A stretch of 64,000 bases of DNA from Erythrobacter sp. 3-20A1M (GTDB lineage Bacteria; Pseudomonadota; Alphaproteobacteria; Sphingomonadales; Sphingomonadaceae). Location: assembly GCF_018636735.1 (NCBI RefSeq), contig NZ_CP045200.1, positions 1,302,001 through 1,366,000 of the forward strand, given 5' to 3'. Positions 1-64,000 of this stretch are shown in pieces. The notes beneath the pieces are model-generated. The model saw nothing but the letters and a program-made list of their open reading frames with translations. It was not told where the DNA came from and ran no database searches. A program made the position numbers and the translations under genes. How positions within the stretch are numbered: the stretch's first letter is position 1; each line of letters begins with the position of its first letter.

Positions 1-222
1 CTCGTGCGGTTCCATGTCCAGCATGTCCTGGCCCAGGAAACTGACGCTGCCTTGTGTCACCTCGTAGCCGGGGCGACCGCCCAGCACGTAGGCCAGCGTG
101 GACTTGCCCGCGCCGTTGGGGCCCATGATCGCGTGGACCTCGCCCGCGTTCACTTCGAGCGAAAGGCCCTTGAGGATCGGCTTGCCGTCGATTTCGGCGT
201 GAAGATTGTCGATTTTCAGCAT
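1..222 (-). CDS. sufC: SufC, Fe-S assembly ATPase (N-terminal part only)
   Basis: SufC is the cytosolic ABC-type ATPase that drives the SufBCD scaffold during iron-sulfur cluster assembly. The window edge cuts the gene, leaving the first 74 residues. The Walker A loop GPNGAGKS is visible at residues 34-41, followed by the SufC-like segment [14 protein letters not shown]. The start is the ATG at 220-222, preceded by the DUF559 gene and a palindromic repeat. It is the last visible gene of the leftward SUF operon behind sufB. Identity is firm from the Walker A context and operon position. Confidence 0.93.
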
Positions 223-244
223 TGCGTGACGTCCATCAGTTTAT

Positions 245-333
245 CGTCGTCCCGGGCCTGACCCGGGGCCGGTGCTGCCTTCGATGCAGCGCCGAGGAAG
301 AAAAGCACCATCCCGGATCAGGTCCGGGATGAC
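245..333. repeat. Imperfect palindromic intergenic repeat (family 1)
   Basis: Two arms of about 29 bases (245-274 and 305-333) are near-perfect inverted copies. Each carries a core like CCCGGACCTGATCCGGGATG; the spacer is about 30 bases. The element would fold into a long hairpin in the sufC-DUF559 gap, and its right arm supplies the DUF559 stop codon. Similar GATCCGGGATGACG hairpins are scattered through many alphaproteobacterial genomes. Copy number here cannot be judged from one window. Confidence 0.75.
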
Positions 334-896
334 GTGGGAGGGGAGCGGCGGGAGTCGCGTCCGCCGCGCGACGGCCCATTCCCGTCGCGGTCGTAGCGCG
401 GCTTCGACTGCCGAGGATTCTCCGCATTGTGGCGGCGGCGGGCCTCGCCCTTGTCGGCGATGCGCATGCGCATCCCCGCGGTGATGCGCTGGAGCACGGC
501 GTCCATGTTTTCCAGGATGTCGCTCGCAGCGATCCGCATCACGCGGATGCCGACCGATTCGAGGCTCTTGTCGCGGCGCTTGGCCAGCGTCTCGTCCTGG
601 TCCGGCTCGTCGATCTGGATCGCCATGCCGAGGTTATGGCAGTTGAAATCGACGATCGCGCTGCCGACCACCGCGTGACGGGTGAACTTGTAGCGCCCGA
701 GATCGGCCTTGGCGAAACGCGCCGCGAGCGCCTTGTGCGCCTCCGACGAATGCCGCCGCAAATGCCGCGCCCGCTCATGCAGCGCGTCGAGCCGCTTGTC
801 CGAGATTTCCCAGCCGCGCCCCTTCTTCTTAAGCGCGGGGGCAGTGTCGGCGGTCTCGGAGGGATCGCGAAGCTGGAGGGTTTTGCGGTCGGTCAC
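318..896 (-). CDS. DUF559 domain protein in the SUF operon
   Basis: This 192-residue protein carries a DUF559-like core at about residues 35-145, a fold related to restriction-type and very-short-patch endonucleases. Visible pieces include SSEAHKAL, RHAVVGSAIVDF and VGIRVMRI. The residues after about 150 are basic and low-complexity (RRRH, RSPPTSSRT), and the last ones are encoded by the palindromic repeat that also gives the stop. It sits between sufB and sufC on the same strand, a placement seen in other sphingomonads. Its role in Fe-S assembly, if any, is unknown, and nuclease activity is not established. Confidence 0.8.
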   Translation of the reverse strand: MTDRKTLQLRDPSETADTAPALKKKGRGWEISDKRLDALHERARHLRRHSSEAHKALAARFAKADLGRYKFTRHAVVGSAIVDFNCHNLGMAIQIDEPDQDETLAKRRDKSLESVGIRVMRIAASDILENMDAVLQRITAGMRMRIADKGEARRRHNAENPRQSKPRYDRDGNGPSRGGRDSRRSPPTSSRT

Positions 897-944
897 TTAA
901 CAATCACCTCCGCCTGTTCCGCGAAAAAGAGTGCCTTGATTGCG

Positions 945-1045
945 CACACGTCACCCTGAACTTGTTTCAGGGTCCATTTCTTCACATGCGCCGATGGCAT
1001 AGGAGGCGTGATGGATCCTGAACCGAGTTCAGCATGACGGGTGTG
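945..1045. repeat. Imperfect palindromic intergenic repeat (family 2)
   Basis: The arms at 945-977 and 1010-1045 are inverted copies: CCCTGAACTTGTTTCAGGG on the left pairs with GATCCTGAACCGAGTTCAGC on the right. The flanks (CACACGTCA and TGACGGGTGTG) also pair. The spacer is about 32 bases. It lies between the DUF559 gene and sufB and could fold in the operon transcript, as processing site, stabiliser or attenuator. The sequence family differs from the element at 245-333. Confidence 0.75.
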
Positions 1046-1062
1046 GCGGGCAATTTGAGTGG

Positions 1063-2591
<1,529 letters not shown>

Positions 2592-2595
<4 letters not shown>

Positions 2596-3020
2596 GCCAT
2601 TTCCCTGTGGGCCGACGCGCCGGCTCTTGCCGAAAGCTGCGTCAGCGAAATTCCTGCGAGCGCGCCGCGCAGCGCCTCGTTCACCACCGGCCAGTGCGGG
2701 CGGACGGAGCAATCGTGGTCGATCGCGCAGTCGGTGCCTTCGACGCAGGCGGTCAGCGCGATCGGCCCCTCCACCGCCTCGACGATGTCGGCCAGCGTGA
2801 TCGCCGCCGCCGGGCGCGCCAGTTGCAGCCCGCCGCCCGCCCCGCGAATCGAGCGCAGCAGACCCGCCGCGGCGAGCTTGCTGACGATCTTCTGCACGGT
2901 GGGCGCGGGCAGGCCGGTCTCCGCCGCCAGCTCCGCCGCGCTCACCCGCCCGCCACCGCAATGGCGCGCGGCGGCGCCCATGGTGACGACGGCATAGTCG
3001 GCGAGGTTGGAAAGGCGCAT
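2592..3020 (-). CDS. Rrf2-family SUF operon regulator
   Basis: A 142-residue Rrf2/IscR-type transcription factor. The winged helix-turn-helix occupies about residues 1-80 ([24 protein letters not shown]). Three cysteines at about 92, 98 and 104 sit where Rrf2 proteins bind a [2Fe-2S] cluster. As first gene of the SUF operon it probably senses Fe-S status and regulates its own transcription. Its stop overlaps the sufB start by four bases. A palindrome about 20 bases upstream of the ATG is a candidate operator. The closest named subgroup is the SUF-system regulator family (TIGR02944-like), inferred from context. Confidence 0.92.
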
Positions 3021-3038
3021 GAGGCGGGCGATATCCTA

Positions 3039-3059
3039 ATCGGAGCGTTTCGTTCCGAT
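3039..3059. promoter_or_regulatory. Candidate operator upstream of the SUF regulator
   Basis: The imperfect palindrome ATCGGAGCG-TTT-CGTTCCGAT pairs at eight of nine positions. It lies 19-39 bases before the regulator start codon, on the divergent side of pyrD. The position fits autoregulation by the Rrf2 protein. The match is by symmetry and position only. Confidence 0.45.
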
Positions 3060-3171
3060 TTCACCTATGCACCATGCGAACCGGTTTCAACGCGAAACCG
3101 CCTGTTGCGAGTCGTTAGCATTCACGCGGCCATGCTTGCCAGACGATGCGATTGGCGTGCAGCGAGCGGGC

Positions 3172-4221
3172 ATGGACGCTTTCCGGATGATTCGCCCCGC
3201 TCTCTTCGCGCTCGATCCCGAACGCGCGCACGGGCTTTCCATCGCCGCGCTGAAAGCGCTGCCCGGGCGCGGGGCGCGCGCCGAAAGCGCTGGGCCGCTG
3301 GCGACGCAGGTCGCGGGGCTCACCTTCCCCAACCCGGTCGGGCTGGCCGCGGGATACGACAAGGATGCGCAGGTGCCCGATGCGCTGCTGTCACTCGGCT
3401 TCGGGTTCGCCGAGGTGGGCTCCATCACGCCCTTCCCGCAAGGCGGCAACCCGAAGCCGCGCCTGTTCCGGCTGGTAGAGGACGCCGCAGTCATCAACCG
3501 GATAGGGTTCAACAATGGCGGAGCGCTGGCCGCCCGCGAACGACTCGCGCGGCGGCAGGGTCGGCCTGGCATCGTCGGGGTGAACATCGGCGCGAACAAG
3601 GATTCGGACGACCGCGTGGCCGACTACGCCCTGATGGCGCGGGCGATGGCCCCGGTGGCGAGCTATCTGGCGGTAAACGTCTCCAGCCCCAACACGCCCG
3701 GCCTGCGCGCCTTGCAGGACGAGGGCGCGCTGGGTGCCCTGCTCGATGCGGTGATCGCCGCGCGGGACGAGGCCTGCCCGCAACATGCGCCGCCCGTGTT
3801 CCTGAAAGTCGCGCCCGACCTTCAGCCCGCCGACATGGACGCGATCGCGCGCATCGCGCTGGACCGGAAGCTGGGCGCGCTGATCGTTTCCAACACCACC
3901 ATCGCCCGCCCCGCCCTGCGATCCGCCCATGCCGACGAGACCGGCGGGCTGTCGGGCGCGCCGCTGAAGGATTTGGCGCTCGCCCGGCTGCGCGACTTCC
4001 GCCGCGCGACCGGGGGCGCGATCCCGCTAGTCGGCGTCGGCGGCATCGCCAGCGCCGACGAGGCGTGGGAGCGTATCCGCGCCGGGGCGAGCCTGGTCCA
4101 GCTCTACAGCGCGCTGGTCTATCACGGGCCGGGTCTCGCACGGCGCATCGTACACGGTCTGGAGGCGAGAATGCGGCGCGACGGCTTTTCTTCGATTGCC
4201 GCGGCGGTCGGCACCGCATAG
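3172..4221 (+). CDS. pyrD: Dihydroorotate dehydrogenase (quinone)
   Basis: PyrD oxidises dihydroorotate to orotate with FMN and passes electrons to quinone at the inner membrane, the fourth step of pyrimidine synthesis. The class 2 N-terminal membrane-binding segment is visible (IRPALFALDPERAHGLS). It is followed by FPNPVGLAAGYDKDA, NRIGFNNGG, NVSSPNTPGLR, the NTT segment and GVGGIASADEAWE. The frame is open from 3067, but homologues begin near IRPALF. I place the start at the ATG at 3172 (349 residues); the ATG at 3187 is an alternative. It is divergent from the SUF operon and followed 11 bases later by the transpeptidase gene. Confidence 0.95.
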   Translation: MDAFRMIRPALFALDPERAHGLSIAALKALPGRGARAESAGPLATQVAGLTFPNPVGLAAGYDKDAQVPDALLSLGFGFAEVGSITPFPQGGNPKPRLFRLVEDAAVINRIGFNNGGALAARERLARRQGRPGIVGVNIGANKDSDDRVADYALMARAMAPVASYLAVNVSSPNTPGLRALQDEGALGALLDAVIAARDEACPQHAPPVFLKVAPDLQPADMDAIARIALDRKLGALIVSNTTIARPALRSAHADETGGLSGAPLKDLALARLRDFRRATGGAIPLVGVGGIASADEAWERIRAGASLVQLYSALVYHGPGLARRIVHGLEARMRRDGFSSIAAAVGTA

Positions 4222-4232
4222 CGTCGCGCGCC

Positions 4233-5954
4233 ATGCTGAACCGTTCCCTGCTGGCGCTCGCCGCGCCCCTCGCCCTCGCTTCCACTCTTGGTGCCTGCGC
4301 CACCGTCGCTAACGATGCACCAACCGCGCAATCCGCCGGTGTCGGCACCGTCAGCGCCGCCGATCCCCGCGCCCAGGCCGCCGGGATGGCGATCCTGCGC
4401 GAAGGCGGCAACGCCACCGACGCGGCGATCGCGACCATGCTGGCGCTCAACGTGGTGGAGCCCCAGAGCTCGGGCATCGGCGGTGGCGGCTTCATCGTGC
4501 GCGGCGCGGCGGATGGCACGGTCGAAACCTATGACGGGCGCGAGAAAGCCCCGGCGGGCGCGACGCCCGACTGGTTCCTGACCCCCGACGGCCAGTTGCC
4601 CCCGTTCGAGGCATCGCGGAAGAGCGGCCTCAGCGTCGGCGTGCCGGGCAATCTAGCCCTCGCCGCCCTCGCGCACAGGGAACACGGCAAGCTCCCCTGG
4701 GCGAAGCTGTTCGCGCCGGCCATCGCGCTCGCCCGCGACGGGTTCGAGATCAATCCGCGCCTCAACCAGTCTATCGCCGAGACTGCCGATCGTGCGGGCT
4801 GGACGGCGGAGGGCCGCGCGCTCTACTTCACCGCCGAAGGTCAGCCGCGCCCCGTGGGCGATACCATCGTGAACGAGGAGCTGGCGCGCACCTTCGAAGC
4901 GATCGCGGCGCAGGGGCCGGAGGCGTTCTACACCGGCCCGCGCGCGAAGGCGCTGGCCGAGACGGTCGATGCGCACACGCCCCATGCCGGGGCGATGACC
5001 CCCGCCGATCTCGCCGATTACGAGGCGAAGGAACGCGACGCCGTTTGCGGCACCTACCGCCAATACCGCGTGTGCGGCATGGGCCCGCCGACCTCCGGTG
5101 GGATCGCGGTCCTGCAAATCCTCGGCGAGCTGGAACGGTTCGACCTTGCCAAGCTGGGCGTCCAGAACCCGGAAACCTGGCATCTTTTCCTAGAGGCGCA
5201 GCGGCTTGCCTATGCCGACCGCGAGCTTTACGCGGCCGACAGCGATTTCGTCCGCGTGCCGGTCGCGGGGCTGATCGATCCGGCCTACCTCGCCCGCCGC
5301 AGCGCGCTGATCCAGCCGAATTCCACGATGGCGACGGTGCGCGCGGGAACGCCGGTCGGGGCCGACACCGCGCTCGCCGATGGCGACGAGCCGGAGGAGC
5401 ACGGCACCTCGCATTTCGCGGTGGTCGACGGGTCGAACACGATGGTCAGCTATACCTCGACCATCGAAAGCGCCTTCGGCTCGGGCCTGATGACGGGCGG
5501 CTTCTTCCTCAACAACGAAATGACCGACTTCAGCCGTTCGCCCACAGTGGACGGTCGACCGGTCGCCAACCGGGTGGAAGGCAACAAGCGCCCGCGCAGC
5601 TCCATGGCGCCGGTGGTGGTCTACGATCCGCAGGGCCGGCCCTTCCTGGCCATAGGCGCGGCGGGGGGTGCGACCATTCCGGTGCAGACCGCGCGCAGCA
5701 TCATCGGCGTGATCGATTTCGGCCTGTCGGCGCAAGATGCGCTCGGCATGCCCTTCATCATGCAATATGACGACGCGGTGATGGTCGAACAGGGCACCTG
5801 GATGGAACGGGCGATGGATCGCTTCCGCGCGCTCGGCCATGAAAATATCATGGCACGCGCGGCGCCGGTAAAGGCGAATGCGGTCCTGCGCACGCCCGAG
5901 GGATGGGAAGGCGCGCGCGATCCCCGGGTCGAGGACAAGCTGTCCCTTCCCTGA
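4233..5954 (+). CDS. ggt: Gamma-glutamyltransferase, predicted lipoprotein
   Basis: This enzyme cleaves or transfers the gamma-glutamyl group of glutathione in the periplasm, as a precursor that cuts itself into two subunits. The 573-residue protein starts with a hydrophobic signal and a lipobox ending GAC (Cys about 23), so outer-membrane anchoring is likely. The self-cleavage and nucleophile threonine is in HGTSHF at residue 392, close to Thr391 of E. coli. Later motifs include KRPRSSMAP and IGAAGGATIP. The very long frame opening at 2493 also covers the pyrD region in another frame; the real start is the ATG at 4233. Confidence 0.95.
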   Translation: MLNRSLLALAAPLALASTLGACATVANDAPTAQSAGVGTVSAADPRAQAAGMAILREGGNATDAAIATMLALNVVEPQSSGIGGGGFIVRGAADGTVETYDGREKAPAGATPDWFLTPDGQLPPFEASRKSGLSVGVPGNLALAALAHREHGKLPWAKLFAPAIALARDGFEINPRLNQSIAETADRAGWTAEGRALYFTAEGQPRPVGDTIVNEELARTFEAIAAQGPEAFYTGPRAKALAETVDAHTPHAGAMTPADLADYEAKERDAVCGTYRQYRVCGMGPPTSGGIAVLQILGELERFDLAKLGVQNPETWHLFLEAQRLAYADRELYAADSDFVRVPVAGLIDPAYLARRSALIQPNSTMATVRAGTPVGADTALADGDEPEEHGTSHFAVVDGSNTMVSYTSTIESAFGSGLMTGGFFLNNEMTDFSRSPTVDGRPVANRVEGNKRPRSSMAPVVVYDPQGRPFLAIGAAGGATIPVQTARSIIGVIDFGLSAQDALGMPFIMQYDDAVMVEQGTWMERAMDRFRALGHENIMARAAPVKANAVLRTPEGWEGARDPRVEDKLSLP

Positions 5955-6042
5955 TCGCCCTACCGACAGCTGCTTGCCCGCCGCTTGCCGCTACGGCGCG
6001 GGGACCGTATCGGGCGCAAGGATAACGACAGACAAGACGATC

Positions 6043-7869
6043 ATGGGACAGGAGCCTTCCGGCATGCAGCTGAACGAGGTCGATTCCGCCAACAATCTGG
6101 TCCAGCTGTTCCTGCACCGGGCGGACGTGCTGGGCGACAAGCCGTTCCTGGGCACCAAGCGCGACGGCGAATGGCAGACGATCAGATGGCGCGAGGCGGC
6201 GGAGCGAGTCTGCCTGCTCGCGGAAAACCTGCGCGCGATGGGGCTCGCGACCGGCGACCGGGTGCTGCTGGTGTCGGAAAACCGCCCGGAATGGTGCATC
6301 GCCGATCTCGGCATCATGGCCGCCGGCTGCATCACCGTGCCCGCCTACACCACCAACACGCAGCGCGACCATGTCCACATCCTGTCCGATTCGGGCGCGC
6401 GCGCCGTCATCGTGTCGAACGAGAAGCTGTCCCAGCCGCTGATTCCCGCCATCATGCGCACCGGCCTCGCCGAACATATCGTCCCGATCGATACCGTCCG
6501 GTCCTACCAGTCGGGCCAGCTGACCTGTCACGGCTGGAGCACGCTCACGACCGGCGACGCCAAGGCGGCGAGGGCGGCGGTGGAAGGGCGGATCGCGCAT
6601 ATCCAGCGCGAGGATACCGCCTGCCTGATCTACACCAGCGGCACCGGCGGCGCGCCGCGCGGGGTGATCCAGCACCATGGCGCGATCCTGTGCAATGTTT
6701 CCGGCGCGGCGCGCATTCTGATGGAGGATTTCGGCCTCAACGAGGACGAGCGGTTCCTGTCGTTCCTGCCGCTCAGCCACGCCTACGAACACACCGGCGG
6801 GCAATTCCTGCCGATCGGGGTCGGCGCGCAGATCTTCTACGCCGAGGGGCTCGACAAGCTGGCGAGCAATATCGAGGAAACGCGCCCGACGATCATGGTC
6901 GTCGTCCCGCGCCTGTTCGAGGTGCTGCGCACGCGCATCATGCGCCAGGTCGAAAAGCAGGGCGGCGCGCCGCAGCGCCTGATGGAAATGGCGATCGCGC
7001 TGGGCGAACGGCGCGCGGATGGCCGCTATCGCCTGGGCGACAAGACGCTGAACCTGCTGCTCGAAAGGCTGCTGCGGCCCAAGATCCGGGCGAAGTTCGG
7101 CGGCCGGATCAAGGCGATGGTGTCAGGCGGCGCGCCGCTCAATCCCGATGTCGGCGTGTTCTTCCAGGCGATGGGGCTGACCATGCTGCAGGGTTACGGC
7201 CAGACCGAGGCGGGACCGGTGATCGCCTGCAACCGCCCGCGCGCCGGGATCGCGATGGACACGGTCGGCCCGCCGATGGACGGGGTCGAAATCCGCATCG
7301 CCGACGACGGGGAAATACTCTGCCGTGGCGAACTGGTGATGCAGGGGTACTGGCAGAACGCGGCGGAAACGAACCGCGCCTTGCAGGACGGCTGGCTCCA
7401 CACCGGCGATATCGGTCATCTGGACGAGCGCGGGCGGATCAAGATCACCGATCGCAAGAAGGACATGATCGTCAACGACAAGGGCGACAATGTCGCGCCG
7501 CAGAAGGTCGAAGGGATGCTGACCCTGCAGCGCGAGATCGGCCAGGCCATGGTCCACGGCGACCGCCACCCCTATGTCGTCGGGCTGATCGTCCCCGATC
7601 CCGAATGGGCGGCCGAATGGGCGAAGGCGCACGACCGCAAATTCGAGATGGCGGCGCTGCAGGAAGATCCCGAATTCCGCCAGGCGATCCGCGCTGCGGT
7701 GGACCGCGTTAACAAGGACCTGTCGGTGATCGAAAAGGTGCGCCAGTTTACCTTCGCCGACGAACCGTTCTCGATCGAGAACGAGCAGATGACCCCCAGC
7801 ATGAAAATCCGCCGCCACAAGATTCGCGAGGTGTACGGCCCCCGGCTGGAGGGGCTCTATCGCAGTTGA
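6043..7869 (+). CDS. Long-chain acyl-CoA synthetase (AMP-binding)
   Basis: This 608-residue ANL-superfamily enzyme activates fatty acids to acyl-CoA through an acyl-adenylate. The phosphate-binding P-loop is at about residues 195-207 as YTSGTGGAPRGV; the usual second TSGTTGxPKG glycine and lysine are altered (TGGAPRG). Other motifs are GYGQTEAGP, LHTGDIG and the hinge DRKKDMIVNDKGDNVAP. It resembles the FAA1/long-chain subgroup used in fatty-acid uptake or beta-oxidation. Start chosen at ATG 6043; ATG 6064 is possible. It ends seven bases from the convergent antiporter gene. Confidence 0.92.
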   Translation: MGQEPSGMQLNEVDSANNLVQLFLHRADVLGDKPFLGTKRDGEWQTIRWREAAERVCLLAENLRAMGLATGDRVLLVSENRPEWCIADLGIMAAGCITVPAYTTNTQRDHVHILSDSGARAVIVSNEKLSQPLIPAIMRTGLAEHIVPIDTVRSYQSGQLTCHGWSTLTTGDAKAARAAVEGRIAHIQREDTACLIYTSGTGGAPRGVIQHHGAILCNVSGAARILMEDFGLNEDERFLSFLPLSHAYEHTGGQFLPIGVGAQIFYAEGLDKLASNIEETRPTIMVVVPRLFEVLRTRIMRQVEKQGGAPQRLMEMAIALGERRADGRYRLGDKTLNLLLERLLRPKIRAKFGGRIKAMVSGGAPLNPDVGVFFQAMGLTMLQGYGQTEAGPVIACNRPRAGIAMDTVGPPMDGVEIRIADDGEILCRGELVMQGYWQNAAETNRALQDGWLHTGDIGHLDERGRIKITDRKKDMIVNDKGDNVAPQKVEGMLTLQREIGQAMVHGDRHPYVVGLIVPDPEWAAEWAKAHDRKFEMAALQEDPEFRQAIRAAVDRVNKDLSVIEKVRQFTFADEPFSIENEQMTPSMKIRRHKIREVYGPRLEGLYRS

Positions 7870-7876
7870 CGCGTGA

Positions 7877-8970
7877 TCAGGGCACGATCGTCGTGAACAG
7901 ATAGGTCGCGAAGATGACGAGGTGGACGATGCCCTGAACGATCGTCGTGCGACCGCCACTGAGCGTCAGCGTGGCGACGAGCAGGGTCAGCGCCAGCAAC
8001 ACGATCGAGCGCATCGATAGCCCCAGTTCCAGATCGAGGCCGAAGACCAGCGCCACCCCTGCCACGGCGGGGATGGTCAGGCCGATGGCCGCCAGCGCCG
8101 AACCGATCGCGAGATTGAGGCTGGTCTGAACCCGGTCCGCCCGCGCCGCGCGATAGGCGGCGAAACCTTCGGGGGCGAGGACGAGGGCGGCGATGATGAT
8201 CCCGACCAGCGCCTGCGGCGCGCCGATCGCCCGCACTCCGCTCTCGATCACGGGCGACAGCAGCTTCGCCAGCAGCACGACCGCCACTAGCGCGACCAGC
8301 AGCATGCCGGACGCGGCGATCGCCTTCGCCCGCGGCACCGGGGCCTCGTGCGCGTGATCGCCGCGTCCTCGATATGGTGGACGAAGTGATCCTTGTGCCG
8401 GATCGTCTGCGCCACCACGAAAGTTGCGTAGACCAGCATCGAGATCACCGCCACGAACACCAGCTGCTTTGGACTGTAGAACGCGCCGCTCGCCGCGGTG
8501 GTGAAATTGGGCAGGACCAGCACCAGCACCGACAGGGTCGCCAGCATCGCCAGCCCGGCACTGACGCCCGCCTGGGTGTAGTTCTGTTCGTGATGCCGCT
8601 GACCGCCCGCCAGCAGGCAGATGCCAATAATCCCGTTGATCGTGATCATCAGCGCCGCCATCAGCGTGTCGCGCGCCAGCGTCTGCGATCCCGCCCCTTC
8701 GCTCAGCATGATCGATACGATCAGCGACGCTTCGATGATCGTGACGGCGAGGGCGAGGAGCAGCGTGCCGAACGGCTCGCCGACATAGTGAGCCAGTACC
8801 TCCGCATGATAGACCGCCGCCATGATCGCGGCGGCGAGCAGCAATCCGATCGGGATCGCCAGCGCGATGCCGGACGGCTTGCCGAGCAGCAGCCCTGCCA
8901 GCGCCAGGATGGGCGCGGCCACCGACCAGCTGGGCAGCGTGTAGAGGTTGAGCGGTCGCGGCGTGGTCAT
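7877..8970 (-). pseudogene. Ca2+/H+ antiporter (ChaA/CaxA type), frameshifted
   Basis: Two frames together make one complete cation:proton antiporter of about 364 residues. The first (start ATG 8968-8970) covers the N-terminal sodium/calcium-exchanger repeat, including AVTIIEASLIV and a His-rich loop HHIEDAA. The second, ending at 7877, covers the C-terminal repeat with ALVLAPEGFAAYRAA and the last helices. The break is near 8356-8363: restoring one base in GAGGACGCGGC-GATCAC gives the expected DHAHEAPVPRAKA linker. The gene is either newly inactivated or carries an assembly error. Both halves keep the acidic exchange motifs, so decay is minimal. Confidence 0.85.
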
Positions 8971-9025
8971 CGCGCTATGGCTAGCGGATGGGCCGTGTGT
9001 GGCAAGCGCGATCGCGCGGTTCGGC

Positions 9026-9553
9026 TCAGGCCGCCGCATCCTCGATGAATTCGGGATAGAAGCCCGGCTGCGCGCTCGACCATGCGGGCGCGGTCGCGGC
9101 GGCTTCGCTCAAGCTTTGCAGCAGGCGCTTGCGTTGCCGCGGGTCGATCTGCGGCAGCGCCGCCGCGGCGCAGAAGATACTGGGCAGCCATGGCCGGACC
9201 TCGGCACCGAGCAGTCTTTCGTAGAGGAAGCGGAACGGGGGGAAGCCGTCGATCCGCTCTTCCGCCAGATCGCCCGCCGCGATGCCCACGACGGTGCCGA
9301 GAAATGCCGTCGGCACCGCCGTCTCACACGGGTCCGGCACCGTGCCACGCACCTTCTTAAGCGGCTGATAGGCGATGTATTGCCGCCGGATCGCCGCGCT
9401 TTCCGCCGCGTCGCGCGCCCATAGCCGGAAAGCGTCCGAGCGCCCCAACCCGACGTCCAGACTGCGGCGGATGAACCGCTGCGTGCACGGCTTGAAACTC
9501 GCGAATTCGCGCATTTCGCTGATGAGCAGCGATGTCGTGCCGCTGACCGTCAT
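9026..9553 (-). CDS. Hypothetical protein, 175 residues
   Basis: I do not recognise a family. The protein is soluble-looking, with no signal peptide or membrane helix. Visible traits are a basic Arg-rich N-terminal third (RFIRRSLDVG, RLWARDAAESAAIRRQY), a small hydrophobic stretch TAFLGTVVGIAAGDL, and a proline/aromatic segment FPPFRFLYERL. Codon use looks like its neighbours. It lies 55 bases upstream of the antiporter gene on the same strand. The ATG at 9551-9553 is the first in frame. Confidence 0.6.
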   Translation of the reverse strand: MTVSGTTSLLISEMREFASFKPCTQRFIRRSLDVGLGRSDAFRLWARDAAESAAIRRQYIAYQPLKKVRGTVPDPCETAVPTAFLGTVVGIAAGDLAEERIDGFPPFRFLYERLLGAEVRPWLPSIFCAAAALPQIDPRQRKRLLQSLSEAAATAPAWSSAQPGFYPEFIEDAAA

Positions 9554-9653
9554 GAGTGGCCCCTGCTGTTGTTGCAGCAGCGAGCTATCGCGGAACTTGG
9601 TTAAGACCGGGTAAGCATGACGGTGAAAATCGCCGGTCCGGATATCGGTGAGC

Positions 9654-10667
9654 TCAGATTAGCCCGGCAAGCGGGCTGGAAGGGTCGGCATATTTGCGTG
9701 TCGCCATGCGGCCCGCCCGATAGGCCTCGCGGCCCGCCTCCACCGCCAGCTTCATCGCGCGGGCCATGCGGATCGGGTCCTTCGCCTCGGCTATCGCGGT
9801 GTTCATCAGCACCCCGTCGCAGCCCAGCTCCATCGCCACGGCCGCATCGCTGGCGGTACCGACTCCCGCATCCACCAGCACCGGCACGCTCGCGCCTTCC
9901 ACGATCAGGCGAATGGTCACGCGGTTCTGGATGCCCAGCCCGCTGCCGATCGGCGCGCCCAGCGGCATGATCGCCACCGCGCCCGCTTCCTCCAGCTGCT
10001 TCGCCGCGATCGGATCGTCGGCGCAATAGACCATCGGGTGGAAGCCGTCCCTGGCCAGCACCTCGGTCGCTTTCAGCGTCTCGCGCATGTCGGGATAAAG
10101 CGTCTTCGCCTCGCCCAGCACCTCCAGCTTGACGAGATCCCAGCCCCCAGCCTCGCGCGCCAGACGCAGCGTGCGGATCGCCTCATCGGCGGTGAAACAC
10201 CCGGCGGTGTTCGGCAAGTAGGTGACCTTCTTCGGATCGATGAAATCGGTCAGCATCGGGGCCTTGGGATCGCTCACGTTCACGCGGCGAACGGCGACGG
10301 TCACAATTTCCGCCCCCGACGCCTCCAGCGCGGCGGCGTTCTGCGCGAAATCCTTGTATTTGCCCGTCCCCACGATCAGGCGCGAACGGAAGGTATGGCC
10401 CGCGACCGTCCAGCTGTCGTCCTGCCCGGCCGGCGGCGCGGCTTCTCCGCCGCCGACGAAATGGACGATTTCCAGCGTATCGCCATCGTGCAGCGCGACG
10501 TCGGCCAGCCCGGAACGCTCAACGATCGCGCCGTTTCGCTCCACCGCGACCTTCGCCGGATCGAGCTCGATTTCGCTCAGGAACGCGCCCAGCGTCGGCG
10601 CGCCGGTGCGCCGGACCTCGCCATTGACGGTGAGGGAACGGGTGGTGCGGGTATCGGTCTCGCTCAT
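9654..10667 (-). CDS. thiG: Fused sulfur carrier ThiS / thiazole synthase ThiG
   Basis: The protein (337 residues) joins two thiamine-pathway proteins. Residues about 10-75 form a ThiS ubiquitin-like carrier ending in HFVGGGE. Residues about 88-337 form ThiG, which makes the thiazole ring of thiamine from deoxyxylulose phosphate, dehydroglycine and ThiS thiocarboxylate. ThiG marks are [18 protein letters not shown] with the Schiff-base lysine, and [17 protein letters not shown]. The start ATG at 10665-10667 overlaps the merC stop by four bases, so the pair is one operon. In a free ThiS the GG must be C-terminal; here it is internal. Confidence 0.93.
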
Positions 10668-11056
10668 GAAGAGCGAGATAGAGCCCCATGCGCGTGACGC
10701 AAGTTGAGGATGTGGCCTAGCGACACCAGCGCCACCCCGATGATGGTCAGTATCGCTTCCTCCATCCCGTGCGGCGCGGCCAGCGCGCCGCCCATGAAGG
10801 TGAGGCCGGTCATCGCGACTACGAAGGGTGCCCGGCGGCGATGGCGCAGCGCGCCCCACCCGATCGCCGCCCCGGCGATAACCACCGCGACGGCGAGGCC
10901 CCAACGGTGAATTGCGGGGGAGAGAAGCCATTCGCCCCCGATCCCTAGCGCGGAAACGACCACGATGCTGGCAACGCAGTGCACCGCGCATAGGCTCGAC
11001 AAGACGATTCCGAACTTGTCGAGGCGATTGCGGGCCGGGCTGAGTCGCGATGGCAT
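10664..11056 (-). CDS. MerC-domain membrane protein
   Basis: A 130-residue inner-membrane protein with four predicted helices. The MerC metal-binding pair is in the first helix (SSLCAVHC). The C-terminus is His-rich ([11 protein letters not shown]). MerC proteins were described as mercuric-ion importers, but chromosomal relatives without mer genes are common and may move other metals. No mer genes are nearby. A Zur-like palindrome sits 15-32 bases before the ATG, which suggests zinc-dependent control. It is co-transcribed with the thiamine gene downstream. Confidence 0.88.
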
Positions 11057-11070
11057 GGCGCACCAGATAT

Positions 11071-11088
11071 GTAATGTTGTTACATTAG
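11071..11088. promoter_or_regulatory. Zur-box-like operator upstream of merC-thiSG
   Basis: The 18-mer GTAATGTTGTTACATTAG has perfect TAATGT/ACATTA arms with a four-base centre. It matches 15 of 18 positions of the alphaproteobacterial Zur box GTAATGTTATAACATTAC as I remember it. It lies 15 bases before the merC ATG, overlapping where a promoter or leader would be. On the other side it is about 95 bases from ctaA. Zinc-dependent repression is inferred. Confidence 0.6.
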
Positions 11089-11182
11089 GCAAGGACTTCC
11101 TCCTGCTTTGGCCACCGCCCAGCGCTGATCCGGGGCAGCCGGCCTTGCGCAAAAGCGCACAAACGCGCATCACGCCGCCGCA

Positions 11183-12229
11183 ATGGTCGCATCCTCGCAA
11201 TTGACGGCAAAACGCCCACGCGCGATCGCCAACTGGCTGTTGATGGTCGCTGGAATGGTAGTCCTGATCCTGGTCGTGGGCGGTATCACGCGGCTGACCG
11301 AATCCGGCCTGTCGATCACCCAGTGGAACCCGGTCACAGGCGCGCTGCCGCCATTGACCGATGCGCAGTGGCAGGCCGAATATGCCCGCTATCGCGCCAC
11401 GCCCGAATTTCGCTTCGAGGCCGGGCCGGCCGGCATGACGCTGGAGCATTTCAAGTTCATCTTCTTCTGGGAGTGGTTCCACCGCCTGATCGGACGGTTG
11501 ATCGGGCTGGCCTTCGCGCTGCCGCTGGCCTGGTTCTGGGTGAAGGGGCAGATTCCGACAGGCTACAAACCGCGCCTGGTCGCGCTGCTGGCGCTGGGCG
11601 GGCTGCAAGGCACGTTCGGCTGGCTGATGGTGCGTTCGGGCCTGTCGGGACAGATGACGGACGTCAGCCATTTCTGGCTTTCGATCCATCTGACCACCGC
11701 CCTCTTCACACTGGCGGGGCTCGTCTGGACCGCACTCGATCTCCTCGCGCTGCACCGGCACCCCGCGTCCCGCCCGCGCCATCTCCGGCTCGACGCCCTG
11801 CTGGTGGGGGCGATGCTGCTGATCCAGTTGGTGCTAGGCGCGTGGGTCGCGGGCCTCAATGCGGGCCATGTGACGCGAAGCTGGCCGCTGATGGACGGCC
11901 GGCTGGTCCCGGAAGTCGACAGCGGCGGGCACGGCGCGCTCTACACGCTGACCCACGATCCGTTCCTGCTGCATTTCCTGCATCGCTGGTGGGCGATCGC
12001 GGTGCTGGTGGCGATGATCTGGTTCGCGCGCTCGATCCGCGGCTTCGCGCGCCTGCCCGCGGCGGCGCTCAATGGCGTGGTCGGCACGCAGGTGGTGCTC
12101 GGGATCCTGACCGTCGTGAGCGGCGTGTCGCTATGGATAGCGGTCCTGCACCAGCTGGTGGGCGCTCTGCTCGTCGCGACCTTCGCCTGGGCGGCGCACG
12201 CCAAGGGGCGCGAACGCTGGCTGCGATGA
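11183..12229 (+). CDS. ctaA: Heme A synthase (CtaA/COX15 type 2)
   Basis: CtaA hydroxylates heme O to heme A for cytochrome aa3 oxidase in the inner membrane. The 348-residue protein has about eight helices. Heme-ligand histidines sit in FFWEWFHRLIGR, FWLSIHLTTALF, LHFLHRWWAI and VLHQLVGAL, the four-His pattern of the COX15 type. GGITRLTESGLSITQW near residue 33 is the family signature. It is divergent from merC. The ATG at 11183 gives a short positively charged N-terminus before the first helix. Confidence 0.95.
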   Translation: MVASSQLTAKRPRAIANWLLMVAGMVVLILVVGGITRLTESGLSITQWNPVTGALPPLTDAQWQAEYARYRATPEFRFEAGPAGMTLEHFKFIFFWEWFHRLIGRLIGLAFALPLAWFWVKGQIPTGYKPRLVALLALGGLQGTFGWLMVRSGLSGQMTDVSHFWLSIHLTTALFTLAGLVWTALDLLALHRHPASRPRHLRLDALLVGAMLLIQLVLGAWVAGLNAGHVTRSWPLMDGRLVPEVDSGGHGALYTLTHDPFLLHFLHRWWAIAVLVAMIWFARSIRGFARLPAAALNGVVGTQVVLGILTVVSGVSLWIAVLHQLVGALLVATFAWAAHAKGRERWLR

Positions 12230-12279
12230 CGCCGCTGCCGATCGGGAAGACGCCGCCGCAATAGCGCGGAACGAACTTG

Positions 12280-12297
12280 GAGGTATTATTTTACCTC
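12280..12297. other. Small inverted repeat between ctaA and rplM
   Basis: GAGGTA (12280-12285) pairs perfectly with TACCTC (12292-12297) around a six-base AT loop. There is no clean T-run, so it is a weak candidate end of the ctaA transcript or a site upstream of the rplM promoter. Confidence 0.3.
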
Positions 12298-12318
12298 TCC
12301 GCTAAGGTGCGGATTTGC

Positions 12319-12346
12319 TTGACTTGCAGGCCTTGGCACGACAAAT
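12319..12346 (+). promoter_or_regulatory. Possible promoter of rplM-rpsI
   Basis: TTGACT (12319-12324) is followed after 16 bases by ACAAAT (12341-12346), about 64 bases before the rplM ATG. The -35 match is good and the -10 is weak. The leader is short and I saw no L13 autoregulatory structure. Confidence 0.35.
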
Positions 12347-12409
12347 GCGCCGCCTTGCCGACCCTTTCGGGTTCGGCCCTGTTTCCGATTCGAAGACGAG
12401 AGTATCGCC

Positions 12410-12889
12410 ATGAAGGCACTGACCAAGACGACCCGGTCGATCAAGCCGGCCGAAGTCGAGAAGAAATGGCACATCGTGGATGCCGAGGGACTGGTCGTCG
12501 GCCGCCTTGCCGCGATCGTCGCCAACATCCTGCGCGGCAAGCACAAGCCGAGCTACACCCCCCATGTCGACTGCGGCGATCACGTGATCGTGCTCAACGC
12601 CGACAAGGTGCGGTTCACCGGCAACAAGCTGACCGACAAGAAGTATTACAAGCACACCGGCTATGCCGGCGGCATCAAGGAAACGACCCCGGCCAAGGTG
12701 CTGGAAGGCCGTTTCCCCGAGCGCGTGCTGGAAAAGGCAGTCGAGCGCATGATCCCGCGGGGGCCGCTGGGCCGCGCGCAGATGAAGGCGCTGCACCTTT
12801 ATGCCGGCACCGAGCATCCGCATGACGGGCAGCAGCCCGAGGTGCTCGACGTTGCTTCGATGAATCGCAAGAACAAGGTTTCCGCGTAA
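12410..12889 (+). CDS. rplM: Ribosomal protein L13 (uL13)
   Basis: A 50S subunit protein that binds 23S rRNA early in assembly. At 159 residues it is slightly longer than E. coli L13 (142). Family blocks are [37 protein letters not shown] and [31 protein letters not shown]. The stop overlaps the rpsI ATG by one base (TAATG), the conserved rplM-rpsI order. Confidence 0.98.
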
Positions 12890-13542
12890 TGGCTGACGAA
12901 AAGAACACGGACGAGACCCCGCAGACCGAGGGTCAGACCGAAAACAAGAACCAGGCCGTCGAGCAGAGCGCGGTCGAGGACAATGCCGAGACGGTAGCGA
13001 CGCAGGGCGCTTCCGCCGACAACGAAGGTGCGAACGCCAAGAAGAGCGTCGGCGACCTGTCGGACCTCAAGGACATTGCCGGCGATACCCCCGATGCCGA
13101 CGCCGCCGCGGTTGCGCAGAGCACCGCGCCGCTGCGCGAGCAGGAGCTCGACAAGCAAGGCCGCGCCTACGCGACCGGCCGCCGCAAGGATGCGACCGCG
13201 CGTGTCTGGCTGAAGCCGGGCAAGGGCCAGATCATCGTCAACGGCAAGGACCAGGAAGCGTATTTTGCGCGTCCGACGCTGCGTCTGATCATCGACCAGC
13301 CCTTCGCGATCACCGATCGCCAGGGCCAGTACGATGTCGTCGCGACCGTCAAGGGCGGTGGCCTTTCGGGCCAGGCCGGAGCGGTGAAGCACGGGATCAG
13401 CCAGGCGCTGGCGAAGTACGAGCCCGCGCTGCGCAGCACGGTGAAGGCCGCCGGCTTCCTCACCCGCGACAGCCGCGTGGTCGAGCGCAAGAAGTACGGC
13501 CGCGCCAAGGCGCGCCGCAGCTTCCAGTTCTCGAAGCGCTAA
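12889..13542 (+). CDS. rpsI: Ribosomal protein S9 with acidic N-terminal extension
   Basis: A 30S protein whose C-terminal tail reaches the decoding site. Residues about 93-217 are ordinary S9: [34 protein letters not shown], and the basic end [17 protein letters not shown]. The first 90 or so residues are an added acidic, Asn/Glu/Thr-rich, probably disordered segment. The extension is in frame from the ATG that overlaps rplM, so it is very likely translated. Extended S9 occurs in other sphingomonads. A strong terminator follows. Confidence 0.96.
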
Positions 13543-13569
13543 AGGCTTCTCAACCCCATCACCAAGAGA

Positions 13570-13600
13570 GGGCGGTCCTTCAGGGCCGCCCTTTTCTTTT
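13570..13600 (+). terminator. Rho-independent terminator after rpsI
   Basis: The stem GGGCGGTCC / GGGCCGCCC (one G-T wobble) closes a four-base loop and is followed directly by TTTTCTTTT. It starts 28 bases after the rpsI stop. Confidence 0.88.
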
Positions 13601-13666
13601 ATGCGTGCTCTTCGTCACACGCCCACCCGAGCGATGCCCTGTTGCCAAAAAGCCATAGCGATACAG

Positions 13667-13684
13667 CGTCACGCCAACGTCACG
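13667..13684 (+). promoter_or_regulatory. PHO-box-like direct repeat before the phytase pair
   Basis: Two identical CGTCACG heptamers are separated by four bases, an 11-base period. This is the spacing of PhoB boxes (two 7-mers of type CTGTCAT). They lie about 69 bases before the receptor ATG. Core match to consensus is limited to GTCA in each half, so PhoB control is a proposal that fits the phytate substrate. Confidence 0.45.
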
Positions 13685-13752
13685 ATAGCGCCGGAAACCG
13701 GTAATATGCCGGTCGTAGCCGGGCCCCGAAATCAAGAAACAGGGGCCACTCG

Positions 13753-16599
13753 ATGGGATATCGCACTCGCTTTCTCGCTTCCACCGCCGGTCTGGCATTC
13801 GCCGCCTGCGCCTCGCCGGCGATTGCCGGCGACATTGCCGGCAGCGTCTATGACGCAGGCGAGACCGTCGCGCTGCAGGCGGCGCAGGTCCATCTGCTGG
13901 AGCTCGATCGGGCGGCGGTAACGCAGCGCGACGGCAGCTTCTATTTCGCCGATGTCCCGGCGGGCGAATACACGCTGGAAATCAGCTATATCGGCGCACC
14001 CGCGGTCCAGCGCACGGTGAGCGTGCCCGCCACCGGCACGGCGCGGATCGACGTCCTCCTCGGGGCCGACGATCACGAAATTCTCGTCATCGGACAGAGC
14101 GCCAACCTCGCCAGCGCCCTCAGCCGCAAACGTGCCGCGGACGGTGTCAGCGACGTCCTCACGCGCGACGCCATCGGTAACTTTCCCGATCAGAATGTCG
14201 CCGAATCGCTGCGCCGTCTTCCCGGCATCAACGTCCTCAACGATCAAGGCGAAGGGCGCTTCGTATCGATTCGGGGGCTGGACCCGGATTTGAACGCGAC
14301 TTCGCTGAACGGGGTGCGGGTTCCCTCGCCGGAATCGGATGTGCGCTCGGTCGCGCTCGACGTGGTTTCGAGCGACATCATCGAATCGATCGAGGTGAAG
14401 AAGTCCCTCACCCCCGACATGGATGCCGACACCATCGGCGCCTCGATCGAGATCAACACCACCAGCGCTTTCGACCGCAAGAAGCGACTCCTGACGGCCA
14501 AGATCGAAGGCAGCTACAACGATTACGCCGATTACTTGTCGCCCAAGGGCAGCGTCGACTTCTCCACCCGGATCGGCGACGATTTCGGGGTCACCGGCGG
14601 CATTTCGTATTACAGGCGCAAGTTCGAGACCGACAATATCGAGGCCGACAACTGGGAGGATGCAGGCGACGGTCCGTTCCCAACCGAGGTCCAGTATCGC
14701 GATTACGATGTCGAGCGCACCCGCATCAGCGGCACGCTGGGCGCGGACGGACGGCTCGGCGATTCGACCGAGCTCTATGTCCGTGGCACCTTCAGCCAGT
14801 TCGACGACCAGGAATATCGCCGCCGCACCACCTTCGACCTGGGCGATTTCGACGGCGGCCCGTCGAGCCAGACCGCGACCGGCGCGACCTTCAGCGACGA
14901 CGACGAAGAGTTCACGATCGAGCGCGACCTGAAGGATCGCTTCGAGCGCCAGCGAATCCTGTCGGTCGTGCTGGGGGGCAAGAGCCGCTGGGACGGTCTG
15001 TTCAGCAACTACTCGGTCAGCTACTCGAAGTCGTCGGAGCGCGAGACCGGATCGCTCGATCCCGTCCAGTTCGACCGCGACTTCGACGGCGACGGGGTCA
15101 CCGTCGCCTTCGACTACAGCAATCCGCGCATACCGCTCTACAGCTTCACGAGTGGTGCCGCGCTGGCGACCGATCCTGCGGAATACAATCTGAAGGACAT
15201 CGAGCAGACCGCCCTGTCCGATTCGCAGGACCGGGAATGGGCGGCGAAGTTCGACCTAGGGCAGGATTTCTATACCGCCAACGGCACCTTCACGATCCAG
15301 GCCGGATACAAGGGACGCTGGCGCAAGAAGACCTACGACAAGCAGGTCAATTTCTGGGAGTATGACGGCCCGGGCGATTTCACCCTGGCCGATGTGCTGG
15401 GCAGCCAGACCTACCGCATCACGAACATCGCGCCGGTCGCCGGTTTCGACTCTCCGCGCAACTTCTTCGACAGCAATTTCTCCGATTTCGAATTCCAGGC
15501 GATCGATTCGCAATATGATTCGGCGGTCGAGGATTATCGCGCAGACGAAGACATCCAGGCGGGCTACGCTCTCGCCCGTTACGAAAACGATCGTCTGCTG
15601 CTGATCGGCGGCGTGCGCTACGAGCACACGGCGAACCAACTCTACGGCAATCAGGTCAACCTGTTCGAGGACGGCCAGACCCTGCCGGACGGAACCACCG
15701 CGACCGACGACACGGTCATCATCACCCCGCGCCGCATCGATCGCGATTACGGGCAATGGTTGCCCAGCGCCACGCTGCGGTTCGAGGCGGCGGACAATTT
15801 CGTCACTCGACTGGCCGCCTATCGCAGCCTGGTGCGGCCCAAGCTGTCGCGCCTCGCCCCGCGCTTCGAGATCGACGAGGACGACGAGGCGGTGATCGGC
15901 AATCCCGGCCTGCTGCCGTACAAGGCGTGGAATTTCGACGCGAGTTTCGAATACTACATGAACTCCAACGGCGCGCTGACCGCTGCGGTGTTCTACAAGG
16001 ATATTCAGGATTACGCGGTCGATGTCGTGATCGACAGCCCGGGCACGTTGCAAGGCATCGACTTCGAGGAAGCCGAATATACGGTCAACGGGCCGAGCGC
16101 GGAGGTCTACGGCCTCGAACTAGGCCTTTATCAGAGCCTCGATTTCCTGCCCGGCCTGCTCTCCGGCTTCCTCGTCCAGGCGAACTACACCTATACCGAC
16201 GCGACGGGATCGATCGTCGATGGCGACATCAGCGATGTCGGCTCGGTCACGAACTATCGCGACATCCCGCTGCCGACGACGTCCAAGCACACCTTCAACG
16301 CGGTGCTCGGCTACGAGAAGGGGCCGGTCAGCGTGCGGCTCGCCGGAACCTATCGCAGCAAATATCTCGACGAGATCAATGGCGATGGCCCGGACTACGA
16401 TCGCTATGTCGACGATCACTTCCAGCTCGACCTCAGCGCCAAGCTCCGCGTGACCAAGGGCATCCAGCTGTTCTACGAGTGGGTGAACATCAACAACGCG
16501 AAATATTTTGCCTACAACCGGCTGGGCGGCGCGCAGAACCTCTACCAGTTCGAGCAGTATGGCTGGACCATGAAAGGCGGCGTGAGGGTGAACTTCTGA
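13753..16599 (+). CDS. TonB-dependent receptor paired with phytase
   Basis: A 948-residue outer-membrane receptor. A signal peptide ends near AIA|GDI. A carboxypeptidase-regulatory-like beta domain (about 27-105) precedes the plug (about 115-240; NFPDQNVAESLRRLPGI, IRGLDPDLNATSLNGVRV) and a 22-strand barrel ending in GGVRVNF. No TonB box could be fixed with certainty. It shares a stop/start overlap with the phytase gene, so the probable cargo is phytate or its breakdown products. Receptor-phytase pairs are known in Sphingomonas and Caulobacter relatives. Confidence 0.93.
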   Translation: MGYRTRFLASTAGLAFAACASPAIAGDIAGSVYDAGETVALQAAQVHLLELDRAAVTQRDGSFYFADVPAGEYTLEISYIGAPAVQRTVSVPATGTARIDVLLGADDHEILVIGQSANLASALSRKRAADGVSDVLTRDAIGNFPDQNVAESLRRLPGINVLNDQGEGRFVSIRGLDPDLNATSLNGVRVPSPESDVRSVALDVVSSDIIESIEVKKSLTPDMDADTIGASIEINTTSAFDRKKRLLTAKIEGSYNDYADYLSPKGSVDFSTRIGDDFGVTGGISYYRRKFETDNIEADNWEDAGDGPFPTEVQYRDYDVERTRISGTLGADGRLGDSTELYVRGTFSQFDDQEYRRRTTFDLGDFDGGPSSQTATGATFSDDDEEFTIERDLKDRFERQRILSVVLGGKSRWDGLFSNYSVSYSKSSERETGSLDPVQFDRDFDGDGVTVAFDYSNPRIPLYSFTSGAALATDPAEYNLKDIEQTALSDSQDREWAAKFDLGQDFYTANGTFTIQAGYKGRWRKKTYDKQVNFWEYDGPGDFTLADVLGSQTYRITNIAPVAGFDSPRNFFDSNFSDFEFQAIDSQYDSAVEDYRADEDIQAGYALARYENDRLLLIGGVRYEHTANQLYGNQVNLFEDGQTLPDGTTATDDTVIITPRRIDRDYGQWLPSATLRFEAADNFVTRLAAYRSLVRPKLSRLAPRFEIDEDDEAVIGNPGLLPYKAWNFDASFEYYMNSNGALTAAVFYKDIQDYAVDVVIDSPGTLQGIDFEEAEYTVNGPSAEVYGLELGLYQSLDFLPGLLSGFLVQANYTYTDATGSIVDGDISDVGSVTNYRDIPLPTTSKHTFNAVLGYEKGPVSVRLAGTYRSKYLDEINGDGPDYDRYVDDHFQLDLSAKLRVTKGIQLFYEWVNINNAKYFAYNRLGGAQNLYQFEQYGWTMKGGVRVNF

Positions 16600-17630
16600 T
16601 GCGCAAGGCAATATACCTGGCGGCAGCGGGCGCATTCGCGCTGGCGGGCTGCGCGACGAACCCCGTCACCGGCGACCCTGCGGTGACGGTGCAGGCGATC
16701 GGCGAGACCGAGCCGGTCGGCACGGCCGACGAGGACGCGGCCGACGATCCGGCGATCTGGCGCAATCCGGCCGACCCGGCCGCCAGCCTGATCGTCGCCA
16801 CCGACAAGAAGGCCGGGCTCTACGTCTACGACCTCGACGGCAAGCGTCGCAGCTTCACCGACGCCGGGCGCGTCAACAATGTCGATGTGGTCGATATGGG
16901 CGAGGTCGCTGGCATCGTGGTCGTGGCCAGCGACCGCACCGACCCGGCGAACGCGGTGTTCCGCATGTGGCGGCTCGACCCCGCGACAGCCGCGCTGACG
17001 CCGATCGGCTCCAGCGCGGTCGGTGCGGGCGAAGCCTACGGCATCTGCGCGATGCGCGCGGGCGATCGGTTGCGCGTCGCCTCCATCATCAAGGATGGCC
17101 GCATTGTGGAGCGGGAAACCGGCTTCCTTAAAGGCAACATCGCCCCCATCGGCACGCAATCGATCGATCGCAAGGTGCCGACCCAGGCCGAAGGTTGCGT
17201 GTACGACCCGCGCGACGGCGCCCTGTATGTCGGCGAGGAGAACGCCGGCATCTGGCGTTTCGACAGAGGCGCACGTGAAGGTACGCTGGTCGCTCCGGCC
17301 GACAACCGCATGCTGGTCGCCGATGTCGAGGGACTCGCCATGATCCCCGAAGGCGAGGATGGTGGCTGGCTCGTCGCCTCCAGCCAGGGCGACAATGCCT
17401 ATGCGGTCTTCGCCCTGCCCGGCATGGAACCGGTAGGTCGCTTCCGGATCGGCGCGGGCGCTTTCGGTTCGACCGAAGAAACCGATGGCATCGGCCTGAT
17501 GCCTGGCAGCTTCGGAGCGAAATATCCCGACGGCCTGTTCGTGGCGCAGGACGGCGATAACGCACCGGCGGCGCAGAACTTCAAACTGGTACGGTGGGAC
17601 GCGATCCGCGCGGCGCTGGGGATCGACTGA
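16599..17630 (+). CDS. Beta-propeller phytase, lipoprotein
   Basis: Beta-propeller phytases are calcium-dependent enzymes that release phosphate from inositol hexakisphosphate outside the cytoplasm. The 343-residue protein has a lipobox LAGC at about residue 18. Typical segments are DAADDPAIWRNP, ATDKKAGLYVYDLDG, GRVNNVDVV, EGCVYDPRDGALYVGEENAGIWR and DVEGLAMI. The ATG overlaps the receptor stop (TGATG). Together with the receptor and the upstream PHO-like repeat this is a compact phosphate-scavenging operon. Confidence 0.94.
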   Translation: MRKAIYLAAAGAFALAGCATNPVTGDPAVTVQAIGETEPVGTADEDAADDPAIWRNPADPAASLIVATDKKAGLYVYDLDGKRRSFTDAGRVNNVDVVDMGEVAGIVVVASDRTDPANAVFRMWRLDPATAALTPIGSSAVGAGEAYGICAMRAGDRLRVASIIKDGRIVERETGFLKGNIAPIGTQSIDRKVPTQAEGCVYDPRDGALYVGEENAGIWRFDRGAREGTLVAPADNRMLVADVEGLAMIPEGEDGGWLVASSQGDNAYAVFALPGMEPVGRFRIGAGAFGSTEETDGIGLMPGSFGAKYPDGLFVAQDGDNAPAAQNFKLVRWDAIRAALGID

Positions 17631-17646
17631 CTTCGAGGACGAAGGC

Positions 17647-18501
17647 TTAGTGAACAGGCGGGTCGGTAAGCGGCACCCGTCCCGCCGGGGCCACCGGTTC
17701 GCCGGGTTCGCGTGGCGGCATCGCGTCTTCGGGAACGTCGTCGATCTGCATGTCCGGAGTGGGTAGCGCTTCCAGATTGCGGACGATCACCTCCAGGCGC
17801 TCCCCGTCCCAATGCAGTTCGTTGAAGCCGGGGGGCGTCGAGCGGGTGCGTTTCGACAGCGTACCCGCGCCGATCATCCGGACCGGCCCGGCTTTGGTCT
17901 GCTCTACGATGTCGAACGCGTCGTGGACGTGGCCGGACAGCACGCCGACAACCTCGCGCTTCGCCAGTTCGCGCAGGGCCTCTTCGCCGTTCTTCGTCAG
18001 CGCGGTCCCCGTGGTGCCCACTTCGCGCAAGGGGTGATGACAGGCGACAAGCGCGCGCATCCCCTTCGGCAGGGTGTCGATAGCCCGCAGGCATTTTTCC
18101 AGCGCCGGGCGCGTGATCCAGCCCTTCGACCAGTTGAACCGCGGCTGCCAGCGGCGGACCGTCTTCAGCGGCACGATCGCAATGCCGGGCAGGTCGAGCT
18201 CCTGCTCCACCTTGTCCTCGATTCCGCGGAACCGCTTGTAGGGGGTCAGGAAGCGCTCGACCGGGTTGAAATAGGGCAGGTCGTGATTGCCGATCTCCAC
18301 CGTCACCGGCACGTCCAGCCCGCGAATCCAGTCGCACGCGGCATCGAATTCATGGTGGCGGGCCCGCATGGTGAGGTCGCCGGTGATCGCGATCGCATCG
18401 GGCCGCTGCGCTGCGATCTCGTCCTTCAGCCAGTCGAGCGCGCGATTGTCCTCCAGCCCGAAATGGATGTCGGAAATGTGAAACAGCAGTGTCTGGCTCA
18501 T
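17647..18501 (-). CDS. Calcineurin-like metallophosphoesterase
   Basis: A 284-residue cytosolic phosphoesterase with the full metal-site set: DIHFG (11-15), GDLT (41-44), GNHD (71-74), ACHHPL and GHVHDAF. This resembles cyclic-nucleotide phosphodiesterases of the CpdA kind, but the substrate cannot be named from sequence. A Pro-rich tail of about 30 residues follows the domain. Its ATG overlaps the lipid-kinase stop (ATGA), making a three-gene leftward operon with that gene and a small membrane protein. Confidence 0.88.
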   Translation of the reverse strand: MSQTLLFHISDIHFGLEDNRALDWLKDEIAAQRPDAIAITGDLTMRARHHEFDAACDWIRGLDVPVTVEIGNHDLPYFNPVERFLTPYKRFRGIEDKVEQELDLPGIAIVPLKTVRRWQPRFNWSKGWITRPALEKCLRAIDTLPKGMRALVACHHPLREVGTTGTALTKNGEEALRELAKREVVGVLSGHVHDAFDIVEQTKAGPVRMIGAGTLSKRTRSTPPGFNELHWDGERLEVIVRNLEALPTPDMQIDDVPEDAMPPREPGEPVAPAGRVPLTDPPVH

Positions 18502-19388
18502 GCCTTGACCGCTATCAGCTTTACCGGACAGCGATCCACCGCGAATTCGACTTCGGCGGCCCCGCAGGTCGGTTCGCCGTCGAAGGAAAGCTGCAATTGC
18601 TCGCCTTGCGCATTCGCCAGCACGATCCGCTCGGCATGGCCGAGGACTTCGTGCGGCCCGTCGCGGAAATGCCGCGTGGCGATGGCGAAGCCCTGCCGGA
18701 TATAGCCTCCGATCGTGTCGGCGGTGTATCCGACGATGCGGATGCCATCCTCCCGGTCGAGCGGGACGAGCTCGATCAGCGGATACCCCTCGCTCCGCCC
18801 CAGCCGGGGCTGGCGGCACAGCACTTGCGGGCCGTTCAGAGTGTGGTCCACCGCGTCGCTCGATTCGTTGAGCAGTTCGCCCAGCGAGCCGTCGCGCATG
18901 GTTTCGCGGACATGATACCACTGGACCCCGGGTCCCGCCGAGATGCTGACGAGGGATTGCCCCTCGTCCGAGCGGATGATCGGCGGACAGACCAGCTTGG
19001 CCTTCCCATCGGCCAGCGTGCGGACGATGTCCCCGGCCTCCGCCTCGCCATGCAGGCGATGGCACAGCAGGTTCATGGTCCCGCCCGGCAACGGCAAGAC
19101 CGCCCCGCCCCAGCCCGACAGCGATTTCACCGTGCCGCTGATCGTGCCGTCGCCTGCGAACACGGCAACGCAATCGATATCGTCGGCATCGAGCTCTGCG
19201 GGCTCGGGCAGGTCCTGGTCGGGACAGGTGATGCAGCGCGCGACCGTCAGCCCGGCATCCGCCAGGTCCGCTCGCAGTGCGTCCACCGCCTCTTCGCTGT
19301 AGCTGCCACTGGCGTCGTTGATGATCAGGCAAAGCTTGCGCGGCACCTTCGCAGGCCCAGTCGCGCTGTAATGCATATCTTCCATCAT
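18498..19388 (-). CDS. Diacylglycerol kinase catalytic domain protein
   Basis: A 296-residue member of the DAGK/sphingosine-kinase/YegS superfamily. The nucleotide-binding loop reads FAGDGTISG (family consensus GGDGT) followed by LPLPGGTMN. The N-terminal start of the fold is RKLCLIINDASGSY, where other members have NP.AG. The usual substrate is a lipid hydroxyl, but the variants leave it open. Start set at the ATG at 19386-19388, which overlaps the stop of the upstream small membrane protein; a longer frame to 19463 overlaps that gene and is less likely. Confidence 0.85.
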   Translation of the reverse strand: MMEDMHYSATGPAKVPRKLCLIINDASGSYSEEAVDALRADLADAGLTVARCITCPDQDLPEPAELDADDIDCVAVFAGDGTISGTVKSLSGWGGAVLPLPGGTMNLLCHRLHGEAEAGDIVRTLADGKAKLVCPPIIRSDEGQSLVSISAGPGVQWYHVRETMRDGSLGELLNESSDAVDHTLNGPQVLCRQPRLGRSEGYPLIELVPLDREDGIRIVGYTADTIGGYIRQGFAIATRHFRDGPHEVLGHAERIVLANAQGEQLQLSFDGEPTCGAAEVEFAVDRCPVKLIAVKA

Positions 19389-19651
19389 AAGCGATCCGTG
19401 AGAATGAGCCATGCGGCGATCCCGTTCAGCGCCGAATACCCGCAATAGGCCCACAACACCCATGTCCAGCCGGTGCTCGCCAGCAGCATGGCGGCGAGCA
19501 GGGCGAGGAATTCGGTCAGCAGCGTGGCCTTCCCGCCCAGCATGTGGACATAGCCGGGAACCTGGCTGAGCATGCGGTGCCCGCTTTCCAGCACCGCCTT
19601 GTGCATCGCGAAATTTCCGATGCCGAGCAGGAAGATAGCGACGATCGCCAT
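19385..19651 (-). CDS. Small membrane protein, three or four helices
   Basis: This 88-residue hydrophobic protein has helices at about residues 1-13, 37-57 and 61-85 and few charged residues (MHKAVLESGHRML loop). I recognise no family with certainty. It starts the operon that continues with the kinase-like and phosphoesterase genes, overlapping the kinase start by four bases. A role in lipid or envelope metabolism is suggested only by that linkage. Confidence 0.72.
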   Translation of the reverse strand: MAIVAIFLLGIGNFAMHKAVLESGHRMLSQVPGYVHMLGGKATLLTEFLALLAAMLLASTGWTWVLWAYCGYSALNGIAAWLILTDRL

Positions 19652-19718
19652 GATAGATCGATATGGCCGCCGACCGGAAAGGTTCCGCCGCCCGTCCGGG
19701 AGCACCCGGCTGGATCGA

Positions 19719-21230
19719 TCAGGCGAGCAGCTTCTCGCGCGCGATCTTCTTCTTCCACCGGGCCGGTGCCAGCTTGTGCACGTTGTTCCCCGCTGCATCG
19801 ACGGCGACCGTCACGGGCATGTCCTGCACGGTGAATTCGTAGATCGCCTCCATGCCCAGATCCTCGAACGCTACGACCTTCGCTTCCTTGATCGCGCGGG
19901 CGACGAGATAGGCCGCGCCGCCGGTCGCCATCAGGTAGGCGACCTTGAACCGGCTGATGACCTCCACCGCGTCGGCCCCGCGCTCCGCCTTGCCGATCAT
20001 GGCAAGCAGCCCGAGATCGAGCATGGTTTCGGTAAACTTGTCCATGCGGGTGGCGGTGGTCGGGCCGGCCGGGCCGACCACCTCGCCCATCACCGGGTCG
20101 ACCGGGCCGACATAATAGATTGCCCGGCCCGCGAATTCGACCGGCAGCTCCTCGCCGCGGTCGAGCATGTCCTTGATCCGTTTGTGCGCCGCGTCGCGCC
20201 CGGTCAGCATCCTGCCCGATAGCAGCAGGCGGTCGCCGTGGTTCCAGCCTTCGACCTCTTCCTTCGTCAGATTGTCGAGATCGACTCGTTTCGCCGAGGA
20301 GTCCGGTGCCCACTGCACCTGGGGCCAGGCAGCCAGGTCGGGCTTCTCCAGGAAGCTCGGCCCCGAACCGTCGAGCGTGAAATGCGCGTGGCGGGTGGCG
20401 GCGCAATTGGGGATCATCGCCACCGGCTTGCCCGCGGCGTGGCAGGGCCAGTCCCTGATCTTAACGTCGAGCACGGTGGCGAGGCCGCCCAGCCCCTGCG
20501 CGCCGATCCCTTCCGCGTTGACCGCGTCGAATATCTCGATTCGCAGCTGCTCCAGCTCGCTTTGGGCGCCGCGTGCCTTCAGCTGGGCCATGTCGATCGG
20601 CTCCATCAGACTTTCCTTGGCGAGGCGAACGCAGTGCTCCGCCGTGCCGCCGATGCCAATTCCCAGCATTCCCGGCGGACACCATCCCGCCCCCATGCTG
20701 GGGAGCTGTTCGACCACCCAGTCGACGATGTTGTCGCTGGGGTTCATCATCTTGAACTTGGACTTGTTCTCGCTGCCCCCGCCCTTTGCCGCGACGTCGA
20801 TCGAAACCGTATCGCCCGGCACCATCTCGACCGACAGCACGCACGGCGTGTTGTCGCGCGTGTTGCGGCGGGTGAAGGCCGGATCGGCCAGGATCGAGGC
20901 GCGCAGCTTGTTGTCCGGATGGGTGTAGGCTTGGCGCACGCCGTCATCGACCACGTCCTGCAGCGAGCGGTCCGATTCGAGGCGGCAGTTCTGCCCCCAT
21001 TTGACGAAGACGTTGACGATGCCGGTATCCTGACAAATCGGCCGGTGCCCCTCGGCGCACATGCGGCTGTTGGTCAGGATCTGCGCAATCGCGTCCTTCG
21101 CCGCTTCGCCCTGCTCCGCCTCGTAGGCATCGCCCAGCGCGCGGATGTAATCCATCGGGTGGTAGTAGGAGATGAACTGGAGCGCGTCGGCCACGCTTTC
21201 GATCAGATGCTCTTCGGTGATGGTGATCAT
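19719..21230 (-). CDS. Fumarate hydratase, class I
   Basis: A [4Fe-4S] fumarase of the citric-acid cycle, 503 residues, with alpha and beta domains in one chain. Cluster cysteines fit CQDTGIV, CVR in GGTAEHCVRLAKESL, and the PNCAATRHAHF region. The beta domain carries LLSGRML, YYVGPVDPVMGEVVGPAGPTTATRMDKF and GGAAYLVARAIK. I placed the start at the ATG before ITITEEHLIESV (21228-21230); the frame extends 18 codons further but that part looks non-homologous. It stands alone, divergent from the PCMT-tolC operon. Confidence 0.95.
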   Translation of the reverse strand: MITITEEHLIESVADALQFISYYHPMDYIRALGDAYEAEQGEAAKDAIAQILTNSRMCAEGHRPICQDTGIVNVFVKWGQNCRLESDRSLQDVVDDGVRQAYTHPDNKLRASILADPAFTRRNTRDNTPCVLSVEMVPGDTVSIDVAAKGGGSENKSKFKMMNPSDNIVDWVVEQLPSMGAGWCPPGMLGIGIGGTAEHCVRLAKESLMEPIDMAQLKARGAQSELEQLRIEIFDAVNAEGIGAQGLGGLATVLDVKIRDWPCHAAGKPVAMIPNCAATRHAHFTLDGSGPSFLEKPDLAAWPQVQWAPDSSAKRVDLDNLTKEEVEGWNHGDRLLLSGRMLTGRDAAHKRIKDMLDRGEELPVEFAGRAIYYVGPVDPVMGEVVGPAGPTTATRMDKFTETMLDLGLLAMIGKAERGADAVEVISRFKVAYLMATGGAAYLVARAIKEAKVVAFEDLGMEAIYEFTVQDMPVTVAVDAAGNNVHKLAPARWKKKIAREKLLA

Positions 21231-21321
21231 GCAGGGTGCCTTAGCGGCTACACCAGCAGCGGCAAAGAGGCCCGGACGGGCCAATTCGCTTGGCCTGCCA
21301 TGCGCCGCAAGCTAGAGACCA

Positions 21322-21349
21322 TTGACGTGCTGTATTGCACGTGTAACAC
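21322..21349 (+). promoter_or_regulatory. Candidate promoter of the PCMT-like-tolC operon
   Basis: TTGACG (21322-21327) and TAACAC (21344-21349) are spaced by 16 bases and end about 18 bases before the first ATG. The -35 is close to consensus. The short leader leaves little room for other control. Confidence 0.45.
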
Positions 21350-21367
21350 ACGCTGTCAGAGACCCAG

Positions 21368-21967
21368 ATGATCGATTCCGCCGCCCGCACCCTTGATTTC
21401 GCCGCCGCCCGCCGAGCGATGATCGATAGCCAGCTGCGCACCAGCGGCATCAACGATCCCGCCGTACTGGACCGGATGGGCACCGTCCCGCGCGAGGATT
21501 TCGTGCCGCCCGCCGCGCGCGGCTATTGCTACATGGACCGCGCCATTCCACTGGAGGACGGCGGCATGCTCGCCCCGCCTCCGGCGCATGGAATGATGCT
21601 GGAGGAAGCGCGGCCGAAGAAGACCGACAGCGCCCTGGTCGTAACCAATGGCAGCGCCTATCTCGCCGCCCTGCTGCGCCCACTGGTCGCCTCGGTCGAG
21701 ACGATGCCCGCAGCAGAGACCGTCGAATACAAGGGCCGCAAGAGCTTCGATCTGGTGCTGGTGGACGGCGCGATCGAACATGCGCCAGCCGCGCTGGCTA
21801 AGCTTGTTGCGGAGGACGGACGGCTGGTGACCGGCCTGGTCGATCGCGGCCTTCCCCGGCTCGCGCTGGGTCGCCGCAGCGGCAAGGAACTGGCCCTGCT
21901 GCCGATCCAGGACATCGCGCTGCCCCGGCTTCCGGCATTCGACAAACCGAAGGGCTGGAGCTTCTGA
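21368..21967 (+). CDS. Protein-L-isoaspartate methyltransferase-like protein
   Basis: This 199-residue protein keeps the PCMT N-terminus (RAMIDSQLRTSGI, VPREDFVP, YMDRAIPL) but not the family's core. PCMT motif I, normally an EIGTGSGYQ-type SAM-binding loop, reads VVTNGSAYLAALL, and the protein is shorter than the family. FDLVLVDGAIEHAP keeps the later strand. Catalysis is therefore doubtful. The same short protein directly upstream of tolC recurs in sphingomonads, to my knowledge. The two genes are two bases apart and surely co-transcribed. Confidence 0.82.
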   Translation: MIDSAARTLDFAAARRAMIDSQLRTSGINDPAVLDRMGTVPREDFVPPAARGYCYMDRAIPLEDGGMLAPPPAHGMMLEEARPKKTDSALVVTNGSAYLAALLRPLVASVETMPAAETVEYKGRKSFDLVLVDGAIEHAPAALAKLVAEDGRLVTGLVDRGLPRLALGRRSGKELALLPIQDIALPRLPAFDKPKGWSF

Positions 21968-21969
21968 AC

Positions 21970-23451
21970 ATGCCGTGTGGGAGGGGGATTGCCGTGTTGC
22001 TGGCGGGGGCCGCCATCTGGGCGACCCCGGCGCAGGCCGACACGCTGCGCGAGGCGCTTCTCTCCGCCTATCTCGACAATCCGACGCTGGAAGCGGCGCG
22101 GGCGCAGCAACGCGCCGAGGACGAGAACGTGCCCATCCAGAAGGCGCAAGGTCGGCCCAACGTGTCGGGCACCGGGCAATATGTCGAATACGTCAAGACG
22201 AGCAGCAACAGCTTCAATTCCCCCAGCCGTAGCTTCGGCACCAATGTCGATCTGGCCGTGCCGATCTATTCCGGCGGGGCGGTGAAGAATTCCGTCCGCG
22301 CGGCGGAAACCCGCGTCCAGGCGGGGCGCGCCGATCTGCGTGCGACGGAGAGCGCGATCTTCAGCCAGGTCGTGGCCGCATACATGGACGTGTTGCGGGC
22401 GCAGGCGCTGGTCGGGCTCAATATCAATCAGGTCGAAGTGCTGAGCGTCAATCTGCAGGCGACCAGCGACCGTTTCGAAATCGGCGAGCTGACGCGGACC
22501 GACGTGGCGCAATCGCAGGCCCGCCTCGCGCTGGCGCAGGGGGATCTGCGCAACGCGCAGGCGAACCTGATTGCGGCGCGCGAAACTTATGTCCAGCTGG
22601 TGGGTGAGGCACCGACCGACCTCCAGCCCCCGCCCCCGCTCCCCAACCTGCCCGATTCGGTCGAGACGGCGGTGGACGTCGCGCTCGAAAGCAATCCGGA
22701 CCTGATCGCCGCGCGTGAGCGCGCCGACGCGGCCGATTACGATATCGATGTCGCCGGGGCCGGCCGCTATCCGCGTCTCTCCGTCTTCACCAGCGGCGGA
22801 TATGCGAACTATCTCGGTAGTGCGGGCAGCCAGATTAACCCCGTCGTGACGCAAGCGCAGACCACCGCCTCCGCCGGGGTCCAGTTCACCATTCCGATCT
22901 TCCAGGGCGGGCTGCCCGCCGCGCGCCAGCGACAGGCGCAGGCGCGTGCGGGGGCGGCACTGGAACAGGTGGTCGCGACCGAACGCGACATCATCAGCCA
23001 GGTGCGCGCGGCATGGTCCAGCTATCGCGCGGCGCTGCAGATCATTGAAAGCTCGCAAGTCGCGGTCGATGCCGCCGACTTGAGCCTGGAGGGGGTGCGG
23101 GCGGAAAATTCCATCGGCAACCGTACCGTGCTGGAGGTGCTCAACGCGGAGCAGGAGTTGCTCAACGCGCGCGCCCAGCTGGTGACCGCGCGGCGCAACG
23201 CCTATGTCGCCGGGTTCTCGCTGCTGGCGGCGATGGGCCGGGCGGAGGCGCGCGACCTGGGGCTCGACGGTGGGGTGCTTTACGACCCGGTGACCAATTA
23301 CGACCGGGTTCAGGGCAAATGGTGGGACTGGAGCCGCGATTCCGATCCGGAAACCCAGTCGACGCGAACGGTTGACATTCCCGCACAGACTGCGGAAATT
23401 CCCGACGATGCGGCGGCCGAGATGGAGTCCGCCCCGGTCCAGGGGGATTAA
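21970..23451 (+). CDS. tolC: TolC family outer-membrane channel
   Basis: TolC-type proteins form the outer-membrane duct of type I secretion and tripartite efflux systems. The 493-residue protein has a signal peptide cleaved near AQA|DTL. Two outer-membrane-efflux repeats follow (about 25-215 and 235-425), with paired marks VPIYSGGAVKNSV and IPIFQGGLPAARQ. The C-terminal 60 residues are acidic and low-complexity. No inner-membrane pump or adaptor is next to it, so partners lie elsewhere. Confidence 0.95.
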   Translation: MPCGRGIAVLLAGAAIWATPAQADTLREALLSAYLDNPTLEAARAQQRAEDENVPIQKAQGRPNVSGTGQYVEYVKTSSNSFNSPSRSFGTNVDLAVPIYSGGAVKNSVRAAETRVQAGRADLRATESAIFSQVVAAYMDVLRAQALVGLNINQVEVLSVNLQATSDRFEIGELTRTDVAQSQARLALAQGDLRNAQANLIAARETYVQLVGEAPTDLQPPPPLPNLPDSVETAVDVALESNPDLIAARERADAADYDIDVAGAGRYPRLSVFTSGGYANYLGSAGSQINPVVTQAQTTASAGVQFTIPIFQGGLPAARQRQAQARAGAALEQVVATERDIISQVRAAWSSYRAALQIIESSQVAVDAADLSLEGVRAENSIGNRTVLEVLNAEQELLNARAQLVTARRNAYVAGFSLLAAMGRAEARDLGLDGGVLYDPVTNYDRVQGKWWDWSRDSDPETQSTRTVDIPAQTAEIPDDAAAEMESAPVQGD

Positions 23452-23454
23452 AGC

Positions 23455-23904
23455 ATGCCTCACCATTCAGAGGCCTCGGTCGAGGAAATTCTCGAATCGA
23501 TCAAGCGGGTGATCGCGCGCGATGCCCCGCCGGTTCGCGGGGCACGCCCTGCCGCCGAGACGCCCGAGCCTGCGGGTGAGGAAGAGGCGGAAGACGTCCT
23601 GGACCTGGGCGTGGGAGACGTGCTGGACGAGGATCGCTGCGCGCCCGGAGCGGACGAGGAAGAGCCGCCGCTGACCACCGAATCGGCGCGCCATGCGATG
23701 CGCGACAATCTGGCGGCGCTCGCCATGCTGGCGGAACCGGGGGCGAAGCCGCAGATCGTGCGCTCAGGCGAAACCTCGCTGGAAGGTCTCGCGCGCGAAA
23801 TGCTGCGCCCGATGCTGGCGCAATGGCTGGACGAGAACCTGCCCCCGATGGTCGAACGGCTGGTGCGCGAGGAAATCGCGCGGATCGCGCGCAAGGAAGA
23901 TTGA
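23455..23904 (+). CDS. DUF2497 / PopZ-like polar protein
   Basis: The 149-residue protein has the PopZ/DUF2497 layout. A short N-terminal helix ([13 protein letters not shown]) is followed by an acidic, Pro-rich linker of about 70 residues. A C-terminal helical bundle ([22 protein letters not shown], then [15 protein letters not shown]) completes it. In Caulobacter PopZ forms a polar matrix that anchors ParB-parS and the origin. That link is attractive with parAB and parS in this window, but function here is inferred. It follows tolC by three bases. Confidence 0.82.
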
Positions 23905-23950
23905 TCCCGGCGCTTGCGGGCGCGATGCCCTGCCCTACATTGCCCTGGTA

Positions 23951-24340
23951 ATGAGCAGCGACAAGAAGATGCGCAAGGCGCAGCGCGCCTTTGCCAAGAT
24001 CGGCGGGGATGCGATCGAACGGCACATCTTCCTGTGCTCGATTTCCGAGAAGCAGAAATGTTGCGACCGCGACACCGGCAAGGCGGCGTGGTCCTACCTG
24101 AAGGGGCGGCTGAAGGAGCTGGGCCTGGCCGGGCCTAAGCGTGCCGATGGGACCGGCGGGGTGCAGCGGACCAAGGCGGACTGCCTGCAGGTCTGCGCCA
24201 TGGGGCCGATCGCGGTCGTCCATCCCGGCAATGTCTGGTATCGTTCCTGCACCGAGCCGGTGCTGGAGGCGATCATCCAGCAACACCTGATCGGTGGCGA
24301 ACCGGTCGAGGAATTTCGTCTCCGCGCTCCGACCGACTGA
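23951..24340 (+). CDS. Thioredoxin-like [2Fe-2S] ferredoxin
   Basis: A 129-residue protein of the thioredoxin-fold ferredoxin family. Cluster cysteines fit [12 protein letters not shown] (one or two of the three) and, further on, [10 protein letters not shown]. The C-terminal part [24 protein letters not shown] is typical of stand-alone members. The electron partner is unknown. Start at the ATG 23951; the frame further upstream overlaps the popZ-like gene. The next gene to the right is convergent. Confidence 0.88.
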
Positions 24341-24352
24341 CGCGCCCGGCCC

Positions 24353-24652
24353 CTAGTCGCCTCGGGTGCGCTCTTCTTCCAGCCGGTCGTCGATCGATGC
24401 GTCGTGTCCGGTGCCGTTGGAAAGAAAGACCAGGCCCATCAGCGCGCCCGTCAGCATCATCGAAGCGGTGATGCCCAGGCCCACCGCGATGAACAGGTGG
24501 ATCGAGAGGTTCTCCACCCGCAGATAGATCAGGGTCATCGCGATCCCGACCACTGCCACCGTCACCGCGAACATGAAGCGGAGCAGGCGGCGATAGCGCG
24601 CCCAGGCGAAAGCGGCGTTCTCGGGATCGTCGAGGGGTGACTTCGATTGCAT
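24353..24652 (-). CDS. Small two-helix membrane protein
   Basis: The 99-residue protein has predicted helices at about 25-45 and 52-78 between a basic N-terminal segment (WARYRRLLRF) and an acidic tail (DDRLEEERTRGD). I recognise no named family. It is convergent with the ferredoxin gene and divergent, by 94 bases, from the CBS gene. The frame extends upstream to 24895, but that part is shadow sequence of the divergent region; I chose the ATG at 24650-24652. Confidence 0.68.
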   Translation of the reverse strand: MQSKSPLDDPENAAFAWARYRRLLRFMFAVTVAVVGIAMTLIYLRVENLSIHLFIAVGLGITASMMLTGALMGLVFLSNGTGHDASIDDRLEEERTRGD

Positions 24653-24746
24653 GGTCGCGCGTGCTTCCTCGCTCGCGATTCGCCATCGCGGTCGCGCCGT
24701 GGCATCATGGGTCGCGACCGGTCGGGCAAGGGAAGGGAGAGACCCA

Positions 24747-25178
24747 ATGGACATAGCCGCAATCATCGCTGAACGCGACCCATCCGACATCCTTACGTGC
24801 GATGGCGCCATGGCCGTGCGCGACGCGGTCGGCCTGCTGGCGGGCAAGCGGATCGGCGCGCTGCCGATCGTGCAGGACGGCGAAGTCACGGGCATCTTTT
24901 CCGAACGCGATGTGGTCTATCGCCTCGCCAACGAAGGGGCATTGTGTCTCGATCGCAAGGTGTCCGACGTGATGACTTCGCCTGCCATAACCGTCGCGCC
25001 ATCCACGCGCGTGGACGAAGCGCTGGCGTTGATGACCAAGCGACGGATCCGCCACCTGCCCGTGCTCGACAATGGCAAGATGGTCGGCTTCGTGTCGATC
25101 GGCGACCTCGTCAAATCCCGCTTCGACCGCGTGCAGGAAGAAGCGGAGCAGTTGCGCGTCTATATCCAGAGCGCTTGA
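24747..25178 (+). CDS. Two-CBS-domain protein
   Basis: The 143 residues are nearly all one CBS pair: MAVRDAVGLLAGKRIGALPIV-GIFSERDVVYRLA, then VDEALALMTKRRIRHLPVLDNGKMVGFVSIGDLVKSRF. Such stand-alone pairs bind adenosine nucleotides and act as sensors on partner enzymes or channels. The partner is not evident. A purine-rich AGGGAGAG ribosome site precedes the ATG at 24747. It may be co-transcribed with the A-type carrier gene 31 bases downstream. Confidence 0.9.
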   Translation: MDIAAIIAERDPSDILTCDGAMAVRDAVGLLAGKRIGALPIVQDGEVTGIFSERDVVYRLANEGALCLDRKVSDVMTSPAITVAPSTRVDEALALMTKRRIRHLPVLDNGKMVGFVSIGDLVKSRFDRVQEEAEQLRVYIQSA

Positions 25179-25209
25179 GGAGGCGGGATCGCGACACTAC
25201 ATTCGCACC

Positions 25210-25563
25210 ATGGCCGATGAAACCACGCTGACCGCCCACAAGGTGCCCGAACTGACCGACGCCGCCGCCGCGCGCGTCGCCGCGATCGCTGCGAAGCAGG
25301 GCGCACCGGCGCTGCTGCGCCTGTCGGTGGAAGGTGGCGGTTGCTCTGGCTTCCAATACAAGTTCGGGCTGGCCGAGGGTATCGAGGAGGACGACAGCGT
25401 CAGCGAAACCGGTCCGGCGAAGCTGGTGGTCGATGCGGTCAGCCTCGACCTCGTCGCCGGCAGCCGCATCGATTTCGTCGAATCGCTCGGCGGCGCGGCG
25501 TTCCGGGTCGAGAACCCGCAGGCGGCGGCAGGATGCGGCTGCGGCTCCAGCTTCGGCATTTGA
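25210..25563 (+). CDS. A-type Fe-S carrier (HesB/IscA/ErpA family)
   Basis: A-type carriers hand [2Fe-2S]/[4Fe-4S] clusters from SUF or ISC scaffolds to client proteins. The 117-residue protein carries all three cysteines: GGGCSGFQY and the C-terminal GCGCGSSF. DFVESLGGAAFRVENPQAA is typical of the IscA/ErpA branch. It is not in the SUF operon but 22 kb away. The clade (ErpA, IscA or SufA) cannot be decided by eye. Confidence 0.93.
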   Translation: MADETTLTAHKVPELTDAAAARVAAIAAKQGAPALLRLSVEGGGCSGFQYKFGLAEGIEEDDSVSETGPAKLVVDAVSLDLVAGSRIDFVESLGGAAFRVENPQAAAGCGCGSSFGI

Positions 25564-25589
25564 GTTAGACGCGCGCGTTGGGCTGCGGC

Positions 25590-26381
25590 ATGAAGCGGCC
25601 CATGCGTATCGCGACCTTCAACATCAACGGCGTCAAGGCGCGCCTGCCCCGCCTGCTGGAATGGCTGGAAGAGACACGGCCAGCTGTCGCCTGCCTGCAA
25701 GAGATCAAGAGCCAGGACGAAAGCTTCCCCGCCGACGAATTCGAAAAGATCGGGTATCACGCCATCTGGCACGGCCAGAAGAGCTTCAACGGCGTGGCGA
25801 TCCTTGCGGACCGCGAGAAGCCGGTCGAAACCCGGCGCGGCCTTCCCGGTGATCCCAACGACGATCAGGCCCGCTATCTGGAGGCCGAGATTGGCGGGGT
25901 GACGGTGTGCAATCTCTATCTACCCAACGGCAATCCGCAGCCGGGGCCGAAATTCGACTACAAGCTCGCCTGGATGGAGCGGCTGCGCGCGCGAATGGCG
26001 GAGTTGTGGGCGCGCGAAGTCCCGGCCATCGTGCTGGGCGACTTCAACGTCATCCCGCAGGACAAGGATGTGTGGTCGCCGCAGGCCATGGCGAGCGACG
26101 CGCTGATGCAGCCCGCCTCGCGCGATGCCTATGCGCGCCTGTTGGCGGATGGCTGGACCGATGCGATCGCAACGCTCAATCCGCGGGGCGGTATCTGGAC
26201 GTTCTGGGACTACCAGGCCGGTGCCTGGCAGCGCGATCATGGCTTTCGCATCGACCATTGCCTGCTCTCGCCAGAACTCGCCGACCGGCTGGTCGCGGCC
26301 GGCGTGGACAAGGAATATCGCGGGCGCGAGAAAGCCAGCGATCACACCCCCGTGTGGGTCGAGATCGCCGATCGAACCTGA
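25590..26381 (+). CDS. xth: Exodeoxyribonuclease III (AP endonuclease)
   Basis: Xth/ExoA nicks DNA 5' of abasic sites in base-excision repair and has 3' exonuclease activity. Motifs of the EEP phosphatase fold are complete: IATFNINGVKARL, CLQEIKSQDE, LGDFNVIP, RGGIWTFWDY, RIDHCLLSPEL and SDHTPVWVEI. I placed the start at ATG 25590 (263 residues); ATG 25602, directly before RIATFN, is equally possible. It is followed by a hairpin between convergent genes. Confidence 0.95.
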   Translation: MKRPMRIATFNINGVKARLPRLLEWLEETRPAVACLQEIKSQDESFPADEFEKIGYHAIWHGQKSFNGVAILADREKPVETRRGLPGDPNDDQARYLEAEIGGVTVCNLYLPNGNPQPGPKFDYKLAWMERLRARMAELWAREVPAIVLGDFNVIPQDKDVWSPQAMASDALMQPASRDAYARLLADGWTDAIATLNPRGGIWTFWDYQAGAWQRDHGFRIDHCLLSPELADRLVAAGVDKEYRGREKASDHTPVWVEIADRT

Positions 26382-26392
26382 GCGGGAAGCGT

Positions 26393-26418
26393 CGGGCGGC
26401 CCGGCATGGACCCGCCCG
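26393..26418. terminator. Hairpin between xth and the cell-wall hydrolase gene
   Basis: CGGGCGG (26393-26399) pairs perfectly with CCGCCCG (26412-26418). It lies in the 45-base gap between two convergent genes and could end both transcripts. No U-run follows on either strand, so it may need Rho. Confidence 0.4.
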
Positions 26419-26426
26419 GCCCCATA

Positions 26427-27089
26427 TCAACGATAGAAGACGTGGCTGCTGATCGTGGCGCGCGCGATCTTGCGGTTGCTCCAGCTCGGCCGGACGCGCT
26501 TGGCGTGGAAATAGAGCGAATCGCGCGCCTTGCTGTCCCACAGGTCCTCATGCGCGATGCGCGCGATCTTGCGCGCCCGTTGCCATGCGCCCGAAGCGCG
26601 GCGGATGGACGGCATACGGCCGCCCCGCACGAAGCTGAACTGCGATCGCTGGTAGACGACGCCGCAGTAATCGGAGGGGAATACACGCGATTCGGCTCGA
26701 TTGACGATTACCCGCGCCACGGCGAGCTGCCCTTCGAGCGGTTCGCCGCGCGATTCGAAATAGATCGCCCCGGCCAGGCACTCCATCTCCCGCGACAGGC
26801 GCTTGGGCGTATCCATATCGGATACGAGCTCGCGCAGCGAGGATGCGGAATCCTCATCGGCTTCCGGAGTCGCCACCGGCTCGGGCAGCGGTTGCACGAC
26901 GGGCTCCGAAACCATGACCGGCATGGTCTCGTCCACCAGCGCGGGTTCCTGCGCCGTGTCGAGCGAGAGAGTTTCAGTCTGCAGTACGCCCTCTTGGGCG
27001 AAGGCGCCGGTTGCCTCGGCACCGAAAAATCCAACGACACCTGTGGCGATGATCGCCGCGGTGCCAAATTTCAATTTCTTCTGACCCAT
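26427..27089 (-). CDS. Cell wall hydrolase, SleB/CwlJ domain
   Basis: The C-terminal 120 residues (about 100-220) match hydrolase_2 (SleB/CwlJ), which cleaves peptidoglycan: CLAGAIYFESRGEPLEGQLAVARVIVNR, CGVVYQRSQFSF and a C-terminal HAKRVRPSW. The glutamate in YFESRGE is the expected catalytic residue. An N-terminal hydrophobic stretch (AAIIATGVVGFFGAEAT) acts as signal or anchor, then an acidic linker. Start set at ATG 27087-27089, after GTGGGA; an in-frame GTG at 27098 adds three residues. The 200 bases upstream hold no gene I can support. Confidence 0.88.
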   Translation of the reverse strand: MGQKKLKFGTAAIIATGVVGFFGAEATGAFAQEGVLQTETLSLDTAQEPALVDETMPVMVSEPVVQPLPEPVATPEADEDSASSLRELVSDMDTPKRLSREMECLAGAIYFESRGEPLEGQLAVARVIVNRAESRVFPSDYCGVVYQRSQFSFVRGGRMPSIRRASGAWQRARKIARIAHEDLWDSKARDSLYFHAKRVRPSWSNRKIARATISSHVFYR

Positions 27090-27291
27090 TTGTCCCACGG
27101 ATCACGGCGGTGAACGCCCAGACGCAGGCTGGAACCCGATTGCGTTATTGGCATTGTAGAGTTGGGTTCGTTGCAGGCCTGCCGGCCGCCCCCCGTCTGC
27201 GTGCTCAGCCCACGGCCGTATTGCCGTTGCGGATAAGCCTGCGCGTTCGGAAGATGGGCGGCCAAATAGGCGCCACGGCTTTCAAGTCAAC

Positions 27292-27618
27292 TTAATGCGG
27301 CAGAATTGCGGCGAACTGTGGCCCGTCTGCGACACCCACTTCGATCACCCAGAGATCAGGGTCTTGGGCATGCCGCTCCAATCCATAATCATTATATTTT
27401 TCAACGGTTTGCTCGGGAATTACTGTCCAAGTCCGGCCTCCGTCGAGCTGCGGCATCCTTTCCAAATATTGCGGATCGGCACCACGATTTACGGTTAATA
27501 TAAGGATCGATCCGGCGTCCCGGTCACCTTTGGCAATAACCATTGCGGTCCCGCCGTGCGCCTCCGCCAGCCGCCGAATAGCGGCAACCTCCAGGTGAGT
27601 GGGAAGGCGACTATCCAT
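27292..27618 (-). CDS. DUF1491 family protein
   Basis: A 108-residue soluble protein of the DUF1491 family, found in alphaproteobacteria with no assigned function. Recognisable parts are RLPTHLEVAAIRRLAEAHGG, MVIAKGDRDAGSILIL and GRTWTVI. Start at ATG 27616-27618; a GTG nine bases upstream is an alternative. Local GC is lower than its surroundings around 27380-27520. It follows the thioesterase gene by 44 bases and may be the last gene of the hpf-ptsN transcript. Confidence 0.8.
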   Translation of the reverse strand: MDSRLPTHLEVAAIRRLAEAHGGTAMVIAKGDRDAGSILILTVNRGADPQYLERMPQLDGGRTWTVIPEQTVEKYNDYGLERHAQDPDLWVIEVGVADGPQFAAILPH

Positions 27619-27662
27619 GATCGACACCGAGTCGCGCGGCGCAGCACCTTGCTGCGTCCGGG

Positions 27663-28160
27663 CTAGTCCGCGCTTTTTGCATAGCCCGGCAGCGAGGAGA
27701 GCGGGATGCGCGATTTCATGAAGGTACCCGTCCCCCTCCCGATCTCATCGCCATCGGCGTCGACCAGTCGCGATTCCGCCACGAGGATCCGCTTGTGCCC
27801 GCTGATCCAGCGCCCTTCCGCCACCACTTCTCCGGCCCGAACGGGCTTGGTAAAATGCAGGTTGAAGGACGTGGTCAGCAGAAAACGATCAGTCACCAGG
27901 GTGTTCGCGGCATAAAAGGCCGCATCGTCCAGCATCTTGAAATAGAGCGTACCGTGCGCCGCGCCCGCCGCATGATACACGCTTTCATCGACGGAGAAGG
28001 TAAGCCTGGCCTCCCCTGCCGCGGGGATGGTTATCGATGAGGTGAACAGCGCATTGACCGGCGCAGCCGCATAGAGGCGCTCCAGCGCGCGATGGTGGCC
28101 GTCCGCGCCCGCGGAAGGGTCAGGCGGCGTCACGGTCCGTGGCGTTGGTGATGAGGGCAT
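27663..28160 (-). CDS. PaaI-type hotdog thioesterase
   Basis: The hotdog fold occupies about residues 40-150: HAAGAAHGTLYFKMLDDAAFYAANTL (helix), then FNLHFTKPVRAGEVVAEGRW. HG in AAHG and the aspartates of the helix resemble the PaaI active site. It probably hydrolyses acyl- or aryl-CoA thioesters; the substrate is unknown. The ATG at 28160 overlaps ptsN by 41 bases. A GTG at 28131-28133 would shorten the overlap to 14, and is equally credible. Confidence 0.85.
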   Translation of the reverse strand: MPSSPTPRTVTPPDPSAGADGHHRALERLYAAAPVNALFTSSITIPAAGEARLTFSVDESVYHAAGAAHGTLYFKMLDDAAFYAANTLVTDRFLLTTSFNLHFTKPVRAGEVVAEGRWISGHKRILVAESRLVDADGDEIGRGTGTFMKSRIPLSSLPGYAKSAD

Positions 28161-28581
28161 AGAGTGCCTCGGTGCTGGGTGCCTCGATCAGCGCGCGACG
28201 CATATCCTCGCCCCGCACCATGCGCGAAATGGCGGCAAGCGCGTGCAGGTGATCCGCACCTGCCTGCGCCGGAGAAAGCAGCCCGAAGACGAGATCGACC
28301 GGCATCGCGTCGGCCGCCGCGAAATCCACCGCGCCATCCAGCCGGATCACCGCGGCGAGGGGGCGCTCTAGCCCTTCCATCCGCGCATGGGGTATCGCAA
28401 TCCCGTTCCCGAACCCGGTGCTCCCCAATGCTTCGCGCTCGACCAAGGAGTCCAGTACGGTTTCCCGGTCGAGCCCGTAGACGCTCGCCATAGCATCGGC
28501 GACCGCCTCAAGGACGGCAGGCTTGTCCCCGGCAGCAGCTTCGATAACGGCATCCGGATGGAAACGCACGGAGGGGTACAT
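28120..28581 (-). CDS. ptsN: PTS IIA-Ntr protein
   Basis: PtsN is the last phospho-acceptor of the nitrogen PTS (PtsP-NPr-PtsN), which regulates potassium uptake, carbon/nitrogen balance and stress rather than sugar import. The 153-residue protein has phospho-histidine 65 in GNGIAIPHAR and the block LVFGLLSPAQAGADHLHALAAISRM. It lies behind hpf, the usual order, though rpoN, its frequent neighbour, is absent here. Confidence 0.93.
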   Translation of the reverse strand: MYPSVRFHPDAVIEAAAGDKPAVLEAVADAMASVYGLDRETVLDSLVEREALGSTGFGNGIAIPHARMEGLERPLAAVIRLDGAVDFAAADAMPVDLVFGLLSPAQAGADHLHALAAISRMVRGEDMRRALIEAPSTEALYALITNATDRDAA

Positions 28582-28677
28582 TTCTGCTCGAGTTCCTTCG
28601 GTGTTTCACAGTGTCCGCCGATCGCCTCGCTCTCGGGCGGCATCGGGAAGAGGCAACCGGCACGTTCGCGGGTCGCC

Positions 28678-29247
28678 CTAGTGCGGTTCGACCCAACCGA
28701 TCGTACCGTCGCGGCGGCGATAGACCATATTGTGTCGCCCGGTGCCAGCATTTTTGAAAAACAGCGCAGCCGTGTCGCGCAGGTCAAGCATCATGACGGC
28801 GTCGGCCACGCTCGCTTCGGGCACGTCGGTCTTGGTCTCGGCAACCACCAGCGGCGCGTCGGCGGCTTCATCCTCGTCGTCATTCTCGGCTTCGTTGGCC
28901 GCGAATATGCGATAGGCCGCTTCCTCTTCCGCCTGGGTATGCGATGCCTGCGTGTGGCGGTCCTGCAACCGGCGCTTGTAGCGGCGTAGCTGCTTGTCGA
29001 GCTTCGCCGTGGCCTGATCCAGCGCCTGATGCGCGTCATGGGCCTCGCCATGCGCCTTGATCACGAGACCGTGCATCACATGCGCCACGATGTCGCAGGA
29101 AATTGCGCTACCCGCTTTGCCGAACGTGACGTGGGACGACAGGGCCTGGGTGAAATATTTCTCGACGATGGCGTTCAGGCGATCCGTCGCATGATCCTGA
29201 AGCGCTGAACCGGTATCGATCTGGTGGCCCGAAACGCGAATATCCAT
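28678..29247 (-). CDS. hpf: Long ribosome hibernation-promoting factor
   Basis: Long HPF dimerises 70S ribosomes into inactive 100S particles in starvation. The N-terminal domain (1-105) has MDIRVSGHQIDTGSAL and the basic helix LDKQLRRYKRRLQ. An acidic linker (about 110-140, DDEDEAAD) leads to the C-terminal dimer domain (VADAVMMLDLRDTAALFFKNAGTG, then RRRDGTIGWVEPH). The ATG at 29245-29247 is chosen over the frame to 29322. ptsN follows after 96 bases. Confidence 0.95.
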   Translation of the reverse strand: MDIRVSGHQIDTGSALQDHATDRLNAIVEKYFTQALSSHVTFGKAGSAISCDIVAHVMHGLVIKAHGEAHDAHQALDQATAKLDKQLRRYKRRLQDRHTQASHTQAEEEAAYRIFAANEAENDDEDEAADAPLVVAETKTDVPEASVADAVMMLDLRDTAALFFKNAGTGRHNMVYRRRDGTIGWVEPH

Positions 29248-29309
29248 CGTCACTCCTTCAATGTTCTTGGCCGTTTGCCGGCTGGTATCTCCTCTAACGC
29301 GCGAACCGC

Positions 29310-29999
29310 CTAGCGGCTCCACAACGGATCGTTGAGACGAGCGAGAAATGCGCGGTGTGCCGCCAGTTCCGCCTCGCTTGCTACATGGGGGCGGGGTTGG
29401 CGTCGTGGCCCGCGCTCGACCCGCGCGCCGGCGACTGCGATCGTGCTGGCCGCGCTTTCCAGTTCGGCGTCGAGCCCCAGGCCGATCTGCCGCCCACCGG
29501 TCAGCTCCACGTAAAGCTGGGCGAGCAATTCGGCATCGAGCAGCGCCCCGTGCTTCACGCGGTGGCTACGATCGATCCCGTAGCGGGTGCACAGCGCATC
29601 GAGCGACAGCTTCGCGCCAGGATGCTTGCGCCGTGCGAGCGCGACCGTGTCGACCATCCGCCCCATCGATACGGCAGGCAATTCGCACAGCGCCAGTTCG
29701 GCATTGAGAAAACCGAAATCGAAGCCGGCATTGTGGGCGACGAGGGGATCCTCGCCGATGAACTCGAGCAGCGCCGTCACGCCATCGCGAAACAGCGGCT
29801 TGTCCGACAGGAAGACCGCCGACAGGCCGTGCACCGCTTCCGCTTCCGCCGGCATGTCGCGCTCGGGATTGAAGTAGGCGTGGAACACTTCGCCGGTGGC
29901 GACGCGGTTGACCAGTTCGACGCAGCCGATTTCGACCAGGCGGTCGCCGGTTCGGGGATCGAGGCCGGTGGTTTCGGTATCGAATACGATTTCGCGCAT
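29310..29999 (-). CDS. dnaQ: DNA polymerase III epsilon subunit
   Basis: The proofreading 3'-5' exonuclease of the replicase. DEDDh residues are in place: FDTETTGLD (Asp7, Glu9), HNAGFDFGFLN, and HGALLDAELLAQLY. The C-terminal 40 residues after about 185 are the polymerase-binding tail (HRAFLARLNDPLW). The start ATG at 29997-29999 gives 229 residues, the usual length. It lies 3 kb from the probable origin and is read away from it. Confidence 0.95.
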   Translation of the reverse strand: MREIVFDTETTGLDPRTGDRLVEIGCVELVNRVATGEVFHAYFNPERDMPAEAEAVHGLSAVFLSDKPLFRDGVTALLEFIGEDPLVAHNAGFDFGFLNAELALCELPAVSMGRMVDTVALARRKHPGAKLSLDALCTRYGIDRSHRVKHGALLDAELLAQLYVELTGGRQIGLGLDAELESAASTIAVAGARVERGPRRQPRPHVASEAELAAHRAFLARLNDPLWSR

Positions 30000-30050
30000 G
30001 CGGGTGATTATCGGACTGCGAACGGCGTCGGGCAAGGGGGTGGGGCGGTC

Positions 30051-30659
30051 TCAGTCCCCGGCGGCGTGGATTGCGCGCAATTCCTCCACCAGATCACGTA
30101 TCGCCGCCTCGGTCTGTGCGAGGGGGACGCCGGTATCGATCACGTGATCCGCCCGTTTGCGTTTCTCGGCGTCGGGCACCTGAAGGGCCAGTATGTGCGC
30201 AAACTTCGTCTCAGTCATGCCTGCCCGGGCCAGTACTCGGCAGCGTTGTATCTCTTCCGGCGCGGAAACCACCACCACGCGATCGACCGCCTCATGCCCG
30301 CCCTTTTCAAACAATAGCGGAATATCGAACACGATCAGCGGCGCATCGCGATGGCGCGCGAGAAATTCCGCTCTTTTCTTGGCCACGGCCGGGTGGACGA
30401 TCCCCTCCAATTCCTGGAGCGCCACCGGATTGGAGAAAACCAGCGCGCCCAATGCTTCACGTGAAACGCCCCCATCGCCGGTCGAACTGGGGAAGGCAGC
30501 CTCGATCGCGGCAACCAGTTCGCCATCCGGCCCTTGCAACGCCCGCACCACCGCATCGGCATCGAACACTGGCACCCCGGCCGCCTCGAACATGGCGGCG
30601 ACGGTCGATTTGCCCATTCCGATCGAGCCGGTGAGACCGACGATCATCGGCTCCGTCAT
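30051..30659 (-). CDS. coaE: Dephospho-CoA kinase
   Basis: CoaE phosphorylates dephospho-CoA in the last step of coenzyme A synthesis. The 202-residue protein has its P-loop at residues 8-19 (GLTGSIGMGKST) and the substrate segment FDADAVVRAL. IVHPAVAKKR, FDIPLLFEKGG and DRVVVVSAPEEIQRCRV follow. The start overlaps the aroE stop (ATGA). The gene contains a parS-like palindrome at 30453. Confidence 0.96.
   Translation of the reverse strand: MTEPMIVGLTGSIGMGKSTVAAMFEAAGVPVFDADAVVRALQGPDGELVAAIEAAFPSSTGDGGVSREALGALVFSNPVALQELEGIVHPAVAKKRAEFLARHRDAPLIVFDIPLLFEKGGHEAVDRVVVVSAPEEIQRCRVLARAGMTETKFAHILALQVPDAEKRKRADHVIDTGVPLAQTEAAIRDLVEELRAIHAAGD
30453..30468. promoter_or_regulatory. parS-like site inside coaE
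   Basis: TGCTTCACGTGAAACG matches the consensus TGTTTCACGTGAAACA at 14 of 16 positions. It lies in coaE, where it encodes VSREA, and about 2.5 kb left of the origin region. It is the only copy left of the origin in this window. Confidence 0.75.
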
Positions 30660-31513
30660 CGAACGAGCAGCGCGCGCAGTTCGGCGTCGTGTTCGCGCGG
30701 TGGCTTCGCGCCGAAGAACCGTTCGAAGGCGAAGGCCGCCTGACCGATCAGCATCGAAAGCCCGTCGATCGTGGCGAACCCGGCTTCGCGCGCGCCCTGC
30801 AGGAACGGCGTATCCATCGGATCGGTCACGATATCGTAGGCGATCGCGCCGGGCGGGGCGTGGCTCCAGTCGAAGGCGAGCGGAGGCTGCCCGCGCATAC
30901 CGAGAGGGGAGGCATTGACGATGAGATCGCAGCAGCCCTCGCGATCGTCGAAGGCGAAGTCGGTCGGGTCTGCAAAATGCGCCAGATCGACGGCGTGGTG
31001 CTCGCCTTCGGGAGCGAGCTCGTCGAGAAGCGCGCGCGCCTTGGCCGGATCGCGGCCCGCCAGGACGATGACGAAACCCTCGGCCGCCAGCGCCGAAACG
31101 ATCGCGCGCGCTGCCCCGCCGGTGCCGAGTATGCGCGCCATACGGAAATAATGCGTCTCGCCGAGCCTGTCGCGGAGCGGCTCCAGAAAACCGGGCGCGT
31201 CGGTATTGTACCCTGCCAGCAGCCGGTCGGACACGGGACAGATCGTGTTTACCGCCCCGATCGACGCGGCCGGTTCCTCGATCGAATGGAGATTCGGCTG
31301 GACCATTTGCTTGAGCGGCATGGTGACATTGCAGCCACGCCAGTCAGGATCCTCGCGGCGCTCGGCGAGAAAGTCACCGATGTCGTCCGGCGTTACGCGC
31401 GTGGCCCGATATTCGGCCTCGATCCCGAGCTTGGCGAGCCAGAAGCCGTGGATCGCCGGGCTCTTGGACTGCGCGATGGGATCGCCGATAACCTCGGCAT
31501 AGGGAACGCTCAT
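30656..31513 (-). CDS. aroE: Shikimate dehydrogenase
   Basis: AroE reduces 3-dehydroshikimate to shikimate with NADPH. The 285-residue protein has VIGDPIAQSKSPAIHGFWL (substrate site), CNVTMPLKQM with the catalytic lysine, and GYNTDAPGFL. The nucleotide-binding loop is ILGTGGAARAIVSAL, and the chain continues to LIGQAAFAFERFFG. Both ends overlap neighbours by four bases (maf upstream, coaE downstream), so translation is probably coupled along maf-aroE-coaE. Confidence 0.96.
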   Translation of the reverse strand: MSVPYAEVIGDPIAQSKSPAIHGFWLAKLGIEAEYRATRVTPDDIGDFLAERREDPDWRGCNVTMPLKQMVQPNLHSIEEPAASIGAVNTICPVSDRLLAGYNTDAPGFLEPLRDRLGETHYFRMARILGTGGAARAIVSALAAEGFVIVLAGRDPAKARALLDELAPEGEHHAVDLAHFADPTDFAFDDREGCCDLIVNASPLGMRGQPPLAFDWSHAPPGAIAYDIVTDPMDTPFLQGAREAGFATIDGLSMLIGQAAFAFERFFGAKPPREHDAELRALLVR

Positions 31514-32109
31514 GCAGCAATCGCCCCGCGATCGCGCAGCGCGGCCAGCACCTGGAGCAGCGGCAAGCCGAGCACGGTGAACTGGTCGCCGATGATGGCA
31601 TCGAACAATTGCACCCCGCGCCCCTCGATCCGGAACACGCCGACGCATCCGGCAACCGCCGGCCATTCGGCACGCAGATAGCCTTCGATGAATTCGTCGG
31701 ACAGCGCACGCACCTGCAAGCTTGCCATATCACCGCCGATCCATTCGATCCGGCCATCGACCGCCAGCGCAGCGGCACTGTGCAGACGCATCGTCTTGCC
31801 GGAGAAGAAGCGCAGATGCTCCGCGGCCTCGATGCGCGAAGCGGGCTTGTCGAAGCGGCGGTCGTCGACCTCCACCAGGCTGTCGCTGCCCAGCACCAGC
31901 CGTCCGGGATGATCGTGCGAGATCGCCGCCGCCTTGGCCGCGGCAAGCGCCTGCGCCACTTCGGCCGGTTCGGCATCCTCCATCGCCGCCTCGAGCGCCC
32001 GCTCGTCCACATCGGCGGGCCACGATTCGAACGGGATGCCCGCCGCGCCCAGCATGGCCCGGCGCGATTCGCTCTTCGATGCGAGGAGCAGGGCGGGATA
32101 TTCGGTCAG
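31510..32109 (-). CDS. maf: Maf nucleotide pyrophosphatase, unusual start
   Basis: Maf-family proteins hydrolyse non-canonical nucleoside triphosphates. Family motifs are LLASKSESRRAMLGAAGIPFE, RLVLGSDSLVEVDD with the catalytic Asp, and GRGVQLFDAIIGDQFTVLGLPL. No ATG, GTG or TTG lies close before the essential LLASKSESRR motif. The best start is CTG at 32107-32109, overlapping the PPSR stop as CTGA, in the position where ATGA is used at the next two junctions. This gives 199 residues. A one-base error is the alternative. Confidence 0.88.
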   Translation of the reverse strand: MTEYPALLLASKSESRRAMLGAAGIPFESWPADVDERALEAAMEDAEPAEVAQALAAAKAAAISHDHPGRLVLGSDSLVEVDDRRFDKPASRIEAAEHLRFFSGKTMRLHSAAALAVDGRIEWIGGDMASLQVRALSDEFIEGYLRAEWPAVAGCVGVFRIEGRGVQLFDAIIGDQFTVLGLPLLQVLAALRDRGAIAA

Positions 32110-32942
32110 ATCGGCTTCTCCCCGGGCTTCACGCGTTCCTTGCGTTCGGTGAAGATACTGATCACCGCCGCGGCGGTTTCCTCGATCGACCGACGCGTGA
32201 CGTCGATCACCGGCCAGTTGTTGTCGGCGAACAGGCGCCGTGCGAACCGTACCTCTTCCGACACCCGCTCCTTCTCCACATAGGCGGTTTCGGTCGCTTC
32301 GTTCAGCGAAAGCAGACGGTTTCGCCTGATCTGGACCAGCCGGTCGGGCGCGGTCGTGAGGCCGACGACCAGCGGATGGCGCAATCCGAACAGCGCGGGC
32401 GGGGGCGGGCTTTCCATCACCAATGGAATATTCGCCACCTTGAAGCCGCGATTGGCAAGATAGATGCTCGTCGGCGTCTTCGAACTGCGCGAAACGCCGG
32501 CGAGCACGATATCCGCCTCTTCCCACTCCTCCCAGCCGACCCCGTCGTCGTGCGCGATCGTGTACTGGATCGCATCGACCCGGTCGAAATACGCCTCGTC
32601 CATGCGGTGCTGGCGACCGGGCCGGCCATGCGCCTCTTGCCCCAATTGCCGTTCGAGCGAATCGACAACGTTTTCGAGCGCATCCACGGAGGGAAGGGAC
32701 AGTTCCCGGCAATGATGTTCCAACGCGGCGCGGGTATCGGGATTGACCAGCGTATAGAGCACCAGCCCCGGGCTCTCAGCGAGTTCGGGCGCGATCCGGT
32801 CGAGATGCTGGCGCGATCGCACCATCGGCCAGAAATGGCGTATCACATCGATATTCTCGAACTGGGCCAGCGCGGCCTTCGCCACCATTTCGAGTGTCTC
32901 GCCGGTGGAATCCGAAAGGAGGTGCAAATGCATGCGGCTCAT
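32106..32942 (-). CDS. PPDK/PEP-synthase regulatory kinase-phosphorylase (DUF299)
   Basis: PPSR proteins inactivate pyruvate-phosphate dikinase or PEP synthase by ADP-dependent phosphorylation and reactivate them by phosphorolysis. The P-loop-like motif is GVSRSSKTPTSIYLAN, and the N-terminus is MHLHLLSDSTGETLEMVAKAALAQF. I chose the ATG at 32940-32942 (278 residues); the ATG at 32931-32933 is equally good. This is the RP001-type gene that borders oriC in Caulobacter and Rickettsia; it is read away from the gap at 32943-33268. Confidence 0.94.
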   Translation of the reverse strand: MSRMHLHLLSDSTGETLEMVAKAALAQFENIDVIRHFWPMVRSRQHLDRIAPELAESPGLVLYTLVNPDTRAALEHHCRELSLPSVDALENVVDSLERQLGQEAHGRPGRQHRMDEAYFDRVDAIQYTIAHDDGVGWEEWEEADIVLAGVSRSSKTPTSIYLANRGFKVANIPLVMESPPPPALFGLRHPLVVGLTTAPDRLVQIRRNRLLSLNEATETAYVEKERVSEEVRFARRLFADNNWPVIDVTRRSIEETAAAVISIFTERKERVKPGEKPI

Positions 32943-32968
32943 GATGCGCGCGAGCCTGCACGCGGGGG

Positions 32969-32977
32969 TGTGGAGAA
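32969..32977 (-). promoter_or_regulatory. DnaA box, one mismatch
   Basis: Reads TTCTCCACA on the minus strand, one mismatch to TTATCCACA. It is at the PPSR side of the proposed origin. Confidence 0.55.
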
Positions 32978-33092
32978 CGCAAGGCATAAACGTGCGGACA
33001 GGCCTGGGGATGAGGCAGTGGACCGATTCCACCCCCGCTATGCCGGGTTTCGCCCGCGGGCTTGTCCGCGTGCCGCGCGATAATCGACAGCC

Positions 33093-33101
33093 TCTGGATA
33101 A
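33093..33101 (-). promoter_or_regulatory. DnaA box, one mismatch
   Basis: Reads TTATCCAGA on the minus strand, one mismatch to TTATCCACA. It is in the centre of the proposed origin and is the best box there. Confidence 0.6.
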
Positions 33102-33200
33102 GCGGGAAAACGAGTCTTTGACTCACGTCGGCGGGCGAGTCGGATGGTGGCAAAGGGGTGGCTCGTGCGGGAGAATTCGGGCAGGGATGCGCCATCCCCG

Positions 33201-33209
33201 CTTTCCACA
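33201..33209 (+). promoter_or_regulatory. Weak DnaA box
   Basis: CTTTCCACA has two mismatches to TTATCCACA but keeps the CCACA core. It lies 17 bases from the AT-rich tract, as expected for a box beside the unwinding element. Confidence 0.4.
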
Positions 33210-33225
33210 GGGCCAACAGACTCCA

Positions 33226-33256
33226 TCATCCTATCTATAAATAAGTATATTATTGG
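33226..33256. other. AT-rich tract, candidate DNA unwinding element
   Basis: The segment CCTATCTATAAATAAGTATA and its flank is mostly A/T, unlike the roughly 65% GC around it, and ends 12 bases before the hemE ATG. It can serve as unwinding element, as hemE promoter -10 region, or both, as in Caulobacter. Confidence 0.6.
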
Positions 33257-33268
33257 ATTCCCGACCCG

Positions 33269-34294
33269 ATGCCCGGACCTCTCCTCGACACGCTGCGCGG
33301 CACGCGCGGTTCCACCGTTCCGCTCTGGCTCATGCGGCAGGCCGGTCGGTACCTGCCCGAATATCGCGAATTGCGGGCGGAAAAGGGCGGGTTCCTCGAC
33401 CTCGTCTACGACAGCGAGGCGGCGTGCGAGGTGACGCTGCAGCCGATCCGGCGCTTCGGCTTCGACGGGGCGATCCTGTTTTCCGATATCCTGATCGTGC
33501 CCTACGCGATGGGACAGGACCTGCGCTTCCTGGCGGGGGAGGGCCCGCAGCTTTCGCCGCCGCTGAAGGACACCGCACTCGATACCCTGACGAGCGACCG
33601 CACCCGGCTGGACGCGATCTACGATACCGTCCGCCAGGTACGCGCCGCGCTGGACGACCGGACGACCCTGCTGGGCTTCGCGGGCAGCCCGTGGACCGTC
33701 GCGACCTACATGATCGCGGGCGAGGGGAGCCGCGACCAGCATGCCGCCCGGGCCATGGCCTATCGCGATGCGGAGCGCCTTGGCGAGATCGTCGACGCCA
33801 TCGCACGGCTGACGGTGGAATATCTGATCGGCCAGATCGATGCCGGGGCGGAAGGGGTACAACTGTTCGACAGTTGGGCCGGCAGTCTCGCGCCCGACCA
33901 GTTCGAACGCTGGGTGGTCGCGCCCAATGCCTGGATCGTCGAGCAATTGCGTGCGGCGCGGCCCGACGTCCCGATCATCGGCTTTCCAAAGGGCGCCGGC
34001 GAGAAACTGCCCCTCTATGCGCGCGAAACCGGAGTCGATGCGCTGGGCCTGGACGAGACGATCGATCCGCGCTGGGCGGCGGCCAATCTGCCGCGCGAGC
34101 TGCCGGTTCAGGGCAATCTCGATCCGCTGCTGATTCTCGCTGGCGGCGATGCCATGGTGGAGCGTACGCGGGAGATCCTCTCTGCCTTCGCCGACCGTCC
34201 GCATGTGTTCAATCTGGGCCACGGGATCGACCGGCGCACGCCGATCGCGCATGTCGAGCGGCTGGTTGCGACGGTTCGCGATTGGCAGGGCTGA
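33269..34294 (+). CDS. hemE: Uroporphyrinogen decarboxylase
   Basis: HemE decarboxylates uroporphyrinogen III to coproporphyrinogen III in heme synthesis. The 341-residue protein has PLWLMRQAGRYLPEYRE (substrate arginines), ILFSDILIVPYAMGQ with the catalytic Asp, GFAGSPWTVATYMI, and the C-terminal FNLGHGIDRRTPIAHVERLV. The ATG at 33269 is preceded directly by the AT-rich end of the origin region. hemJ follows after 24 bases. Confidence 0.97.
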   Translation: MPGPLLDTLRGTRGSTVPLWLMRQAGRYLPEYRELRAEKGGFLDLVYDSEAACEVTLQPIRRFGFDGAILFSDILIVPYAMGQDLRFLAGEGPQLSPPLKDTALDTLTSDRTRLDAIYDTVRQVRAALDDRTTLLGFAGSPWTVATYMIAGEGSRDQHAARAMAYRDAERLGEIVDAIARLTVEYLIGQIDAGAEGVQLFDSWAGSLAPDQFERWVVAPNAWIVEQLRAARPDVPIIGFPKGAGEKLPLYARETGVDALGLDETIDPRWAAANLPRELPVQGNLDPLLILAGGDAMVERTREILSAFADRPHVFNLGHGIDRRTPIAHVERLVATVRDWQG

Positions 34295-34318
34295 TCTGAA
34301 CGGGTAAGGGCTGTGCCC

Positions 34319-34762
34319 ATGCAGGAGACTCTCGGCTTGCTGTATCTCTGGCTCAAGGCCGGCCACATCATCTTCATCGTGTTCTGGATGGCGGGATTGT
34401 TCATCCTGCCGCGCCAGATGCTGTACATGCACGCCGCGCCCCCCGGTTCGGCGGAAGAGGCGCTGTGGGCGAAGCGTACGCGGATGCTGTCCAAGGTGAT
34501 CCTGATCCCTTCGATCATCGTCGTGTGGGTGCTCGGGCTGTTGCTCGCGCAGACAATCGGGGCGTGGGATCAGGGCTGGTTCCATGGCAAGCTGGCGCTC
34601 GTCGTGCTCCTGTCCGGCTATCATGGCTGGATGAGCGCGAATGCGAAGAAGATGGCGAAGGGTGCGCGTCCGTTGACCGAACGCGCGTTGCGCCTGTGGG
34701 GCGAAGTGCCCGCGGTGATCCTGGCGCTGGTGGTGATCCTGGTCGTCGTCAAACCGTTCTGA
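34319..34762 (+). CDS. hemJ: Protoporphyrinogen oxidase HemJ
   Basis: HemJ is the membrane protoporphyrinogen IX oxidase of most alphaproteobacteria. The 147-residue protein has four helices. The conserved histidine is at about 16 in LKAGHIIFIVFWMAGLF. The RML-KRTRMLSK loop and WFHGKLALV-GYHGWM follow. An AAGGG site is eight bases before the ATG at 34319; the GTG at 34313 is too close to it. It works three steps after HemE in the same pathway and is in the same operon. Confidence 0.92.
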   Translation: MQETLGLLYLWLKAGHIIFIVFWMAGLFILPRQMLYMHAAPPGSAEEALWAKRTRMLSKVILIPSIIVVWVLGLLLAQTIGAWDQGWFHGKLALVVLLSGYHGWMSANAKKMAKGARPLTERALRLWGEVPAVILALVVILVVVKPF

Positions 34763-34790
34763 CGATCCTGCGAAAAGCATGTGAGGTGAA

Positions 34791-34819
34791 TTGACGGGCC
34801 TCGCGCTCGCGCCTATTTT
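34791..34819 (+). promoter_or_regulatory. Candidate rho promoter
   Basis: TTGACG (34791-34796) and TATTTT (34814-34819) are spaced by 17 bases. They would give a leader of about 120 bases before rho, the kind of long leader through which Rho often controls its own synthesis. Confidence 0.5.
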
Positions 34820-34948
34820 ACCTCCTACCAACCGGCCTTGCCGCCCTTCCCGGTCGCGGCGCGGTCCAGCTTTCCCCAAGCCTGCCCTACGAATTCTCGC
34901 GGGGCCCGAACGGATCGGTCGGCCTCCCCTTACTGGAATTAAAAGACA

Positions 34949-36214
34949 ATGCATCTCAAGGAACTCAAAGCGAAGGCCCCGGCCGACCTCGTCTCGATGG
35001 CCGAGGAACTGGGCGTCGAAGGTGCCTCCACCATGCGCCGGCAGGACCTCATGTTCTGCATCCTGCGCGAACTGGCGGAGGACGAGGAATACGACGAAAA
35101 GATCATGGGCGTGGGCACTATCGAGGTGCTGCAGGACGGCTTCGGCTTTCTGCGCAGCCCCGAGGCGAACTATCTCGCCGGTCCCGATGACATCTACGTC
35201 TCCCCCAACCAGGTCCGCAAATGGGGCCTGCGCACGGGCGACACGGTCGAGGGCGAAATCCGCGCCCCGCGCGAGGGAGAGCGCTATTTCGCTCTCACGA
35301 GCCTCAAGAGCGTCAATTTCGACGATCCGGAGGCGGTGCGCATGCGGACCAATTTCGACAATCTCACGCCGCTCTATCCGGAAGAAAAGCTGACGCTCGA
35401 CAATGTCGATCCGACGGTGAAGGACAAGAGCGCACGGGTGATCGACATCATCAGCCCCCAGGGCAAGGGCCAGCGCGCACTGATCGTCGCGCCGCCGCGC
35501 ACGGGTAAGACCGTGCTGCTGCAGAACATCGCCAAGGCGATCACCGACAACCATCCGGAAGTGTTCCTGCTGGTGCTGCTGGTCGACGAGCGGCCCGAGG
35601 AAGTCACCGACATGCAGCGTTCGGTGAATGGCGAGGTGATTTCCTCGACCTTCGACGAACCGGCGCAGCGGCACGTCCAGGTCGCCGAGATGGTGATCGA
35701 GAAGGCGAAGCGGCTGGTCGAACACAAGAAGGATGTCGTCATCCTGCTCGACTCCATCACCCGCCTCGGCCGGGCCTACAACACCGTGGTGCCCAGTTCG
35801 GGCAAGGTGCTGACCGGCGGTGTCGACGCCAATGCGCTCCAGCGGCCCAAGCGCTTCTTCGGTGCCGCGCGCAATATCGAGGAGGGCGGCTCGCTCTCCA
35901 TCATCGCCACCGCGCTGATCGATACCGGCAGCCGCATGGACGAGGTGATCTTCGAAGAGTTCAAGGGCACCGGTAACAGCGAAATCGTGCTTGATCGCAA
36001 GGTCGCGGACAAGCGCATCTTCCCGGCGCTCGACGTCGGCAAGTCCGGTACCCGCAAGGAAGAGCTGCTGGTCGACAAGGACAATCTGTCCAAGATGTGG
36101 GTCCTGCGCCGGATCCTGATGCAGATGGGCACGATCGACTCGATGGAATTCCTCCTCGACAAGATGAAGGATTCCAAGAGCAACGAAGACTTCTTCGCGA
36201 CGATGAATCAGTAG
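34949..36214 (+). CDS. rho: Transcription termination factor Rho
   Basis: Rho is a ring helicase that ends transcription at C-rich sites. The 421-residue protein has the N-terminal helical bundle ([23 protein letters not shown]) and the cold-shock-like RNA-binding domain ([13 protein letters not shown]). The Walker A loop is [13 protein letters not shown] at about 181-193, with the secondary site [13 protein letters not shown] and the Q/R loops near [15 protein letters not shown]. Length and order are normal. An AAA-type gene starts one base after the stop. Confidence 0.98.
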
Positions 36215-36215
36215 G

Positions 36216-36752
36216 ATGTTCGAGATGCCCGAACCGGTGCGCGTGGTCATTACCGGCGCACCGGGCGCGGGCAAATCGGCTCTCCTTACGGAATTGGCGC
36301 GGCGTGGCTACGCGACCGTCCCGGAGGCCGCGCGGGTCATTCTGCAACAAGCGGGAGGCATGGCGCTAAGGGAAAGGAAGCCGCAAGGCTTCGCCCACGC
36401 CATGCTCGAGGCCGATCTCGCATCGCATGTTGCCGCGAAATACAGCCCGACCATCTTTGATCGTGGATTTGCCGATATCGTCGGCTTCCTGCGGCTGGAA
36501 GGGTGTCAGGTCGGCGACGAGATAATTCGCGCTGCCAAGAGCTCTCGCTATTCGGGGCCTATTTTCCGTGCCCCTCCCTGGCGCGATATTTACACACGCG
36601 ACGATCAGCGCATTCAATCGTGGGACGAAGCAGTCGCGAGCGATGCAGCCGTCTGTGCGGCATGGCGCGAGTACGGCTACGAACTTGTCGATCTTCCACT
36701 GACCGATATCGCCGGGCGAGCCGACTTTCTCTTGACGATGGCGGGCGGCTAG
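36216..36752 (+). CDS. AAA_28-type P-loop ATPase
   Basis: The 178-residue protein has Walker A at about 14-21 (GAPGAGKS), followed by ELARRGYATVPEAARVILQQ, FDRGFADIVGF and WREYGYELVDLPL. This pattern is the AAA_28 family of small predicted nucleotide-dependent kinases or ATPases, with no assigned substrate. The ATG lies one base after the rho stop, so it is probably on the rho transcript. Its 3' end overlaps the convergent glutamate-synthase-like gene by four bases. Confidence 0.8.
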   Translation: MFEMPEPVRVVITGAPGAGKSALLTELARRGYATVPEAARVILQQAGGMALRERKPQGFAHAMLEADLASHVAAKYSPTIFDRGFADIVGFLRLEGCQVGDEIIRAAKSSRYSGPIFRAPPWRDIYTRDDQRIQSWDEAVASDAAVCAAWREYGYELVDLPLTDIAGRADFLLTMAGG

Positions 36753-38320
36753 CCCGCCCGTCGGAAGCTGTCGGCCCGCGCCAGTTCCCACATCCGGTTG
36801 AGCGTCGTCGCGCGCGGGTTCTCGATCAGCGCGCCTTCCTCGACGAACTCGTAGATATGGTCGACCGCGTCGGACCGGGCAGCGTTGAGGCGTTCGCGCA
36901 GATCGCACTGGTTGATGTCCCACGGGGATTCCAGCCCCATCGCGACCACGATCTCGCGCAGCGACTTCACTGTTGCGCGCTGGAAGCGGGCGACGCGCGG
37001 CGCTTTGTCGGAAATGACCAGCCCCTGCTGGCGCCATTCCTCCTGCGTCGCGACGCCGGTCGGACACTGGCCCGTATGGCACCGCAGCGACTGGACGCAG
37101 CCGAGCGCAAACATGAAGGGGCGGGCGGCGTTGCAGTAATCGGCGCCCAGCGCGAAGGATTTCGCCATCTGCGCGCCCGAGTGGATCTTGCCCGCATTGG
37201 CGATCTTGATCTTGTCCTTCAGGCCGGTCCCGACCAGCGCGTTGCGCACCAGGATCTGCCCTTCGCGCAGCGGCATGCCGACGCTGTTGGATAGCTCCAG
37301 CGGTGCCGCCCCGGTGCCACCTTCCGCTCCATCGACATTAATGAAGTCGAGCAGGATGCCGGTTTCCAGCATTGCCTTGGCGATTGCCAGCACCTCGTGC
37401 GGCTGGCCTACGCACAGCTTTATTCCCACCGGCTTTCCGCCCGACATCTCGCGCAGGGACGCAGCCCATTCGAGCATCTCGATCGGGGTGGAGAAGGTCG
37501 AATGCGCGGCGGGCGAGACACAGGTTTCCCCGACCTTCACGCCCCGCGCCTCGGCGATTTCCTCGGTCACCTTTTCGCCCGGCAACACGCCGCCGTGCCC
37601 GGGCTTGGCTCCCTGGCTCAGTTTGATCTCGATCATCTTGACCTGATCGGTATTCGCCTGCTCGGCGAAGCGATCCGGGTCGAACCCGCCATCTTCGCGG
37701 CGGCAGCCGAAATAGCCGCTGCCCAGCTCCCAGATCAGGTCGCCCCCATGCTTGCGGTGATAGCGGCTGATCGAGCCTTCCCCGGTGTCGTGCGCGAAAT
37801 CGCCCTGCTTTGCGCCGAGGTTGAGCGCCTCGATCGCATTGGCGGACAGCGAGCCGAAGCTCATGGCGGAGATATTGAGCAGCGCGGAATTGTACGGCTT
37901 CTCGCATTGCGGTCCGCCAATATCGAGCCGCCAGAATTCCGGCAGGTCGCTGCGGGGCACGATCGAGTGGCTCATCCACTCATATTCGTCGGAATAGACG
38001 TCCAGCTCGGTGCCGAAGGGATGATCGTCGAGATCGCCCTTCGCCCGGGCGTAGACGAGGGCGCGCTCCTGGTGCGAGAAGGGCCGGCCCTCCATCTCGT
38101 CCTCGACGATATAGGCGCGGGCGAAGGGCCGCAGGTCCTCCATGATCCAGCGGATTCTCGACACCAGCGGATAGTTCCGCCTAAGTGTATGATTGTTCTG
38201 AAAGAAATCCCATATCGCGATCACCGCTAACGGCGCAACGAGGATCAGCGCCCAAGGCCAAACCCATGCGAACAGCGCGCACAGGACCAGCAGGAGCAGC
38301 GGAGTGGTGTAACGCCACAT
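36749..38320 (-). CDS. FMN-binding glutamate-synthase-like membrane protein
   Basis: Residues about 75-500 match the GltB central and FMN domains: ISAMSFGSLSANAIEALN, GEGSISRYH, KPGHGGVLPG, VDGAEGGTGAAPLELS and CHTGQCPTGVATQ. The amidotransferase domain and the far C-terminal domain of real GltB are missing. Two N-terminal helices (LLLVLCALFAWVW and beyond) anchor it in the membrane. Such short forms are common in proteobacteria; the substrate is not known. The dienelactone hydrolase gene lies five bases upstream, so the two may be co-transcribed. Confidence 0.9.
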   Translation of the reverse strand: MWRYTTPLLLLVLCALFAWVWPWALILVAPLAVIAIWDFFQNNHTLRRNYPLVSRIRWIMEDLRPFARAYIVEDEMEGRPFSHQERALVYARAKGDLDDHPFGTELDVYSDEYEWMSHSIVPRSDLPEFWRLDIGGPQCEKPYNSALLNISAMSFGSLSANAIEALNLGAKQGDFAHDTGEGSISRYHRKHGGDLIWELGSGYFGCRREDGGFDPDRFAEQANTDQVKMIEIKLSQGAKPGHGGVLPGEKVTEEIAEARGVKVGETCVSPAAHSTFSTPIEMLEWAASLREMSGGKPVGIKLCVGQPHEVLAIAKAMLETGILLDFINVDGAEGGTGAAPLELSNSVGMPLREGQILVRNALVGTGLKDKIKIANAGKIHSGAQMAKSFALGADYCNAARPFMFALGCVQSLRCHTGQCPTGVATQEEWRQQGLVISDKAPRVARFQRATVKSLREIVVAMGLESPWDINQCDLRERLNAARSDAVDHIYEFVEEGALIENPRATTLNRMWELARADSFRRAG

Positions 38321-38325
38321 TCCGG

Positions 38326-39024
38326 TCAGCCCAGGTGCTGGGCGAAGAATTCCTCCGTTCGGGCATCGGCCTTCTGCGCGCCGGCCTCGTCGCGCCGTTC
38401 GCCGAATTGGGTTGCGAAACCGTGATCGAGACCGGGATAGTCGTGCAGCGTCACTTTCGGGTGATCGTCGAGCCCGTCGTGCATCGCCTTCTGCGTTTCC
38501 TTGTCGTTGAACCCGTCTTCGGTCGGGATGTGGAGCATCAGCGGATTGGCGATCGCGTGCGCCTCGTCCAGCATCTCGTCCACGCCGACCGCGTAATAGC
38601 CCACGGTCGCATCGCTATCGGTCCGCGCGGCAGTCATGTAGGCGAGCTTGCCACCCAGGCAGTAACCCACGGCTCCGACCTTTCTCCCACCGGTCTCCGC
38701 CCGCGCCCATTTGATGGTCGCCTCGATATCGCGAATGCCCCGATCGGGATCGAAATCCTCCATCAGGGAGAGAGCCTTCTTGAATTCGGGTTCCACATCG
38801 GGATCGAGCTCGATCTCGCGCTCCAGACGCCAGAAAAGATCCGGCGCCACGGCGAGATAGCCTTGCTCCGCCAGCAGATCGCACTTGCGACGGATGCCTG
38901 CATTCACGCCGAAAATTTCCTGTATCACCACAATCGCCGCACGGGGTTCCTCCGCCGGGCGGGCGACATAGGCGGTGAAATGCTCGTTGCCGTCGATGGT
39001 ATCGATCGTGACGTTCTCGCTCAT
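38326..39024 (-). CDS. Dienelactone hydrolase family protein
   Basis: A 232-residue alpha/beta hydrolase of the dienelactone hydrolase group. The nucleophile is Cys in GYCLGGKLAY, the acid-His pair fits DGFND and DYPGLDHGFA. VVIQEIFGVNAGIRRKCDLLAEQGY is the family N-terminal segment. True dienelactone hydrolases act in chlorocatechol breakdown, but most relatives have unknown esters as substrate and no catechol genes are nearby. The start ATG at 39022-39024 is chosen over longer frames. Confidence 0.9.
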   Translation of the reverse strand: MSENVTIDTIDGNEHFTAYVARPAEEPRAAIVVIQEIFGVNAGIRRKCDLLAEQGYLAVAPDLFWRLEREIELDPDVEPEFKKALSLMEDFDPDRGIRDIEATIKWARAETGGRKVGAVGYCLGGKLAYMTAARTDSDATVGYYAVGVDEMLDEAHAIANPLMLHIPTEDGFNDKETQKAMHDGLDDHPKVTLHDYPGLDHGFATQFGERRDEAGAQKADARTEEFFAQHLG

Positions 39025-39136
39025 CCCGATATCTTCCTGTATTGCCGGTTCGATGGTTCGTTCGCGACCGGCGGGACTTGCGTCGCGCGCCGGGTGGTCC
39101 AAGATGGGCCGCGATAGCCTAAACGGAGAACTTGCG

Positions 39137-39409
39137 ATGAAGGTCCACGTCGAAATCGAATGTACGCCGGAGGAGGCGCGTTCCTTCATGGGCTTGCCCG
39201 ATATCAGCAAGGCGAACTCGGTCTATTCCGACAATATGGCGGAGGCGATGCGCGGCGTGACCTCGCCCGATCAGCTTCAGGATCTGGCGCGCACCATGGC
39301 GCCGATGGGGCAGATGGGTCTCAAGCTGTTCCAGAACTTCGTGGAAGGCAGCATGGGGGGGCGGGCGCCGGGCAAACCGACCGACCCTTCCGGTAGCGAC
39401 AAGGCCTGA
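39137..39409 (+). CDS. DUF6489 family small protein
   Basis: A 90-residue protein beginning MKVHVEIECTPEEARSFMGLPD. It matches the small DUF6489 family that I associate with alphaproteobacteria; the function is unknown. Methionine-rich helix (MAPMGQMGLKLFQNF) and Gly/Pro tail are visible. It is 31 bases before mnmE on the same strand and probably shares its transcript. The upstream gene is divergent. Confidence 0.78.
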   Translation: MKVHVEIECTPEEARSFMGLPDISKANSVYSDNMAEAMRGVTSPDQLQDLARTMAPMGQMGLKLFQNFVEGSMGGRAPGKPTDPSGSDKA

Positions 39410-39440
39410 CGTTTCGGCGCTTCGAGCGCGACCCACGACG

Positions 39441-40712
39441 ATGACGACGATCTTCGCTCTATCGAGCGGCGCTCCGCCCGCCGCGATCGGGATCGTGCGG
39501 ATCAGTGGGCCCGAGGCGGGTCAGGCGCTCATTCGACTGTGCGGTGCTTTGCCGCCCGAGCGTACCGCCAGTTTGCGCACGGTCAGGGACGCGGCTGGGG
39601 AAGTTCTCGACCGCGCGCTGGTGCTGTGGTTTCCCGGCCCCGCCTCCGCGACCGGAGAGGATTGCGCCGAAATCCACTGCCACGGGGGGAGGGCTGTCAT
39701 TGCCGCTATCGAAACCGCGCTGGCGGCTATGCCGGGTCTCGCGCGGGCCGAGCCGGGTGCGTTTACCCGGCGCGCCTTCACCAATGGCCGGATCGATCTC
39801 GCCGAGGCGGAGGGGCTGGCCGACCTGCTGACGGCGGAAACCGAACTTCAGCGAAGGGTGGCGCAGGCACAAGCGAGCGGAGAGGCGTCGCGGCAGGTCG
39901 CGGAATGGCGCGACGAGGTGCTGCGATTGTCGGCTCGGATCGAGGCGCTGCTCGATTTTTCGGATGAGGACGACGTCGATACGCTGAGCGAAGACTTTAG
40001 GCGAGATGTGGATCGGCTCGTTACGGCATTGGAGGGCTGGCTGGCGCGACCACCCGCCGAACGGTTGCGCGATGGGGTGCGGGTGGTCCTGTCAGGTCCG
40101 CCCAACGCGGGAAAATCCAGCCTGTTCAACATGTTACTATCGAGCGAGGCGGCGATCATATCGCCCGTCGCCGGGACGACACGCGATGTGATCGAGCGTC
40201 CGGTTGCGATCGATGGCGTGCCCTTCGTGCTGATCGACACGGCGGGGCTACGGTCGGAGACGGGGGACGAGATCGAGGCGGTCGGGATTGCACGCGCGGC
40301 GGAGCAGATGGCCAGTGCGGATATAGTATTGTGGCTTGGCACCGAGGGTAAGGGGCCGGATGGTGCGCTCGAAATCGAGACGCGTGTCGACCTAGAGGAT
40401 CAGCAAAAGGAAAATCCCGCTGCTCGCGTATCCGGAAAGACTGGGGAAGGGCTTTCCGCTCTCGCTGCCATTCTTGTCGAACGGGCCGGGACACTGCTTC
40501 CGCGCCCGGGAGAGAGTGCTGTCAATGCGCGGCAGCGCCGATGTCTGGAGCGCGCGTATGGTGCGCTTCACGAAATCGGCAATGCGAGCGATCCGCTGCT
40601 GATCGGGGAATCGCTGCGTGCGGCACGGGCGGCCTTTGACGATCTGTTAGGATGCGCCTCGACCGAACATATGCTGGACGCCTTGTTCGGACGTTTCTGC
40701 ATCGGGAAATAG
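39441..40712 (+). CDS. mnmE: tRNA modification GTPase MnmE
   Basis: MnmE, with MnmG, adds aminomethyl-type groups to U34 of certain tRNAs. The 423-residue protein has the folate-binding N-domain (ALSSGAPPAAIGIVRISGP, GEDCAEIHCHGG). The G domain is inserted in the helical domain, with Walker A GPPNAGKSS at about 218-226 and GTTRDVIE plus DTAGLR after it. The C-terminal CIGK has the catalytic cysteine. The usual NKxD motif is not clear (around LEDQQKEN), worth noting. mnmG follows. Confidence 0.95.
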   Translation: MTTIFALSSGAPPAAIGIVRISGPEAGQALIRLCGALPPERTASLRTVRDAAGEVLDRALVLWFPGPASATGEDCAEIHCHGGRAVIAAIETALAAMPGLARAEPGAFTRRAFTNGRIDLAEAEGLADLLTAETELQRRVAQAQASGEASRQVAEWRDEVLRLSARIEALLDFSDEDDVDTLSEDFRRDVDRLVTALEGWLARPPAERLRDGVRVVLSGPPNAGKSSLFNMLLSSEAAIISPVAGTTRDVIERPVAIDGVPFVLIDTAGLRSETGDEIEAVGIARAAEQMASADIVLWLGTEGKGPDGALEIETRVDLEDQQKENPAARVSGKTGEGLSALAAILVERAGTLLPRPGESAVNARQRRCLERAYGALHEIGNASDPLLIGESLRAARAAFDDLLGCASTEHMLDALFGRFCIGK

Positions 40713-40715
40713 GCA

Positions 40716-40731
40716 TGTTCCACGTGGAACG
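40716..40731. promoter_or_regulatory. parS site between mnmE and mnmG (1)
   Basis: TGTTCCACGTGGAACG is a 14-base perfect palindrome matching the parS form TGTTCCACGTGGAACA except the last base. It lies three bases after the mnmE stop. Confidence 0.85.
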
Positions 40732-40752
40732 GTCCTGACTCCATGGTGAGTG

Positions 40753-40768
40753 TGTTTCACGTGGAACG
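40753..40768. promoter_or_regulatory. parS site between mnmE and mnmG (2)
   Basis: TGTTTCACGTGGAACG, 14 of 16 to the TGTTTCACGTGAAACA consensus, 37 bases from the previous site. The two form a pair in the 99-base mnmE-mnmG gap. Confidence 0.85.
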
Positions 40769-40811
40769 GGTGGCCTCGCCATTGAGCATCGGATATAAAC
40801 GGCGCGTGAGC

Positions 40812-42661
40812 ATGTATGATGTTATCGTGGTGGGTGGCGGGCACGCCGGTGTCGAAGCGGCATGTGCCGCCGCACGCATGGGGTGTCATACTGCTCTGCT
40901 GACTTTCCGCGTCGACAAGATCGGGGCCATGAGCTGCAATCCCGCGATAGGGGGCCTGGGCAAGGGTCATCTGGTTCGGGAGGTCGATGCGCTGGATGGC
41001 ATTATCGCGCGCGCTGCAGATGCCGCAGCGATCCACTACCGCATGCTCAACCGCTCGAAGGGCAGCGCGGTCTGGGGTCCGCGCATACAGGCGGACCGAA
41101 CTGTATTCCGCCGAGCGGTCAGCAGGCGGTATGGGATCAAGAAGGCCTCGAGGTGCTTGAGGGTGAGGCTGCGGCGCTTGTCCTTAAAGGTGGGGCGGTC
41201 GTTGGCGTCGACCTGGCCGAAGGAGGGCGGGTTGAGGCGCATGCCGTGGTTCTTTGCACGGGTACATTTCTCGGGGGTCGTTTGTATCGGGGTGAAGAGC
41301 GCCTCGAGGGCGGACGCATCGGAGAGAATTCTGCGCATCGTCTAGCCCAACAGGTGCGTGAACTTGAACTCCCGATGGGACGGCTCAAGACGGGTACGCC
41401 GCCGCGGCTCGACGGACGCACGATAGACTGGGCGCGGCTCGAAGAGCAGCCCTCCGACAGCGAGCCATGGACAATGTCCGACCTCGGACCGGGGCGAGTG
41501 AATCCGACCATCTTCTGTTCGGTGGCACGGACCACACGGGCCGGTCACGATCTCATTCGTGCCAACCTCGATCGCTCGCCGCTATTCTCCGGGGCGATCG
41601 GCGCCGAGGGGCCGCGCTATTGCCCATCGATCGAGGACAAGATTCATCGGTTCGGCGATCGGGAGGGACATCAAATCTTTCTCGAACCAGAGGGACTCGA
41701 TACGCCACTGGTCTATCCGAATGGGATCAGCACCTCGCTGCCAGTGGATGTGCAGGAGGGATTTCTCCGCACCATGTCGGGGCTCGAGTCGGTGGAGATG
41801 GTCGAGCCAGGCTACGCGGTAGAGTATGATTACATCGATCCCCGGGCGCTCGATCGCCAACTCGCCTTGCGGGCCTTGCCGGGTCTCTACTGCGCCGGCC
41901 AGCTCAACGGCACCACGGGATACGAGGAGGCCGCGGCGCAGGGACTGATCGCGGGCATGGGAGCGGCAGGCAGGGTACTGGGCCTCGAGCCCATTCGGCT
42001 GGATAGGGCGAACAGTTACATGGCAGTGATGGTGGACGACCTGACCCTCCAGGGCGTGACCGAGCCCTATCGCATGCTGACCGCGCGCGCCGAATACCGA
42101 TTGCGGCTGCGTGCGAACAATGCGGCCACGCGCATTACGCCGCTGGGTATTGAAGCCGGGGTGGTCGGACCGGACAGAGCGAAGTGGTTTGCCGAACGCG
42201 AAGAGCGGCGGGCGAAGATCGATTCTCGTTTGGACCACGAGGCAGGGCCACAGGATCTGCGAGCCCTGGGGTTTTCGGCGAAGGATGACGCGGGGCGCCA
42301 GACGCTGCGTGAGTGGCTGCGTTTCCCCGGTGTCGACCTGCAGACCCTGGCTCCGATGCTTAAGGTGCCCGAGATCGCACTCGATCCTGAGTTGGCTCAA
42401 GAGGTGGCAGAGGACGCCGCCTATGCGCCCTACCTGGCTCGACAGGAAGCCGAGCTGCGCGACCTGCGCGCGAGCGAAGGCGTGACTCTACCCGGCGACT
42501 TTCCCTACCATTCGGTCCCCGGTCTGTCGCGAGAGATGATTGAGCGCCTCGAAAGCGCTCGGCCTGATAGTCTTGCGGCTGCGGGGCGCGTACCCGGGGT
42601 GACCCCTGCTGCTCTGGCGATCCTGCTGGTCCACGCCAGACGCGAACGCGTATCGGCATGA
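40812..42661 (+). pseudogene. mnmG: MnmG tRNA-modification enzyme, frameshifted
   Basis: MnmG (GidA) is the FAD-binding partner of MnmE. The ATG 40812 opens [24 protein letters not shown] and runs through [26 protein letters not shown] to RTVFRRAV. Then the frame must shift by one base near 41117-41121 to continue [21 protein letters not shown]. It then stays open to 42661, with [30 protein letters not shown] and the C-terminal helical domain. Adding one base in GCGGT-CAGCAG restores a normal protein of about 616 residues. No other decay is seen, so an assembly error is more likely than a true pseudogene. Confidence 0.93.
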
Positions 42662-43293
42662 TCGAAGATGAAGTCAGTGCGCGCGAATATGTCGCTCGAT
42701 GGGGCGATGGCGCGGCGATGGAGCGTCTGGACACGCTTGTCTCCCATCTCGGGGTTGAGAACAGGAGGCAGAATCTGGTTTCCGAGAAGACCTTGGCCGA
42801 AGTCTGGCAAAGGCACATCGCCGATAGCGCGCAGCTCTTGGAATACGTTCCACGTGGAACATCCCCTTGGTTGGATCTCGGAAGCGGGGCGGGGTTTCCT
42901 GGATTGGTGCTAGCTGTCCTACAGCCGGAACTCCCGATTTACCTCGTCGAATCGCGCCGCAGGCGGATCGATTGGCTCGAGCAAATGCGCGATGTGCTGG
43001 ACCTGCCGAAGTGCGAGATTATCGGCCAACGTGTGGAAACCATCCAACCCATCGCGGCTGGAGCCATTACCGCACGTGCCTTCGCCCCTCTTGAACGCCT
43101 GCTTGCGCTTTCGGCCGAGTTTTCCACCCCATCGACCCATTGGGTCTTGCCGAAGGGTCGGTCGGCGCGGCAAGAACTAGAGAACCTCGAGGCCGAATGG
43201 GGTCTTCGGTTTCACGTGGAACCTTCGCTGACGCACTCGGAAAGTGCTATCCTGGTGGGGAAGGGTGTCGCTCAGAAAAGGAAGCGGGCATGA
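42658..43293 (+). CDS. rsmG: 16S rRNA m7G527 methyltransferase RsmG
   Basis: RsmG methylates G527 of 16S rRNA using SAM. The 211-residue protein has the SAM loop [18 protein letters not shown] and the following acidic [12 protein letters not shown], then [12 protein letters not shown] and WVLPKGRS. The ATG overlaps the mnmG stop by four bases and the stop overlaps the parA start. Two parS palindromes lie in the coding sequence. Confidence 0.95.
42846..42861. promoter_or_regulatory. parS site inside rsmG (1)
   Basis: CGTTCCACGTGGAACA has the full GTTCCACGTGGAAC palindrome; only the first base departs from the consensus. It is in the N-terminal third of rsmG. Confidence 0.82.
43208..43223. promoter_or_regulatory. 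parS site inside rsmG (2)
   Basis: GGTTTCACGTGGAACC keeps the GTTTCACGTGGAAC core, with both outer bases changed. It is near the 3' end of rsmG, 82 bases before parA. Confidence 0.75.
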
Positions 43294-44066
43294 TCACGAT
43301 AGCGATTGCGAACCAGAAGGGTGGGGTGGGGAAGACCACCACCGCAATCAATGTCGCTACCGCGATGGCGGCCACAGGTTGGAAGACGCTTCTGATCGAC
43401 CTGGATCCCCAGGGGAATGCATCGACTGGGCTAGGCATCCCCTCAGGTGAGCGCTCTTTTTCCAGCTACGACCTGTTGGTCGAACAATCTCCGATAGCGG
43501 ACTGTCTTCAAGGGACTTCGATCCCGGGCCTCGATATTATTCCGGCAACGCAGGATTTGAGCGGTGCCGAGATCGAGCTCGTATCCGTAAACGACCGTGC
43601 CGCCCGGCTGGACGGCGCGCTTGGCAACCACGCGCAACATGAAATTTGCTTCATCGACTGCCCGCCTTCGCTGGGCCTGCTTACTCTGAACGCCTTGACC
43701 GCGGCGGATACGCTATTGGTACCGCTTCAGTGCGAGTTCTTCGCACTGGAAGGATTGAGCCAGCTGCTGCAGACGGTTGAGCAAGTCCAGCAGAGATTCA
43801 ACTCGCGGCTCGGGATAATCGGGATCGCACTCACCATGTTCGATCGCCGCAACAGATTGACGGACCAGGTAGCCGACGATGTCCGTGATTGCCTAGGCGA
43901 ACTGGTGTTCAATTCGGTCATTCCGCGCAACGTCCGTCTTTCGGAAGCGCCGAGCCACGGCTTGCCGGCGCTTGTGTACGATCACGCCTGCGCGGGAAGC
44001 CGTGCCTATATGGCGCTTGCGAGCGAGCTGATCGCGCGTCTGCCTGAGAAGAGGAAAGCTGCATGA
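43290..44066 (+). CDS. parA: Chromosome partition ATPase ParA
   Basis: ParA is a Walker-type ATPase that moves ParB-bound origins to the cell poles. The 258-residue protein has the deviant Walker A KGGVGKTTT at residues 10-18 and DLDPQGNASTGLG. CFIDCPPSLGLL (Walker B) and the DNA-binding segment LVFNSVIPRNVRLSEAPSHGLP follow. The ATG overlaps the rsmG stop (ATGA). The chromosomal Soj-like form, not a plasmid type, is indicated by length and neighbours. Confidence 0.97.
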   Translation: MITIAIANQKGGVGKTTTAINVATAMAATGWKTLLIDLDPQGNASTGLGIPSGERSFSSYDLLVEQSPIADCLQGTSIPGLDIIPATQDLSGAEIELVSVNDRAARLDGALGNHAQHEICFIDCPPSLGLLTLNALTAADTLLVPLQCEFFALEGLSQLLQTVEQVQQRFNSRLGIIGIALTMFDRRNRLTDQVADDVRDCLGELVFNSVIPRNVRLSEAPSHGLPALVYDHACAGSRAYMALASELIARLPEKRKAA

Positions 44067-45043
44067 GTTCGTCCGATCCTGTCCATGCCGGCTCCGTACC
44101 CCGGGCTACCGATCGGAAGAAGAAACTGGGCAGGGGGCTCGGCGCGCTTCTGGGCGAGACACGACGCGAAGAGCCTTTCGTCCATAACAAAGACGGTGAA
44201 GCCGTTTCACGTGGAACAGCCGAAAGTACCGGTAGCGCGACGACAGGGCTTGCTTCGCTCCCGGTAGCTTCGATCGAACCGCTTCCTGGGCAACCGCGCA
44301 CCCGTTTCGATGAAGACGCCCTGGACGAGCTCTCACGTTCGATTGCCGCGCGGGGTGTCATCCAGCCTATCATCGTTCGCCCGCTCGCTGGCGACCGTTA
44401 TCAGCTCGTTGCCGGTGAACGACGTTGGCGGGCCGCACAAAAGGCACGGCTCCACGATATTCCCGCGATCGTTCGGAATCTCGACGAGAGCGAAGTCATG
44501 GCGCTGGCCCTGATCGAGAATATCCAGCGTGAGGACCTAAACCCGATCGAGGAAGCACGGGCCTATCACCAGCTGGGCGAGCAGGAGGGGATGAGCCAGA
44601 ACGACATCGCCAAACTGGTCGACAAGTCTCGCAGCCATGTCGCAAATCTGCAGCGTCTGCTCGCCCTGCCGGACGACGTAATTGCCTTGGTAGAAGAGGA
44701 AGCGCTTTCGATGGGGCACGCGCGTGCCCTGATCGGTCATGACGATGCATCCTCGCTCGCTCGCCAGGCGATCGCCGAGAAACTGACGGTCCGCGACGTC
44801 GAACGTCTCGTTCGTTCGGGCTCGACGAAAGAGGAGAGCAAGGGTCGCCGGGGCAAATCACCAGCGGACAGTGCAGAAAATGCCGACATCGCGGCGGTGC
44901 AGCGGCATCTGGAAGAATTTCTCGGTCTCACGGTCCGGATCAAGAGCGACGCCGATTCGCGATCCGGCGCGGTGACCATTCGCTACCGCACTCTCGATCA
45001 GCTCGACCTGATCTGCCAGCGGCTCACCGGCGGAGAAATATAG
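44063..45043 (+). CDS. parB: Chromosome partition protein ParB
   Basis: ParB is a CTP-dependent clamp that loads at parS and spreads. The 326-residue protein has N-terminal KKLGRGLGALLG (ParA-contact). Box PGQPRTRFDEDALDELSRSI, the nuclease-like GERRWRAAQKA, ENIQREDLNPIEEA and the helix-turn-helix MSQNDIAKLVDKSRSHVANLQRLL follow. A C-terminal dimer domain ends the chain. It overlaps parA by four bases and itself contains a parS-like site near its start. Confidence 0.97.
   Translation: MSSSDPVHAGSVPRATDRKKKLGRGLGALLGETRREEPFVHNKDGEAVSRGTAESTGSATTGLASLPVASIEPLPGQPRTRFDEDALDELSRSIAARGVIQPIIVRPLAGDRYQLVAGERRWRAAQKARLHDIPAIVRNLDESEVMALALIENIQREDLNPIEEARAYHQLGEQEGMSQNDIAKLVDKSRSHVANLQRLLALPDDVIALVEEEALSMGHARALIGHDDASSLARQAIAEKLTVRDVERLVRSGSTKEESKGRRGKSPADSAENADIAAVQRHLEEFLGLTVRIKSDADSRSGAVTIRYRTLDQLDLICQRLTGGEI
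44203..44218. promoter_or_regulatory. parS site inside parB
   Basis: CGTTTCACGTGGAACA matches the consensus at 14 of 16 bases. It is in the N-terminal coding part of parB, where Caulobacter-like genomes also carry copies. Confidence 0.8.
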
Positions 45044-45061
45044 AGCGATAACAAACGCTTA

Positions 45062-45100
45062 GCCGGTTTTGGGGGGTGCTGGAAGCCACCGCAAACCGGC
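45062..45100. other. Inverted repeat after parB
   Basis: GCCGGTTT (45062-45069) pairs perfectly with AAACCGGC (45093-45100), with an inner GGTG/CACC pair. It begins 19 bases after the parB stop. It could be the operon's 3' structure, but no T-run follows, so it is not a standard terminator. Confidence 0.4.
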
Positions 45101-45404
45101 CCGGGGACCTTATCGCCGCGTCTTCAAGTGCATTACACGCTTTTCGTGGCGCGATGAGGGAAGAGCAATCGTGCGCTCCCTGATGGGCTCGGCACCCGTC
45201 TCGTCCCATTCCTCGGTTAGTATTCGCGCACGACCGGGACTGACGGCACGCTCGGCCGATCTACGATGATCCTCATCGCACCGGACCAGTGGCCATAGTC
45301 GGCCCGATAGCCGCAGCGCGGCAGAGGCGGTCCGCCATAGGCGTTATCCGGATCGTAACCCTTGCCATGGTCGTTGCGCCAGCCCTGGCAGCGCCGCTCG
45401 GCGC
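45101..45404 (-). other. Gap with an open frame lacking a start codon
   Basis: No supported gene lies between parB and the fRMsr gene. On the minus strand, however, a frame stays open from inside the fRMsr 3' end down to a TAA at 45217-45219. Its last part reads like protein: RRCQGWRNDHGKGYDPDNAY, then GGPPLPRCGYRADYGHWSGA and VPVVREY. It is Tyr/Gly/Pro-rich with two cysteines. I found no ATG, GTG or TTG for it, so it may be the 3' remnant of a small secreted protein. The rest of the gap (45101-45216) shows nothing clear. Confidence 0.4.
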
Positions 45405-45887
45405 TCAGATACGGTCGGCGATCGCGCTCGCCAGCTTCTCGATCCCGGCCGCGTCTTCCTGGCCGAAGCGGTTCTTGTTGGGGCTGTCGAGATCGATCAC
45501 CGCAATCACCTTGCCATCGCGCGTCACCGGCACGACCAGTTCCGATGCGCTCGTCGCGTCGCAGGCGATATGGCCGGGGAACGCATGAACGTCCGCCACC
45601 AACTGCGTCTCACCGCTGGCGGCGGCTGTGCCGCAGACGCCCTGTCCCATGGGAATGCGGATGCAGGCCGGCCGGCCGATAAACGGGCCGAGCACCAGTT
45701 CGTCGCCGATCACGCGATAGAAACCGGCCCAGTTCAGACGTGGCAGGAACTCCGCCATCAGCGCGGCAAGATTGGCCATGTTGGCGACCGGGTCGTCCTC
45801 GCCATCGGTCAGGGCGAAGGCCGCATCGGCCAGCTGCCGGTAGCGCTCGGCTTCGGGCAGGTCGGTATCGGGGGTGAAGTCGAACAT
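45405..45887 (-). CDS. Free methionine-(R)-sulfoxide reductase (GAF)
   Basis: fRMsr repairs free oxidised methionine with thioredoxin. The 160-residue GAF-fold protein has the three redox cysteines at 75, 85 and 109 (GRPACIRIP, GQGVCGTAA, HIACDATSASELVVPV), the spacing of E. coli fRMsr (84, 94, 118). WAGFYRVIGDELVLGPFIG is the usual strand region. It stands alone; its start ATG is at 45885-45887. Confidence 0.93.
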   Translation of the reverse strand: MFDFTPDTDLPEAERYRQLADAAFALTDGEDDPVANMANLAALMAEFLPRLNWAGFYRVIGDELVLGPFIGRPACIRIPMGQGVCGTAAASGETQLVADVHAFPGHIACDATSASELVVPVTRDGKVIAVIDLDSPNKNRFGQEDAAGIEKLASAIADRI

Positions 45888-45963
45888 GGATCGCCGATAG
45901 GCACACGCTCGCGGATCGTAAAGCGATTGCCGCCCGTGGCCGCGCGCCCTATCTCTTCACAGC

Positions 45964-47427
45964 ATGAGCACCAAAGCCAAGATCCTGATCGCCCTCGCCC
46001 TTGTGATAGTCGTGATAGGCGGTCTCGCCGTCTGGTTGACGCGGGGCGACACCGCGGAGCTTTCGGTGCAGGCTGTCGCCGGTAGCGACCCTGAGTTGAC
46101 CCAGCCGCGCAGCGAACTGGTGCCAACCGTGAACATTGCCGAACCCGTCGGTTGGGAAGCCAACGAGAAACCTACCGCGGCGCAAGGGCTGACGGTATCG
46201 CGCTTCGCCACCGGGCTCGATCATCCCCGCATCATCTATACGCTCCCCAATGGGGATGTCCTTGCGACGCTCACCAACAGCCCTCCGCGCGAAGGCGGCG
46301 GTATCAAGGGGTGGGTAATGCGCAACCTGATGGGCAAGGCGGGCGCGGGCGATGCATCGCCCAACCAGCTCGTGCTGCTGCGCGATACGAACGGCGACGG
46401 TACGGCGGACGTCCGGCAGGTACTGCGCGACGATCTCGCCTCGCCCTCGGGCATCGCTTGGCGTGACGGGAAACTCTACGTCGCGAACCACAACGCGCTG
46501 CTCCGCTTCGATTACGCGCTCGGTGCCAGCGCCGTGACCGGCCAGCCGACCAAGCTGATGGACCTGGCCGGCGGCGGCAACCACTGGATGCGCAACATCG
46601 TTCTGAACCCCGATGGGACGAAGCTCTATGTCGCGGTGGGCTCGGCCAGCAATGTCGGCGAGAACGGGATGGCGGCGGAGGAAGGCCGCGCGATGATCTG
46701 GGAATACGATCTGCGGACTAACCGGGCGCGCAAATATGCCGTCGGGATGCGCAATCCCAACGGTCTCGACTTCAACCCATGGTCGGGCGAGCTTTGGGTG
46801 ACGGTAAACGAGCGTGACATGCTCGGCTCGGACCTCGTGCCCGATTATCTCACCAACGTGCCGGTGGGCGCGCAATATGGCTGGCCGTGGGTTTACTGGA
46901 AAGACAATATCGATTCCCGAGTGGACGCGCCGAGGCCACAATATCTGGAGGAATACACCCGTCGCCCGGAATATGCGCTGGGTCCGCACGTCGCGGCGCT
47001 GGGCCTGACGTTTACCGGCGAGGGTAACCGGCTGGGGACGCAGTTCGGGCGGGGCGCGATCATCGCCCGCCACGGGTCCTGGAATCGCAAGCCCGCCTCT
47101 GGCTACGACGTCGTGTTCGTAAAGTTCGACGACCTCGGCAACCCGGTGGGCAAGCCGGTCCCGCTCCTGACCGGTTTTCTGGAGGGGAACGGGAAAACCC
47201 ACGGGCGCCCGACCTGGGTCGCGTTCGCGCAGGATGGCGCTCTGCTGGTGTCGGACGATACGGCGGGGATCATCTGGCGGGTGGTTGCTCCCGGAGCCAG
47301 ACCCAATGCAGCAATCCAGCGCGTCGAACGCGGCAATCTGAAGGCCAAGCGCGAGTTGAAGGATCCGACGATGGAGTTCTCGGACGAATTCGCCCGGGAA
47401 CACAGCATCACCGATCTGATGCAATAG
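45964..47427 (+). CDS. PQQ-type sugar dehydrogenase (sorbosone DH-like)
   Basis: A 487-residue six-bladed propeller of the soluble glucose/sorbosone dehydrogenase superfamily. An N-terminal anchor helix (ILIALALVIVVIGGLAVWL) puts the rest in the periplasm. Propeller marks are GLDHPRIIYTLPNGDVL, LRDTNGDGTADV, SPSGIAWRDGKLYVAN, GGNHWMRNI, GMRNPNGLDFNP, and the catalytic-side GWPWVYW and ARHGSWNRKPASGYDVVFV. PQQ synthesis genes are not in the window, so cofactor supply cannot be judged. Confidence 0.92.
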   Translation: MSTKAKILIALALVIVVIGGLAVWLTRGDTAELSVQAVAGSDPELTQPRSELVPTVNIAEPVGWEANEKPTAAQGLTVSRFATGLDHPRIIYTLPNGDVLATLTNSPPREGGGIKGWVMRNLMGKAGAGDASPNQLVLLRDTNGDGTADVRQVLRDDLASPSGIAWRDGKLYVANHNALLRFDYALGASAVTGQPTKLMDLAGGGNHWMRNIVLNPDGTKLYVAVGSASNVGENGMAAEEGRAMIWEYDLRTNRARKYAVGMRNPNGLDFNPWSGELWVTVNERDMLGSDLVPDYLTNVPVGAQYGWPWVYWKDNIDSRVDAPRPQYLEEYTRRPEYALGPHVAALGLTFTGEGNRLGTQFGRGAIIARHGSWNRKPASGYDVVFVKFDDLGNPVGKPVPLLTGFLEGNGKTHGRPTWVAFAQDGALLVSDDTAGIIWRVVAPGARPNAAIQRVERGNLKAKRELKDPTMEFSDEFAREHSITDLMQ

Positions 47428-47449
47428 CCATCGGCTAGGGGCTCCCGCC

Positions 47450-48292
47450 TTAGCCCAGGGCGCGCCCGGCGCGGCCGGCCAGTTCGGTCACATAATGCCA
47501 CGCCGTCCGCCCGGATCGGGCACCCCGGCGCCGTGCCCATTCCAGCGCATCGGCCTCGTCCCAGTCCAGGCCCAGCGGATCGGCATAGGCGGCGACGATG
47601 GCGAGGTAATCGTCCTGCGACGCGGCGTGAAACCCCACCGACAGGCCGAAACGGTCCGCCAGTGCCAGCCGGTCGTCGACCACGTCGCGCCGATTGATGG
47701 GATCGTCCTGTTCCGCCATGTCGCGGGCCACGATGGCCCGGCGGTTCGATGTGACCGCCAGGCGGACATTGCCCGGCCGCGCCTCTACGCCGCCCTCCAG
47801 CCAGCTGCGCAGATGCCGCGCGTCGGCGGAGCCTCCCTCGTCGAAAGCGAGGTCGTCGATGAAGACCAGGAAGGCGCGATCGATGCGCGCCAGTTCGGCG
47901 AACAGGTCGGGCAGGGTTGCCAGCGCGTCGGTCCCAACCTGTACCAGCGCGATGCGCCCGGGATCGGCCTTCGCCGCGTCGATCACTGCCGCGCGCAACA
48001 GTGCCGATTTGCCCATGCCGCGTGCACCCCACAGCAGCATGTCGTGCGCGGCAGCCCCTTGGGCCATGCGGCGGACATTGGCGACCACCGTCTCCTTCTG
48101 CCGGTCGATGGCCCGCAACTGATCGAGAGTTGGAGCCTGAAGCGCCGGCACGCCGCGCGCACCCGATCCGGTCCAGACATAGGCGGGTGCATCGGTCCAG
48201 TCGGGTCTCTCACCCCGCACCTGAGCCGTCATCGCTTCCAGAGCATCGGCGATTCGAGACAGCGCCGCGGCATGATCGGTCTGTGCGCTCAT
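47450..48292 (-). CDS. DUF815 family ATP-binding protein
   Basis: The 280-residue protein belongs to the AAA-like DUF815 group: LLWGARGMGKSALLRAAV (Walker A) at about 87-104, FLVFIDDLAFDEGG (Walker B), RLAVTSNRR and DDRLALADRFGLSVGFH. The function is not established. Its start overlaps the acyl-CoA dehydrogenase stop by four bases, so the two are co-transcribed, although no shared pathway is evident. Confidence 0.88.
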   Translation of the reverse strand: MSAQTDHAAALSRIADALEAMTAQVRGERPDWTDAPAYVWTGSGARGVPALQAPTLDQLRAIDRQKETVVANVRRMAQGAAAHDMLLWGARGMGKSALLRAAVIDAAKADPGRIALVQVGTDALATLPDLFAELARIDRAFLVFIDDLAFDEGGSADARHLRSWLEGGVEARPGNVRLAVTSNRRAIVARDMAEQDDPINRRDVVDDRLALADRFGLSVGFHAASQDDYLAIVAAYADPLGLDWDEADALEWARRRGARSGRTAWHYVTELAGRAGRALG

Positions 48293-50037
48293 CCCGCCAG
48301 CGCGGCCGCTTCGAGCGTATAGAGCGAGTCCGCACCGGCGGTGGCGCTGGCGCGAAGCCCCGCGGCCTCAGGCACGATCCGGTCGAGGAAGAACCGGACG
48401 ACGGCGCGTTTGTGCAGTGCTTGCGGGGTTTCCTCCCCATCCAGCGCGCGGAGCTGCACCAGCAATTGCCAACCGGCCACGGCGACTGCGCTCATGGTGG
48501 TGAAGGGCACGCTCCCCGCCAGCCGGTCGTCGAGGCTTGCGCGATCGCGCATCCATTCCGCGACCCCGGCGCAGGCACAGGCGAGCTCGGCCAGCGCCCC
48601 TTCCTCGCTACATTCGCGCGCGATGTCCGCGAACAGCGCCAGTACGGCCTCGCCGTTCTCGATCCCCAGTTTGCGGGTGACGAAGTCCGCCGCCTGGATG
48701 CCGTTGGTGCCTTCGTAGATCGGAGCGATGCGCGCGTCGCGATAATGCTGGGCCGCGCCGGTTTCTTCGACAAAGCCCATGCCTCCATGGACTTGTACCC
48801 CCAAACTTGCGACTTCGACGCCGATGTCGGTGCCCCATGCCTTCAATATCGGCACCAGCACTTCCGCGCGCATTTTCGCCTCGGTCTGGCCCAAAGTGCC
48901 GCGATCGACCTGGCCCGCGGTATAATAGAGGAGCGCCCGCGCACCATGCGTCAGCGCCATCATGCGCAGCAGCATGCGGCGCACGTCGGGGTGCTCGGCA
49001 ATGGTGACCGGGGTACGGTCGCTTGCCCCCGCACGGGCCGACTGCACGCGATCTGCGGCATAGGCCAGCGCCTGCTGTGTCGCGCGTTCGCCGATCTGCA
49101 CACCCTGGTTGCCGACATTGATCCGCGCATTGTTCATCATCGTGAACATCGCCGCGAGCCCGCGATTCTCCTCGCCCACGATCTCGCCGATGCACTCGTC
49201 GTTGTCGCCATAGCTCATCACACAGGTGGGCGAGGCATTGATGCCCAGCTTGTGCTCGAGGCTGACGGGGCGGAGGTCGTTGTGCGGGCCGAGCGAGCCG
49301 TCGGCGTTCACATGATATTTCGGCACCACGAACAGCGATATGCCGCGGCTTCCCTCGGGCGCACCGGGCAGGCGCGCGAGGACGAGGTGGACGATGTTCT
49401 CCGCCAGCTCGTGATCGCCCCAGGTGATATAGATCTTCTGCCCCTTGATCCGGTACTTCCCGGCATGTTCGCCGCCGAATTCGTCGGGTCCGATGGGCTC
49501 GGCCGTGGTGCGCAGCGCGCCCACATCGCTGCCCGCCTGCGGTTCGGTCAGGTTCATCGTGCCCGACCATGCGCCGCTGACAAGCTTTTCGAGATAGCGG
49601 GCCTTTTGCGCGTCACTGCCGTGGTGCGCCAACGCCTCGATCGCGCCGACCGACAGGATCGGTAGCAGGGTAAAGGCCATGTTCGCCGCGCCGAGATTTT
49701 CCAGAACGTTGCAGGCGAGGGTGAAGGGCAGGCCCTGGCCGCCGAATTCTTCCGGCCCGGAAATCGCATTCCAGCCCTGCTCGACATAATGCGCATAGGC
49801 ATCTGAATAGCCATCGGGCAGGCGAACCTTGCCGTTCTCCAGCTTCGCGCCTTCCAGATCGCCGATCCGGTTGAGCGGAGCCCATTCGCCGGCCGCGAAC
49901 TCCCCTACACCGGTCACGATCGCTTCGACCAGATCCGGCTCCGCCGCGGCGAAGCGCTCGGTCTCCGCCAGTTCCGCGATCCCTGCATTGGCACGGATGG
50001 CGAGCAGCTGGTCGGCGGTGGGCGGGGTGAAGTCCAT
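48289..50037 (-). CDS. Acyl-CoA dehydrogenase, DmdC-like long form
   Basis: This FAD enzyme catalyses the alpha-beta dehydrogenation of an acyl-CoA. The 582-residue length and extra C-terminal domain are those of the DmdC/AidB-like subgroup rather than short-chain forms. Marks are GTMNLTEPQAGSDVGAL (FAD/acyl site), VKIQ-like KIYITWGDHEL, and the catalytic Glu region YEGTNGIQAADFV. The substrate may be a medium or long acyl-CoA or 3-methylmercaptopropionyl-CoA; the sequence does not decide. The start ATG at 50035-50037 is chosen over the frame to 50061. Confidence 0.92.
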   Translation of the reverse strand: MDFTPPTADQLLAIRANAGIAELAETERFAAAEPDLVEAIVTGVGEFAAGEWAPLNRIGDLEGAKLENGKVRLPDGYSDAYAHYVEQGWNAISGPEEFGGQGLPFTLACNVLENLGAANMAFTLLPILSVGAIEALAHHGSDAQKARYLEKLVSGAWSGTMNLTEPQAGSDVGALRTTAEPIGPDEFGGEHAGKYRIKGQKIYITWGDHELAENIVHLVLARLPGAPEGSRGISLFVVPKYHVNADGSLGPHNDLRPVSLEHKLGINASPTCVMSYGDNDECIGEIVGEENRGLAAMFTMMNNARINVGNQGVQIGERATQQALAYAADRVQSARAGASDRTPVTIAEHPDVRRMLLRMMALTHGARALLYYTAGQVDRGTLGQTEAKMRAEVLVPILKAWGTDIGVEVASLGVQVHGGMGFVEETGAAQHYRDARIAPIYEGTNGIQAADFVTRKLGIENGEAVLALFADIARECSEEGALAELACACAGVAEWMRDRASLDDRLAGSVPFTTMSAVAVAGWQLLVQLRALDGEETPQALHKRAVVRFFLDRIVPEAAGLRASATAGADSLYTLEAAALAG

Positions 50038-50084
50038 CGGCAATTCCTCTTGGCTTGGCACGTCTGCGAATATAGCGCGGCGGC

Positions 50085-51071
50085 ATGGGCGGCAAGAACG
50101 CTACGGAAACGCTTTCGGCGGACGACGCGGGTATCACCCGCGCGGTTGAGGTGCTGCGCGATAGGGGGCTGGTCGCGGTCCCGACCGAGACGGTGTACGG
50201 CCTCGCTGCGCGCGCCGACAGCGACGCGGCGGTTGCGCGGATCTACGCCGCGAAAGGGCGACCAAGCTTCAATCCGCTGATCGTCCATGTCCGCGACGAG
50301 GCGCAGGCGCGCGATTATGCCGAATTCGTCGCCGACGCGGACCTCGTCAGCGACATCATGTGGCCCGGACCGCTGACGCTGGTGCTACCGCGCCGGCCGG
50401 ATGCGGGACTGGCCGCAGCCGTCACGGCGGAACTCGACACGGTCGCCTTGCGCTGCCCCGACCATCCGGTGATGCGCGCGCTGCTGGCGCAGTGCGACTT
50501 TCCGCTCGCAGCCCCGTCGGCGAATCGCAGCGGGTTTATCAGCCCCACCACGGCGGAGCATGTCGTGGCCTCGCTCGGCGGACGGATCGATCTGGTTCTT
50601 GATGCGGGGCCATGCCGGGCGGGGGTCGAATCGACCATCATGGCGATCCGCGAGGATGGGCGGTGGGAGGAACTGCGCGCCGGCCCGGTGGACCTGCAGG
50701 CGCTGCACGATCACTATTACGAAGACACCGGGAAACTGCGCCCTGTTACGCGAGGTGGCGGGACTATCGAGTCCCCGGGACAGCTTGCCAGCCATTACGC
50801 GCCCGGCAAGCCCGTGCGGCTGAACGCCGAAAAAGTCGCGCCAGACGAGTTTTTCATCGGTTTCGGCGCGATAGAGGGGCAGTGCAACCTGTCCGCAGCA
50901 GGCGACCTCGCCGAGGCCGCTTCGCGGCTCTACGCGTGTCTCTACCATGGCGCGCACAGCGACTGCCCGCGAATTGCGGTCGCACCGATACCGAATCGCG
51001 GGATCGGCCGCGCGATCAACGACCGTTTGCGCCGCGCGGCTGCGCCGGTGGAAACTCAATCCGGTTCGTAA
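50085..51071 (+). CDS. L-threonylcarbamoyladenylate synthase (Sua5 form)
   Basis: It makes the activated threonylcarbamoyl group for t6A37 of tRNAs. The 328-residue protein has the YrdC core (about 12-205): GLVAVPTETVYGLAARA, KGRPSFNPLIVHV, WPGPLTLVLPR, APSANRSGFISPTTAEHV. The Sua5 C-terminal domain then follows with PGQLASHYAPGKPVRL and NRGIGRAINDRLRRAA. This is Sua5, not the short TsaC. Its 3' end overlaps the convergent lipoprotein gene by 16 bases. Confidence 0.94.
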   Translation: MGGKNATETLSADDAGITRAVEVLRDRGLVAVPTETVYGLAARADSDAAVARIYAAKGRPSFNPLIVHVRDEAQARDYAEFVADADLVSDIMWPGPLTLVLPRRPDAGLAAAVTAELDTVALRCPDHPVMRALLAQCDFPLAAPSANRSGFISPTTAEHVVASLGGRIDLVLDAGPCRAGVESTIMAIREDGRWEELRAGPVDLQALHDHYYEDTGKLRPVTRGGGTIESPGQLASHYAPGKPVRLNAEKVAPDEFFIGFGAIEGQCNLSAAGDLAEAASRLYACLYHGAHSDCPRIAVAPIPNRGIGRAINDRLRRAAAPVETQSGS

Positions 51072-51382
51072 GGTACGGTCGGACGCAGTTCCTCTATTTC
51101 GGCATAGAGACGCCGCGCGTCTTCGCATGCTTCGCGCGAGCCGCGCTCGCATTTCTCGCGCCGCTTGTCGTATTCGCGCTCGAGCTTGCCGAGCCGTTCC
51201 TGGCGCTTGCGCAACTCGCGCCCGCGTTTCTCGTCCGCTTCGGCCTGGCTGGTGGTGACCATGTCGACCGCTCCGCTGGCCGCACGGACAGGCAGGGTGG
51301 CCACGTCCACCAAAGTCTTCGCAACGCAGCCACCGAGGGCGACCGGGGCAAGCAGGATCAGCAAGGACAGACGAGGATGCAT
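51056..51382 (-). CDS. Small coiled-coil lipoprotein
   Basis: The 108-residue protein has a signal peptide with lipobox LGGC (Cys about 19). Charged helices (EADEKRGRELRKRQERLGKL and REYDKRREKCERGSREACEDARRLY) have heptad character and two cysteines. I recognise no named family. The chosen ATG (51380-51382) gives the lipoprotein; the long upstream frame is a shadow. It is probably a periplasmic or outer-membrane anchored helical protein. Confidence 0.75.
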   Translation of the reverse strand: MHPRLSLLILLAPVALGGCVAKTLVDVATLPVRAASGAVDMVTTSQAEADEKRGRELRKRQERLGKLEREYDKRREKCERGSREACEDARRLYAEIEELRPTVPYEPD

Positions 51383-51434
51383 GGCTACTCCGGGTGACCG
51401 GTTCGCTTGTGCCCTATCGCGTCTTGCGGATGGA

Positions 51435-52304
51435 TTAATTTTCGCTCGGTGTCGGCGGAGCAGGTGCTTCGGGAGCGGTCGCAGAGGAAGGGGTGTCGGG
51501 CCCGCGCGGCGCGTTGGGGGCATCGGGTGCAGCTGGAGCGGCAGGTGCCTCACCGGTCTTCGTTCGCGTGCCGCCCGAGCAATTGAGAGAGCCAGATCCC
51601 ATCGCCTTGATCGTGCAGGTCGCATTGCCCGCGACGTCGACCGTGCCCGATCCGACTATTGTCGCCTCGACGCGGCCGTCGGACGCGAATGCGGCATTGC
51701 CCGACCCGGCGATGGTGACTTCGGCGCGATCGACCTGGAGCCCCCGCATGTCCGCTTCTCCCGAGCCGGCGATCGTCAGCTCCAGTGTTTCCGCCGTGCC
51801 CGAAGCGACGAGCTTTCCGGCACCCCCGACGGTAACCGAGAGCTGCGTGGCCGAGAGTGTTTTGACGGTGGCGGTGCCGCTACCTGCAATGACGATGCCC
51901 GCATTCTGCGCCATACCGGGCAATTCGAGCGTGCCCGATCCAGCGACGACGGCGGATTGCGGGTTGGGCATCGTGACGCGAACGGTGGAGGAAGCATCGG
52001 TCCAGCCGCCTTGCGACTTGCGCATGATGCCCAGTGTCCCGTTCTTGAGCGAGAAGCGCAGCTCATCCTTGGCGGTGCCATCACCATCGACGGTAATAGC
52101 CAACTTCTCACCCGGGTTCACGATGACCGTGTCCGGCCCGGCGAGAACGATTTTGCTGGGGACTTCACCCGTCATATCCAGCTCGGCCAGCGGCATGCCA
52201 TCCTCGCCGTTGATATTCATGTTCGCCTGTCCGCATGCGGTCAGCAGCGGCGCGGCGGCCAAGAAAAGTGCCGGCGCGAGTGTCCTTAGAGCCGATTTGA
52301 GCAT
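51435..52304 (-). CDS. DUF2807 (GIN/auto-transporter adhesin head) lipoprotein
   Basis: The 289-residue protein begins with a signal peptide and lipobox TAC (Cys about 24). A right-handed beta-repeat domain follows with recurrent AGSGT/AGSGEA/GSGTVDV units typical of DUF2807, at about 95-240. The last 45 residues are a Pro/Ala-rich tail. DUF2807 proteins are envelope proteins of unknown role. A perfect palindrome stands directly upstream and may be its operator. Confidence 0.88.
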   Translation of the reverse strand: MLKSALRTLAPALFLAAAPLLTACGQANMNINGEDGMPLAELDMTGEVPSKIVLAGPDTVIVNPGEKLAITVDGDGTAKDELRFSLKNGTLGIMRKSQGGWTDASSTVRVTMPNPQSAVVAGSGTLELPGMAQNAGIVIAGSGTATVKTLSATQLSVTVGGAGKLVASGTAETLELTIAGSGEADMRGLQVDRAEVTIAGSGNAAFASDGRVEATIVGSGTVDVAGNATCTIKAMGSGSLNCSGGTRTKTGEAPAAPAAPDAPNAPRGPDTPSSATAPEAPAPPTPSEN

Positions 52305-52325
52305 GGAAACCTCCTTCTCGAAGCT

Positions 52326-52343
52326 GTATTACAGGAGTAATAC
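52326..52343. promoter_or_regulatory. Palindromic operator before the DUF2807 gene
   Basis: GTATTAC-AGGA-GTAATAC is a perfect 7-base inverted repeat with a four-base spacer, 22 bases before the ATG. The form suits a dimeric repressor (GntR/YtrA or TetR kind), but no regulator gene is adjacent. Confidence 0.5.
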
Positions 52344-52370
52344 GCTTCGGTCCGCCGCGCAAGCCCATAC

Positions 52371-52398
52371 AAAAAGAGGCCGCCCGGTCGGGGCGGCC
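52371..52398 (-). terminator. Rho-independent terminator of carD
   Basis: On the minus strand GGCCGCCC pairs with GGGCGGCC around a five-base loop and is followed by TCTTTTTG. It lies about 28 bases after the carD stop. Confidence 0.85.
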
Positions 52399-52425
52399 TT
52401 CTCGATACGAACTAAGCGGGGCGCG

Positions 52426-52962
52426 TCAGGCGTCTTCGCTGTTCTCGTAATATTGCGGCGCATGCTCGCGCAGGATGTCGAGGATCTTCTCGAGCGCCGC
52501 CGGCTCGTCGGTCTTTTCCATCGCGGCAAGTTCGCGCGCCAGGCGGCTGGAAGCCGCTTCGAAAATCTGCCGCTCGGAATAGCTCTGTTCGGGCTGGTCG
52601 TCGGGGCGGAACAGGTCGCGCGTCACCTCGGCGATGGACACGAGATCGCCGGAGTTGATCTTGGCTTCGTATTCCTGCGCACGACGGCTCCACATGGTAC
52701 GCTTGACCTTGGGCTTGCCCTTCAGGGTCTCCATCGCTTCCTTCAGCGTCTTGTCGCTGGAAAGCTTGCGCATGCCGATCGATTCGATCTTGTTCATCGG
52801 AACGCGCAGCGTCATGCGTTCCTTCTCGAAACGGAGCACGTAGAGCTCCAGCTGCATCCCTGCGATTTCTTCGTTCTGCAATTCGATCACACGGCCCACG
52901 CCGTGCTTCGGGTAAACGACATAGTCACCGACATCGAACGCCGGAGCCTTGCTGGCTGCCAT
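52426..52962 (-). CDS. carD: CarD/CdnL-type RNA polymerase-binding regulator
   Basis: CarD/CdnL proteins bind the RNA polymerase beta subunit and stabilise open promoter complexes, especially at rRNA promoters. The 178-residue protein has the CarD/TRCF RNAP-interacting domain (FDVGDYVVYPKHGVGRVIEL, FEKERMTLRVPMNKIE) and a helical DNA-binding domain with WSRRAQEYEAKINSGDL and ERQIFEAASSRLARELA. Start at the ATG 52960-52962. It has its own terminator and a candidate promoter. Confidence 0.93.
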   Translation of the reverse strand: MAASKAPAFDVGDYVVYPKHGVGRVIELQNEEIAGMQLELYVLRFEKERMTLRVPMNKIESIGMRKLSSDKTLKEAMETLKGKPKVKRTMWSRRAQEYEAKINSGDLVSIAEVTRDLFRPDDQPEQSYSERQIFEAASSRLARELAAMEKTDEPAALEKILDILREHAPQYYENSEDA

Positions 52963-53114
52963 CAGTGAAGTCCTTTCCAATCGGCGGGAAGCTTCGGGCG
53001 GGACGCGCGAACCCTTCCCCAATGCGAGCCCGGGGATGGGTCATTTCGTCACCTGCAAAAAGCGATTGCCGCCTGTCCAGATCAGGCCGGGCGCGAATCC
53101 GGCCCGGTTGTTGC

Positions 53115-53120
53115 ATTATA
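53115..53120 (-). promoter_or_regulatory. TATAAT element upstream of carD
   Basis: The minus strand holds an exact TATAAT in a short AT-rich patch about 150 bases before carD. The -35 is not clear, which suits a promoter that needs an activator. The rest of the 258-base carD-fdxA gap shows nothing else. Confidence 0.4.
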
Positions 53121-53220
53121 TAACACGAACGCAACAAAGTTTCCACCCTCGCACGCCGTGCGGGGTGTCATGCGTGCAAGGCGCTCCATTCCTGCGCTGG
53201 CACCGTGCGCCAGGACGGCG

Positions 53221-53559
53221 TCAGTCGCCTTCGCCGGGGTCTGCGGTGAAGTACTTCTCGTACTTGTCTTCCTCGCCCTTATGCTCGTCGGCATCCTCGG
53301 GCGGGTCCTTCTGCTGCGTGATGTTGGGCCACGCGGCCGAGTACTTGGTATTGAGCTCGAGCCATTTCTCGAGCCCGTCCTCGGTATCGGGCAGGATGGC
53401 TTCCGCCGGGCATTCCGGTTCGCACACGCCGCAGTCGATGCACTCGCTGGGGTTGATCACCAGCATCGTCTCGCCTTCGTAGAAGCAGTCGACGGGGCAC
53501 ACCTCCACGCAGTCGGTGTATTTGCATTTGATGCAAGCGTCGGTGACGACGTAGGTCAT
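53221..53559 (-). CDS. fdxA: Ferredoxin FdxA, 7Fe type
   Basis: A 112-residue low-potential electron carrier. Cysteines fit a [3Fe-4S]/[4Fe-4S] pair: about 9, 17, 21 and 40, 43, 46, 50 ([21 protein letters not shown] and [12 protein letters not shown]). The acidic C-terminal tail of about 35 residues is typical of alphaproteobacterial FdxA. Its start overlaps the S4 protein stop (ATGA). Confidence 0.96.
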
Positions 53560-53867
53560 TCGGGTACGTCCCTCTCGGATGGCTGGTATGCACCGGGTGC
53601 TATGGCTTTTTCGCCAGCCGGGTCAAGCATACGGTAGCAGCTTTGCGCGTGGGCCGCCGGGCCGCGCCGGTCGGGAAGTGTGAGGATTTCCAGCACGACG
53701 ACCGATTTTCCCCTCGGCATGACCAGCACGTCTCCCACCCCTATTTCCCGAGTGGCACGCACCACGCGTTCGCCGTTGAGGCGCAGATGGCCTTCTTCGG
53801 CCATGCGGCGGGCGGTCGAGCGAGTCTTCGCAAGGCGCAGGCGGCACAGCGCAAGGTCGATGCGCAC
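53556..53867 (-). CDS. S4-domain RNA-binding protein (HslR-like)
   Basis: The S4 domain spans about residues 1-60: [35 protein letters not shown]. Hsp15/HslR of this type binds the nascent-chain-blocked 50S subunit in E. coli. ATG is absent near the domain; the GTG at 53865-53867, reading VRIDLAL, is the natural start and gives 103 residues. It follows the helicase gene by 16 bases and overlaps fdxA, a conserved helicase-S4-fdxA-carD order in sphingomonads. Confidence 0.88.
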
Positions 53868-53883
53868 GGACGGCCGGTGCTCG

Positions 53884-56430
53884 CTAGCGGACCAGGTTGG
53901 CCAGTGCGGCGAACGCGTTGCCGGGCGCGGGTTCGCTATCCGGCTGTTTTCCGCGCGGCTTGCCCCGGCGCTCGTTCCGCCCATCGCGCTGCGGCGCGTT
54001 CCCGTAACGGGGCGAGCGCCAGTGCCACCGATCGGGCGCGGGCGGACCGTAGGCCCCCCCTGCCAGAGCCTTCGCCTGCTGTGCGCGAAACCCGGCGGCG
54101 CCGAGCAGGCGAGTGAAGCTTCCGGCCGTAAGTCCGGTCGAGATCGCGAGCGACGGGTCGATCACCACCTTGCGCTGATCTTTTGCCTGGGCGCGGGCCT
54201 GGTGCGCGGCGCGCAGCAGCTTTTCCGCGACATCGACGCGGATCGCCTGATCGCCGGCCGGGCGATAACCGGACGGGAGGGTCTTCGCATCGGGGAGGAC
54301 CGAGCGCATCGCCTCCTCCAGCGGTCGCCGGTCGAGGCCGCTCGCTTGGAAGGCGGCGCGTGCGGCAGGCTTGAGCAAAGCAGGTACGAACACGTCGAGG
54401 GCACCGAACACCACCCCCAGTTTGCGCAGATAGGGACGCATCTCCTTGGGTAGGTGCTGGATGCCCGCATTCTCGCGCGCGACGTAGCCGTGCCCCGCGA
54501 TAAGATTGAGAAGCAACGCGCGCGCCTGCGAGCCTGCATCCGGATCGTTCGCGGCGATCTGCAGCCGAGCCAAGGGTTCGAGCGGTTGGAGCCGCCCTTC
54601 CGCCCAAACAGTCAACGCGGCCAGGAAGTCAGCGCGTTCACCGTCCGGCAACGCCGAAAGTTCCCGTGCCGGTTCAAGTCGCGGCTCCAGCACATGCGCG
54701 CCGAAATCCAGCCGCGCCAGCTCGTGTCCGCCCCACACGATCGCCCCCCGTTCCATGACCACCCCGTCGAAGCCCCCCGTGCGCAGAGCCGCGGCGCGTT
54801 CGCCCAAGATTTTTGGTAAGGCCTTCTCGCCCGCTGCGAGCAACATGCGGTGGTCGCTCGCCTTGGCGCTGGCATCAACGGCGAAGCGAAAGCCGGTAAC
54901 GGTGCCGATGGCTTCGTCCTCGACGCGCAAGGTGCCATCTTCGTCGAGCGTGACCGGCAGAAGGTTCGGATCGGTTCCCATGCTGCGCATCAATACAGCG
55001 GTTCGCCGATTTACGAAACGCTCCGTCAATCGCGCATGCAGCGCATCGGACAGGCGGGCCTCCGCTGCGCGTGCGCGGGCCGCCATTTCGTCGCGCGCGA
55101 GGACCCAGTCGGGCCGTTGGCAGATATAGGCCCAGCTGCGGATCGCCGCGATCTTGCCCTGCAACGTGGCGATGTCGCCCGTCGTCGTGTCGAGCTCAGC
55201 GATACGCGCGGCAACGTAATCCGCGCCGAGATAGCCCTCGCGCAAATCCTGCCACAGCCGCGCGACGAAGCGGGCATGGGTATCGACGCCGGACTGGCGG
55301 AAATCGGGCAGCGAGCAGGCTTCCCAGAACCGGCGCACCGACCCCGCGCCCCGTATGCTGTCGGCAAACGGCTCGTCGGCCAGCTTCTTGAGCACGGCGA
55401 GGTCGATCGCTTCGGGCGCGGCTGCGAGCTCCGGCTCGTCCGGGCGCGCCTCCAGATCGCCGATCAGCGTGGCGAGATTGTCGAAGCGCGGCTCGGCTTC
55501 GCGCCAGAACAGCCTGGTCAGGGGGGCGAAGCGGTGCTCCTCGATCGCGTAGATCTCTTCCTCGGTGAATTCGAGCGCCGAAGAGGCATCGTTTCCGCGC
55601 CCGCCGGCGAGCGTCCCGAATGTGCCGTCGCGCTGGTGCCGACCGGCGCGGCCCGCGATCTGCGCCATCTCCGCCGGGATCAGCCGCCGCATGCGCGATC
55701 CGTCGAACTTGGTGAGCGCGGCGAAGGCGACATGCGTGAGGTCGAGATTGAGGCCCATGCCGATCGCGTCGGTGGCGACGATGTAGTCGACCTCGCCAGA
55801 CTGGAACAGCTCGACCTGGCGGTTGCGCGTTTCCGGGCTCAGCGCGCCCATCACCACGGCAGCGCCGCCGCGAAATCGTCGCAGCATTTCCGCCGCGGTA
55901 TAGACCGCCTCCGCGCTGAAGGCGACGATCGCGCTACGGGGCGGCAGGCGCGAGAGCTTGCGCGGTCCGATATGGCTGAGTGTGGAGAAACGCGGCCGTT
56001 CGATCACTTCGGCACGTGGGATCAGCGATTTCAATACCGGCTCCAGCGTCGCTGCGCCCAGCAGCATTGTCTCTTCGCGCCCCCGAGCATGGAGCAGCCG
56101 GTCGGTGAAGATATGCCCGCGCTCCGGATCGGCGGCGAGTTGCGCCTCGTCCAGTGCGACGAAGGCGCGGCCGCCGCCGTCCCTCGGCATGGCTTCCGCC
56201 GTGCAGCACAGATAGCGGGCATCGGGCGGTTCGATCCGCTCTTCCCCAGTGATCAGCGCGACCTGTTTCTCGCCTTTGATCGCAACGACCCGGTCATAGA
56301 CCTCGCGCGCCAGCAGACGCAGGGGGAAACCCATCGCCCCGCTCGAATGCGCGCACATGCGCTCGATCGCGAGATGCGTCTTCCCGGTATTGGTCGGCCC
56401 GAGTACCGCCTTGATGGCGCCTTCGCTCAC
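53884..56430 (-). CDS. SUV3-like superfamily 2 helicase
   Basis: An 848-residue RNA/DNA helicase related to mitochondrial SUV3. Walker A is GPTNTGKT (11-18), the box II form is LDEAQL (about 93-98), then VVMGALSPETRNRQVELFQ, VDYIVATDAIGMGLNL and QIAGRAGRHQRDGTFG. A winged-helix and a SUV3 C-terminal-type region follow; the tail is Arg/Gly-rich (RDGRNERRGKPRGK). A role in RNA decay is likely by family. It starts the operon that ends with fdxA. Confidence 0.92.
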   Translation of the reverse strand: MSEGAIKAVLGPTNTGKTHLAIERMCAHSSGAMGFPLRLLAREVYDRVVAIKGEKQVALITGEERIEPPDARYLCCTAEAMPRDGGGRAFVALDEAQLAADPERGHIFTDRLLHARGREETMLLGAATLEPVLKSLIPRAEVIERPRFSTLSHIGPRKLSRLPPRSAIVAFSAEAVYTAAEMLRRFRGGAAVVMGALSPETRNRQVELFQSGEVDYIVATDAIGMGLNLDLTHVAFAALTKFDGSRMRRLIPAEMAQIAGRAGRHQRDGTFGTLAGGRGNDASSALEFTEEEIYAIEEHRFAPLTRLFWREAEPRFDNLATLIGDLEARPDEPELAAAPEAIDLAVLKKLADEPFADSIRGAGSVRRFWEACSLPDFRQSGVDTHARFVARLWQDLREGYLGADYVAARIAELDTTTGDIATLQGKIAAIRSWAYICQRPDWVLARDEMAARARAAEARLSDALHARLTERFVNRRTAVLMRSMGTDPNLLPVTLDEDGTLRVEDEAIGTVTGFRFAVDASAKASDHRMLLAAGEKALPKILGERAAALRTGGFDGVVMERGAIVWGGHELARLDFGAHVLEPRLEPARELSALPDGERADFLAALTVWAEGRLQPLEPLARLQIAANDPDAGSQARALLLNLIAGHGYVARENAGIQHLPKEMRPYLRKLGVVFGALDVFVPALLKPAARAAFQASGLDRRPLEEAMRSVLPDAKTLPSGYRPAGDQAIRVDVAEKLLRAAHQARAQAKDQRKVVIDPSLAISTGLTAGSFTRLLGAAGFRAQQAKALAGGAYGPPAPDRWHWRSPRYGNAPQRDGRNERRGKPRGKQPDSEPAPGNAFAALANLVR

Positions 56431-56622
56431 CGCTCGAAGGTGGCAGCGTGTGCTGCCTATCGCAAGCGCCCTATGAGTGTTCCCACCTTCTGCCGCAGCT
56501 GCGACTCGGCTTGTCGTGGCTTAGCGCGGGATTAACTTTAATCCGGCATGCCGCCCAGCTAGAGCGCCGCGCGGACAGGAAGGATCGCGCAAATACCCGC
56601 GGACCAACCTTCAGGAGAGGGC

Positions 56623-58215
56623 GTGCACTACACCCGGATCGATAACGATGGCGCTGGATCGCTGGGTACGGGGGTGCCGGGCGCATCCTTGCGCGCGGCG
56701 TTCCGCCGCCGTCCGGGTCCGGGGGATCGGTGGGAACACTGGCGCCTGTCGCTCGAACAACGATTCGATGCGATCGACTGGGCACCCGACCTGGCGGAGA
56801 ATATCGGCAGCCGTCGCTGGTTTCGCGGTCTAGCCACCTGGCTCGGCCTGTCGGCCGCCGCGATCGCTCTCTGGCCCAGCTTCGGCGCGATCGCGGTCGC
56901 CCCGGCGATGGCCATGGATGGCGATACGCGCACCGAATTCCGCAGCCAGACGATCATGCCGCTGGCGCTCGGGTCCGACAGCGGCAGCCGCATGGGGCCG
57001 ACCGCTCAGGTGCGCCCGCTCGCCGCCACGCCGGAGCGCCCGACGATCCAGCTGGTCGCCACCCTTTCGCGCGGCGACAGTTTCGCGCGCATGCTCCAGC
57101 GCGCCGGGTTGGGCGATGGCGAAGCTGCAAGGGTCGCCGCCATGGTAGGCGATGCGGTGCCGCTTTCCGACATCCAACCGGGCACGCAGGTCGACATCAC
57201 GCTCGGCCGCCGCGCCGCGCCGGGCGGACCGAGAATGCTGGAAGCGCTCGATCTGCGCGCCCGCTTCGACCTCGCGCTGTCCGTTGCGCGCCGCGCCGGC
57301 GGTCGCCTTGCACTCGAACGTCATCCGATCCGCGTCGACGAGACGCCCCTGCGCATTCGGGGCACGATCGGCGACAGCTTCTATCGCTCTGCGCGCGCCG
57401 CCGGCGCACCGCCCGGGGCGGTCCAGGAATGGCTGCGCGCGATGAACGAGCAGGACGCGCTCGACCGCAAGATGCGGAGCGGCGACACGTTCGATCTGGT
57501 CGTGTCGTACAAGCGCGCCGCAACCGGGGAGCACGAAACCGGCAAGCTGCTCTACGCGGCGGTGGAGCGCGACGGTAAGCCGACCGCGCAGCTGGTCCGC
57601 TGGGGTAAGGACGGCCGTTTCTACGAGGCGTCCGGCGTGGGCGAGCAGCGCAGCGGGCTAATGAAACCCGTCAATGCCCCTGTTGGCTCGGGCTTCGGAA
57701 TGCGCCGCCATCCGATCCTGGGTTACAAGCGGATGCATTCCGGGCTCGATTACCGCGCGCATTACGGTGAACCGATTCATGCGGTCAGCGACGGTCGCGT
57801 GCTGTCCGCGGGGCGCGCAGGTGGCTGCGGCAATGCGGTGAAGATCCAGCACAATGGCAGCCTCGCCACCCGCTACTGCCACATGAGCCGCATGGCCGTA
57901 CGCGCCGGGCAAAGCGTGCGGAGGGGGCAGGTGATCGGCTATGTCGGCTCCACCGGCCTCTCAACCGGGCCGCATCTGCATTTCGAAATGTATCGCAACG
58001 GGCGCCCGGTGAACCCGGCTTCGGTTACCTACACCACGCGCGCGCTGCTTGCCGGGGCGGAGCTGCAGCGTTTCAAGGCGAAGATCGCGGACTATCGCGA
58101 GATCGCGCCCGGATCCGCGCTCTCCGATCTGGCCCCCGCACCCAGCGAACGCGCCGAGCCGGAGCGGGAGATCGACAAGCTGGCCACCACGCAGACGCGC
58201 CAGATCGGCGGCTGA
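56623..58215 (+). CDS. M23 peptidoglycan endopeptidase, membrane-anchored
   Basis: LytM/M23 enzymes cut cell-wall cross-bridges using zinc. The 530-residue protein has a cytoplasmic 75-residue start, one helix (LATWLGLSAAAIALWPSFGAI) and a periplasmic part. Its peptidase domain at about 345-460 has GFGMRRHPILGYKRMHSGLDY and PHLHFEMYRNG, with full metal ligands. A GTG start at 56623 is used because no ATG is near; the sequence GGAGAGGG stands six bases before it. The 192-base gap to the divergent helicase gene holds both promoters. Confidence 0.93.
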   Translation: MHYTRIDNDGAGSLGTGVPGASLRAAFRRRPGPGDRWEHWRLSLEQRFDAIDWAPDLAENIGSRRWFRGLATWLGLSAAAIALWPSFGAIAVAPAMAMDGDTRTEFRSQTIMPLALGSDSGSRMGPTAQVRPLAATPERPTIQLVATLSRGDSFARMLQRAGLGDGEAARVAAMVGDAVPLSDIQPGTQVDITLGRRAAPGGPRMLEALDLRARFDLALSVARRAGGRLALERHPIRVDETPLRIRGTIGDSFYRSARAAGAPPGAVQEWLRAMNEQDALDRKMRSGDTFDLVVSYKRAATGEHETGKLLYAAVERDGKPTAQLVRWGKDGRFYEASGVGEQRSGLMKPVNAPVGSGFGMRRHPILGYKRMHSGLDYRAHYGEPIHAVSDGRVLSAGRAGGCGNAVKIQHNGSLATRYCHMSRMAVRAGQSVRRGQVIGYVGSTGLSTGPHLHFEMYRNGRPVNPASVTYTTRALLAGAELQRFKAKIADYREIAPGSALSDLAPAPSERAEPEREIDKLATTQTRQIGG

Positions 58216-58262
58216 GCCGGACCGCTTGCCATCGCCGGCGTTTGGGGCGACACGCTGTGCGC

Positions 58263-59258
58263 ATGACCGCATCCTATCCCAATCTACGCCTTCGCCGGAC
58301 CCGTGCCCACGGGTGGAGCCGCGCGATGTTCCGCGAAACCGTCATGACGCCGGCCGACCTGATCTGGCCGCTCTTCATCATAGAGGGACAGGGCGAGGAG
58401 CAGCCTGTCGCCAGCCTCCCGGGCGTCTCGCGCTGGTCGGTCGACGGCATCGTCGCGCGGGCGAAGGAAGCGGTGGAGCTGGGCATACCGTGCATCGCAC
58501 TGTTCCCGAACACGCCAGGCGAGAAGCGAAGCGAGGACGGGGCGGAAGCCTATAATCCCGACAATCTCATGTGCCGCGCGATCCGCGCAATCCGCCATGC
58601 GTGTGGCAGCGATATCGGCATTCTGACCGACGTCGCGCTCGATCCCTATACCAGCCACGGGCAGGACGGATTGCTAGACGACAGCGGCTACGTCACCAAT
58701 GACGACACCGTCGCCGTGCTGGTCGATCAGGCGGTGACGCAGGCGGAGGCGGGGGCGGACATCATCGCCCCGTCGGACATGATGGACGGGCGAGTCCACG
58801 CAATCCGCCGCGCGCTCGAGATGAACGGGCATGCGAATGTTCAGATCATGGCCTATGCCGCGAAATATGCGAGCGCGTTCTACGGCCCGTTTCGCGACGC
58901 GGTAGGCAGCGGGGGCCTGCTGAAGGGCGACAAGAAAACCTACCAGATGGACCCGGCAAACGGCGACGAGGCATTGCGCGAGATCGCGCTGGACATCGCG
59001 GAAGGTGCGGACAGCGTGATGGTGAAGCCCGGCCTCGCCTATCTCGATATCATCTGGCGCGCGAAGGAGCGGTTCGGCGTGCCGGTGTTCGCCTATCAGG
59101 TGAGCGGCGAATATGCGCTGATCGAGGCGGGTGCCGCCGCCGGGGTCGCTGCGCGCGAAGCGCTGGTGATGGAGAAGCTCACCGCCTTCAAGCGCGCGGG
59201 CTGCAGCGGCGTACTTACCTACCATGCCCCACTCGCGGCGCGGCTGCTGAATGGCTGA
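58263..59258 (+). CDS. hemB: Delta-aminolevulinic acid dehydratase
   Basis: HemB joins two 5-aminolevulinates into porphobilinogen, the second common heme step. The 331-residue protein has Schiff-base lysines in YAAKYASAFYGPF and SVMVKPG. The metal site reads DPYTSHGQDG, with aspartate where zinc enzymes have cysteine, so it belongs to the magnesium-dependent type, as in Pseudomonas. I chose ATG 58263 over the longer frame. The next gene overlaps its end by eight bases. Confidence 0.96.
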   Translation: MTASYPNLRLRRTRAHGWSRAMFRETVMTPADLIWPLFIIEGQGEEQPVASLPGVSRWSVDGIVARAKEAVELGIPCIALFPNTPGEKRSEDGAEAYNPDNLMCRAIRAIRHACGSDIGILTDVALDPYTSHGQDGLLDDSGYVTNDDTVAVLVDQAVTQAEAGADIIAPSDMMDGRVHAIRRALEMNGHANVQIMAYAAKYASAFYGPFRDAVGSGGLLKGDKKTYQMDPANGDEALREIALDIAEGADSVMVKPGLAYLDIIWRAKERFGVPVFAYQVSGEYALIEAGAAAGVAAREALVMEKLTAFKRAGCSGVLTYHAPLAARLLNG

Positions 59259-59814
59259 ATTCCGCCTCGAGACCGACCGGTTGGCGCTACGCGACTGGCG
59301 TGAACAGGACTGGCCGCGTTTCTTCGCGGGCACCAATACTCCGGCCGTGATGCGCTGGCTGGGTGGAACGCTCGACGACGAAGGGCAGATGAGGCAGCGC
59401 GAACGGGTGGAGGCCTGCCACGAACGCAACGGTTTCTGCTTCTGGGCCGTCGAGCGCCGCGACGATGGCGAACTGCTCGGGTTCTGCGGCCTGAAGCGCG
59501 CCGATGCACCTGGCAGCACCGTGACCGGCGAATTCGAGGTCGGATGGCGCTTTCGCGAGGATGCGTGGGGACAGGGTTATGCCAAGGAAGCCGCCGTCGC
59601 CGCGATCTCGGCCGGGTTCGAGCGCTTCGGCGCGGACGAGATCGTCGCGCTGACGGTCGCGGGCAATTCGCCGAGCTGGGGGTTGATGGAGCGGCTGGGA
59701 ATGACCCGGCGGCCCGAGCTCGATTATGCCGATGGCCGCTACGATCCGCCGTGGCGCGACACCATCGTCTATTCCATCGCGGCGGAGGAATGGCGCGCGG
59801 GCGAGCATGGCTGA
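59251..59814 (+). CDS. GNAT acetyltransferase (RimJ-like), copy 1
   Basis: A 187-residue GNAT protein of the RimJ/RimL-type acetyltransf_3 group. Typical marks are ETDRLALRDWREQDWPRFF and the acetyl-CoA loop FREDAWGQGYAKEAAVAAI, followed by VALTVAGNSPSWGLMERLGMTRR. The acceptor, perhaps a protein N-terminus, is unknown. It is 8 bases into the hemB end and shares a similar plan with the next gene, from which it may have arisen by duplication. Confidence 0.9.
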   Translation: MAEFRLETDRLALRDWREQDWPRFFAGTNTPAVMRWLGGTLDDEGQMRQRERVEACHERNGFCFWAVERRDDGELLGFCGLKRADAPGSTVTGEFEVGWRFREDAWGQGYAKEAAVAAISAGFERFGADEIVALTVAGNSPSWGLMERLGMTRRPELDYADGRYDPPWRDTIVYSIAAEEWRAGEHG

Positions 59815-60367
59815 TATCGTGATCGAAACCGATCGGCTGCTGCTGCGCCGGATCGCGGAGGGGGATGCCGAACTACAGTATCGTCTGCTCAACTCGCCCG
59901 TTCTCATGGAGCATCTCGGTGGGCCGAAGGAGTTGCACGAGATCGAGGCGAAGCATGCGAACAGCATGGCTCTTTTCGCGCGACACAGCTTCGGCTGGAT
60001 GATGATGATGGAAAAGGCCACAGGCGATTGCGTGGGCCACTGCGGTATGAAGCTGGTCGACAACGATCTGGCGAAAAACCCCGGCGATCACGAGATCGGC
60101 TGGATCGTGCGCGAGGATCGCTGGCGGCGCGGCTATGCGCTGGAAGCCGTAGCAACGCTCATCGATTGGGCCTTCGCCCGTCACGATATCCCACACGTGG
60201 TCGCGATGACGGGCGAACGCAACGAACCCAGCTGGCGACTGATGGAGCGGCTGGGAATGCAACGGCGCGAGGATCTCGATTTCGACGACCCCGCCTACCC
60301 GCCCGAGGATCGCCGCACGATCATCTATGCGGTGAGCGCCGAACAATGGCAGGAGAAACAGGAATGA
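59807..60367 (+). CDS. GNAT acetyltransferase (RimJ-like), copy 2
   Basis: A 186-residue relative of the preceding protein: ETDRLLLRRIAEGDAELQYRLL, REDRWRRGYALEAVATLIDWAF and VAMTGERNEPSWRLMERLGMQRR. The two share the plan and the PSW.LMERLGM block, which supports tandem duplication, but differ elsewhere. ATG 59807 overlaps the previous gene by eight bases, and its stop overlaps the next start (ATGA). Confidence 0.9.
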   Translation: MADIVIETDRLLLRRIAEGDAELQYRLLNSPVLMEHLGGPKELHEIEAKHANSMALFARHSFGWMMMMEKATGDCVGHCGMKLVDNDLAKNPGDHEIGWIVREDRWRRGYALEAVATLIDWAFARHDIPHVVAMTGERNEPSWRLMERLGMQRREDLDFDDPAYPPEDRRTIIYAVSAEQWQEKQE

Positions 60368-60939
60368 CCGACCGACCCGGCGTGACCATCCTCTCGATCC
60401 ACGGGAAGACACCGCGGATTCACGACAGCGCCTTCATCGCGCCCGGTTGCCGTATCATCGGCGATGTCGAGATCGGGGCGGGCAGTTCGATCTGGTACAA
60501 TTGCGTGCTGCGCGCCGATGTCAGCCGGATCGTGATCGGGAAGCGGACCAATGTGCAGGATGGCAGCGTCCTCCACTGCGACGGGCCGAGCCCGGGGCAT
60601 CCCGACGGCTGTGCGCTGATCATCGGCGACGACGTGCTGATCGGGCACATGGCGATGATACATGGCTGCCGGATCGAGGATCGCGGCTTCGTGGGGCTGG
60701 GTGCGATCGCGATGAACGATGCCCTGATCGCGAGCGATTCGATGCTCGGGGCCGGCGCGATGCTGACCGAGGGGAAGAAGATGGGCCAGCGCGAGCTGTG
60801 GGTCGGACGACCGGCAAAGAAGGTGCGCGAGTTGCCAGACAAGGCCATCGCCGGCATGAAACTGGGCGTCGCACACTACGCCGAGAACGCGAAGCACCAT
60901 GCGGCGGCCATCGCCGAGAGCGGGAATGGCCCGGCCTAA
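60364..60939 (+). CDS. Gamma carbonic anhydrase family protein
   Basis: The 191-residue protein is a left-handed beta-helix with hexapeptide repeats (IGDVEIGAGSSIWYNCVLRAD). Metal-ligand histidines are in VLHCDG and IGHMAMIHGC. Relatives include gamma carbonic anhydrases and PaaY-type thioesterases. Activity cannot be assigned by eye. It closes the hemB-GNAT-GNAT operon with the DUF167 gene. Confidence 0.9.
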   Translation: MTDRPGVTILSIHGKTPRIHDSAFIAPGCRIIGDVEIGAGSSIWYNCVLRADVSRIVIGKRTNVQDGSVLHCDGPSPGHPDGCALIIGDDVLIGHMAMIHGCRIEDRGFVGLGAIAMNDALIASDSMLGAGAMLTEGKKMGQRELWVGRPAKKVRELPDKAIAGMKLGVAHYAENAKHHAAAIAESGNGPA

Positions 60940-61204
60940 AGCCGACCTGCCCCCGGGGGATTCGATCCGCTCGCTGATCGACGAACGCGGGCGGTTGCCG
61001 ATCCGGGTCACGCCGGGTGCTCGGTCCGAAGGGCTCGTGATCGGCGAGGGGCGGTTGCTGGTAAAGGTACGCGCCCGTCCGCAGGAGGGGGCGGCCAACG
61101 CCGCCGTCACGTGGCTGGTGGCGAAGGCATTGGGTGTGGCACCGACGCGCGTCACGTTGATACGGGGCGCGACCGCCCCGGAAAAGCTGCTCGAGATTTC
61201 CTAG
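60926..61204 (+). CDS. DUF167 (YggU) family protein
   Basis: A 92-residue protein with RLPIRVTPGARSEGL and the strongly conserved KVRARPQEGAANAAVTWLVAKALGV. YggU proteins have a known fold but no assigned activity. Start at ATG 60926, overlapping the carbonic-anhydrase end by 14 bases. The stop overlaps the convergent DUF1275 gene by four. Confidence 0.9.
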   Translation: MARPKADLPPGDSIRSLIDERGRLPIRVTPGARSEGLVIGEGRLLVKVRARPQEGAANAAVTWLVAKALGVAPTRVTLIRGATAPEKLLEIS

Positions 61205-61842
61205 CCCGGGCGGCGCTGGATCGCCATTGCGGCCACGAACAGCGCCGCCGCCAGAGCGGTCACGACGGCGGGAGCCACCAGCCGACCCGTGCCATGCAGT
61301 AACGCGCCGCAAGTCGCACCAACTGCAAGCGCGAGCCACAACCGCCCGTAGCCGCGGGACGCCTCACGGTCGCGGCCCCCGATCCGCGCGGCGAGGCCTT
61401 GGCCGAACCGGACCAGCGCTCCGGTCATGTAGGTCACGCCGACAGTCACCTGTCCATCGCGGGTGAAGACGTTGTTCGCGATTCCCATCGCTACCGCCGA
61501 TAGGCACAGATAACCGGGGGCGAATCCCGCGGCGAGAGCCAAGAAGGCGAGTGCCAGACCGGTGGCGACCAGCCCCAGCAGAGGTGCCTTGTGCCGCCCG
61601 CTCCATCGCCAGGCCAGCATCGCCCCCATCGCGACACCGAGAACGAATGCGGCGATGATTGCCAGCGGGAGCAGCGCGAGCAAGGGCTCACGCGCCAGAT
61701 GCACCGCCATGCGGGTGGTGTTGCCCGACATGAAGGAAGTGAAATAGCCGCCGCCGGTCAGGAAACCGCTGGCATCCACCATCCCTGCGAGAAAGGCGAT
61801 GCCCAGCGCGAGCGCCTGCCTGCCGGGATCGTACCGCTGCAT
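61201..61842 (-). CDS. DUF1275 (YoaK) membrane protein
   Basis: A 213-residue protein with about six helices, starting LALGIAFLAGMVDASGFLTGGGYFTSFMSGNTTRMA. This is the DUF1275/YoaK family signature (SGNT). The transport role is assumed, not shown. It is 30 bases downstream of the ligase gene on the same strand. Confidence 0.9.
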   Translation of the reverse strand: MQRYDPGRQALALGIAFLAGMVDASGFLTGGGYFTSFMSGNTTRMAVHLAREPLLALLPLAIIAAFVLGVAMGAMLAWRWSGRHKAPLLGLVATGLALAFLALAAGFAPGYLCLSAVAMGIANNVFTRDGQVTVGVTYMTGALVRFGQGLAARIGGRDREASRGYGRLWLALAVGATCGALLHGTGRLVAPAVVTALAAALFVAAMAIQRRPG

Positions 61843-61872
61843 GCCACCTTCATGCCGCGTGGCGGCGGTCCG

Positions 61873-63480
61873 TCAATCCCTCACCAGCGACCGCAGCGCC
61901 TCGATCCGGTCGGCTTCGTGCACCGGCTTATCCCAGCGGATGCGGTGAATGCGGGGGAAGCGCATGGCGAGGCCCGACTTGTGGCGCTTCGATTCGTGCA
62001 CCGAATCGAACGCTACTTCGAACACCAGCGACTTGTCGGTTTCGCGCACCGGACCGAAGCGGTTGACGGTGTTGCGGCGCACATGCCGGTCCAGCTTCTT
62101 CAGCTCGTCGTCCGTGAAGCCGGAATAGGCCTTGCCCACGGGTAGCAGCTCCGCGCCCTGGTCGGGATCGCCGTCCCAGCAGCCGAAGGTGTAGTCGGAG
62201 TAGAAGCTCGATCGTTTGCCGCTACCGCGCTGGGCGTACATCAGCACGCAATCGATCAGCAGCGGGTCGCGCTTCCATTTGTACCACAGCCCGGTCTTGC
62301 GCCCCGCGACATAGGGGCTGTCGCGGCGCTTCAGCATCAGCCCCTCGATCGCATCGTCGCGCGCACCCTCTCGGATTTCGCCCAGATGCGTGAAGTCGCT
62401 CGCCTCGACCACGCGGGAGAGATCGAAGTGGCTCTCGGGCAGCTCGCCCATCAGCGCCTCCAGCCTGACGCGCCGCTCCGCCCATGGCAGCGCGCGCAGG
62501 TCTTCGCCCCGCCACAGCAGCACATCGTACAGGCGCACGAAGGCCGGGCTCTCGCGCAGCATCTTTGGCGTCACGGTCTTGCGCCCCAGCCGCTGCTGCA
62601 AGGCGTTGAAGCTGGCCGCGCCGCCCTGCGTTCGCTCGTTCGCTGCGCCGCCCTGTGCCTCACCGCGAACCAACAATTCGCCATCGAGCACGCCGGGGAT
62701 CTGGAACGCCTCGACCATTTCCGGGAAGGTAGCAGAGATGTCATCGCCCGAGCGAGAAAAGACCCGCGTCTCGTCACCGGCGTGGACCAGTTGCACGCGG
62801 ATGCCGTCCCATTTCCACTCCGCGACGTAGTCTTCCAGATCGATCACCGTCTCTTCCAGCGGATGGGCGAGCATGAAGGGGCGGAAGGTCGGCAGATTCT
62901 CGGTATCGGGCGGGTCCTCGCCATCCGCGGCCCAGGCGAACAGTTCGGGATAGGGGGGTGTGAGGCCGTGCCAATATTCCTCGACGTCTTCGATCGTTAC
63001 GTCGAACGCCTGCGCGAAGGCGACCTTCGCCAGCCGGCTCGACACCCCGATCCGCATCGCTCCGGTGGCGAGTTTGAGCAGCGCGTAGCGGCCTGACGGG
63101 TCTAGCCGGTCGAGCAGCTTCGGCAGCTCTTCGAACACCGTCTTGCGGTTCATCGCCGATAGCAGCGCGACCGTTTCGCTGACTGTAGGCGGCGAGGGCG
63201 GGTGCTCTGGTTGCGGCCACAGCAGGCTGGCGGTTTCCGCCGTATCGCCCACGAAATCGCGGCTGAGCGACCACAGCACCGGGTCGATCCGGTCCTTCAT
63301 CGTGTTGCGGATGGTGGAGCTCTTGACCGCCGGAAAGTCGAGCCCATCGGATAGCGCCGCCAATGCCCAGCCGCGATCCGGGTCGGGTGTCGCGCGCAGA
63401 TATTCCGCGATCAGCCGGAGTTTCTCATTACGGCTGCGGGTGAATACCAGCGCGTCGATCAGGGCGGCGAATTCTTCCAC
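61873..63480 (-). CDS. ATP-dependent DNA ligase, cisplatin-damage type
   Basis: The 535-residue protein has an N-terminal DNA-binding domain (1-190), the adenylation domain with the lysine motif EWKWDGIRVQ (about 221-229), GELLVRGE, IEGLMLKRRDSPY, WYKWKRDP, and an OB domain to the end. This bacterial group (LigB/LigC-like) is linked to DNA-damage repair with an MBL exonuclease and often an Lhr helicase. The stretch AQGGAANER-TQGGAASF at about 286-301 comes from a 27-base in-frame duplication. Confidence 0.93.
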   Translation of the reverse strand: MEEFAALIDALVFTRSRNEKLRLIAEYLRATPDPDRGWALAALSDGLDFPAVKSSTIRNTMKDRIDPVLWSLSRDFVGDTAETASLLWPQPEHPPSPPTVSETVALLSAMNRKTVFEELPKLLDRLDPSGRYALLKLATGAMRIGVSSRLAKVAFAQAFDVTIEDVEEYWHGLTPPYPELFAWAADGEDPPDTENLPTFRPFMLAHPLEETVIDLEDYVAEWKWDGIRVQLVHAGDETRVFSRSGDDISATFPEMVEAFQIPGVLDGELLVRGEAQGGAANERTQGGAASFNALQQRLGRKTVTPKMLRESPAFVRLYDVLLWRGEDLRALPWAERRVRLEALMGELPESHFDLSRVVEASDFTHLGEIREGARDDAIEGLMLKRRDSPYVAGRKTGLWYKWKRDPLLIDCVLMYAQRGSGKRSSFYSDYTFGCWDGDPDQGAELLPVGKAYSGFTDDELKKLDRHVRRNTVNRFGPVRETDKSLVFEVAFDSVHESKRHKSGLAMRFPRIHRIRWDKPVHEADRIEALRSLVRD

Positions 63481-63483
63481 GCC

Positions 63484-64000
63484 CTAGTCGTCCTCGTCCT
63501 CATACCCGACCATCGCCAAGGCACGCGCGCGGCGCTGGTGGAGCTGGCACCAGCGTAGCAGCGCTTCCTCGCGGCCATGCGTAATCCATGTTTCGGCGGC
63601 GTCGACCTCCTGGATTGTGCGGGTCAGCTCGCCCCAATCGGCATGGTCCGAGATGATGAGCGGCAGCTCGACGTTCCTTTGCCGGGCGCGCTGACGAACC
63701 CGCATCCAGCCGCTGGCCATCGCGGTGATGGGATCGGGCAGGCGGCGGCTCCAGCGATCATTCAACGCGGATGGCGGACAGACGACGATGCTGCCGCGCA
63801 TGTCATCTTTCGAATGGTCCGAAACCAGGCGCAGTTCGCCCAGATCGACCCCGTGCTCTTCGTAGAGGCGGCACATCTTCTCCATCGCGCCGTGGAGGTA
63901 GATCGGTTGCATGTGCCCCGCGGCGCGCAGTTCGGCGATCACCCGTTGCGCCTTGCCCAAGGCATATGCGCCGACGAGCACGCAGCTGTCGGGATACGCC
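63484..64000 (-). CDS. Ligase-associated MBL-fold exonuclease (C-terminal part)
   Basis: The window ends inside this gene; the last 172 residues are visible. PDSCVLVGAYALGKAQRVIAEL, IYLHGAMEKM, VVCPPSALND and LIISDHADWGELTRTI match the ligase-associated DNA exonuclease, a metallo-beta-lactamase/beta-CASP (SNM1/Pso2) relative. ISDHADW carries a metal-site Asp-His. The catalytic HxHxDH is upstream, outside the window. It ends three bases before the ligase ATG and so is co-transcribed with it. Confidence 0.88.
   Translation of the reverse strand, partial: AYPDSCVLVGAYALGKAQRVIAELRAAGHMQPIYLHGAMEKMCRLYEEHGVDLGELRLVSDHSKDDMRGSIVVCPPSALNDRWSRRLPDPITAMASGWMRVRQRARQRNVELPLIISDHADWGELTRTIQEVDAAETWITHGREEALLRWCQLHQRRARALAMVGYEDEDD

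Follow-up and report, generated by a model that had tools for sequence, protein, structure and literature searches.

Probable hemE-side replication origin of Erythrobacter sp. 3-20A1M contains a cluster of GANTC sites and a conserved promoter-like element

An oriC on the hemE side is predicted for most Sphingomonadaceae in DoriC (as cited in PMC4741004), and the hemE border has been used for origin finding elsewhere in the Alphaproteobacteria (PMC1914354). The oriC predicted in Sphingopyxis granuli TFA and in further Sphingomonadaceae resembles the intergenic gap described here in its position beside hemE, its conserved gene order, its DnaA boxes and its putative unwinding element; GANTC and CcrM are absent from the main text of that description (PMC4741004). 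In Sphingomonadales, dnaA is reported to lie away from the origin (PMC8116508). The Caulobacter crescentus origin, Cori, has weak and strong DnaA boxes, an AT-rich region and hemE transcription leaving the origin, as here; it also has five full CtrA boxes, whereas exact ones were absent from all 97 sphingomonad gaps in this study, and an ncRNA, CcnA, is described there (PMC8959179), whereas no Rfam family matched in or near our gap. Transcription of hemE in Caulobacter is described as important for replication, with CtrA as a negative regulator (PMC8959179).

Methylation motifs have also been described at origins. Conserved clusters of orphan-methylase motifs, like that of GANTC in the sphingomonads, are reported for GATC/Dam, TTAA, CTCGAG and CTAG, and GANTC appears in that report only in tables of unmethylated sites, outside its four origin systems (PMC4752239). 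Published repABC origins include GANTC-rich ones (PMC6090056, PMC11514494), and m6A methylation of GANTC is reported in Sphingomonas sp. AAP5 (PMC8067484). At methylated GANTC promoters GcrA recruits RNA polymerase (PMC3667746); the motif given for GcrA-activated promoters is YGAKTCG, with GAKTCG as its core (PMC7987155, quoting Haakonsen et al. 2015), and no extended GcrA motif was found in Brevundimonas subvibrioides (PMC7987155). Our searches of the open-licence literature turned up no earlier description of a GANTC cluster or of a GcrA-type element in a sphingomonad oriC. The identity of a hemE-side origin, its layout, parS and skew are ordinary; the GANTC packing and the conserved promoter-like element in a sphingomonad origin, with full CtrA boxes absent, look new.

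The window analysed was a 64-kb stretch of DNA (C1:1302001-1366000 of a single 3,116,220-bp contig, C1); positions without this prefix are those of the window. A probable oriC had been predicted in the gap between ppsR and hemE, and the locus has the following features.

32943-33268 (326 bp), no strand: very probable oriC, the ppsR-hemE intergenic gap, from gene border, DnaA boxes, AT-rich tract, asymmetry break and nearby parS
32106-32942, minus strand: ppsR (DUF299), gene on the left side of the gap; 334.9 bits with NCBIfam NF003742 (cut-off 225)
33269-34294, plus strand: hemE (uroporphyrinogen decarboxylase), right border gene; TIGR01464, 380.4 bits, cut-off 303
43287-45043, plus strand: parA-like gene and parB, from profile search (ParA-family ATPase about 43287-44066; ParB 44063-45043)
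40717-44217: parS cluster of five GTTYCACGTGRAAC sites (starts 40717, 40754, 42847, 43209 and 44204), from exact genome-wide match

ppsR reads to the left and hemE to the right, away from the gap, and the NF003742 and TIGR01464 matches confirmed the divergent DUF299/hemE border of the original prediction. Among the neighbourhood genes, the NCBIfam profile check covered ppsR, hemE, ParA and ParB; ParB scored 192.9 bits with TIGR00180 (cut-off 58), and the ParA matches fell below the family cut-offs. Judged from their translations, genes to the left of ppsR resemble maf, aroE, coaE and dnaQ, and those to the right of hemE resemble hemJ, rho, mnmE, mnmG, rsmG, parA and parB. Exact matches to the parS-type sequence occurred in the whole genome only at the five sites listed (C1:1342717-1346217), 7.4-10.9 kb from the gap, in agreement with the predicted parAB with parS within 11 kb. 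The mnmG-like gene (40743-42661) is split between two reading frames, one of which stops at 41345 while the other is open from 40862 to 42661; this is either a real frameshift or a sequence error.

The gene order was compared among relatives. Of 60 genomes, our own included, 59 have hemE, and loci were obtained from 30, again with our own; in all 30 a gap of 287-382 bp separates ppsR from hemE in the ppsR-gap-hemE order. The same layout was present in 208 of 250 loci, comprising the 30 near loci, 80 named loci (those that ranked best among 586 matches) and 140 further regions, the last from 113 of 128 class genomes with a match and from 27 of the remaining order or family matches. Four of the 140 regions were assigned to the sphingomonad set and 103 to a comparison set of other Alphaproteobacteria, and 33 were left out (L180 among them). 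The sphingomonad loci numbered 100; L124, L130 and L180 had no called gap below 900 bp, which left 97 gaps, 93 of them distinct, that are related to one another and include some species twice. Fifteen named non-sphingomonads stand outside the 103, and six of them, with a gap, were counted in the GANTC shuffle comparison. Branches were drawn from a single-gene hemE tree whose deep forks are weak. In this tree the hemE of two same-genus genomes (G003 and G009) showed no difference from that of Citromicrobium sp. JLT1363 and C. bathyomarinum, and our own hemE grouped with G011, from another genus, which leaves the genus name uncertain. The host is a sphingomonad related to Citromicrobium/Erythrobacter. 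One record titled Bacillus sp. 2B10 (L126; RPSH01000003.1) has a hemE-ppsR locus that falls among sphingomonads, and its Bacillus label is probably wrong.

DnaA boxes were scored against the consensus TTATCCACA, which gave the following features in the gap.

32969-32977, minus strand: DnaA-like box TTCTCCACA, one mismatch, in a block conserved in an alignment of 20 gaps
33005-33013, minus strand: weak DnaA-like box TCATCCCCA, two mismatches; GGACAAG in many relatives at the same place
33081-33089, plus strand: weak DnaA-like box TAATCGACA, two mismatches, in the 20-gap alignment
33093-33101, minus strand: DnaA-like box TTATCCAGA, one mismatch, in the 20-gap alignment
33201-33209, plus strand: weak DnaA-like box CTTTCCACA, two mismatches, adjoining the AT-rich tract
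33232-33258, no strand: AT-rich tract, probable DNA unwinding element, visible in the 20 aligned gaps

Two one-mismatch boxes and a weaker one had been predicted; both of the former were recovered, and three boxes were found at two mismatches (33005, 33081 and 33201). The boxes in our gap are degenerate, none being exact. The 64-kb window has no exact box and five at one mismatch, and two one-mismatch boxes occurred together in 0.3% of its 326-bp windows, all with starts at 32768-32969. The predicted AT-rich tract was likewise recovered, the lowest-GC 50 bp of the window beginning at 33215 (32% GC). Among the sphingomonad gaps, boxes with at most one mismatch were present in 86 of 97 (174 sites vs. 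4.4 in mononucleotide shuffles), all 97 had one or more boxes with no more than two mismatches (467 sites vs. 62.8 in shuffles), and plus-strand TCCACA was also in all 97, with a median distance of 67 bp between its last copy and hemE.

The alignment of 20 gaps showed strongly conserved blocks between variable stretches, and our gap is without two blocks that many relatives retain: at 32983-33013 it reads ATAAACGTG and GGATGAG where relatives keep ATAAACCAC (61 of 97) and GGACAAG (48 of 97). In several gaps of other Alphaproteobacteria (e.g., L160, L194, L202, and L239), CCACTACTAC-like triplets lie between the last DnaA box and the AT-rich tract; they are reminiscent of the DnaA-trio, on the other strand.

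For GC skew we took 40 samples of 20 kb each together with the window, which was split in mid-gap; they cover 864 kb, or 28% of the contig. The cumulative skew reached its minimum after the left half of the window and its maximum after the sample at 2.96 Mb. In a two-break fit all origin positions from about 1.319 to 1.351 Mb tied, a range bounded by the midpoints of the two half-windows, with 1.35 Mb as its top and the gap at 1.335 Mb, and the other break fell at about 3.0-3.045 Mb in the top-ranked fits. The strand polarity of GGGNAGGG, the E. coli KOPS motif, gave the same origin break and placed the other at 3.08-3.105 Mb in its top-ranked fits. In contiguous DNA at the terminus the cumulative GC-skew maximum was at 3,045,155, and GGGNAGGG polarity flipped between 3,044,717 and 3,048,855 with one exception. 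A dif-like 28-mer is located at C1:3,045,958, with seven mismatches to E. coli dif; the best background match in 176 kb had 11. The arms from the gap to this site measure about 1.71 and 1.41 Mb.

The origin side of the asymmetry is less sharply placed, and some of these data would suit a true origin elsewhere, near dnaA or about 10 kb left of the gap, with the gap as a conserved regulatory region only. In contiguous DNA the GC-skew minimum fell at 1,323,693, in a shallow trough 11 kb left of the gap, the GGGNAGGG minimum fell at 1,325,928, 9 kb to the left, and skew at fourfold sites alone favoured an origin at 1.565 Mb, in disagreement with the gap. The skew and GGGNAGGG minima do not single out the gap, the origin-side resolution being about 10-30 kb. 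The sole DnaA-family match (C1:2,027,772) puts dnaA 692 kb from the gap. No lasting strand switch, however, was seen at the dnaA sample in the skew analysis, the exact parS-type sites lie close to the gap, and all 97 sphingomonad gaps have a box with no more than two mismatches; we consider an origin elsewhere highly improbable. The original prediction had expected the GC-skew minimum at the gap and named a minimum beside dnaA as evidence against it. The sampled minimum and the fit agree with this expectation to within about 1.319-1.351 Mb, and dnaA (2.028 Mb) is outside the fitted range, but the contiguous minimum and the fourfold sites do not point to the gap itself.

The marks of a hemE-type oriC were found together at this locus: the ppsR/hemE border, DnaA boxes with an AT-rich tract, an asymmetry switch paired with a dif-bearing terminus, and parABS nearby. 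Given the skew and GGGNAGGG breaks, the dif-like terminus, the restriction of parS to this region, the layout in 208 of 250 loci and the DnaA boxes, 32943-33268 is very probably the chromosomal oriC, as had been predicted from the layout. Anatomy, conservation, strand asymmetry and gene presence are direct observations. The accompanying remark that origins of marine sphingomonads are poorly studied was only partly fair, in view of the hemE-side oriC already predicted for most Sphingomonadaceae (PMC4741004).

The genome contains genes for CtrA (C1:1807522; NF045991, 425 bits, cut-off 350), GcrA (C1:556923) and a RAMA-domain, ccrM-like methylase of about 380 amino acids (C1:839803). No CtrA box (TTAA-N7-TTAA) was found in our gap, where the best matches had three mismatches, in line with the original prediction; the gap is therefore without the boxes that mark a CtrA-controlled origin. 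Exact CtrA boxes were found in 0 of 97 sphingomonad gaps, in a scan run without a Caulobacter origin as positive control, and in 9 of 103 other alphaproteobacterial gaps (10 sites, 2.6 expected). Boxes with one mismatch were present in 16 of the 97 (5.3 sites expected) and in 26 of the 103 (36 sites vs. 44.5 expected). The earlier suggestion that control of initiation may differ for want of CtrA sites thus holds family-wide. CckA-ChpT-CtrA is stated to be conserved in Sphingomonadales (PMC2877005). Sphingomonads keep ctrA, yet 97 of their origins have no exact CtrA box, and in Sphingomonas melonis the loss of ctrA is reported to have had no negative effect on growth or viability (PMC8116508), which together raise the question of how this large family ties initiation to the cell cycle.

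Six GANTC sites, absent from the original prediction, are present in the gap.

33025-33029, no strand: GANTC site 1, GATTC, from sequence scan
33112-33116, no strand: GANTC site 2, GAGTC, from sequence scan
33120-33124, no strand: GANTC site 3, GACTC, overlapping TTGAC
33137-33141, no strand: GANTC site 4, GAGTC, which forms the latter half of the promoter-like element
33219-33223, no strand: GANTC site 5, GACTC, past the last DnaA-like box and ahead of the AT-rich tract
33256-33260, no strand: GANTC site 6, GATTC, from sequence scan

This is a density of 18.4/kb, vs. 1.27/kb in the 864-kb sample, and about 10 times that of 179 other spacers of 150-600 bp (1.83/kb; divergent ones 2.59/kb), spacers being defined by a crude gene caller that called the origin gap itself coding. 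Six sites per 326 bp were reached at one other place in the sample, a divergent spacer with seven GANTC (C1:1495051-1495638; L021:14847-15434).

GANTC was abundant in origin gaps throughout the family. In 93 sphingomonad gaps (30 + 63) we counted 399 sites vs. about 122 expected from dinucleotide shuffles, a 3.3-fold excess, with 138 vs. 42.0 in the near set (30 gaps) and 261 vs. 79.9 in the named sphingomonads (63 of 65 loci). Both sphingomonad branches are GANTC-rich (3.76 and 5.30 sites per gap), and the excess stays when the promoter-like element described below is set aside (341 vs. 112 in mononucleotide shuffles of 93 distinct gaps). In hemE coding DNA of the near set loci GANTC was depleted (34 vs. 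129.5 expected). In 27 regions mostly from other families of the order there were 53 sites vs. 30.5 (24 gaps, eight of them without any site). Across the class, genomes with a RAMA-type methylase gene had 195 vs. 134.2 (ratio 1.45; 73 gaps from 89 regions, including two sphingomonads) and those without had 27 vs. 19.6 (ratio 1.38; 10 gaps of 24); a class-wide link between the GANTC excess of origins and RAMA-type methylase genes was thus sought and not found. The class-wide excess is slight and similar whether or not the gene is present, so the strong excess is a family trait and fails to follow the enzyme through the class; the GANTC cluster differs in this from the four methylase-motif clusters known from other origins (PMC4752239). 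Of the control motifs, AGNCT was 2.4-fold high, in part because CAGACTCC contains AGNCT, and CTNAG was low.

Single cases had suggested that a GANTC accompanies the last DnaA box throughout the Alphaproteobacteria, an idea that was dropped: RAMA-positive gaps gave 6 vs. 6.2 expected, the box being present in 41 of 71 gaps. The order-level set gave 7 vs. 2.1 expected, with the box in 18 of 22 gaps.

Through hemimethylation the cluster could switch DnaA loading or origin sequestration on and off, like GATC/Dam at E. coli oriC, with transcription uninvolved. Such a role would fit the conserved orphan-methylase motif clusters at origins in four other systems (PMC4752239) and the persistence of the excess in both branches and without the element, but the class-wide lack of correlation with RAMA-type methylase genes and the promoter-like form of the element argue against it, and we consider a switch of this kind rather unlikely.

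The promoter-like element takes in GANTC sites 3 and 4.

33118-33142, plus strand: promoter-like element TTGAC-N14-GAGTCG, facing the AT-rich tract and hemE

TTGAC-N13/14-GANTC was present on the plus strand in 59 of 67 Erythrobacter/Novosphingobium gaps (62 of 67 with TTG[AC]C; three of the 67, all with the element, are unplaced in the hemE tree, and the strict count is 56 of 64) and in 0 of 30 Sphingobium/Sphingomonas gaps. On the minus strand it was found in 0 of 67 and 2 of 30, respectively. At spacings of 8-22, TTGAC-GANTC was found in 0 of 103 other alphaproteobacterial gaps and about 1 of 97 shuffled ones. Its position is fixed between the DnaA boxes and the AT-rich tract, with TTGAC starting 148-160 bp before hemE. 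In 49 distinct copies the free GANTC base was G (26) or T (23) and the next base was G in 46, neither of which the search pattern required; other GANTC sites in the same gaps had all four bases at the free position. In the 41 distinct copies with a spacer of 14, no spacer column exceeded 0.6 bit. Constant halves around a variable spacer point to a site bound by protein, of the -35/-10 kind, and the element is likely to be a promoter or another binding site of fixed spacing. A separate block, GTCAA-N1-3-TGTT[GT]GCAA, was present in 19 of 30 Sphingobium/Sphingomonas gaps and in 0 of 67 of the other branch; its reverse strand reads TTGAC.

Compared with Caulobacter GcrA/CcrM promoters (PMC3667746, PMC7987155), the element shares the GAKTCG core, and gcrA and a ccrM-like gene are present in the genome; it differs in that no clear -10 was recognised after GAKTCG in the gaps and the Y of YGAKTCG is not conserved among the copies. 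A scan of the gap for sigma-70 consensus promoters gave no match. GAKTCG with a -35-like TTGAC at fixed spacing is present in the gaps of this branch, and we infer that the pairing may define a promoter class of GcrA/CcrM type. In our own genome TTGAC-N13/14-GAKTC has nine copies, and six of the eight others are inside open frames of at least 181 amino acids; the reversed pattern had none, a weak control as CTNAG is itself scarce in gaps. In 1.03 Mb of own DNA, 9 of 16 G/T-type sites and 2 of 20 A/C-type sites lay at spacings of 14-17 after TTGAC (Fisher 0.004, for a range picked after the counts were seen and with most copies in called frames).

In bacterial origins in general, DnaA opens the AT-rich tract. 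From anatomy and homology, the degenerate boxes of the left and central parts of the gap would be where DnaA assembles here, before it opens the tract at 33232-33258 beside hemE. TTGAC-N14-GAGTCG would send transcription through this tract into hemE, RNA polymerase with GcrA reading the element on CcrM-methylated GANTC, and replication would hemimethylate the GANTC sites and so reset the promoter until CcrM acts again. The element would thereby stand in for CtrA, which at the Caulobacter origin is known to repress transcription of hemE. This scheme puts together the role of hemE transcription in Caulobacter and the recruitment of GcrA to methylated GANTC; protein binding, methylation of these GANTC sites, transcription and timing are all predicted from the DNA itself. 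In full, the sphingomonad origin would have swapped its regulator, with a GcrA-dependent promoter on CcrM sites instead of repressing CtrA boxes; late methylation would license hemE-ward transcription and initiation of the next cycle, and the fork would cancel the licence. We put the probability of this reading at about one in three. Control of the element by GcrA/CcrM has about an even chance, and its effect on initiation timing is proposed tentatively.

Several findings count against a GcrA/CcrM promoter: the lack of a recognisable -10, the lack of a class-wide link between GANTC and CcrM, and the Sphingobium/Sphingomonas branch, which is GANTC-rich without the element (0 of 30). In addition, a review states that Caulobacter initiates without need for CcrM, CcrM over-expression disturbing chromosome content (PMC6090056).

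The last point would also favour an origin in which the GANTC sites and the element serve ordinary expression of hemE (and ppsR), CcrM and GcrA tuning the gene only. The element does face hemE, and intergenic DNA across the Alphaproteobacteria is described as GANTC-over-represented (PMC3973325). However, our gap has about 10 times the GANTC density of the other sampled spacers, and hemE upstream regions without a ppsR neighbour had 27 vs. 16.9 in 15 RAMA-positive genomes (11 vs. 12.4 in 13 RAMA-negative ones), below the 3.3-fold excess of sphingomonad origins. Transcription of hemE in Caulobacter is, moreover, itself described as important for replication (PMC8959179). We rate a purely hemE-directed role as somewhat short of an even chance. 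Were the regulator swap true, CcrM methylation would be brought to a DnaA-type chromosomal origin, and the fixed GANTC element makes this answer to the initiation question testable by point changes that spare the DnaA boxes.

Two other places in the genome have related arrangements. At C1:2556145-2556168 (L298), TTGAC-N14-GATTC is followed by G; it is the sole one of the eight other copies that both has this G and lies outside any open frame above 71 amino acids, which makes it a candidate second promoter of the same kind. Exact TTATCCACA boxes number six in the genome, and one of them, at 840952 in the region upstream of the ccrM-like gene (C1:840930-841180; L303), lies about 20 bp before the start, directly behind TTGAC-N14-GACTC, so the ccrM-like gene may be subject to both DnaA and methylation.
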